The notes below the pieces were generated by a model. It was given only the letters and a program-made list of their open reading frames with translations. It searched no databases and had not been told where the DNA came from. From contig JAGHBR010000127.1 in the NCBI GenBank assembly GCA_021160885.1, forward strand, positions 1 through 32,416: 32,416 nucleotides of DNA, written 5' to 3'. The position numbers and the translations under genes are program-made. Every line of letters starts with the position of its first letter. Position 1 is the stretch's first letter. The stretch comes from Caldisericaceae bacterium. Lineage in GTDB: Bacteria > Calditrichota > Calditrichia > Calditrichales > Calditrichaceae. Shown here in pieces: positions 1 to 32,416 of this stretch.

Positions 1-315
1 CGGGGCCCCGGGGTGGGGACCGTTCGGGAAAAGGGGGCCAGTGGTAATGCGTACCGCCTGGCCGGGCTGTACCGTTTCTTTAAACGGAACGCCTGTCCTG
101 CTTTCCCCGCAATTTGGAGTCGTACCGGCAGTTGTTTTAAATCAGAAAAACGCACAGCAAAGCCATCCATGGCACTGTCGGTAAAGCGCGGGGTCGGTTC
201 CACGGCGGTTAAATCCTCCGCCAGCGCTCGCCCGGTAGCTTCTTCTAAATCGAATGTTTCCACACGGCGTTGCGTACTGCCGGAGGAGTTGAACGGCCTG
301 ATCAACGCTAATCAT
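1..315 (-). pseudogene. moeA: MoeA-like molybdopterin molybdotransferase, N-terminal part, frameshifted, runs off the window
   Basis: Seen: reading leftwards from an ATG at 313-315, one frame gives MISVDQAVQLLRQY. A second frame then continues with RRVETFDLEEATGRALAEDL and TDSAMDGFAVR, and after another shift near position 95 comes GVPFKETVQPGQAVRITTG. These blocks appear in the order and wording typical of the MoeA N-terminus, which inserts molybdate into molybdopterin in Mo-cofactor synthesis. At least two, probably three, frame changes are needed within 315 bases (about 268-275, 90-100 and 18-35). The last 40 bases are rich in G and C homopolymers. The gene is also cut by the window edge. 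I favour low-quality sequence at a contig end over a true pseudogene, but the sequence alone cannot decide. No ORF in the supplied track represents it. Confidence 0.6.
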
Positions 316-916
316 TTGTTCAATAAAGCGCACTTCGATGGAATGATCACGCGCCAGTTTGGCCATTGGTACAATTTCATCTTCATTCAGGCCGCGTTGC
401 ACCACCATGTTCAATTTTAAAGATATCTGGCTTTTCAGCACCTGTTGCAATCCATTCCAGACTTTGGGAAAACCATTATGACGCGTAATTTTTTTCAAAC
501 TTAACAGGATTTAAAGTGTCCAACGAAATATTAATGCCATTCAGGTGGAAGGCTTCCAGATCAGATAAATAGTCGGCTAACAGCAAGCCATTGGTGGATA
601 AGTGAATCTTTAATTGCGGGCTGAGTTGTCTTAATTCTTGCAAAAAGGGAATTACTCCTTTGCGTATCAACGGTTCGCCTCCGGTGATGCGTACTTTTTT
701 CAGTCTGCTAGCCAGCATCAACTGAACAACACGCAAAATTTCTTCAAAGCGCATGATCTGTTCGTGTGCTAAAAATGGCACGCCTTCAGGCGGCATGCAG
801 TAGCTACACCGCAAATTGCAACGACCTGTAACGGCAATGCGCAGGTAATTTAGAGTCCGACCAAAGGGATCTATTAAAGCAGGAAATTGGGGGCATTTTG
901 TTTTAATATCATTCAT
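316..916 (-). pseudogene. moaA: GTP 3',8-cyclase MoaA, frameshifted and lacking its C-terminal domain
   Basis: MoaA is the radical-SAM enzyme for the first step of molybdopterin synthesis. The first frame (916 to 476) shows the SAM-cluster motif CNLRCSYC (Cys33, Cys37, Cys40), then TGGEPL and NISLDTLNP. It then breaks in a run of seven A on the coding strand (489-495). Removing one A gives NPVKFEKITRHNGF and continues in the 498..142 frame through VVQRGLNEDEI to VRFIEQM. At that point, about residue 200, the match to MoaA stops and MoeA-like sequence begins. The C-terminal half, which carries the second 4Fe-4S cluster, is therefore missing, so the locus as written cannot encode a working enzyme. 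AAAGGAGC precedes the ATG at 914-916. Identity is certain; whether it is a real pseudogene or an assembly/sequencing artefact is open. Confidence 0.8.
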
Positions 917-940
917 TGCTCCTTTCTAAACACGGGAGGC

Positions 941-981
941 AGAATCGTTTCCGATTCTACCCTACTCTCCAATCCGGAGAG
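941..981. repeat. Two adjacent stem-loops in the moaA leader
   Basis: AGAATCG-TTTC-CGATTCT (941-958) has a perfect 7-bp stem and a 4-base loop. CTCTCC-AATCC-GGAGAG (965-981) has a perfect 6-bp stem. They lie 6 bases apart, some 25-75 bases upstream of the moaA ATG, on the transcribed leader. They could be a small palindromic intergenic repeat or an RNA regulatory element; neither is followed by a convincing T-run on the minus strand. Confidence 0.45.
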
Positions 982-1119
982 GGGCTTTTAACCCTCGGCC
1001 GCGAGCCATATTCCTATTTTGGAACTTAGGCTCTTTGGCTTGGAGTAGTAGAGTATTTGTGATTAATTTCTATTTTAAAATATTAAATAATTTCACTTTA
1101 AACAACTTTTTTATGATGT

Positions 1120-1134
1120 TTGTGAACTTCACAA
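1120..1134. promoter_or_regulatory. Perfect dyad TTGTGAA-C-TTCACAA, possible operator
   Basis: A 15-base perfect inverted repeat (7-bp arms, one central base) starts just after the stop of the aldolase gene (1138) and lies upstream of moaA. One-base-centre dyads suit dimeric repressor binding better than RNA hairpins. It is not a Crp site, because the TGTGA and TCACA halves are too close. Its regulator is unknown. Confidence 0.3.
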
Positions 1135-1137
1135 TGT

Positions 1138-1917
1138 TTAAGTTTTATCTTTTAATTGTTTAAAGATAGCGGCTTTTATTTGATTAATCTGTTCTTCACT
1201 TAAAGCAGATGCCATCTTTTCTGATGCTTGATTAATTTGTATTGGCTCGCTCTGACATTTGCTAATTGAACCTGCCAGGCCATAGCGACTGCGCAGTTCC
1301 ATCAGTTGCTCGGTCACCTGTTCCGAAAGCACATTAACCCGCCCTAATTGCATGGCATTCCAGATTATGTGGGCCGTATGCTCCAGGGTTTCCATCTTAA
1401 AATAGGCGTTCATCAAATCAGAGCCAAAGGTCAATGCGCCGTGATTGGCAAGTAAAATGGCTTCTGAATGTTTCACATGGGGTCGAATTTTTTGCGGCAC
1501 TTCCTCTGTTGATGGCAGGCCAAATTCCGCAATGGGCACCGAACCTAAAAAAACAACCGCTTCAGGTAGTACGCAACGATCGAGAGAGATGCCGGCCACA
1601 GCAAAACTGGTGGCATAGGGCGGATGGGCATGTACCACGGCCTTGATGTCTGACCTTTGCCTGTAAATTTCTAAGTGCATTTTTACCTCGCTGGATGGCT
1701 TGTGTTTGGCGCTGCGTTCCAGTGGTTTGCCGTTCATATCCACTTTAACAATCATCTCCTCGGTCATAAAGCCTTTGCTCACGCCAGTAGCTGTGGTCAG
1801 AATTACATTATCTGACAGGCGCACCGAAATATTGCCGTCATTGGCAGCCACAAAGCCTTTTTGCCACAAACGTCTGCCGATTTCGATGATTTCTTTCTTT
1901 ATTTGCCAGATTTGCAT
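1138..1917 (-). CDS. Class II aldolase (L-fuculose-phosphate aldolase type) with C-terminal extension
   Basis: Seen: a 259-residue class II aldolase/adducin-family protein. The Zn-site residues are recognisable: Glu77 in SSE, His96 and His98 in HAHP, and His159 in ANHG. NDGNIS near residue 26 is the phosphate-binding region. Known: the family cleaves fuculose- or rhamnulose-1-phosphate (or ribulose-phosphate-like sugars) into dihydroxyacetone phosphate and an aldehyde; which substrate applies here cannot be told. Classical FucA is about 215 residues long. This one adds a Ser/Gln-rich linker (about 219-238) and an amphipathic helix, SEEQINQIKAAIFKQL, at the very end, the layout of a bacterial-microcompartment encapsulation peptide. 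No shell genes are in the window. GAGAAAAAAAGG precedes the ATG. The gene follows fliO after 318 bases and looks unrelated to motility. Confidence 0.9.
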   Translation of the reverse strand: MQIWQIKKEIIEIGRRLWQKGFVAANDGNISVRLSDNVILTTATGVSKGFMTEEMIVKVDMNGKPLERSAKHKPSSEVKMHLEIYRQRSDIKAVVHAHPPYATSFAVAGISLDRCVLPEAVVFLGSVPIAEFGLPSTEEVPQKIRPHVKHSEAILLANHGALTFGSDLMNAYFKMETLEHTAHIIWNAMQLGRVNVLSEQVTEQLMELRSRYGLAGSISKCQSEPIQINQASEKMASALSEEQINQIKAAIFKQLKDKT

Positions 1918-2085
1918 TTCCTTTTTTTCTCCCCTTTCATGAACGGAAAAACTACTCCATCACCCGTAAAAGTTTAGCAACATTATGGATTAGTCTTCTT
2001 AATTTAAATTTTAAAGTTGAATAAATAAAGAAAAAATTTTAGGCACTGAAACTCTTTAATCCGGTGTGGGTTGTCAGTTGAATTA
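1918..2085. other. A+T-rich upstream region of the aldolase gene
   Basis: I see no ORF and no strong dyad here. The stretch TTTAAAATTTAAATTAAG on the minus strand could hold a promoter for the aldolase gene, but I cannot name -35 and -10 boxes with confidence. A purine-rich ribosome binding site lies directly before the ATG. Confidence 0.3.
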
Positions 2086-2226
2086 CTATTTACTGAATTT
2101 TAAGGCACGAAGAAAAACAATGCCGGTCAATTCATCAGTGGGCCCCCCATAATCAATGTTTAGCCCCGCTGTGAAAGAATGAAAAAACAAATTTGCAGGT
2201 TCCACCTGCTCATGACAACTTAAGTT
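2086..2226 (-). pseudogene. Possible remnant of a beta-barrel protein C-terminus
   Basis: Directly downstream of fliO an open frame without a usable start reads HEQVEPANLFFHSFTAGLNIDYGGP, continues TDELTGIVFLRALKFSK, then stops. Alternating hydrophobic residues near the end and the phrase TAGLNIDYG resemble the last strands of an outer-membrane beta-barrel. It lies in the same frame as fliO, two stop codons later. If real, it is the tail of a gene whose body was lost. A chance open frame of about 46 codons cannot be ruled out. Confidence 0.3.
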
Positions 2227-2235
2227 TTAAGGCGC

Positions 2236-2736
2236 TTATTTCCCCTTACGCAGCTTTTCTAAAAAATTTCCAAAGGCAGGCAGGCTTGAAGGTATGCCGG
2301 ACTGTAGTTCCTGTTCACTTACAGGCCCTAATTTGTCAACCAGGTTAATGGCATGATCTGTCACACCCAACAAATATTTAGTTCCATTAATCGCCACAAT
2401 CCACAGGCTATGTTTTGAAGTCAGGTAATTTTTACTTAAAACAAGAATTTGTTCTTTTTTGTGTGGATTATTTCCGTATTGAAATTTTCGCATCAGACGC
2501 AGTGCAAAATAAAAAATCACCAGCAACGCAAATGTAAGTATCAACAGTTTAATGTAATGCCCGGTTAAGGAAGGCGTTTGATTAAACTGTTGCGCACACT
2601 GCCAAGAAGAATCGGACATTTGCGCGCTGGTGTCAGATAAAGCAGAATGCGTTTGTGCTGCACCCAAAGACACAAACGTAGCCATTAAACAAACAACCAA
2701 ATACAATTTCTGATAAGACAACACCCAACTCCTCAA
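2236..2736 (-). CDS. fliO: Flagellar biosynthesis protein FliO
   Basis: A 166-residue protein in the position typical of FliO, 13 bases after fliN/fliY. It begins with a signal-peptide-like hydrophobic stretch (about residues 8-27, ending near GAAQTH). A transmembrane helix follows (about 63-82, LLILTFALLVIFYFALRLM), then a basic cytoplasmic domain with YLTSKHSLWIVAINGTKYLLGVTDHAINLV, the usual FliO pattern. FliO helps assemble the FliP/FliR export gate in the inner membrane. It is the last gene of the flagellar run; fliP, fliQ and fliR, its usual partners, do not follow. Sequence conservation in this family is low, so the call rests on topology, the C-terminal pattern and context. Confidence 0.85.
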   Translation of the reverse strand: MRSWVLSYQKLYLVVCLMATFVSLGAAQTHSALSDTSAQMSDSSWQCAQQFNQTPSLTGHYIKLLILTFALLVIFYFALRLMRKFQYGNNPHKKEQILVLSKNYLTSKHSLWIVAINGTKYLLGVTDHAINLVDKLGPVSEQELQSGIPSSLPAFGNFLEKLRKGK

Positions 2737-2749
2737 TATGATCGATGTT

Positions 2750-3649
2750 TCAGGCCAAAGTTTTCAATCGTTCTTTTGGACTCATCAACTGAGTGATGCG
2801 AACCCCAAATTTATCATCAATAACAACCACTTCACCTTCGGCAAACTTACGCCCATTTACTAAAATATCAAGTGGTTCGCCGGCCGATTTATTGAATTCG
2901 ATGATGGACCCCTTGCCCATCTTTAACAGTTCCGAAACCAGGATAGACTTACGATCCAATTCCACAGAAATTTCAAGATTAACATCTAAAAGCATTTCAA
3001 TATTGGGATTATTCTCGTAAACCTGTCCATTTCCACCTAAAGAGCCGAACTCTACCGGTTCTACCTGTACCTGATCCATTTCTTCTCCAACTGAAGGTTC
3101 TTCTTCCTGTCCCACAACCCAGGTATCGCTCCAAACCATATGTTGAATTTCAAAAGATTCGCTTTCTGAATCCAGCTTAAATTTTCCTTCAGCTACGTAA
3201 AAGCCATTAGCCCCCTGGTAAACATCTTTAGGCGATTCTGCCAGGCCGACCTGTACATTATCTACATGAAATCTTGAGCTGTCATCCGGAATGGCCATGC
3301 GGGCCTGGCCTAAAATTTGGTTAAAAATTTCTTTCAGACCATCCAGATGATTTTGGTCCACTTCTTCAGCCGGATCTTCACTAATCATCCAGGCATACGA
3401 GAGTAAAACAAAATTATCAGGAAAGAGAATCAAATGATGTAAGGAATGATTTCCCTTACCAGACTGGAACATCAGAGCAATTTTAGGGAAATCTATTCTG
3501 GACAGGCTTTGATTAATGTCATCACTTATTTGTACCTCTTCAACAATCATTACAGGACGCTGAAAAAGGTCAGACAGGCTTTTGGTCAAAACCTGCCGTA
3601 ACTCCTCTACCTGCTCTTTGTACTTTAAAATTAATTGATTCTCATTCAT
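2750..3649 (-). CDS. fliY: Flagellar switch protein FliY/FliN with CheC-like phosphatase domain
   Basis: 299 residues, much longer than a plain FliN (about 100-150). The last 80 residues are a FliN/SpoA domain (LDVNLEISVELDRKSILVSELLKMGKGSIIEFNK...GEPLDILVNGR...GEVVVIDDKFGVRI). This part forms the lower C-ring with FliM and FliG. The first 180 residues form a CheC/CheX-like domain with the phosphatase signature D-x3-E-x2-N (Asp103, Glu107, Asn110, in DGLKEIFN). An acidic linker (about 175-200) joins the two. Known: in Bacillus, FliY dephosphorylates CheY-P at the switch, and the same role is inferred here. The ATG overlaps the fliM stop by 8 bp, which points to translational coupling. Annotation pipelines may call it fliN. 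Confidence 0.92.
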   Translation of the reverse strand: MNENQLILKYKEQVEELRQVLTKSLSDLFQRPVMIVEEVQISDDINQSLSRIDFPKIALMFQSGKGNHSLHHLILFPDNFVLLSYAWMISEDPAEEVDQNHLDGLKEIFNQILGQARMAIPDDSSRFHVDNVQVGLAESPKDVYQGANGFYVAEGKFKLDSESESFEIQHMVWSDTWVVGQEEEPSVGEEMDQVQVEPVEFGSLGGNGQVYENNPNIEMLLDVNLEISVELDRKSILVSELLKMGKGSIIEFNKSAGEPLDILVNGRKFAEGEVVVIDDKFGVRITQLMSPKERLKTLA

Positions 3650-4622
3650 CTTTTTCTCCTTTTACTATGGAATCTATTCGTACAGCCAGGCGCTTTTTAC
3701 GCAAACCAACCACACCATTAAAAGCGTGTTTATTATTTATTAATACGGGTAATAAGGCATCCGTCCGGTTTTCGAGCAAAATCACATCCCCCAATTGTAA
3801 TTCCAAAAAATCCCTGATCGAAAGGTGGGTTTTGCCCAACAAAACACTTAAATCAACCGGGGTGTGGTACAAATTTTCCTGGATTACAATTTTTTCTTCG
3901 GTGGTGGCTTCCTTGTTTCCAAACAGAATCTTTTCCTGCACATCAGGTGAAGATATTATGCTTGATACCCACATGTAGGGATAACAAATATTCATCAGGG
4001 TTGAATGGCCATGGATTTTAATTTCAAACGAAACCACAATCACCGGTTCTGAAGAAGGAACAATTTGAACAAACTCTGGATTGCTTTCATATCGTTCCGT
4101 TGAAGCGTCAAAGTGGGTGACAATTTCCCAATTTTTAACCACTTCCTCTAACAATCGGTCGATCACACGTTTCATTACTTTTTGTTCTATTACCGAAATA
4201 GGTCTGGCCTCATTTACCGGAGTGCCTGGTCCACCGAACAATCTTTCTACAATAAAGATGGCCAGCTGCGAATTCATTTCCAGTACAAATGGCGATGAGG
4301 GGTTTTCTGTTTTACACACATAAATGCAACTGGGCGGAGCAATAGACATTACAAACTCGGAATACATTATCTGATCAATGGCCAGCAAATTCATTTCCAC
4401 AATCATTCGCAGTTGTGCCGAGAGGAATACGCCAAAATTTCGGGCAAGTCCTTCATGAATGGTTTCTAACAAACGTAATTGTTCTTTGGAAACCAGATTA
4501 GGATGTTTAAAATCGTAAACGGTTACCTTTTGCTTGCCCTTATCTTCTTCCTCAAAAGAGGATTCAGTGCTAACATTGGCTAAAAGCGCATCAATTTCTT
4601 CCTGAGACAGGATCTTGGCCAT
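3642..4622 (-). CDS. fliM: Flagellar motor switch protein FliM
   Basis: 326 residues, the usual FliM length. The N-terminal LSQEEIDALL (residues 5-14) is the conserved peptide that binds phosphorylated CheY. The CheC-like middle domain follows (about 45-235), with GGPGTP near residue 130 as in the family. A C-terminal SpoA domain (about 245-320) contains LGKTHLSIRDFLELQLGDVILL. FliM sits in the C-ring between FliG and FliN and converts CheY-P binding into switching of rotation. The gene lies 12 bases after fliL and overlaps fliY by 8 bp. The intact CheY-binding peptide matches the cheY genes found in the window. Confidence 0.97.
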   Translation of the reverse strand: MAKILSQEEIDALLANVSTESSFEEEDKGKQKVTVYDFKHPNLVSKEQLRLLETIHEGLARNFGVFLSAQLRMIVEMNLLAIDQIMYSEFVMSIAPPSCIYVCKTENPSSPFVLEMNSQLAIFIVERLFGGPGTPVNEARPISVIEQKVMKRVIDRLLEEVVKNWEIVTHFDASTERYESNPEFVQIVPSSEPVIVVSFEIKIHGHSTLMNICYPYMWVSSIISSPDVQEKILFGNKEATTEEKIVIQENLYHTPVDLSVLLGKTHLSIRDFLELQLGDVILLENRTDALLPVLINNKHAFNGVVGLRKKRLAVRIDSIVKGEKDE

Positions 4623-4634
4623 TGGCTTTCCTAC

Positions 4635-5120
4635 CTATTCTAAAACAAATCTTGTAAAATAAAGGTTTTGCACCAGAGGTTTTCCCAAAATTTTATTAAC
4701 CTGGTCAATCATTTCCTTTTTCATTAACTCGATATCTAATTTTACCGTCAATTCTTCAATTGTTTTTGAACGTAAATACAGAATATAAGAATCAACAATT
4801 TTAGGTTTAAACTTTTCGATTTCCTTTTTTGCATCTTCATCGGGTACTTCAAGCGCCACTTCAAAAACGGCGTAACGTCTGCCATAACTTCCTTTGGGAT
4901 TTATGGTTAAATTGTCAATAGTAACCAAAATGCCCGGTTCTTTTGACTCAGTTTTGGCAATTTCTTCTTTAGTAGAATTATTACTTGAAGCCGGACTAAA
5001 CCTTGGTAAAATTAAAAAATAAACCAGCACCACAGCTAACAGAATTTGGACAAAAAACAAAGAAATGATTAACCCCCATTTGGTTGGATTTTTGGCTTCT
5101 GGTGCTTTTTCTTCTGCCAT
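4635..5120 (-). CDS. fliL: Flagellar basal body-associated protein FliL
   Basis: A FliL-type protein with a short charged cytoplasmic start, one transmembrane helix (LIISLFFVQILLAVVLVYFLIL, about residues 17-38), and a periplasmic domain. The domain contains VTIDNLTINPKGSYGRRYAVFEVALEV and the usual ending LVQNLYFTRFVLE. FliL surrounds the MotA/MotB stator and modulates its activity. The track starts at a GTG (5129). I prefer the ATG at 5118-5120, because AAAGGGTGAGC then lies at normal spacing, giving 161 residues. Its place between motB and fliM is common. Confidence 0.93.
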   Translation of the reverse strand: MAEEKAPEAKNPTKWGLIISLFFVQILLAVVLVYFLILPRFSPASSNNSTKEEIAKTESKEPGILVTIDNLTINPKGSYGRRYAVFEVALEVPDEDAKKEIEKFKPKIVDSYILYLRSKTIEELTVKLDIELMKKEMIDQVNKILGKPLVQNLYFTRFVLE

Positions 5121-5137
5121 CTTGCTCACCCTTTCTT

Positions 5138-5830
5138 TTATTCATTAAACCTGATATAAATTTCAACGCGTCTGTTTTTGGCCCTGTTTTCCGGTGTAGT
5201 ATTGGGCACAAGCGGACGATATTCTCCGTACCCCACAGCTGCCAACCTTGAAGCGTCAATACCTTGGACGTAATGTAGATAGCGCACCACGCTTAAGGCC
5301 CTGGCCGCAGAGAGTTCCCAGTTGCTTGGATATTTTGCTGTATGGATGGGCACATTGTCGGTATGTCCCTCCACAAAAATTTGTTTAAAATCATCTTTCA
5401 CTACCTCGGCAACAGCCTTTAAAATAGGAAAGGCCGCAGGCTTTAATTCTGCCTTGCCCGGATCGAACAGAATATTATCTCCCAAACGAATATGAATTCC
5501 TGTGCCATCCATCTCCAGAGCAATTTGTGAAGCCATTTCTTCATTGGCCATCAATTCTTTTAATTTCCCAAACTTCTTTTCAACCTGTTCTTTTAAATCT
5601 TGCCTGCCCTGATTACTTGTCTGAATTTCATTGGTAATTGTATTTCTCATATTGTCCAGAATACCCAAAGCACCTTTCATGGAGCTAACCGCTCCTTTAA
5701 ACTTTTCCAGTTCAATGGTAGAATATGAAAGAATCATGATAAAAAATACCATTAATAAAGTTACCATATCGCTAAAAGTCGTCATCCATGCCGGCGCGCC
5801 CTTTTTGGGAGCATCTTCTTTTTTCTTCAT
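5138..5830 (-). CDS. motB: Flagellar stator protein MotB
   Basis: A short basic N-terminus leads into one transmembrane helix (about 15-36). The helix carries the proton-binding aspartate in FSDMVTLLMVFF (Asp21 with the start chosen here). A plug/linker region follows, then a C-terminal OmpA-like peptidoglycan-binding domain (about 115-225) with IFVEGHTDNVPI and SNWELSAARALSVVRYL. MotB anchors the stator to the cell wall and, with MotA, conducts ions to drive rotation. The track uses a TTG at 5848 that overlaps motA; the ATG at 5828-5830, preceded by AGCAGGATC, is more likely and gives 230 residues. The aspartate environment does not by itself tell H+ from Na+ drive. Confidence 0.95.
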   Translation of the reverse strand: MKKKEDAPKKGAPAWMTTFSDMVTLLMVFFIMILSYSTIELEKFKGAVSSMKGALGILDNMRNTITNEIQTSNQGRQDLKEQVEKKFGKLKELMANEEMASQIALEMDGTGIHIRLGDNILFDPGKAELKPAAFPILKAVAEVVKDDFKQIFVEGHTDNVPIHTAKYPSNWELSAARALSVVRYLHYVQGIDASRLAAVGYGEYRPLVPNTTPENRAKNRRVEIYIRFNE

Positions 5831-5837
5831 GATCCTG

Positions 5838-6599
5838 CTACTCTTCAAAAATTCTTTGTTTTGGTGATAAAAAGTTCATCAGTTTGCGTTGAATAGTATT
5901 CGGATGTTCGCCAAATTGAATGGACAAAACGCCTTCAATAATCATTTCTTTAATCAACACCTCTTCTTCGGATCTGTTTTTTAATTTGCCCGCCAAAGGT
6001 ATAAAGACCAGGTTGGCCGCCAGAGCTCCGTAAAAAGTGGTAATCAAAGCGACAGCCATACCACCGCCAATTTGAGACGGATCATTCAAATTTTGCAACA
6101 TACCAATCAAACCGATCAGGGTACCAATCATTCCAAAAGCAGGGGCGTACTCCCCGAAGGCCGAGAAAATTTCCTGGCCTCTTTTGTGGCGTTCCATAAG
6201 GTAAGAAAGTTCTGTTTCCATGATACTACGAATCAGCTCCGGTTCTGTGCCATCCACTACCATTTCCATTCCGGAACGCAAGAAAGGGTCTTCGATTTGA
6301 CTTACCTCTTTATCTATAGCCAGTAAACCTTCTTTACGTGCTTTTTTAGAAAGCTCTACAATCTGGTTAATAAGCGCCACATTATCCGTCTTTTCGCTAA
6401 AAAAGGCTTTGCGAACAACATTAATTACACCAAGCACTTCTTTCAGCTGAAAGCTGATCAGAGTAGCTGCCGTTGCCCCGCCAAAAACGACCATCATCGA
6501 CGGCACATGGATAAAAATGGCGGCACTACCTCCCATAATAATGGTCAGCACAACCAGGGTTACGCCCGAAATAATTCCGATTATGGTTGCTAGATCCAC
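5838..6599 (-). CDS. motA: Flagellar stator protein MotA
   Basis: 253 residues with four hydrophobic segments (about 4-27, 30-50, 145-170 and 178-200), as in MotA. The signature PAFGMIGTLIGLIGMLQNL lies in the third. The large cytoplasmic loop between helices 2 and 3 carries the charged residues that touch FliG. MotA and MotB form the torque-generating ion channel. The start is GTG (6597-6599), preceded by GAGAGGG. The gene is separated from flgE by 95 bases holding a strong hairpin, so stator expression may be set apart from that of the hook. The motB ATG follows after 7 bases. Confidence 0.96.
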   Translation of the reverse strand: MDLATIIGIISGVTLVVLTIIMGGSAAIFIHVPSMMVVFGGATAATLISFQLKEVLGVINVVRKAFFSEKTDNVALINQIVELSKKARKEGLLAIDKEVSQIEDPFLRSGMEMVVDGTEPELIRSIMETELSYLMERHKRGQEIFSAFGEYAPAFGMIGTLIGLIGMLQNLNDPSQIGGGMAVALITTFYGALAANLVFIPLAGKLKNRSEEEVLIKEMIIEGVLSIQFGEHPNTIQRKLMNFLSPKQRIFEE

Positions 6600-6653
6600 T
6601 TTTTACCCTCTCTAACTTTTCATTCCCCAACCTCAGGTAATAAGGTGAGTAAA

Positions 6654-6680
6654 GCAGATCGGGTTATCGACCCGATCTGC
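6654..6680 (-). terminator. Strong hairpin between flgE and motA, possible attenuator
   Basis: GCAGATCGGGT-TATCG-ACCCGATCTGC is a perfect 11-bp stem with a 5-base loop. It lies 14 bases after the flgE stop and about 55 bases before the motA GTG. On the minus strand it is followed only by TTTACTC, so it is not a classic strong terminator. It may partly terminate, or mark an mRNA processing or stability point between the hook and stator genes. Confidence 0.5.
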
Positions 6681-6694
6681 CAAATCTTAAAAGG

Positions 6695-8305
6695 TTATCG
6701 TTTTAAACGTATCAGTTCATCTAACATCTGATCCGCGGTTGTAATGACCCGTGCGCTGGCTTCAAAGCCGCGTTGTGTGGTGATCATATCAGTAAATTCC
6801 TTGGAAACATCTACGTTAGACATTTCCAGCGCACCGGACACAATAGATGTAATTGATTTATCATCCAGTTCAACAATCTGTTCAGCGCCGGAAGCCACAC
6901 TGGTCTGATACAATCCTTCACCCAATTGGATTAAACCGCCTTTGTTCGGCACCTGAGCCAGAGCGATTTTGGCCAAAGACATGTTTTCGCCATTGCTAAA
7001 GGTTCCGTTAATCACGCCTTTATTGTCAATAGTCAAACTTACCAGGCGCCCTACAGCGCGGCCGTCCTGTTCTTTTACGCTCAATGTCGAAAGCGAATCG
7101 AACTGAGTTAAGCCCATGCGGCCTTCACCGCTTTCCGAATGGAGATCAATGGTCATGATATCGGCCCCATTTTTTGGATCCAGTTGTAATTGCGTGTCGC
7201 CGTCATCAAAAGTGAAGGAAGTTAACATGCCAGCTTCATTAAATGTGGCGCGTCCGCTGCCACCGGCTAAAATCTTTTCGTCGCCTGTAGTTTTGGCCAC
7301 CCAGGTCCATTCGTTGGCTGTCGCGGCTTTAGTGAATTCCAAAATGACATTGTGGCTGGCGCCCAGGGAATCGTAAACCACCGCTGAAGCTTTAGCTTTT
7401 CCGGTTTCACCGGCAACCGTATTAACAAAATTGGCAATATCAATTCGACCGGTATTGGCAATGCCATTGGTCAGTCGGATGGTTGTTGAACTTTCACCCG
7501 CTTCCGTATCTGTCAGCACGATTTTCCCGTTTTCAATAGTGGCCGTTGCTCCGCTAAATGCGGCATTGATGGCATCCAATAAATCCTGAACCGTGTCACC
7601 TGCAGTGTACGTGTAGGTCGCAGTTACAGTGGAGCCATCAGGATTGGTTCCACTAATTTCAATGGTATCGCCTGCCACCAGCGGCGTGCTAACCTGATCC
7701 AGCGAATTTAAATCAGTAGTTGCATCGGCATTGGCCCCGCCAATGGTCAAAGCGCTTCCCAATGTCCAAACTTCATTGGTGGTTTTTAAACCAGCGTTCA
7801 AATTACCCGACAACCAGATGTTTTTAGTCTCTTTGGGCTCTGAAACCATGTTCATGTCAATGGAGATGTCGCTTAAATTTCCAGTTCCGAATCCGAGCGA
7901 TTTATTCTGATCGGTCATCATCCATCCCTGAACGGCCAGGCCACGATGGTTAACCAATTTGCCATCGGCATCAAAGAAGAACTGGCCGGCACGAGTCAGA
8001 ACGCGAACTTCGCCGGCATTAAGGACAAAAAACCCATCCCCTTCAATAGCCATATCTGTCAATACGCCTGTTTGTTCCAGACTGCCCTGAGAAAACAGAT
8101 TTTCAATAGAAGTTGTTTTCATGCCCAAACCAATTTGCATGGGATTGAGGTAAGTACCAATAGTCTGGCTTAACGCTTCAGAAAAATTCAAACGTCCGCC
8201 TTTAAAACCAACCGTATTGATATTAGCAATATTATTTCCGATTACGTCCATACGCATTTGATGGTTTCTTAAGCCTGAAACACCTGATAATAATGATCTC
8301 AACAT
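6695..8305 (-). CDS. flgE: Flagellar hook protein FlgE
   Basis: 536 residues. The N-terminal rod/hook motif is MLRSLLSGVSGLRNHQMRMDVIGNNIANINTVGFK, and the C-terminal helix is MSNVDVSKEFTDMITTQRGFEASARVITTADQMLDELIRLKR. Between them lies the variable D1/D2 region, including EGDGFFVL (about residue 86) and a Thr/Ala-rich insertion (about 180-310). The insertion makes it longer than the roughly 400-residue enterobacterial protein. FlgE subunits pass through the export channel and form the hook. AAGGAGGGTC precedes the ATG. The 94-base gap upstream carries two weak stem-loops. Its place after flgD and the TIGR02530-type gene is a common order. Confidence 0.96.
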   Translation of the reverse strand: MLRSLLSGVSGLRNHQMRMDVIGNNIANINTVGFKGGRLNFSEALSQTIGTYLNPMQIGLGMKTTSIENLFSQGSLEQTGVLTDMAIEGDGFFVLNAGEVRVLTRAGQFFFDADGKLVNHRGLAVQGWMMTDQNKSLGFGTGNLSDISIDMNMVSEPKETKNIWLSGNLNAGLKTTNEVWTLGSALTIGGANADATTDLNSLDQVSTPLVAGDTIEISGTNPDGSTVTATYTYTAGDTVQDLLDAINAAFSGATATIENGKIVLTDTEAGESSTTIRLTNGIANTGRIDIANFVNTVAGETGKAKASAVVYDSLGASHNVILEFTKAATANEWTWVAKTTGDEKILAGGSGRATFNEAGMLTSFTFDDGDTQLQLDPKNGADIMTIDLHSESGEGRMGLTQFDSLSTLSVKEQDGRAVGRLVSLTIDNKGVINGTFSNGENMSLAKIALAQVPNKGGLIQLGEGLYQTSVASGAEQIVELDDKSITSIVSGALEMSNVDVSKEFTDMITTQRGFEASARVITTADQMLDELIRLKR

Positions 8306-8333
8306 TTTAAGACCCTCCTTAGTTTAGTGGTTA

Positions 8334-8384
8334 ATCCGCTTCAATCAGTCCGCGGATCGAGGGCTCCCTGTTAAGGACCAGCCC
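8334..8384. repeat. Two weak stem-loops in the gap before flgE
   Basis: ATCCGC (8334-8339) pairs with GCGGAT (8352-8357), and GGGCT (8361-8365) pairs with AGCCC (8380-8384). Both lie in the 94-base leader between the upstream gene and flgE. They could affect flgE translation or mRNA stability. I see no sigma-54 or sigma-28 type promoter here. Confidence 0.3.
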
Positions 8385-8399
8385 TGCGATTTTTTTGTT

Positions 8400-8795
8400 T
8401 TAAACGATTGCTAAACTGTCAATATTGGTAAATATTTTTTGATCGCTTTGATTTTGATGAATAGCGGTAATCACTGTCTTGTTTTTTACACTGACGACAA
8501 AGGCCCGATCATCCATCAAAACCACCGAATTTTGAGCACCTTTGGCCTCCAATTGGCGCACGCCTTGTTGCAGCCTTTGCAAATCCAGTTCATTAAGATT
8601 TAGTTCTCTGGCTTCAAGGCGTTTTAAAGCGTGTGCCGAAAACTTAAGCGCACTGTTTTGCTGCAGTTTATTTTGCAGCAAAGAGCCAAAATCAACCTTC
8701 GACGCTCCGGCTTTGGACTGCGCAGTACGGCTTGTCCCATCAATGGGTTTTAAAGGCCGTATTCCCTGCTGCATTTGTAATTCTGATACTTTCAT
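8400..8795 (-). CDS. TIGR02530-type flagellar operon protein
   Basis: 131 residues with the hallmark FSAHALKRLEARELNLNELDLQRLQQGVRQLEAKGAQNSVVLMDDRAFVVSV, followed by KTVITAI. The FS-x-HA-x-x-RL-x-x-R core identifies the small family (TIGR02530, flg_new type) that sits between flgD and flgE in many firmicutes, spirochaetes and other deep lineages. Its biochemical role is not well established; the position suggests help with hook assembly. There is no signal peptide or membrane segment, so it is probably cytoplasmic or exported by the flagellar system. AGAGGTGC precedes the ATG. The gene is 11 bases downstream of flgD. Confidence 0.88.
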   Translation of the reverse strand: MKVSELQMQQGIRPLKPIDGTSRTAQSKAGASKVDFGSLLQNKLQQNSALKFSAHALKRLEARELNLNELDLQRLQQGVRQLEAKGAQNSVVLMDDRAFVVSVKNKTVITAIHQNQSDQKIFTNIDSLAIV

Positions 8796-8806
8796 GATGC
8801 ACCTCT

Positions 8807-9487
8807 TTAGCCAATCTGAACCACATCGCCAAAGTAAATTTCTTTACCATCAACCACCAGCACCGGTTGCCCCTGTTCATATTTTACAGCGGAAACAATG
8901 CCACGGGTGTAGGTTTGAACATTCACCGGATTATCCTTATCATCGAGAGCCGTAATCTTGAAGTGATAGGTCCCACCTTGCAGTGCATTCCCGGCATCGT
9001 CTTTGCCATCCCAATCGACCGTGTGTCGACCTTTTTCCAGCTCCGACATTTTGATGGTACGCACCAGGTTATCATTGGCGTCGTAAATTTCAATGGTAGC
9101 CTCTTTGCTTGCACCAGCCAATTCAAAACTGAGCGGCGCAGATTGCCCGGTCAGCAAGGGGAAACTGTTTCCATAGGCAACCACTTCTTTACCGATGAAA
9201 TGGGTGGCCATGGTATTGTTTATGGTCTGAGCTAACATCATATCAGCATCAATCCCCTGCTGTAAGCTTGTGTCAATATCCATCAAACGCTCCAGAGAAC
9301 TGAATTGCGCCAACTGGGCGGCAAATTCCTGACTTTGTAAAGGCGACAGGGGATCCTGATTTTTTAACTGGGTGACCAATAGCTGTAGAAATTCGTATTT
9401 CCCCATGTCGGCATTGCCCAACTTTGAACTTTGCTGCGTGCTGTTGCTCTGCTGTAGTGCATTGATGGAATTAATCATGTCTTCCAT
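8807..9487 (-). CDS. flgD: Flagellar hook capping protein FlgD
   Basis: 226 residues. The N-terminal segment GNADMGKYEFLQLLVTQLKNQDPLSPLQSQEFAAQLAQFSSLERL (about 24-70) is the conserved export/cap motif of FlgD. The C-terminal half has FlgD Ig-like and tudor-like domains, with IEIYDANDNLVRTI, VDWDGKDDAGNALQGGTYHFKI and a final KYEQGQPVLVVDGKEIYFGDVVQIG. FlgD caps the growing hook so that FlgE can polymerise. GGAGGAAAATC precedes the ATG. It follows fliK by 10 bases, consistent with hook-length control and hook assembly being made together. Confidence 0.96.
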   Translation of the reverse strand: MEDMINSINALQQSNSTQQSSKLGNADMGKYEFLQLLVTQLKNQDPLSPLQSQEFAAQLAQFSSLERLMDIDTSLQQGIDADMMLAQTINNTMATHFIGKEVVAYGNSFPLLTGQSAPLSFELAGASKEATIEIYDANDNLVRTIKMSELEKGRHTVDWDGKDDAGNALQGGTYHFKITALDDKDNPVNVQTYTRGIVSAVKYEQGQPVLVVDGKEIYFGDVVQIG

Positions 9488-9497
9488 GATTTTCCTC

Positions 9498-11393
9498 CTA
9501 AACGGTTATTTCCATTGTGTTGTAACCAAATTTTCGGTTTGCTAAGGTGGATTGCGATTCATGATGACCGACCTCCTTTCCTGAATTAAACGGGTTTAAC
9601 ATTTGTCCTCTCTTTTTTGAAGTTAGTTGTTTTTGCTGATCAGATTGAGCAAATTGCCCCACATTTACCTGAAAACTGTTTAAGGTAATTCCTTTGTCAG
9701 CTAAATTTTGTTGAATGACAGGCGTCAGTTTGATCAGTTCATTACGTATTTGTTCATTTTCGACCACAACGATTAGCTGCCGGTCGTGTTGTTGAAACTT
9801 CAGATCGATTTTACCCATCGGGGTGTCATCCAGACTCATGCGAATGGATCCATTGTGCAACTTTGTGCTCCGCACCTGATCCACCAGTTCTTGAACTCTG
9901 GCAATTAACTGATCCATGCTGGAAACATTTTTTGTGCCGTACCGGTGCACAAACTCCATGTTTTGTAATGTATTATTTGACGAATGAGCTATTTGATGAA
10001 TTTGAATTTTTAACAGTTTAGTGTCGCTTTTATTTTCAACCGCCGTTTCTTGAGTTCCCTCAGGTTGATTACTTGTTTTTTGAAAATTTGGTAAAATTTC
10101 AGAAGAAGTTTGCTGCTGAACTTTTTCTTCTGTTTCCACCTTCAAAATCAAATTTAAAGGCTGTTGACTTTCCTTTTGCGTCAAAGTTTTGCCCAACACA
10201 TGGTCAACCCCAGGTTGTTGCCCTGGATGCACAGGATCGGTTGTCTTGCTGTGTTCCGTCAAAACAAAAGCTTTTTTTGTTTTGATTAATTGGTTTACCT
10301 GCGGTTTATTACTTTCTTTCTGAAAAGCCATTTGTTCTGCCGTATTTGCAGCTAAATTTGCTTTAAGCGAAATTTCTGACGTAGCAGGTTTGGGTAAACC
10401 TTGCGTACCAGCTTGTTCAATTGTTTGATTCGTTTGATTGGGTTGATTGGATTGAACAACTTCCGGCTGACTAACGATTTGCTTAACAGGCTCAATAGAA
10501 ATTTTAAACAAATTCGTCTGGTCCTTCTCCGAAACAGCCTGAATGCGAACATTGAGCTCCGGCGCCTGTTTTAAATTTATTTGCTGAAGAATTTTTTGAA
10601 CTTCCTGCTCCTGCTCAACCGGTTGCCACATCAGGCCAGTCAGATTTTTAAGATAAACGGTACCACTCTGTTTAGTTAGCTGACTGGTTTTAAGCGTCTG
10701 ATGTTCAGAACAGGTCCGAACCTGAGTTGAAGACTCTGCTTTTCTGTCCATTGTTTGGGAAATCATTGAGCCTGCAGATGTAGAACTGCATTTCAGTTGG
10801 CTGCCCGTCTTTTGATTTGTTAATACCGATAGAGAGGATTCCTTCTGCGCTGCAACAAAATTTACTTTCACTATTTTGGCAGAAGATAGCGCCAGTTGAT
10901 TCTGAACATCTGAAGCATTAAGCGCTGCTTGAATCAGCTTATTTACAATAGGACTTAAATTGTTTTGAAATTGCGCAAAAAAATTGGTATCGGCTGCTGC
11001 TGGCCAGCTAAGCTCGGTTTCTAATAGTTTAACCTTTTTTAGTGGTTCTGAATCTGCAACGTTACTGGCATTAGCCAACTTTTTTTCAGCTTGTTCAGGA
11101 ACATTATTGCTGGCCATGACTTGCGCTACGTTTTTAGACCCGTTAACATTTTTTTGCTCATTCCCCGACAAAGGAGCCGCAGCCTGGTTTACCGGAATAA
11201 CAATCGGCCTATGCGATTTAGATACCGGCTTAACCGGATGTTTCGTTTTTGTCCACAGGTTGAAGAAAACACCGGGTTTTGCTTTCCAGGAAAGGCCACT
11301 ACCAATATTAACTACGCCTTTTACAGCACTTTTGGCGCTCGCTGGTAAACCTTTTTTGATTGTTTGTGCTGGATTAAAGATTAAATTTTTCAT
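9498..11393 (-). CDS. fliK: Flagellar hook-length control protein FliK
   Basis: 631 residues, longer than enterobacterial FliK (about 400). Most of it is a low-complexity region rich in Gln, Asn, Thr, Ser and Lys, as expected for the molecular-ruler part. The C-terminal domain (about 495-590) carries the recognisable FliK pattern: VRSTKLHNGSIRMSLDDTPMGKIDLKFQQHDRQLIVVVENEQIRNEL, followed by QNLADKGITLNSFQVNV. FliK sets hook length and switches the export apparatus to late substrates through FlhB. The disordered region contains many short Q/N-rich stretches. Identification rests on the C-terminal domain and on the position before flgD. Confidence 0.92.
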   Translation of the reverse strand: MKNLIFNPAQTIKKGLPASAKSAVKGVVNIGSGLSWKAKPGVFFNLWTKTKHPVKPVSKSHRPIVIPVNQAAAPLSGNEQKNVNGSKNVAQVMASNNVPEQAEKKLANASNVADSEPLKKVKLLETELSWPAAADTNFFAQFQNNLSPIVNKLIQAALNASDVQNQLALSSAKIVKVNFVAAQKESSLSVLTNQKTGSQLKCSSTSAGSMISQTMDRKAESSTQVRTCSEHQTLKTSQLTKQSGTVYLKNLTGLMWQPVEQEQEVQKILQQINLKQAPELNVRIQAVSEKDQTNLFKISIEPVKQIVSQPEVVQSNQPNQTNQTIEQAGTQGLPKPATSEISLKANLAANTAEQMAFQKESNKPQVNQLIKTKKAFVLTEHSKTTDPVHPGQQPGVDHVLGKTLTQKESQQPLNLILKVETEEKVQQQTSSEILPNFQKTSNQPEGTQETAVENKSDTKLLKIQIHQIAHSSNNTLQNMEFVHRYGTKNVSSMDQLIARVQELVDQVRSTKLHNGSIRMSLDDTPMGKIDLKFQQHDRQLIVVVENEQIRNELIKLTPVIQQNLADKGITLNSFQVNVGQFAQSDQQKQLTSKKRGQMLNPFNSGKEVGHHESQSTLANRKFGYNTMEITV

Positions 11394-11404
11394 GCTGCAC
11401 CCAA

Positions 11405-11977
11405 CTAATTTTTTAACAATTTTTGCGCTATGGCCGCGGCTCGATTTGCCGGTAAACTGGCTAATAAATTCTTTTTGGCTGTATTACTCATTTGCTGATA
11501 AATTTGTATCAGTGATTCATCATCCATTTTAGCCACAATGTTTGACAAATTTTTGCCTTTTAAGCCCGATAGTGTCTTGGCCAGGTCTTTAATTCGCTGT
11601 TGTTGTTCTTTGTTTGCTACCAGCTTTTTCTGAAGTTTCTGAATTTCTTCCTGTGCTTTTTCAAACCTGGCCTGAAATTCTCTTGTTTTTTGCGCTAATG
11701 TATCCATTTTCATTTGTTTTCTTTTTAAAGAATCATTTAAAAAATCAATTACGGTAAATAAACTATCCATGGTATGGCGCAGATCGGCCCAGCGTTTGTT
11801 GCGGAAATCATCCATGGCATGGGCTTTAATTGCCATCCGCTTTTCTTTTTCAGATAATTTTTGCACTGGCTGTTGCCCAGGCTGGGGCGGCATCGGTTTG
11901 ACCAGGAAAATGGCCCCAACAATAGCCAGCACAATAATCGGCAAGCTTAATGTGCTAAAAATGAGCATCCTTACCAT
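11405..11977 (-). CDS. MotE-like protein (membrane anchor, coiled coil, MgtE-N-like domain)
   Basis: 190 residues. There is one N-terminal transmembrane helix (about 5-27, FSTLSLPIIVLAIVGAIFLV), a Pro-rich linker, and a long coiled coil (about 40-125). The C-terminal helical domain, LAKTLSGLKGKNLSNIVAKMDDESLIQIYQQMSNTAKKNLLASLPANRAAAIAQKLL, resembles the MgtE intracellular N domain (FliG-like fold). Genes of this design lie next to fliJ in many non-enteric flagellar operons and have been named MotE, a proposed stator chaperone. The stator role here is inferred. The ATG follows the fliJ TAA by three bases, with GGGGAG overlapping the fliJ end, so translation is probably coupled. Confidence 0.75.
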   Translation of the reverse strand: MVRMLIFSTLSLPIIVLAIVGAIFLVKPMPPQPGQQPVQKLSEKEKRMAIKAHAMDDFRNKRWADLRHTMDSLFTVIDFLNDSLKRKQMKMDTLAQKTREFQARFEKAQEEIQKLQKKLVANKEQQQRIKDLAKTLSGLKGKNLSNIVAKMDDESLIQIYQQMSNTAKKNLLASLPANRAAAIAQKLLKN

Positions 11978-11980
11978 TGC

Positions 11981-12445
11981 TTACTCCCCGGATTCCTCTG
12001 AAGATGGCTTTTTGCGAATGGCAATTTCATCGATTTTTTCCATTTCTGCCTTTTGAATATCGTGTTTCTGATTGGCCTGAAAATGATCTTTTAAGGTTTC
12101 CAAAATTTTACGTTCTTTTACCGCATTGTTTAATTCGGCTCTTTTCTGTTCTACAACGGATTTTAAATTCTCAACATTTTTGTATTGATTTTCAATGGAA
12201 TTGTGCAGTTGATCCAGATAACTTAGTTTAATTTTAAGTTCGTTCAGATCGATTTGCGTGTGTTGCTGCAATTGCTCGCTGGCCTGCTGCAACAATTGAT
12301 CTTTTGAATGTTGTAACTGACCTAAAACCTGCTCAGCTTCATTCTGTCTGGCTTTGGCTTTGTGCATTTCAAGCGTTCCAAGCGCTTCCAAATGTTCTTT
12401 AAATTCGAGTACTTTTTGCAGTCTAAAATTTTTTAATCTGGCCAT
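11981..12445 (-). CDS. fliJ: Flagellar export chaperone FliJ
   Basis: 154 residues, almost entirely helical and charged, with the typical FliJ opening FRLQKVLEFKEHLEALGTLEMHKAKARQNEAEQVL and a continuous coiled coil. FliJ binds the FliI ATPase ring, like the stalk of a rotary ATPase, and escorts export chaperones to FlhA. It lies 7 bases after fliI. Sequence identity in this family is low; the call rests on length, coiled-coil nature and the fixed fliI-fliJ order. Confidence 0.88.
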   Translation of the reverse strand: MARLKNFRLQKVLEFKEHLEALGTLEMHKAKARQNEAEQVLGQLQHSKDQLLQQASEQLQQHTQIDLNELKIKLSYLDQLHNSIENQYKNVENLKSVVEQKRAELNNAVKERKILETLKDHFQANQKHDIQKAEMEKIDEIAIRKKPSSEESGE

Positions 12446-12452
12446 TTTACCC

Positions 12453-13766
12453 TCACACCAGCATTCTCATTTTGTCTAACGTTTGTTCAAATGTTGATTT
12501 TTCATTGACATTTTGTTTTAAGAACTGATTTATGGCTTCGATTTTTTCAATCGCTGCATCGAGTTTTGGATTGGTGCCTTTTTTGTAAGCGCCGATATTG
12601 ATTAAGTCTTCTGATTCCCGATAGATGGCCATAGTTTCCAGGATTTTATTGATCATTTCCTGATGTTCCGGTTGGGTTACCTCATTGCGTAAACGGCTGA
12701 CGCTTTCCAGCACATCAATGGCCGGAAAATGTCCGTGGGTGGCTAACCTGCGTGAAAGTACAATATGACCATCTAAAATGGAGCGCGCCGTATCGCTTAC
12801 CGGTTCATCGAAATCCCCTCCTTCCACCAGAACGGTGTAAAGCCCGGTTATGCTGCCTTTGTCTGAATTTCCTGCTCTTTCCAGCAGCCGCGGCATTAAA
12901 GCAAATACCGAGGGCGTGTAGCCTTTGGTGGTTGGCGGCTCGCCAATAGCCAGACCGATTTCCCGCTGGGCCATGGCTACTCGCGTTAAAGAATCCATCA
13001 ATAAAAGAACATCCAATCCGCGGTCGCGGAAATACTCGGCGATAGTCGTGGCGATCAATGACGCTTTGATGCGTACCGTGGCAGCCTGATCTGAAGTAGC
13101 CACTACCACCACCGAGCGTTTCAAGCCTTCCGAGCCTAAATCGCGTTCAATGAATTCACGGACTTCACGCCCCCGTTCGCCAATTAGTGCAATTACATTA
13201 ACATGGGCGTTGGTGTAACGAGCCATCATGCCCATTAAAACACTTTTACCTACACCGCTTCCGGCAAAAATACCAACACGTTGACCTTTGCCCAGAGTAA
13301 TCAGCCCATCAATGGCCCGAATGCCTGTTGAAAGCGGTTCAACAATTCGTTTGCGTTTCAACGGATTGGGCGGGTAGTTGAACACCTGTCTGAACTGCTT
13401 ACTAACGATTGGGCCTTTCCCATCCATGGGATTACCAAGGCCATCCAGCACCCGGCCCAACAAAACATCGCCTACTTGAACTTTTAAAGGAATGGTCAGC
13501 CGTTTTACACGACTGCCAGTTGCCACGCCAAGGGTTTCACCAAGGGGCATTAACAAAATGGTATTGTCTTTAAAACCGACGATTTCGGTTATTATTTTTT
13601 TGTTCTGTCTGGTGTGAATTTCGCAAACATCGCCAACACTGCCATTGCGACCGGTTGCTTCAATAACCACGCCGGTTATTTTCTTAACCTTACCATCTAC
13701 CGAAATGGGGTTTAAATCTGAAAGTCGCTCAAAATGTTTTTGAAATCGTTCCTGCAATGTCAGCAT
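12453..13766 (-). CDS. fliI: Flagellum-specific ATPase FliI
   Basis: 437 residues, the full family length. The Walker A loop is GSGVGKS (169-175) and the Walker B aspartate is Asp258 in VLLLMDSLTRVAMAQREIG. The ATPase signature GERGREV (196-202) holds the catalytic glutamate (Glu197). GEPPTTKGYTPSVFALMPRLLERAG matches F1/FliI-type ATPases. It drives unfolding and entry of flagellar export substrates at the base of the export gate, under control of FliH. Its ATG overlaps the fliH stop by one base (TAATG), so the two are translationally coupled. Confidence 0.98.
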   Translation of the reverse strand: MLTLQERFQKHFERLSDLNPISVDGKVKKITGVVIEATGRNGSVGDVCEIHTRQNKKIITEIVGFKDNTILLMPLGETLGVATGSRVKRLTIPLKVQVGDVLLGRVLDGLGNPMDGKGPIVSKQFRQVFNYPPNPLKRKRIVEPLSTGIRAIDGLITLGKGQRVGIFAGSGVGKSVLMGMMARYTNAHVNVIALIGERGREVREFIERDLGSEGLKRSVVVVATSDQAATVRIKASLIATTIAEYFRDRGLDVLLLMDSLTRVAMAQREIGLAIGEPPTTKGYTPSVFALMPRLLERAGNSDKGSITGLYTVLVEGGDFDEPVSDTARSILDGHIVLSRRLATHGHFPAIDVLESVSRLRNEVTQPEHQEMINKILETMAIYRESEDLINIGAYKKGTNPKLDAAIEKIEAINQFLKQNVNEKSTFEQTLDKMRMLV

Positions 13767-14446
13767 TATTTATTATCCTCATGCATTAATTGATTGGCTA
13801 ATTCTTCTATTTGCGAATTAAACTTACCATCAACATAAAACTGATCGGTCGAAATGAACGCTTCGCCCTTCTTTAAATTTTTGCCTTTTACAAAAGTCAT
13901 TTCCATTTCTTTGGGTAATCGTAATGCCTCTTTGATGTCCGTACTTTGTAGATCTGGTAGTTGTTCAGGATGCACTTCTACGGTCACGTTCTTTTCATTT
14001 TGCACTTCCTGCAACATTTTGCGTAATTGATTGAGTAAAATCTGATCATGTTCTTCAGTCAGGCTAAGCTGCAGGTCCAGTACTTTGGAAGCCATTTTTT
14101 TAGCCAGCTCCAGTAAGGGTTTCTCAATCTTTTCAAGCGATTCTTTGAATTCCGATTTCACACGTTCAATTTCATTGCGCGCCTGTGCAATCCTTTCGTT
14201 GGCCACGCGTAAAGTGTTTTGTTTGCCCTCTTCGTAACCAGCTTTAAAGGATTCTTCCCTGGCTTTTTGTAACTCAAGTTCCAGAATTTTAATACGGTCT
14301 TTTAAAATCTTGATTTTCTGCGCTTCAACCACAGCAGAAGTCTTTTTGTCTTCAGGCGATTTTGGGCCGGTAGACGAACCGCTTTCAATAATTTGCGGCT
14401 CAATTCCTTTAATGGGCTTTTTTACTTTTATTTTGAACTGCAGCAT
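13766..14446 (-). CDS. fliH: Flagellar assembly protein FliH
   Basis: 226 residues. A charged N-terminus, a long helix (about 40-110) containing the FliH-type stretch KAREESFKAGYEEGKQNTLRVANERIAQARNEIE, and a C-terminal globular domain with VTVEVHPEQLPDLQ and FISTDQFYVDGKFNSQIEELANQL follow one another. FliH resembles fused b and delta subunits of ATP synthase; it dimerises and regulates FliI. The gene starts 11 bases after fliG and overlaps fliI by one base. Confidence 0.93.
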   Translation of the reverse strand: MLQFKIKVKKPIKGIEPQIIESGSSTGPKSPEDKKTSAVVEAQKIKILKDRIKILELELQKAREESFKAGYEEGKQNTLRVANERIAQARNEIERVKSEFKESLEKIEKPLLELAKKMASKVLDLQLSLTEEHDQILLNQLRKMLQEVQNEKNVTVEVHPEQLPDLQSTDIKEALRLPKEMEMTFVKGKNLKKGEAFISTDQFYVDGKFNSQIEELANQLMHEDNK

Positions 14447-14457
14447 ACTCTTTCCCT

Positions 14458-15480
14458 TTATTCAATCAATTCTTCTTCTTCGCCTCTGACCAGCATAATT
14501 TCACCCTGTTCTTCCAGACGGCGAGCAACTTCAAGGATTTCTTTCTGAGCCTGTTCCACATCTTTAATCCTTACAGGGCCAAGATAATCGAGCTCTTCTT
14601 TTAACATTTTGGCCGCTCTTTCCGACATGTTTTTGAAAATACGCCCTTTTAATTCATTGCTGGTTGCCTTTAAAGCCAGGGCAAGTGTTTTGGAATCCAC
14701 TTCTTTAAGAATTCGTTGAATGGTCGCATTGGGCAAATGAACAATATCTTCAAACAAGAACATCAAATTGGTAACTTCTTCGGCCAGGTGCGCATCCCGT
14801 TCACGTAAGTGGGTTAAAATATTCTTTTCCGCAGTTCTGTTGACAGAGTTCAATATTTCGGCAACCGTTTCCACACCGCCTGTCTTGCTCAGGTTTCCAC
14901 CGAACAGATTACCCAGTTGTTCACGCAATACATTTTCAATATCTTCCACCAATTCCGGCGAAGTTTTTTCCATTGTCGCAATTCGATAGGCAATTTCATA
15001 CTGCATTTCTTCCGGCATTTCGGAGATGATTGCTGCTGCTTGCCGGGGTTTTAAATTAGATAAAATGAGCGCCGCGGTCTGCGGATGTTCATTTTGTAAA
15101 AAGTTGAGCAACTGCTTATCATCGACGGTTTGCAACAGGTAAAAAGCGCTGACTTCGGTTTCTGCTTCGACTTTTTTAATCACCTCTTCTGCTTTCTTTT
15201 TACCCCAAGCTGCTTCCAGCAATTCACGGGCATAATCGATGCCACCTTGCACAATGAACTTATTGGCCATCATCATCTCATAAAATTCAACCAATACCTG
15301 ACTCACGGTTTCAGCCGGAACATTTTGCAGACGAGCCATTTCAACCGAAATTTTTTCCACCTCAGCTTCGCTTAAATTTTTGAGCACATTAGAAGCTTTA
15401 TCCACGCCAAGTGCAATCATCAGCAAGGCTACTTTTTGTACCGGGGTAATCTTTTTTCTTGGAACAGTGATTTCTGCCAT
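14458..15480 (-). CDS. fliG: Flagellar motor switch protein FliG
   Basis: 340 residues with all three FliG domains. The N-terminal FliF-binding domain (about 10-100) begins TPVQKVALLMIALGVDKASNVLKNLSEAEVEKIS. The middle domain has the EHPQ motif in FLQNEHPQTAALILSNL (about residue 130). The C-terminal torque domain (about 240-325) contains LMFLFEDIVHLPNATIQRILKEVD, with charged residues that face MotA. FliG links the MS ring to the C ring and converts stator action into rotation. It is 6 bases downstream of fliF, matching the direct FliF-FliG contact. Confidence 0.98.
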   Translation of the reverse strand: MAEITVPRKKITPVQKVALLMIALGVDKASNVLKNLSEAEVEKISVEMARLQNVPAETVSQVLVEFYEMMMANKFIVQGGIDYARELLEAAWGKKKAEEVIKKVEAETEVSAFYLLQTVDDKQLLNFLQNEHPQTAALILSNLKPRQAAAIISEMPEEMQYEIAYRIATMEKTSPELVEDIENVLREQLGNLFGGNLSKTGGVETVAEILNSVNRTAEKNILTHLRERDAHLAEEVTNLMFLFEDIVHLPNATIQRILKEVDSKTLALALKATSNELKGRIFKNMSERAAKMLKEELDYLGPVRIKDVEQAQKEILEVARRLEEQGEIMLVRGEEEELIE

Positions 15481-15486
15481 AATTGT

Positions 15487-17121
15487 TTACCTTTTATTTT
15501 CTTCCAATAACCAGGTACGAACCAACTTAGCCGCATCTTCCGGTTTTTCGCTTACAAACTTGTAAACTTCACTAGTCATTTTATCATTTGCCATCAGTTT
15601 TGCTCTGGCTTCCGGGCTCAATTTTTTCATGAACATATCTTCCGGCAGGGCTAACAGTTCCTCACCCGCCACGTTTCCAGTTAACGCCGGAGCTTCCTGC
15701 TGGGCGTTTTCCGGAGCGCTCAATTGCTGTTTTTCATCATCCTGGCCGTTTGTCAGGGCTGGTGTTCCTTCAGGCCCTGGAATTATTAAGTTATTGATGC
15801 TGGTTTTGAGCAAATTGCGTAACAAAACGAAAGCCAACAGCAAACCAAGCGCAATTAAAGCGTATGTGATTAATTGTTGCCAAAAATCGAAGCCTATTTG
15901 ATCGATTAATTTGGGTTCTTCTACTTCAGGTTGATGGTTAACCAATTGCATGTTCTGTACTTCAACCACATCGCCGCGATCTTCATTGAAACCGACTGCA
16001 CTTTTAACCAGAGCAGCGATTTGATTCAATTCTTCTTCACTCCTGGGTTGATAAACCATTTGTACATTACCGTTTTCATCCGTTTGTTTCTCATATTTAC
16101 CATTTACCAGCACCGCAACCGCTAACCGTTTAATATTTCCGGAATTGGAGACATAGCGTTCGATGGTCTTACTCAATTCATAATTAGAAGTCACTTTGCG
16201 AACAGTATAATTATTTAGGGAATCAACCTGATCATTTGATGATTCAATGTATTCTTCCTGACTCAGCAATACCTTGCTTTCCGGATCGTATTCTTCACGC
16301 GTTCTTTCAATCTGATCAAAATCGAGTTCTGCGGTTACCTTTACCACAGCATTTTCCGGACCGACGACGCCTGCCACAATGCTTTTTACTTTCTCCTGCA
16401 GCGCTTTTTCTAATGCCTGCTGCATCTGGTACTGGCCGCTAACATTGGTCAGTAAATTGTCTTCCTTTTTTCCTTCTAAAAGAACATCCCCTCTTGAATC
16501 CATAACTACAACATTTTCCGGTTCAATGCCTTCCACGCTATTAGCAACCAAAGAGGCAATTCCTCTCAACTGCATGTTATTAAGGCTTGCTCCCGGTTTT
16601 AAATTAAGCACTACAGAAGCGCTGCCTTTTTTGTTTTCTTCGAACAAACGATCTTCCGGGATAACCAGATGCACGCGCGAACTTTGTACCTCATCAAATT
16701 GATTGATGGTGCGCATTAACTCACCTTCCAGAGCACGCTTCATATTCAATCGCTGCATAAAAGTGGTCATTCCCATCTTATTGTTTTCAAATAACTCGTA
16801 GCCGGTAATAGAATCTTTTAAATAACCAGCCTGTGCGTATTTTAGCCTTAGTTCTGCAACGGATTCTTTAGGAACGTAAATGCTTTTGCCCCCGTCTTCA
16901 ATCCGGTATGGAATCTGGGATTCCCTTAAATCACTGACGATGGAACTGGCCGCTTCCGAACTCAAATTGGCAAATAATAGATCATACTCTGTACGGTTGG
17001 CCCATAAAATTAGTACGATCAAGGCCGAAATAAATGACAATAGTACAGTACTAATGACCATTTTTTGTTTTAAGGAATATTGCTGAAAAATTTGCCAGAG
17101 TTTACCAGCTACCTGATTCAT
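15487..17121 (-). CDS. fliF: Flagellar MS-ring protein FliF
   Basis: 544 residues with the usual two membrane helices: about 19-41 (MVISTVLLSFISALIVLILWA) and about 420-445 (LITYALIALGLLLAFVLLRNLL). The periplasmic ring-building (YscJ-like) region lies between them, with LFANLSSEAASSIVSDLRESQIPYRIEDGGKSIYVP and MQRLNMKRALEGELMRTINQFDEVQSSRVHLVIPE. The cytoplasmic tail ends in LAKMANDKMTSEVYKFV-like sequence and DAAKLVRTWLLEENKR, the FliG-binding segment. FliF forms the first ring of the basal body and houses the export gate. FliE and FliG, its direct partners, flank it. Confidence 0.97.
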   Translation of the reverse strand: MNQVAGKLWQIFQQYSLKQKMVISTVLLSFISALIVLILWANRTEYDLLFANLSSEAASSIVSDLRESQIPYRIEDGGKSIYVPKESVAELRLKYAQAGYLKDSITGYELFENNKMGMTTFMQRLNMKRALEGELMRTINQFDEVQSSRVHLVIPEDRLFEENKKGSASVVLNLKPGASLNNMQLRGIASLVANSVEGIEPENVVVMDSRGDVLLEGKKEDNLLTNVSGQYQMQQALEKALQEKVKSIVAGVVGPENAVVKVTAELDFDQIERTREEYDPESKVLLSQEEYIESSNDQVDSLNNYTVRKVTSNYELSKTIERYVSNSGNIKRLAVAVLVNGKYEKQTDENGNVQMVYQPRSEEELNQIAALVKSAVGFNEDRGDVVEVQNMQLVNHQPEVEEPKLIDQIGFDFWQQLITYALIALGLLLAFVLLRNLLKTSINNLIIPGPEGTPALTNGQDDEKQQLSAPENAQQEAPALTGNVAGEELLALPEDMFMKKLSPEARAKLMANDKMTSEVYKFVSEKPEDAAKLVRTWLLEENKR

Positions 17122-17146
17122 GCTAAACCTCTTCCTGCTTTAGGCC

Positions 17147-17467
17147 TTAAACCTGCATGCGTGATAATTCCTGATACGATTCCAATAATTTATTGCGCAC
17201 TTCCAACATCAGTTGAAAACTGAGTTTGGCCTCTTCTAAAGTGGCCATAGCCTGGTGCAAATTTTGTGACCGGCCTTGAATAATATCAGCCACTTCGCTG
17301 GCGGCATTTTTTTGGGAATCATTTACTGCTTTTACAAATTCACTGATGGTGTCGCCAAAACTTTTAATTTTGGCAGAATCTGCACTATTTTGTTTTTCAA
17401 CAGCTGCAGATTTTCGGCCCTGCAATTCCCGGATATTAACACTTTGTAGTTTTTCAATTCCTGCCAT
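17147..17467 (-). CDS. fliE: Flagellar hook-basal body protein FliE
   Basis: 106 residues with the FliE pattern: SFGDTISEFVKAVNDSQKNAASEVADIIQGRSQNLHQAMATLEEAKLSFQLMLEVRNKLLESYQELSRMQV. The C-terminal M-x-V ending is typical. FliE is the adaptor between the MS ring or export gate and the rod, and the first rod-type protein exported. It sits 25 bases before fliF, in the usual order. Confidence 0.96.
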   Translation of the reverse strand: MAGIEKLQSVNIRELQGRKSAAVEKQNSADSAKIKSFGDTISEFVKAVNDSQKNAASEVADIIQGRSQNLHQAMATLEEAKLSFQLMLEVRNKLLESYQELSRMQV

Positions 17468-17477
17468 GGTCTTTCTC

Positions 17478-17768
17478 CTATCCTGTTACATCCAGTAACA
17501 TGCCAGACAATATTTTTTGAGCATTTGATTTACCATAAAAATTAAAGCTCATGTCGTATTCAAAAAGGCGCTTTAAGGTAATTTTTTCCTCTTTACTCAG
17601 GATATCGGCCGGAACCAGGTTTTTGCTCTTGTTAAAGCCTTTTATTTTGCTAAGTCGGCTGTATTTTTCAACCGATTTGGTCTCATCCGGTTTTTGAACC
17701 TTAGGACTTACCTGTTGGTAAGCCTTTTCCAGATGTTTGACACTCCAATTATTCGAAGAAATTCTCAT
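17478..17768 (-). CDS. Uncharacterised small protein between flgC and fliE
   Basis: 96 residues of unknown family. It is basic in the first two thirds and has no signal peptide, membrane segment or cysteine. The C-terminal third, LSKEEKITLKRLFEYDMSFNFYGKSNAQKILSGMLLDVTG, looks folded and ends in a hydrophobic segment followed by DVTG. I have a weak impression that small proteins with an LS-x-EE-K...LF core and a similar closing phrase occur in flagellar or rod loci of related phyla, but I cannot verify it. It lies 8 bases after flgC and 10 before fliE, inside the rod cluster, so a role in rod assembly or as an exported small factor is the natural guess. Confidence 0.8.
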   Translation of the reverse strand: MRISSNNWSVKHLEKAYQQVSPKVQKPDETKSVEKYSRLSKIKGFNKSKNLVPADILSKEEKITLKRLFEYDMSFNFYGKSNAQKILSGMLLDVTG

Positions 17769-17776
17769 AGCTTCAC

Positions 17777-18274
17777 CTAAATGTTAAGTGCGTTTTTAGC
17801 CATTTTTTTCGCAGCATCAAGAACCGTAGCATTTGCTTCGTAGGCTCTTGATGAAGAAATTAAATCTACCATTTCTTCTACAACATTGACATTAGGCATA
17901 CGAACGTAGCCGTTCTCATCAGCACGTGGATGTCCTGGATTGTAAACCAGTTTTTCGCCCTTAACCTCAACGATTTTTGCTTTTAAAGGTTGTCCAGGTT
18001 TGGCTTTGATCGGGCCATCGGTTTCAATCATTGAGGGCAAATGATTTTTAGAATTTTTACGCATTTTTAAAGAAAGTTGGTTTAAAAATTCCGGACGGCG
18101 AATACGGGTACCTTTTTCTTCAACAATCATCTTACGATGGTAAAGCTTGCCATTTTTATCAGGCGCCCGTTCCGCGTTGGCAATATTTTCGGCAATCACA
18201 TCCATTTTTCGGACCTGGCTGTTTAAGCCAGACATGGTCCATTTAATAGCCGAAAAAATTCCATTTGCTTTCAT
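17777..18274 (-). CDS. flgC: Flagellar basal-body rod protein FlgC
   Basis: 165 residues. The N-terminal rod motif is SAIKWTMSGLNSQVRKMDVIAENIANAERAPDKNGKLYHRKMIV. The conserved C-terminal block is VYNPGHPRADENGYVRMPNVNVVEEMVDLISSSRAYEANATVLDAAKKMAKNALNI, diagnostic for FlgC. It is a proximal rod subunit exported by the flagellar type III system. The gene lies 11 bases downstream of flgB. The middle contains a small Lys-rich insertion relative to the shortest family members. Confidence 0.97.
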   Translation of the reverse strand: MKANGIFSAIKWTMSGLNSQVRKMDVIAENIANAERAPDKNGKLYHRKMIVEEKGTRIRRPEFLNQLSLKMRKNSKNHLPSMIETDGPIKAKPGQPLKAKIVEVKGEKLVYNPGHPRADENGYVRMPNVNVVEEMVDLISSSRAYEANATVLDAAKKMAKNALNI

Positions 18275-18285
18275 GGTTTACTCCC

Positions 18286-18660
18286 TTACTGAGTTTTCCC
18301 AGTAATACTGGCGTTTAACATCCGATAATTGATAGCCAGTACTTTACTGGCAAATTCAAACCGAATCTGGTTCTCTGCCAATTCGCCCATCTCTCTTGTT
18401 AAATCCACTTCTTTCTGGCTTGAATCATTCTCTTTCACTTTGCTTTGAACCTGAGTGGGCATAGCAATGTGCCGATCTTTATCAGCCTTTAAAATGCCTT
18501 CCATTCGTGTTTTTAATTCGGCTGAAAAATCGGTGTTTACTCGTCGGTAATTAGGATTATTGGCATTGGCAATATTTTTGGCAATCGCTTCATGTTGCTT
18601 TGTGTAAACATCCAGCGATTTTTTAACCAATCCTAAATTCTGTAATTCAAATACTTTCAT
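18286..18660 (-). CDS. flgB: Flagellar basal-body rod protein FlgB
   Basis: 124 residues. The N-terminus has the rod motif LGLVKKSLDVYTKQHEAIAKNIANANNPNYRRVNTDFSAEL, and the C-terminal helix is VDLTREMGELAENQIRFEFASKVLAINYRMLNASITGK, both typical of FlgB. It is the most proximal rod protein. This is the first gene of the long structural operon. A strong site, GCGGAGGTAAAAG, precedes the ATG, and a sigma-54 type promoter lies only some 25-40 bases upstream. Confidence 0.97.
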   Translation of the reverse strand: MKVFELQNLGLVKKSLDVYTKQHEAIAKNIANANNPNYRRVNTDFSAELKTRMEGILKADKDRHIAMPTQVQSKVKENDSSQKEVDLTREMGELAENQIRFEFASKVLAINYRMLNASITGKTQ

Positions 18661-18682
18661 CTTTTACCTCCGCTTCTATTAA

Positions 18683-18698
18683 TACAAGGCCTGTGCCA
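18683..18698 (-). promoter_or_regulatory. Sigma-54 type promoter of the flgB operon
   Basis: On the minus strand the sequence is TTGGCACAGGCCTTGTA. TGGCAC (-24 element) is followed by exactly five bases and TTGTA (-12 element). The consensus is TGGCAC-N5-TTGCA/T, so only the final C of GC differs. Transcription would start about 12 bases downstream, near 18673, giving a leader of roughly a dozen bases that still contains the GGAGGT site. The NtrC-type activator encoded at 20334-21710 is the obvious candidate activator. Confidence 0.72.
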
Positions 18699-18819
18699 AC
18701 TTTTTTACTGGTTGATGAAGGCAAAGGTTTTCTCGACATTAATTATTATTTTTACTTAAATTAGAAAAGTTTGAAATTAAACTAAAACCATCGCACATCA
18801 AGTTAACTTAGAAGGCTTG

Positions 18820-18834
18820 AGGAAAATATTTCCT
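18820..18834. promoter_or_regulatory. Dyad AGGAAA-ATA-TTTCCT, candidate enhancer site
   Basis: A perfect 6-bp inverted repeat with a 3-base centre lies about 120-135 bases upstream of the -24 box of the flgB promoter, a usual distance for an NtrC-family enhancer. The minus-strand 14-mer AAATATTTTCCTCA across this site recurs exactly on the plus strand at 26389-26402, upstream of the cheY promoter. Confidence 0.45.
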
Positions 18835-18914
18835 TTCTCGCAATTAAATCTTTCCTCCCGCTTTGATGGAAGCAAATCTAAAACCTGAAAAAAGAGAGAA
18901 CAGCGAGAACGGAG

Positions 18915-18961
18915 AAAATTAAAAATAAAAATGGAGCATCGTTTTTTAAACAATGCTCCAT
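18915..18961 (-). terminator. Rho-independent terminator of the cheY...CheD-HDOD block
   Basis: On the minus strand ATGGAGCAT pairs with ATGCTCCAT (perfect 9 bp; 18953-18961 with 18931-18939). The stem is extended by GTTT/AAAC inside, and TTTTTATTTTTAATTTT follows directly. It begins 33 bases after the end of the CheD-HDOD gene, so it should stop transcription before the flgB promoter. Confidence 0.85.
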
Positions 18962-18993
18962 TTGAGGGATAAATTCTATCAGGGACCCGGTTA

Positions 18994-20337
18994 TTACAAT
19001 TTTTCCGAAAATGAATGTAAATTATTAAACGGTATTCTTTCCAGAATATGTAAAATCTGGTTAGAATCCAGCCCCAGGTGCTGAACGGAAGCCATCAAAC
19101 TTTTTTCTTCAAATTTAGTAAGCACCAGGCCCGCTTTAAAGGAACTAACCAACAGATTAGCCAGATTGATTATGTGCATTAAGTATGGATAGGCATCATA
19201 TTTATCAAGCTGGTGATGAAATTCAATAGTATAAGCAAGCCTTTCTGGTAAATCCCACAATTTTGCCAGTTTAGCGCCAGCCTCAGTATGATCAATCTGA
19301 AAAACTTTTCGTTCTACATCAACTAAAGAAAGATTTTGATCATTGTACAAATTTCGGTAAAACATGGGATAAAAATGATCGACCCACTGGTCAAGTACAA
19401 TTTTTCCAATGTCATGCAATAATCCGGCCGTGTAGGCCAATTCGACTTCTATTTTTTTGGTTTCTCTGGCAATTTCTTCAGCTGCTTTAGCGACGCCCAG
19501 GGCATGCTGAAATAATCCGCCTTTACACAAAGAATATCCATTGTCCGCATCTTTGTAATAGTACTCCGTAAAGATGGAGAAAGTCAGTAATAAAATTCGC
19601 CTTTCGCCCAACATTACAACTGCCTGATCGATATTATCAATTTTGTTTTTGGGATTAAAATAAGCGGAATTGCAAAGATTAATAATTTTGGCTGTAAGCA
19701 CCTGATCCTGCCTAATTTCTTCACCAATTGTCGCCATCGAAACTTCAGAAGAATGTATCATGCGGATTACTTTTAAAGCGATTTGAGGGATTGGTTTAAT
19801 CTTTTGTATCACTGAATCAATATCTTCTAGTTCCGGAATTACATCGTGCTTACGGCGTTGCATAAAATTGGAACCCGTCAGGCTAAGGTCCACCTTAAAA
19901 TTCAAAAAATCAACCGTCATTTTGTAGCCAAAATAGCCGCCTGTTTCTTCCTGAACCAATTCAATTTTATTTTCGGTTAAAAATTTTTCAACTAGTTCGG
20001 TGGTACGTCCGCCAAAATCAAAAGCCAGGTCAATATCCGACACGTCTCCCATCAGGGCACCTCCGCCTAAATAGGCTTTCATATTCTCCCGTCGGGCACC
20101 TGTTTTCTCCAGTTCTTGCAAAAAAAGTGGCAGTCCGGTTAAAGCGTATTTTTTGGGATCTGGGACGCTTATTTTACTGGAAGGTTCTGGTAAAAGAATA
20201 TGGTAAATCCCCCCCACTTCCGCTTCTGTATCTAAAATGGCCAGCCCTACACAACTACCTAAAAATGCCTGAGCGCTAATATCGGTTTTATTGGTAACAA
20301 AAAATTCACCAGATGCAATAGTTTCAATACGATTCAT
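18994..20337 (-). CDS. CheD-like domain fused to HDOD domain
   Basis: 447 residues. The N-terminal 155 residues align with CheD: LGSCVGLAI with Cys29, GGIYHILLPEP with His46, KYALTGLPLFLQELEKTGARRENMKAYLGGGA, and ETGGYFGYKM. CheD deamidates receptor glutamines using Cys, His and Thr. The Thr position, six residues before Cys, is Gln23 here, so deamidase activity is doubtful. Residues about 168-400 form an HDOD domain with IPQIALKVIRMI, AGLLHDIGKIVLDQ (His308-Asp309), FQHAL (His278) and IDHTEAGAKLAKLWDLPE. HDOD proteins usually act in signalling or regulation, often without a proven enzymatic activity. The ATG overlaps the stop of the NtrC-type gene (ATGA). A normal CheD is encoded separately at 27270-27758. 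The fused protein probably links receptor or chemotaxis state to flagellar regulation; that is an inference. Confidence 0.9.
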   Translation of the reverse strand: MNRIETIASGEFFVTNKTDISAQAFLGSCVGLAILDTEAEVGGIYHILLPEPSSKISVPDPKKYALTGLPLFLQELEKTGARRENMKAYLGGGALMGDVSDIDLAFDFGGRTTELVEKFLTENKIELVQEETGGYFGYKMTVDFLNFKVDLSLTGSNFMQRRKHDVIPELEDIDSVIQKIKPIPQIALKVIRMIHSSEVSMATIGEEIRQDQVLTAKIINLCNSAYFNPKNKIDNIDQAVVMLGERRILLLTFSIFTEYYYKDADNGYSLCKGGLFQHALGVAKAAEEIARETKKIEVELAYTAGLLHDIGKIVLDQWVDHFYPMFYRNLYNDQNLSLVDVERKVFQIDHTEAGAKLAKLWDLPERLAYTIEFHHQLDKYDAYPYLMHIINLANLLVSSFKAGLVLTKFEEKSLMASVQHLGLDSNQILHILERIPFNNLHSFSEKL

Positions 20338-21710
20338 GATACCTCTTCAATCCCTTGTTCTTTGTATTCATTTAATTTATTACGTAGCGTTCGCACGGTA
20401 ATACCTAACAATTCTGCAGCCTTTGTTTTATGATTATTTGTTTTTTTAAGGGCAGCAAAAATCAGCTTACGCTCCATTTCTGCCAGAGGCATAACATCCA
20501 GCGAGCCGTTCTTTCCCTGGTTATTGGAACGATTTCCTTCTTCCTCAAATTTAAAGTGTTTTTCAGTGATCAATTCTTCTTTACCAGAGAACAAAATTGC
20601 TCTTTCCAACATATGTTTTAATTGACGAATATTTCCTGGCCAGGCATAATCCATTATTTTTTCCATTAAGGATGGCGCAATCTTTTTGCTTTTAAATTTA
20701 TATTTATCTTTGTAAATAGTCAGAAAATGATCTATGATCAATGGAATATCTTCTTTGCGTTCTCTTAAAGGTGGCAGGGTGATGGGAAATACATTCAGTC
20801 TAAAAAACAGATCTTCTCGAAACTTGCCAGAGTTGATCAATTCATCAATATCGCGATTCGTAGTAGCAATAACCCGCACATCAATGGAAATCTCTTCTGT
20901 ACTGCCCACGCGAGTAATCTTCATTTCCTGTAAAACTCGCAATAATTTAGCCTGTAAGGCATAAGGAATTTCGCTTATTTCATCCAACAAAATGGTGCCT
21001 TCGTGGCATTCTTCAAAAATCCCTTTCTGTTGACGATAAGCGCCGCTGAAAGCTCCTTTTTCGTGCCCGAACAATGTACTTTCGAATAATGTTTCGGGCA
21101 CGGCCGCACAATTAATTTTCCTGAATGGTTTTTCCGCCCGATCGGATCGATCGTGAATGGCTTGCGCCACAAGTTCTTTTCCCGTACCACTTTCTCCTCG
21201 AATAAATACCGTGGCATCGCTATTGGCTGCAATATCGATATATTCCAGTACTTCTTTGATGGAAGCGCTTTGTCCAACTATTTTATGATCGATGTGGTAT
21301 TTTTCTAATTTCTTTTTTAAAACAATATTCTCTTTTTGCAGATTCTGAAATTCAAAAAAGCGCTTAACACGAGATTCAATTTGATTAATGGAAAAAGGCT
21401 TGGTAATAAAATCGAAAGCGCCTTTTTGCATGGATTCAACAGCGCGACCGATGGTACCATAAGCGGTAATTACGATGGCTCCAATTTGAGGTTGTTTCTC
21501 TTTTGCCAGGCCAACTAATTCCACACCTTTAATGCCAGGCATCATTAAATCCGTTATTAACAGATCAACCTTTTCCCGATCTAAAATTTTTACCGCTTCA
21601 TTGCCGGAAGCAGCCACCAATACCTGATATCCGCATGATTTTAATGTTTCCTGCAATACTAATCTCAGGTGGTCGTCGTCATCTACAACAAGAATTTTAT
21701 GATTTTCCAT
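20334..21710 (-). CDS. NtrC-family sigma-54 dependent response regulator (flagellar activator)
   Basis: 458 residues in the full NtrC layout. A receiver domain (1-120) carries Asp54 in LLITDLMMPG and acidic residues DDDD at 10-13. A central AAA+ domain (about 140-375) has Walker A GESGTGKE and the sigma-54 contact loop GAFSGA (Ser in place of the usual Thr of GAFTGA). It continues with DEIS (Walker B), FREDLFFRLNVFPITLPPLRER and the WPGNIRQL motif. A Fis-type DNA-binding helix-turn-helix lies at 415-450 (TKAAELLGITVRTLRNKLNEY). It would activate sigma-54 promoters when phosphorylated, like FlrC, FleR or FlgR. Its location beside the flgB operon, which has a sigma-54 type promoter, points to control of flagellar genes. 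No cognate histidine kinase is in the window. Confidence 0.96.
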   Translation of the reverse strand: MENHKILVVDDDDHLRLVLQETLKSCGYQVLVAASGNEAVKILDREKVDLLITDLMMPGIKGVELVGLAKEKQPQIGAIVITAYGTIGRAVESMQKGAFDFITKPFSINQIESRVKRFFEFQNLQKENIVLKKKLEKYHIDHKIVGQSASIKEVLEYIDIAANSDATVFIRGESGTGKELVAQAIHDRSDRAEKPFRKINCAAVPETLFESTLFGHEKGAFSGAYRQQKGIFEECHEGTILLDEISEIPYALQAKLLRVLQEMKITRVGSTEEISIDVRVIATTNRDIDELINSGKFREDLFFRLNVFPITLPPLRERKEDIPLIIDHFLTIYKDKYKFKSKKIAPSLMEKIMDYAWPGNIRQLKHMLERAILFSGKEELITEKHFKFEEEGNRSNNQGKNGSLDVMPLAEMERKLIFAALKKTNNHKTKAAELLGITVRTLRNKLNEYKEQGIEEVS

Positions 21711-21882
21711 TTTCTCCCGCCAGTTTGCGCTTCCCTGTTTTCCAAAGTCACAATTAATTTATAAGTCTTTGATTTCCAAAATACTGACAACTTTTTAACA
21801 GGTTGCCATATTTCTATTTTTAATTAAAAGTTACTTGTTAGCTATCGGAAAATTTCAATGATTCTTTAGACAGTTGACTAGT

Positions 21883-22452
21883 TTATCCCTTTTGCCGCTG
21901 GTAGGAATTCAACGCTTGTTTATTCTTTAACTTTTGACGCAATTCTTTTTCTTTTGCAGCTACTGATAAATTGGCCTCTTCAGGACGGATATCGTTTAAT
22001 ACTTTTTTAAGGCGATTAATTTCTTTTTGTAAAATTTTTATCTGTTCTTTTAGTTGTTGATTTTCTGCCTTCAACTCCAATTCATAAGAAGCTCTCTCAA
22101 ATAACGAAATAATTTGATCGATTCTAAAAGGTTTAATCATGTAATGGAAAGAAAATTCCCGCATGGCCTGGATGGCATATTTGATATTGTGGTATCCGGT
22201 CATGATAACAACTATTAAATCAGGGAAGGACTCCAACAATTTGATGCCCAGTTCAATCCCATTCATTTTCTGGTAGCCTAAATCCAGGTCTAGTAAGGCC
22301 AGGCCTAAAGGCTCAAATTTGCATTTTTTTAGCGCTTCTTCCGGATCGGATGCAGTAATCACTTTAAAGTTGTGTTCCTGCAAGCCTTCAGAAATCATCT
22401 CCACAATGGCAGGATCGTCATCTACGATCAAAATTGCTTTGTCTGTAAACAC
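21883..22452 (-). CDS. Response regulator: receiver domain plus coiled-coil tail
   Basis: 189 residues. The receiver domain (about 5-125) has DDD at 11-13, Asp55 in LLDLDL, the Thr switch in IMTGYHN, and Lys in MIKPFR. A coiled coil (about 125-155, YELELKAENQQLKEQIKILQKEINRLKKVL) and a Lys-rich tail follow. There is no DNA-binding or enzymatic output domain. It probably acts by protein-protein contact, through the coiled coil. The start is GTG, preceded by AGGGAAAG. It lies 60 bases after the GAF gene and 172 bases before the sigma-54 activator. The partner is unknown; regulation of that activator or its missing kinase is a possible but untested role. Confidence 0.9.
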   Translation of the reverse strand: MFTDKAILIVDDDPAIVEMISEGLQEHNFKVITASDPEEALKKCKFEPLGLALLDLDLGYQKMNGIELGIKLLESFPDLIVVIMTGYHNIKYAIQAMREFSFHYMIKPFRIDQIISLFERASYELELKAENQQLKEQIKILQKEINRLKKVLNDIRPEEANLSVAAKEKELRQKLKNKQALNSYQRQKG

Positions 22453-22484
22453 TGCTTTCCCTAAATCATATTTTGTATACCTAC

Positions 22485-22490
22485 ATTATA
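22485..22490 (-). promoter_or_regulatory. Possible -10 element before the receiver/coiled-coil gene
   Basis: TATAAT on the minus strand lies about 30 bases upstream of the GTG, within a short dyad CCTA-TAATG-TAGG. No good -35 hexamer is found at the right distance, so an internal promoter is only a possibility. Confidence 0.25.
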
Positions 22491-22512
22491 GGTCGGCTTT
22501 TTTAACACATTT

Positions 22513-23484
22513 TTAATGATTCATGACGACTTCCGAACGCAATTCATCAAAAAGGCGAATCCATAATTGATTAATGACTTCATACCCTTCTTTACCCGTC
22601 TGTGGATAGCTAATAGAAACGTATTTCAGATTAATTTGCACACCGTCCGATTGTTGACTGAAATTTTTTTCCAGCTCTTCTTTCAAACTGTTGCACAAGC
22701 TTTCGATGGTGAATAAATCAGCATTAGGGAAAATAAAAAAAGCTGTATCCAGCGTTAACCAAATAATATCGCCCAGGCGCCCCAATTTTTCATCAAAAAT
22801 TTTTTGATACGTTTGAACAATATCCTGCAATGCTACAGGGGAAAGCATTTCGTGCCAGAGTTGCAAACGAAAAATGGCAAAAGACACCGGGAAAACACCC
22901 AAACGCGCTTCATGAATTCTGTCTTTTATGATTTTACTAATGATGTTTTCAAATCTGCGTTGATGTTTTTTTAGGGGGCCAAAAACATGGAATATGGGCG
23001 CAATCAAATTCACAAAATTACCTAACACCCTCAGTATTGTCATTGAAGGATCAGGTTCAGATTCGTAAATGTGGACAATTAAGAAACCATTGATTTTTTC
23101 ATGAAAGCGGAAAGGAAATATGTAAATGGTCTTAAGTTTTTTTTCTAATGAATGAAGTTCTTCACCAATCTTGATCTTATTGCCAATATTACGAAAAACG
23201 GATGGCCGTTCCTTACGCACGATAAAATTGTTTATTTGCGTCAATAAATTAAAGCGCAAAATTTTTTCCAACAACGGATCAAAGTTGCGGCTTTTTACAA
23301 TCACAAAGTTTTCTTCTTCCTCTTTAAAGCGGGCAATACCCACATGAGGAATTTTAAAGTATTCTACACAAGTATCAAGAATCATATCCAGAGCCACGCC
23401 AAAATCTGTTACCTGATTAATCAGGAATACAACTTCACTCAGCTGAATGGCTACTTCACCAATATTTATTTTTTTATCTGGCAT
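22513..23484 (-). CDS. GAF-like domain protein with degenerate GGDEF-like C-terminus
   Basis: 323 residues, soluble. The first 170 residues read as a GAF-type sensor domain (VALDMILDTCVEYFKIPHVGIARFKEEEENFVIVKSR...IYIFPFRFHEKINGFLIVHIYES). The C-terminal 140 residues follow the pattern of a nucleotide cyclase fold: IFDEKLGRLGDIIWLTLDTAFFIFPNADLFTIESLCNSLKEELEKNF and LKYVSISYPQTGKEG. The catalytic GG(D/E)EF is not present; the corresponding stretch is GRLGDIIWLTL. It is therefore unlikely to make cyclic di-GMP, and may bind a nucleotide or only a partner. The gene starts 11 bases after fapA and is co-directional with the regulator genes. The GGDEF relationship is a pattern judgement of moderate strength. 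Confidence 0.7.
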   Translation of the reverse strand: MPDKKINIGEVAIQLSEVVFLINQVTDFGVALDMILDTCVEYFKIPHVGIARFKEEEENFVIVKSRNFDPLLEKILRFNLLTQINNFIVRKERPSVFRNIGNKIKIGEELHSLEKKLKTIYIFPFRFHEKINGFLIVHIYESEPDPSMTILRVLGNFVNLIAPIFHVFGPLKKHQRRFENIISKIIKDRIHEARLGVFPVSFAIFRLQLWHEMLSPVALQDIVQTYQKIFDEKLGRLGDIIWLTLDTAFFIFPNADLFTIESLCNSLKEELEKNFSQQSDGVQINLKYVSISYPQTGKEGYEVINQLWIRLFDELRSEVVMNH

Positions 23485-23495
23485 TTTGTCCTCTT

Positions 23496-24941
23496 TTATT
23501 TTTTAACGGATGGTACAAAAATATCGTACTCTTTATTTTCCATTCCATTTAAAGATTCCACAATAATTTCGTCTTTAAGCCGATAAATGCGAACACGATT
23601 AAGGGTCTCGTCTGAATGGAAGCCAACTCCATTAATATCGATATGAATATTGGGGTAAAGCTTTTCCTCAACGATGATTTCCATGGTTAATCTTTCTTTA
23701 GCCGATTCTTTCTGCAATAAAATTTCTTCATCATCCAATTGCATCAATCGGGAACGTAACCTTTTTATTTCCTTTTCAAGAAATTTGATTTCAACAATCT
23801 TCTCTTCAGAAAGGCTATTAACCTGTTTTTTCAAAATCTGTAAAAATTTGTATCGTTTTTCCAGTGTAGAAATGCGTAAAGCCAGATCGGTTCTTAAACG
23901 GCTTAATTCCCACAATTTTTTTTGCGAACTATTTTGTGTATGCGTAAAAATTTTCAGCTCGGTGTAAATATTCCTTTCGGAGCCAATGATATTGGCCTCA
24001 ACGCCTTTTTCAGAGGTTAGGATTCCTCCTCGAATTTGTCCTTCGACTCCTTTTACAATTATTTTTCCTCCTGCCGAAACATCGGAATTAATAATGTAAT
24101 GGGAAACCAGTACATCTCCCCGAACCCCAACCGTTGCATCCTGAATAAATCCACAAACCAAATTACCAGCAGCTAAAATCTTAGCACGTTTTTTACCTAC
24201 TACTCCATATTTTATTGTAACATCCCCTTGTTGCGAATAAATGTGTGCTGCTTCCACATTCCCGTTAATCACAATGGAATCACGAGCTTCAACTCTAAAA
24301 CCGGATCGGACGTCTCCATCAATGATTACCGGGCCATTGAATTTGATATTGCCCGTACCATAATTGACATCTGTTTTGACATGAAAAACCTGATCGACAT
24401 GTACCAGACCATTTTGCCAATATGCAGAGCCATCAATAGTTGCGCGAAGTTCCAGGCCATCCTCAGAAATTTCGGTGTTCTTTCCTTTGGGAAGTTCAAC
24501 ATCATTGCCTAAAGAGGGGATTTTTTTTCCGGTAACAGTAATTCCCTCCTCCCCGGAAGTCGCCGGAACTTTGCGCACCATTATCTGACTTTTATGGACT
24601 GGAATAAAATGAAGCGTTTTTTTAAAATCGACGCGGTTTATACTTTCGTTGCTGACAATATTTTCCTTTTCAACCCCAGGCAGTGCAATTTCCCAGATCA
24701 AATGAGCATCCTGGCCTTTTACGGGAGGTTTGCCACTGGCAATTAATTCTTCAAACACCGGTTCCTTTTTTTCCACTATCTGGGTTAGTTTCTCTGACAA
24801 GAGCCCATATTGAATGCCTGCCTTTTGAATAGCCGAAATTAGTGCCTGTTTGTCGGGGAAAGTCGCCCCTTTAACAGGAATCGTTAAAAAGGCACTTAAT
24901 TCATCTTTGCTTATTGTAATTTTAATTTTTTCCACAACCAT
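23496..24941 (-). CDS. fapA: FapA family protein (DUF342)
   Basis: 481 residues. The central region (about 155-320) has repeated short beta-strand units typical of the DUF342 right-handed helix: IKFNGPVIIDGDVRSGFRVEARDSIVINGNVEAAHIYSQQGDVTIKYGVVGKKRAKILAAGNLVCGFIQDATVGVRGDVLV. A coiled coil follows (about 335-415), then a C-terminal beta domain. FapA-type proteins occur in motility and chemotaxis loci of several phyla; Vibrio FapA acts in placing or function of flagellar components at the pole. The precise role here is unknown. Its ATG overlaps the stop of the preceding small gene by one base (TAATG). Confidence 0.88.
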   Translation of the reverse strand: MVVEKIKITISKDELSAFLTIPVKGATFPDKQALISAIQKAGIQYGLLSEKLTQIVEKKEPVFEELIASGKPPVKGQDAHLIWEIALPGVEKENIVSNESINRVDFKKTLHFIPVHKSQIMVRKVPATSGEEGITVTGKKIPSLGNDVELPKGKNTEISEDGLELRATIDGSAYWQNGLVHVDQVFHVKTDVNYGTGNIKFNGPVIIDGDVRSGFRVEARDSIVINGNVEAAHIYSQQGDVTIKYGVVGKKRAKILAAGNLVCGFIQDATVGVRGDVLVSHYIINSDVSAGGKIIVKGVEGQIRGGILTSEKGVEANIIGSERNIYTELKIFTHTQNSSQKKLWELSRLRTDLALRISTLEKRYKFLQILKKQVNSLSEEKIVEIKFLEKEIKRLRSRLMQLDDEEILLQKESAKERLTMEIIVEEKLYPNIHIDINGVGFHSDETLNRVRIYRLKDEIIVESLNGMENKEYDIFVPSVKK

Positions 24942-25237
24942 TAACCTGTTGCTGAATGTTGTTGATGTTCACTTGATTCCTCAAAATCGAACAAAATTTG
25001 CGCAACTTTACCACAACTGCACTCATATATGATGCCGATCAGCTCATCTGCATTAAAAATGGGAGTAATTTTTCCATCGTGATGCGATTCTGAAACGCGG
25101 AGGCTATGCTCGATTTTTCTTTTTGAACCAACGACAACCTGATCCTTCTTTATAATTTTATTTTTAATGGGTTTAATACTGCTGATATTTTTAAAAACCG
25201 AGCTCTGATCCCTGTTAAAAATTCCATCGTTTTTCAT
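24941..25237 (-). CDS. Uncharacterised small protein between cheZ and fapA
   Basis: The track begins at a TTG inside cheZ; I prefer the ATG at 25235-25237 (98 residues), which leaves a 10-base gap after cheZ. The first part is basic and probably disordered (NISSIKPIKNKIIKKDQVVVGSKRKIEHSLRVSESHHDG). The second part, ITPIFNADELIGIIYECSCGKVAQILFDF, looks like a small beta domain with a CxC pair, and an acidic/His-rich tail (EESSEHQQHS) follows. No family is recognised. The cysteine pair plus nearby His could bind a metal, but this is a guess. Tight coupling to fapA (TAATG) suggests a joint function. Confidence 0.75.
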   Translation of the reverse strand: MKNDGIFNRDQSSVFKNISSIKPIKNKIIKKDQVVVGSKRKIEHSLRVSESHHDGKITPIFNADELIGIIYECSCGKVAQILFDFEESSEHQQHSATG

Positions 25238-25247
25238 AACTTCACTC

Positions 25248-25874
25248 TCACTTAAAATATTTGTCAATAGCTTCCTGAGTCACAGTATTTTGCCTTACAA
25301 TCTCCGTAGTTTGTTTGTTAAAGGAGGTCGATTTTTCTTTATTCATTTCGGCTTGAATGGCATCCATTAATCCTTTCCCAAATATCGTATTGCCTTTAAT
25401 CCGTAAAGAGGAATCGAACAAATCAACAAATTTCTGATAAATGGCATTTAAAATTCTGTTTACATATTCTAATTGCTGATTGGTAATATCCTGAAATTGA
25501 AAACTATAAAACACATTTTGTACTTTATCTTGTACTATTTCTATCTTTCTGACGACTGCTTTAGTTAAGTTACAATCTGTTATTATTGACTTTAATTCAT
25601 CTAATTCACCAATAATATTTTCCAGATGATCCATTACTTCCTGGGCTGCCATTTCAGTCGTTTTAGAGACTTTGTTAAGATTATCCGTAGCCGAGGGAAC
25701 TTTATTCGTTCCTTCTTTGCTAAAGGCATTAACCTCCAACATTAAGGGGATGATATCTTTAATAAACTGAAAAAGATCATTGATAACAGGCTTAGTATCG
25801 TCATTAATTTTAATTGAAAGTTGTAATCCTTCAATTTTTTTAATTAAATCCCCTATACCATTTACTTTATCCAT
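25248..25874 (-). CDS. cheZ: CheY-P phosphatase CheZ (divergent)
   Basis: 208 residues, close to the usual CheZ length (about 214). It is almost all helical. The catalytic region VFYSFQFQDITNQQLEYVNRIL matches the CheZ signature, with Asp129 and Gln133 spaced as the Asp143/Gln147 pair of E. coli CheZ. The C-terminus TQEAIDKYFK resembles the CheZ C-terminal CheY-binding peptide and also the FliM-type EIDALL peptide. CheZ would accelerate dephosphorylation of the CheY encoded 12 bases upstream. GGGGGAGC precedes the ATG. CheZ is best known from proteobacteria; the divergent sequence here argues for a long-separated or remote member rather than recent transfer. Confidence 0.87.
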   Translation of the reverse strand: MDKVNGIGDLIKKIEGLQLSIKINDDTKPVINDLFQFIKDIIPLMLEVNAFSKEGTNKVPSATDNLNKVSKTTEMAAQEVMDHLENIIGELDELKSIITDCNLTKAVVRKIEIVQDKVQNVFYSFQFQDITNQQLEYVNRILNAIYQKFVDLFDSSLRIKGNTIFGKGLMDAIQAEMNKEKSTSFNKQTTEIVRQNTVTQEAIDKYFK

Positions 25875-25886
25875 AGCTCCCCCAGA

Positions 25887-26267
25887 TTAAGAATTTTGGA
25901 AAAGATCATTTAATTTATTGCTTAATATTTCCGGCGTAAAAGGTTTCACAATGTAGCCATTTACACCCAATTGAATAGCCTTCAATACATCTTCTTCCAT
26001 ACCGCGTGTGGTAACCATGAGTATGGGCAGATTTTTGAATCTTTCCAATTTTCGTACCTGTTCAACTAACTCGGCGCCATTCATTTCCGGCATATTCCAG
26101 TCGGTCATTAGTAAATCGAATTCAGATTCATGCAACTTTTCCAATGCATCCAATCCATTCTCAGCTTCTTCAAAATCTTTTACACCTAATTGCCGTAATG
26201 AATTGGCAATAATTCGGCGCATGGTAGGTGAATCTTCCACAAACAGGATTCGTTTATTTTCTAACAT
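25887..26267 (-). CDS. cheY: Chemotaxis response regulator CheY
   Basis: A single receiver domain. The phosphorylated aspartate lies in LLMTDWNMPEMNG, the classic CheY phrase; Thr in MVTTRGMEED and Lys in YIVKPFTPE complete the active site. The acidic pair before it is Glu-Asp (FVEDSP), also common in CheY. CheY-P would bind FliM and change rotation. The track starts at an ATG with AGAGGT directly abutting; the third codon of that ORF, ATG at 26265-26267, has AGAGGT at a proper 6-base spacing and is chosen here (126 residues). cheZ follows after 12 bases, and a sigma-54-like promoter lies just upstream. Confidence 0.95.
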   Translation of the reverse strand: MLENKRILFVEDSPTMRRIIANSLRQLGVKDFEEAENGLDALEKLHESEFDLLMTDWNMPEMNGAELVEQVRKLERFKNLPILMVTTRGMEEDVLKAIQLGVNGYIVKPFTPEILSNKLNDLFQNS

Positions 26268-26294
26268 CACCATACCTCTTTTTTTGAGTGTTGT

Positions 26295-26310
26295 TTCAAA
26301 AAACGTGCCA
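26295..26310 (-). promoter_or_regulatory. Candidate sigma-54 promoter of the cheY block
   Basis: On the minus strand TGGCACGTTTTTTGAA has a perfect TGGCACG -24 element, five bases, and TTGAA as the -12 element (consensus TTGCA/T, so the C is missing). It lies about 30 bases upstream of the cheY start in the 147-base gap after cheX. It is weaker than the flgB site but shares spacing and a related upstream dyad. Confidence 0.5.
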
Positions 26311-26388
26311 TCAACTTCTAATCAGTTCAATTACAGAAAAAACGGGCAATTATTTAAATTTTGTTCATTCTTAAAAATTACTAAAGAG

Positions 26389-26402
26389 AAATATTTTCCT
26401 CA
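26389..26402. promoter_or_regulatory. Candidate enhancer element upstream of the cheY promoter
   Basis: GAAATATTTTC and the 14-mer AAATATTTTCCTCA occur here about 80-90 bases upstream of the cheY -24 box. The same 14-mer is present on the opposite strand upstream of flgB (18820-18834). It is a plausible binding site for the NtrC-type activator, in inverse orientation at the two promoters, as expected for a dyad site. Confidence 0.4.
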
Positions 26403-26414
26403 TTGCAGTTAAAT

Positions 26415-26858
26415 TTATTCCGGCTGCAATGCCACGCCAATTTTAGTTTCATCAAAGTAGTAATTGTAAATTTGTTCAAAAGGCAATTTCGTTTTTCCAG
26501 AAGAGGATTTAAAGTTCGGCAGTCCAATTCTAAATTGCTGATCCTGGATGTAATTTGCCATGAACTTGCCGGCGATGGTATTACTTAGTTCCTTTAAGCC
26601 ATCGATAAGCTGTTTGTGACTATCGATTACTTCACCCAACATTTCTGTTACCATCTGTTCTGCAAACTTTTGTTCATACAAAAAATAGAAACGGGCTTTA
26701 AAAGGTTCTACTATGTTAACTTCTACCAGAAAATCACCGTTTCCGAAAACATCATTAACGTTTTCCTTGTGCATTTCGGACAGTTCCTGAAAAAATAACT
26801 GTTCTGCCGTTTCCGCCATGGCTTTATCCAAGGCATTTAACAGATTCAGGTTTTTCAT
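26415..26858 (-). CDS. cheX: CheY-P phosphatase CheX
   Basis: 147 residues from the ATG at 26856-26858. That start overlaps the stop of the preceding receiver gene (ATGA) and has AGGAG at good spacing; the track start lies 18 bases further upstream without such a site. The signature D-x3-E-x2-N is present (Asp86, Glu90, Asn93, in DGLKELSNTIAGKF), which marks the phosphatase helix of the CheC/CheX/FliY family. CheX usually acts as a dimer on CheY-P. It is the last gene of the MCP-cheRBD operon. Confidence 0.88.
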   Translation of the reverse strand: MKNLNLLNALDKAMAETAEQLFFQELSEMHKENVNDVFGNGDFLVEVNIVEPFKARFYFLYEQKFAEQMVTEMLGEVIDSHKQLIDGLKELSNTIAGKFMANYIQDQQFRIGLPNFKSSSGKTKLPFEQIYNYYFDETKIGVALQPE

Positions 26859-27250
26859 AACAACTCCTCTTGCCAAGCGGATTTCATAACCTGTTGCAAA
26901 ACCTGATGTACCTCAGGAAGCTTTAAAGGTTTTGCTAACACGGCAAACGCATGTTCGGCAATAAGCAATTTTTCTGCGGCCTGATTTTTCAGGCTAGTAA
27001 TTACAACAACTGGCAGATGGTTCAATTTGGGTGAAGCTTTGATTCTTTTAAGCAAAGAAGTCCCATCCATTTCCGGCATATTCAGGTCTGTAAAAACCAA
27101 ATCTACCATTTGCTGGTGTAAAATTTCTAACGCCTGATTGCCGTTGCTGGCTTCCAAAAATTGCCCATCAGTGAGGCCACAAATTTCAATGCTTTTTTTA
27201 ATTAGCTTCCGTGCTGTAGCGGAATCATCAACAATAAGAATTTTGAACAT
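26855..27250 (-). CDS. CheY-like single-domain response regulator
   Basis: 131 residues, receiver domain only. Acidic residues are VDDS (8-9), the phosphoacceptor is Asp55 in LVFTDLNMPEMDG, and the Thr and Lys of the active site lie in VVITSLKNQ and VLAKPLKLPEV. It differs clearly from the CheY at 25887-26267, so the organism has two stand-alone receivers here. One may signal to the motor and the other act as a phosphate sink or in adaptation. GAGGAGGG precedes the ATG, and cheX is coupled to its stop codon (ATGA), suggesting that CheX acts on this receiver. Confidence 0.92.
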   Translation of the reverse strand: MFKILIVDDSATARKLIKKSIEICGLTDGQFLEASNGNQALEILHQQMVDLVFTDLNMPEMDGTSLLKRIKASPKLNHLPVVVITSLKNQAAEKLLIAEHAFAVLAKPLKLPEVHQVLQQVMKSAWQEELL

Positions 27251-27269
27251 TTTCCCTCCTCAATTTTTA

Positions 27270-27758
27270 TCATAAAATTTTTTGCGGCTGACCGGGGGAG
27301 GAAATCATTATTTTTCCATCATTCACAAATAAGGTCACTGTTCGGCTGTAATCCTTCCCCACATCTTCGGCAATGGCACCTAATTTAAACTGCCACAAAA
27401 GTTTTTTAATGGCCAGAATATTTCGTTTACCAATGTTGAATTTATGGTTTTTATCCAGAATATTGGCTCCTCCGATCAGTTTAATCCATATCTGACTATT
27501 TTTCTTGATGCCACTCCTTTTAAGTTCCTGTATTAAGTAAAAAATGGCAGTATCTGCGTAATAACCGGGTTTTTGTTTTGCTCTTTGTGGATTCACGTTC
27601 GAATCGGGCAAAGCCACATGTGCCATGCCGGCCAGCTTAAACTGCGGAGAATAAAATATTACCGCTACACAGGAACCCAGGGCAAAAGTTTTAATGACGG
27701 CCTGGGGCTGGTTGGTAATAACAATATCTCCCACGCCGCAAATCAACTCCTTATTCAC
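27270..27758 (-). CDS. cheD: Chemoreceptor glutamine deamidase CheD
   Basis: 162 residues. All three catalytic positions of CheD are present with the right spacing: Thr24, Cys30 in TFALGSCVAV, and His47 in AGMAHVALPDS. Further family blocks are GYYADTAIFYLIQELKRSGIKKNSQIWIKLIGGANIL, IGKRNILAIKKLL and VGKDYSRTVTLFV. It converts specific receptor glutamines to glutamates and, in other bacteria, binds CheC to tune adaptation. The GTG start overlaps the cheB stop by 4 bases (GTGA), preceded by GGAAAG. Compare with the fused CheD-like domain at 18994-20337, which lacks the Thr. Confidence 0.95.
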   Translation of the reverse strand: MNKELICGVGDIVITNQPQAVIKTFALGSCVAVIFYSPQFKLAGMAHVALPDSNVNPQRAKQKPGYYADTAIFYLIQELKRSGIKKNSQIWIKLIGGANILDKNHKFNIGKRNILAIKKLLWQFKLGAIAEDVGKDYSRTVTLFVNDGKIMISSPGQPQKIL

Positions 27759-28804
27759 ATTCGTCTTTCCATGTAAGCTTCAATTAATTTTGGAATTTCA
27801 TAAATATTGGCTAAACGTTCGGCGCCACCGTTTAAATAGGCCGCCCGCGGCATACCAAAAACCACTGAAGTCGCCTCATCCTGGGCTAAAGTTCTGGCCC
27901 CGTTTTTACGCATTTCTAATAAACCTTCTGCTCCGTCCTTCCCCATACCCGTTAATAAAATGCCGATGGAACTGGCGCCCGCATGCCGGGCGACTGAGCG
28001 AAATAACACATCTACGGAGGGCCGATGCCCATTAACCCGTTCTCCACCTCTGCAGATGACCTGAAATGTTTTGCCAATCTTAATGAGTTGCATGTGGTAA
28101 TTGCCCGGAGCAATAAGCACTTTGCCTGGTTTCAGTTGATCACCGGTTGCAGCTTCTATTACTTGTAGTTCTGTTAAATCATTCAACCGTCGAGCAAACA
28201 GTTCTGTAAAGCCGGCCGGCATATGTTGAACAACAACCATTCCCGGTGCATCCGCCGGCATTGATTTAAGTAAGGTCAGCAAAGCTTCTGTGCCTCCAGT
28301 CGATGCCCCGATGGCGATTACAGTTTCGGAAGATTTCAAAGAACGATTTATTGTTACTTTATTGGTCGTGGCATTTTGAAATGTTTTAACTAATGGTTTG
28401 ACGTTAGCTTTTACCGCCTGTTTAATTTTTAGACGCAATTCATCTAACATTAACTGGAGTCCGTTACGTATGTTGCTATTTGGTTTTAGGACAAAATCGA
28501 TGGCTCCGTAATGCAGCGCTTCCAAAGTAATACTTGAATTTTTCATAGTTAATGAGCTGACCATAATAACCGGCATGGGATGCTTAACCATCAGACGTTT
28601 TAAAAATTCGATGCCATTCATGCGGGGCATTTCCACATCTAAGGTTAAAACCTGAGGGTGAAATTTATTAATCAATTCAACCGCTCTGTAAGGGTTGGCG
28701 GCCGTACCCACGACCTCAATTGAAGCGTCCTGCTCCAGGCCTCTAGAAAGTACTTGTCGAACTAATGCCGAGTCGTCAACAATCAATACTTTAATTTCCT
28801 TCAT
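27755..28804 (-). CDS. cheB: Chemotaxis methylesterase/deamidase CheB
   Basis: 349 residues. The receiver domain (1-120) has Asp56 in VLTLDVEMPRMNG. A linker leads to the catalytic domain (about 160-345), with Ser168 in IGASTGGTEAL, His194 in VVQHMPAGFTELFARRLN, and Asp290 in LLTGMGKDGAEGL, the serine-hydrolase triad of CheB. It removes methyl groups from MCP glutamates, and when phosphorylated it provides negative feedback. It overlaps cheR by 14 bp and cheD by 4 bp. Confidence 0.98.
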   Translation of the reverse strand: MKEIKVLIVDDSALVRQVLSRGLEQDASIEVVGTAANPYRAVELINKFHPQVLTLDVEMPRMNGIEFLKRLMVKHPMPVIMVSSLTMKNSSITLEALHYGAIDFVLKPNSNIRNGLQLMLDELRLKIKQAVKANVKPLVKTFQNATTNKVTINRSLKSSETVIAIGASTGGTEALLTLLKSMPADAPGMVVVQHMPAGFTELFARRLNDLTELQVIEAATGDQLKPGKVLIAPGNYHMQLIKIGKTFQVICRGGERVNGHRPSVDVLFRSVARHAGASSIGILLTGMGKDGAEGLLEMRKNGARTLAQDEATSVVFGMPRAAYLNGGAERLANIYEIPKLIEAYMERRM

Positions 28805-29642
28805 GCTTCAATGCCTTTTGATAAATCGACGGCTGGACATATTTAAATAGTTTATCTCTTTGCATCAGGCTTTCTGAATGCCCGATTAACAAATACCCGC
28901 CAGGTTCAAGAAATTGATAAAACTTTTCAAGCAATTGATCCTTTGTTGGTTGATCAAAATAAATCATTACATTGCGACAGATAATAACATGAAAACGATT
29001 TTTAAAAGGGAAAGTTGTGCGAATTAAATTTAATCTTTTAAAAAGAATAAAATCTTTTAACATTGGTTTAACGACATACTGGTTAGCGCCTTTTGGTAAA
29101 AAGAACTTAGGGACATAGGCTGGTGGTAAATTGAAAACATTTTCTCTGCTGTAAATGCCCTGCCGGGCCTGCATCAGGGCTTCGGTTGAAATATCTGTGG
29201 CTAACACAGCTACTTTTTCTTTCAGTTGCGAATAACCAAAAAAATCGATTAATTCCATGGCTAACTGATATGGTTCTTCTCCACTGGCGCAACCTGCCGA
29301 CCAGATTCTTATCTTTTTTGTGGGGTTATAACTTTTGATAACTGGCAACCATTGGGGAAAAACAAATTTTCTCAAAAAATCAAAATGCTTAGACTCACGA
29401 TTAAAATAGGTGTGATTTGTGGTCATTTTATTAATAAAATCGGATAAGGCCTGGCCGGTTTTATCTTTTAATAAAAAACCAAGATAGGAATCGAAATCAT
29501 TAAATGAATTCTGGGTTAAAAGTTTTTGCAGCCGCGCCAGGACCAACGATTTTTTCTGTTCAGTTAAATTTAAACCGAACTCCTCTTTAACCAATCGGCG
29601 AATCTTGTTAAATGTTTGATTGCTTAATACTGGACTTTCCAT
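28791..29642 (-). CDS. cheR: Chemotaxis protein methyltransferase CheR
   Basis: 283 residues. The N-terminal helical domain (about 10-80) ends in MTTNHTYFNRESKHFDFL, the CheR motif. The SAM-binding domain starts IRIWSAGCASGEEPYQLAMEL (111-131) and continues with VIICRNVMIYFDQPTKDQLLEKF and LLIGHSESL. It methylates glutamates of the MCP encoded 11 bases upstream. A beta-subdomain region (about 170-205) is present, needed in enterics for binding receptor C-terminal pentapeptides; the adjacent MCP has such a peptide. Confidence 0.97.
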   Translation of the reverse strand: MESPVLSNQTFNKIRRLVKEEFGLNLTEQKKSLVLARLQKLLTQNSFNDFDSYLGFLLKDKTGQALSDFINKMTTNHTYFNRESKHFDFLRKFVFPQWLPVIKSYNPTKKIRIWSAGCASGEEPYQLAMELIDFFGYSQLKEKVAVLATDISTEALMQARQGIYSRENVFNLPPAYVPKFFLPKGANQYVVKPMLKDFILFKRLNLIRTTFPFKNRFHVIICRNVMIYFDQPTKDQLLEKFYQFLEPGGYLLIGHSESLMQRDKLFKYVQPSIYQKALKHEGN

Positions 29643-29653
29643 TTTTTCCCGGT

Positions 29654-31945
29654 TTAAAAATCACCAAAATCATCATCGTTCAGATCAAATGCCACTTCAG
29701 CCTTTCCATTACCATTGTTTCCATTACCATTGTTTTGAAAGGGCTTGTATTGATTTCCCATTTGCATTTTTGAATTTGCTTTGAATGCTTCTGCAGAATT
29801 TATTTTACCTATGTTGTAAAACTTAAAATGGCTAACCATTTTCTGTAAATAATTAGCCTGGCTCGAAAGCTGGTCTGCTGCAGTGGCACTCTGTTCCGCG
29901 CTGGCGGCATTGGCTTGGGTCACCTGATCTATTTGTTTTAAAGCATTGCTAATCTGTTCAATACCTTCCACCTGTTCAGTAGAAGCGCTGGCGATTTCGT
30001 CAATTAAATCGCTTACTTGAATGGTGTTCTGAATAATGGATTGTAAAGTTTCAACCGTTTTATTTGCGATCTCTGTGCCATCTTTAACCTGTTGGCTTGA
30101 ATTTTGAATCAGTTGTTCAGTTTCTTTGGCTGCTTTTGCACTGCGTTGCGCCAGGTTGCGTACCTCTTCGGCTACAACGGCAAAACCTTTGCCATGAACA
30201 CCGGCACGGGCAGCTTCCACAGCGGCATTAAGCGCCAACAGATTAGTTTGAAAAGCAATTTCATCGATCACTTTAATGACTTTTGAAATTTGATCTGAAG
30301 AATTTTTTATGGTTAAAATGGCCTTTAACATTTCTTCTAACTGTAAATTACCCTGTTCAGCAGCTTTTTGCGCTTCTGATGAAATTTGATTGGCTTTAAG
30401 TGCATGTCCTGAATTCTGCTTTGCCTGCTGCGCTATTTCTTCAATGGAAGCGGTTGTCTCTTCTAAGGAGCTGGCCTGTTCTGTTGCCCCCTGCGAAACC
30501 GCCTGACTGGAATCGGCCACCTGATTAGCGCCTCCCTGAATCTGCTCTACAGCAATCGATATTGAACTTAAGGCTTCATGTAAAGCAGTTACAGATTGGT
30601 TGAAGGCATTTTTCATGGCGCTAAATTCACCCGGAAAATCAGATTCTATCTTTACGCGTAAATCGCCTTCTGCCAATTTTTCCAGAGCATCTTTTATTTC
30701 AGTAACCGGCGAGGTCATATTTTCTAGCGTTTGGTTAAAGCCAACCAAAATTTCCCGATAAGCTCCTTGAAGTTTTTCTGCATCGCTTCGGTATTTTAAA
30801 TTGCCGTTCTTTGCTTCTTCTACCTGCCTAATGCTTTCGTTTACCAATGTGTTTAAATTAGATTGAATGGTTTGAACCGCATCAGAAAGCTGTCCCAAAT
30901 CACCCGGCAATTCTTTTAAAATATGTTCAAGATTTCCGTTAGCATATTGATTCAGAATTTCAATGGTTTCTTTAAGGGGATCAATAACCACATCTAAAGC
31001 CTGATTCAAGTTATTCAAAACTTCGGCGTAAATACCGTTTAATTGATCCGTCTTACAGCGAGCGTCAATAATACCATTCCGCTGTTGATTGATTAAGTCA
31101 TTTAACTCGCCCACCATTGTTTGTAAGCTAATTTTTACCTCTCTTAAGGCTTTCCCTAAAACATCGTTCTCCGAAAGCACTTCTATCTGGTTTTCAATGT
31201 TACCGGCAGCTAATTCACGGGCAAAGTTAACTTTTTGGTGAATAGCACCGGACATTTGGTTAAAGGCCTCGATCAGTGAACCCAATTCATCTTCATAGGG
31301 ATATTTAATAGCTACCTCTAAATGTCCTTCAGATAATTTTAAGGCCTGTTTTTTGAGTTGTCTGAGTGGAATTGTTAATCTTTCAGTTATTTTAATCAGG
31401 AATAAAATAATAGCGACAATTCCCAGGGCGGTTAAGATCAATAAGATATTAGTAGCGAAGCTTAAGGCCTTATTGCGATCTTCAAGACTCTGACCAACAA
31501 TGACTCTGCCCAATAATTTCCCATTTGAAGAGACGGGAACTTTCATGAAAAGATTATTATTTTCGTACCAGGTTTCGGAAGCAGAAGCATGATTCAATTG
31601 ATGACTATTTTCATTTCCATAGCTAAAAAGTACATCTCCCTTATCATTTAACACTTTTACGTAAGAGATTTTGCTGTTATTAACAAAGCCTTTTAGTGAT
31701 TCTTTGATTAAATCGGAATCACCAAATTCCATGCCTGTTTTTACAGCTTCCGCAGCTAAATGACCAATGATATTGTGGGATGCTTCTAAATTTTTGTCTA
31801 AAACCATGGCGGTCGTTTTTCTAACAATAACCATACCTGCAATAATCAGTATCAAAATCGTTGGCACGAATAACACAATCAGTTTATTGCGAATGCTTAG
31901 CTTGGAGTACCACATGGCCGTACCCTTCCTTTTTTTACTCTTCAT
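29654..31945 (-). CDS. Methyl-accepting chemotaxis protein with multiple HAMP-like repeats
   Basis: 763 residues. TM1 is about 22-41 and TM2 about 164-184, with a 120-residue extracytoplasmic sensor domain between them ([16 protein letters not shown] suggests a Cache/PAS-like fold). A HAMP domain (about 185-235) is followed by what look like two or three further HAMP-type units ([41 protein letters not shown]). The signalling hairpin contains [47 protein letters not shown] (about 565-610), the conserved kinase-contact tip. A Gly/Asn-rich linker ends in DFGDF, matching the x-[FW]-x-x-[FW] tethering pentapeptide. The first ATG overlaps the upstream stop (ATGA); an alternative ATG at 31915 with GGAAGGG before it would shorten the protein by 10 residues. 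The ligand is unknown. Confidence 0.96.
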
Positions 31946-32416
31946 TGCAAAACTTCACTCACACCTAATTTTTGCTGTAACTCCGGCGTGAATTTAGAGG
32001 CAAACTCTGGTTTAAAACGCAAATTGACTACAATCTTAAGTTTTTTTGAGTCCTTTTTTACCAGTGATAAAAAGGCTCCTGCCTCGGCATATTTTTCCGA
32101 ACAGGAAATCACAGAAATATTCTTATCTTTGGCTTTCGATAAAATGTAATAAATGCTCGATTTTTCCATGAATAAAGGGTCTTCATAAACAATAAGGACG
32201 GCTCCATCATCAACCATTTTTATTTCATTCCCAATTTCTCTTGTATCCTTAACAGGAAAAAGTTTAACTTTTATTTTAAATGCCACGGCAGCGCGGGCTA
32301 TTGATTTTTGCTGAGACTGTACAGCGTCTTCTGTAATTAAAATGGAGACATTTTTGATCTCCGGAAATATTTGTTTAATGGCAAAAAAATATTGTGTCCA
32401 ACTCACTGCATTAGCC
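31942..32416 (-). CDS. Periplasmic binding protein-like protein, C-terminal part (cut by the window)
   Basis: The frame stays open to the window edge (…[10 protein letters not shown]), so the true start lies outside; the GTG used by the track is probably internal. The visible 158 residues read as the second half of a type 1 periplasmic-binding fold: [57 protein letters not shown] and [20 protein letters not shown]. They end in [16 protein letters not shown]. This resembles uncharacterised ABC-type substrate-binding proteins (TrpX/PF04392 style); the ending also recalls YfiR-like proteins. Its stop overlaps the MCP start (ATGA), so the two are coupled. It may be a soluble or lipid-anchored ligand-binding partner of the MCP; this is an inference. 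Confidence 0.7.

Follow-up and report, generated by a model that had tools for sequence, protein, structure and literature searches.

The PVM and PVM-like bacterial microcompartments (BMCs) of Planctomycetes and Verrucomicrobia and of Melioribacter roseus, the last of these being PVM-like (PMC4207490), use a PF00596 aldolase as their signature enzyme, together with a BMC-type aldehyde dehydrogenase (AldDH) and a shell, and their aldolase gene lies inside the BMC locus. The ACI BMC of Acidobacteria (PMC8217296) likewise has a PF00596 aldolase, which carries a C-terminal encapsulation peptide, as well as a BMC-P triplet and split loci, of which the main one encodes the aldolase and a satellite the AldDH. 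In the SPU and SPU-like (sugar-phosphate utilization) BMCs, a DeoC-type (PF01791) or class II aldolase feeds the AldDH. Many MIC and FRAG types have been catalogued with no signature enzyme: Axen et al. assigned an AldDH, a pta-type PTAC, and PduS but no signature enzyme to the MIC locus of Caldithrix abyssi (PMC4207490), and Sutter et al. described the FRAG types as scattered genes with a BMC-P triplet and no obvious signature enzyme (PMC8217296). The DrdA/Ald2 aldolases of the DHAP shunt, which are also class II, convert 5-deoxyribulose-1-phosphate to DHAP and acetaldehyde after the action of an MtnA-like isomerase (PMC6079011, PMC12632272). In the literature we found no paper tying DrdA/Ald2 aldolases, or 5-deoxyribulose, to microcompartments, and none joining Calditrichota with bacterial microcompartments.

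The window analyzed here is the whole 32,416-nucleotide contig C487 of a 93%-complete, 3.96 Mb genome in 542 contigs (labeled G000). It encodes a class II aldolase that, judging from its sequence and that of its relatives, is very probably off-locus cargo packaged into a scattered BMC via a C-terminal peptide, a degree of confidence that applies to packaging into the BMC and excludes the substrate. The parts of the gene are as follows.

1138..1917, minus strand: class II (PF00596) sugar-phosphate aldolase, 259 aa (open reading frame; Pfam 5e-52)
1282..1917, minus strand: aldolase catalytic core, residues 1-212 (PDB alignment and AlphaFold2)
1198..1281, minus strand: flexible linker, residues 213-240 (AlphaFold2; length and sequence vary among homologues)
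1144..1197, minus strand: putative C-terminal encapsulation peptide, helix 241-258, EEQINQIKAAIFKQLKDK (AlphaFold2, homologue conservation, and shell-gene association)

We read the window protein as a class II, metal-dependent aldolase of ketose 1-phosphates, and a family search of the genome retrieved no other PF00596 protein. The E, H, H, H metal site that is a feature of the FucA/DrdA class is present as E77, H96, H98, and H159, all invariant across 11 aligned aldolases (window included), and we take these residues to be the equivalents of E73, H92, H94, and H155 of E. coli FucA, with an offset of +4. The aldolase reached the cut-off of no NCBIfam model, so sequence scores do not name its substrate. 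Mis-binning in this metagenome-assembled genome is unlikely, as the closed genome of the same genus (G001, 4.98 Mb) has a tailed homologue with 69% identity. Close to the contig edge, at window positions 142-916, a radical-SAM/MoaA-like coding sequence is divided between two overlapping frames, perhaps through misassembly or because the gene is broken.

An earlier note on this DNA had described the aldolase as about 40 residues longer than ordinary fuculose-phosphate aldolases, with the extra part forming a linker and a helix, and this anatomy is borne out. Aldolases in the PDB align with the window protein only to about residue 213-215, and E. coli FucA is 215 aa long; as the solved relatives end there, the window aldolase has about 44 extra residues. 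AlphaFold2, run on the 11-sequence alignment (mean pLDDT 85.7), predicts a core with pLDDT mostly about 85-96 and dips of 63-73, whose last helix spans residues 199-212. This is followed by a disordered stretch at residues 213-240, with pLDDT below 50 at residues 229-237, and then by a confident terminal helix at residues 241-258 (pLDDT blocks 88 and 77). The span given in the note, 1138-1257, corresponds to residues 221-259 plus the stop codon, and the hydrophobic i, i+3/4, i+7 spacing that it pointed out is found in I244, I247, I251/F252, and L255. Encapsulation peptides have been described as about 18-residue amphipathic helices on disordered, poorly conserved linkers (PMC12339742). The window tail matches the hallmark of such peptides, a terminal amphipathic helix of 15-20 residues on a flexible linker of low conservation.

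Taken alone, the window helix is unexceptional, with hydrophobic-moment permutation p-values of 0.08 for its best 16-mer and 0.24 for the 16-mer chosen in the earlier note. When it is left out of the training set of a tail HMM, the model recovers it only at a weak E of 0.44, in rank 15. A chance helix is allowed by the window sequence by itself, but the comparative data make chance unlikely. The tail rises above chance because the linker and helix are conserved in homologues and because tails of this kind are associated with BMCs. Both elements are kept in the 11 aligned homologues (window included) while the linkers otherwise diverge, and amphipathicity, strong in most homologues and weak in the window copy, has p <= 0.06 in 9 of these 11 tails. 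The aldolase-tail HMM also gave weak matches to AldDH and EutQ-like helices, plus one non-BMC protein.

Across 40 genomes of the class, all 11 tailed class II aldolases occur in BMC-positive genomes (BMC-P present), whereas the 14 tail-less FucA-like aldolases are divided between BMC-positive (8) and BMC-negative (6) genomes, giving a Fisher p of 0.02 that ignores relatedness. Many BMC-positive genomes of the class are without a tailed class II aldolase, which must therefore be optional to the BMC. A survey of the best 80 homologues from named organisms, 79 of which were used (one was cut by a contig end), found shell genes within the fetched stretch (flanks of at most 10 kb) for 68/73 tailed but 0/6 tail-less homologues, with a Fisher p of 2e-6 that again ignores relatedness, many of the 80 being related Clostridia. 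The remaining 5 of the 73 have BMC-P elsewhere in the genome, as does the window gene. Tailed homologues in BMC-free organisms, which the earlier note had named as evidence against its reading, were absent among the 11 tailed aldolases of the class and the 73 from named organisms. In individual genomes, the tailed aldolase gene overlaps a BMC-H gene (G011) or has as neighbors a fragment of a BMC-type AldDH and a kinase of the acetate/propionate family (G003). The class survey also contains a counter-example, G022, with a tail-less aldolase adjoining BMC genes; a tail hidden by a frameshift was considered there, and reading the DNA downstream revealed none.

The tail could instead be a true amphipathic helix used for oligomerization or for binding some other partner. 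Such a role would fit the unremarkable window helix and the helices that DeoC proteins of BMC-negative genomes also have, but we judge it improbable, given that shell genes occur in every tailed genome tested, that the named homologues without nearby shell genes are the tail-less ones, 5 tailed ones excepted, and that AlphaFold2 predicts a linker-plus-helix anatomy.

In a tree built from the cores only, with the tails left out, all tailed aldolases fall within one clade (support 98/97), which also includes tail-less aldolases of named organisms. The window protein pairs with that of G001 near the Melioribacter sequences, and the Melioribacter aldolases, with the same type of tail, are among its nearest relatives. 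This placement beside Melioribacter-type BMC aldolases, together with the off-locus position of the gene in G000 and several relatives, would also be expected if the aldolase had been transferred from a PVM-like BMC locus and were now cytosolic, its tail a relic. Nevertheless, off-locus copies in several genera retain the helix, and each genome with an off-locus tailed copy has retained its shell, so that we regard a relic as very improbable. Just upstream of the tailed aldolase in G001, a two-PF00596-domain protein (L073:8473-9756) ends in NEIREIEKKFLT.

Packaging of the window aldolase calls for a shell encoded somewhere in the same genome. The earlier note had seen no shell genes in the window and had supposed that a shell locus might lie elsewhere, and the family searches agree on both counts. 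Searches with PF00936 and PF03319 found nothing in the window, nor did an ad hoc shell-gene DNA pattern, a weak test beside the family searches. Elsewhere in G000, contig C301 has five PF00936 domains in three BMC-H proteins and one double-domain BMC-T protein, and four PF03319 genes encode BMC-P proteins, three of them grouped as a triplet on C375 and the other on C275, so the genome encodes both BMC-H/T and BMC-P shell proteins. As read from its sequence and family matches, C301 carries the double-domain BMC-T, an RnfC/PduS-like protein, EutJ, an EutE-type acylating AldDH, two BMC-H, and Pta, and further on a 104-aa EutQ-N-like protein, ParA, and a BMC-H with a weakly EutK-like C-terminus. 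The AldDH scores 690.9 bits (cut-off 403), and the genome has no other strong AldDH of the BMC type; both items that the note had proposed looking for, shell genes and an acylating aldehyde dehydrogenase, are thus present in G000. The AldDH begins with MHLDDKQIAQIVETVLSRL, an N-terminal helix of like design to the aldolase tail. The note's central proposal, that the tail is a microcompartment encapsulation peptide, is supported as a probable reading by these shell genes and by the tail-BMC association.

With the aldolase on C487 and shell genes on C301, C375, and C275, the BMC parts are dispersed. Three shell contigs and the BMC-P triplet are FRAG-type traits, noted here without a shell tree and with no class assigned. 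The window aldolase joins the tagged class II aldolases already known, and its arrangement differs from those described. In PVM and PVM-like BMCs the aldolase gene is in the BMC locus, whereas in G000 it is off-locus; compared with ACI, with which G000 shares a tagged PF00596 aldolase, a BMC-P triplet, and split loci, the placement is reversed, the main locus having the AldDH but not the aldolase. The AldDH, pta-type PTAC, and PduS of the Caldithrix abyssi MIC locus correspond to the content of C301 and of G001. In contrast to that locus, published with no signature enzyme, we propose two tagged aldolases encoded at other sites of the genome, and our results suggest that the window aldolase is a candidate aldehyde-making signature enzyme for a BMC catalogued without one.

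Two further genes of this set deserve mention. The ParA-family ATPase of C301 (L011:8445-9221) lies inside the BMC gene cluster and is possibly a BMC-positioning protein. An ACT-domain protein with EP-like N-terminal helices is encoded between BMC-P and DUF711 genes (L013:264-722 on C275; L090:5472-7287) and is a possible BMC regulator or cargo.

In PduA, the AMVKAA and AATDAGAAAA helices reportedly form a peptide-binding groove between tessellating hexamers (PMC11157265), and both strings occur in the BMC-H proteins of G000. The tail helix of the aldolase would dock into such a groove between tessellating BMC-H tiles, and packaging would place the aldolase beside the EutE-type acylating AldDH and Pta. 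Inside the BMC, the aldolase would cleave a ketose-1-phosphate to DHAP and a small aldehyde, which the dehydrogenase would convert to an acyl-CoA and Pta in turn to an acyl phosphate. DrdA releases acetaldehyde, and equilibrium disfavors its aldol cleavage (PMC6079011); in the proposed organelle, cleavage might be pulled forward because the aldehyde is removed.

For the substrate, our most likely guess, made from gene content and with somewhat less than even confidence, is 5-deoxyribulose-1-phosphate or methylthioribulose-1-phosphate supplied by MtnA in the manner of the DHAP shunt. We prefer this role because an MtnA gene is present in G000 and there is no other MtnB candidate, a separate MtnB being missing since the window gene encodes the sole PF00596 protein. 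G000 thus resembles the DrdA/Ald2 systems in having a class II aldolase and MtnA, but its aldolase gene is not clustered with mtnA. The MtnA neighborhoods showed no link to the aldolase, the neighbors looking like gyrase genes, and in two of the genomes with a tailed aldolase, G010 and G011, MtnA does not reach the cut-off. The MtnA argument is weak because MtnA is widespread and unlinked to the aldolase, and ribulose-1-phosphate is a possible alternative substrate.

The earlier note had implied a function in fucose or rhamnose degradation, and this part of it is not supported. A packaged enzyme of that kind would be an L-fuculose/L-rhamnulose-1-phosphate aldolase yielding L-lactaldehyde, as in PVM, PVM-like, and GRM5 BMCs, and would compete with the DHAP-shunt reading on substrate only. 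The nearest BMC-linked relatives do include Melioribacter (PVM-like, PMC4207490) and Clostridia loci, and in two relatives the tailed aldolase keeps such company: FucI and an FGGY kinase adjoin it in the L095 BMC locus (8793-12107), and FucI follows it in L167 (2487-3959). Caldithrix abyssi, moreover, grows on xyloglucan (PMC5317091). In contrast to the PVM and PVM-like systems, however, searches for the isomerases RhaA (PF06134) and FucI (PF07881) gave no match in G000 or in closed, same-genus G001, and so do not support a fucose or rhamnose role; the C301 AldDH and its partners, furthermore, are EUT-like. As such, we consider this substrate unlikely for the window aldolase. The gene contents of L095 and L167 fit a fucose BMC in those relatives.

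A second tagged aldolase is encoded on another contig of the genome.

L246:1704-2540 (G000 contig C352), off-locus: DeoC with an EP-like N-terminal helix, ITPDVIERIISQVIS

This DeoC is probably an acetaldehyde source for the organelle that would house the window aldolase. Its N-terminal helix is conserved in about 15 relatives, where the gene usually adjoins BMC-P and a pyrimidine-nucleoside phosphorylase, and it is from these relatives that we infer a shared organelle. The adjoining of DeoC and BMC-P in many relatives recalls the SPU and SPU-like BMCs, but G000 and G001 have their DeoC gene off-locus and combine it with a class II aldolase. The DeoC proteins of three BMC-negative genomes (G025, G026, and G021) have a helical-looking N-terminal extension too, so the helix is not proof of packaging. 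A DeoC-tag HMM gave no meaningful score against the aldolase tail, so the two tags are not detectably homologous. The dispersal is plain in G001, where the shell, AldDH, Pta, and PduS genes lie at about 0.39 Mb, the aldolase at 2.15 Mb, BMC-P at 2.58 and 2.81 Mb, and DeoC at 3.83 Mb, so that hundreds of kb separate the aldolase and shell genes.

It is conceivable, though we would not expect the full scheme to hold, that a single scattered Caldithrix-like BMC with two tagged aldolases, DeoC and class II, channels sugar phosphates derived from nucleosides, among them the 5-deoxyribose and methylthioribose left over from SAM chemistry, to acetaldehyde-type intermediates. If true, the organelle would serve the DHAP shunt, and MIC and FRAG organelles without a signature enzyme would gain a candidate function. 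Since the proposed source of the aldehyde can be pinned to one defined gene and its tag, function becomes directly testable. BMC surveys centered on shell-gene neighborhoods can miss cargo encoded elsewhere, and our survey suggests that such off-locus cargo can be found in practice by looking for a C-terminal tail on class II aldolases.

Two aldolases for one organelle are plausible because DeoC stands beside BMC-P in relatives and because a single BMC locus in a member of the Myxococcota (L103:6409-10771) has neighboring genes for DeoC and a tailed class II aldolase, along with RpiB and TIM. Among the ORFs of C301, C375, and C275, inspected by eye, we noticed no RpiB (PF02502), which is a trait of SPU-type BMC loci. 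The TIM of the Myxococcota locus has an N-terminal helical extension.
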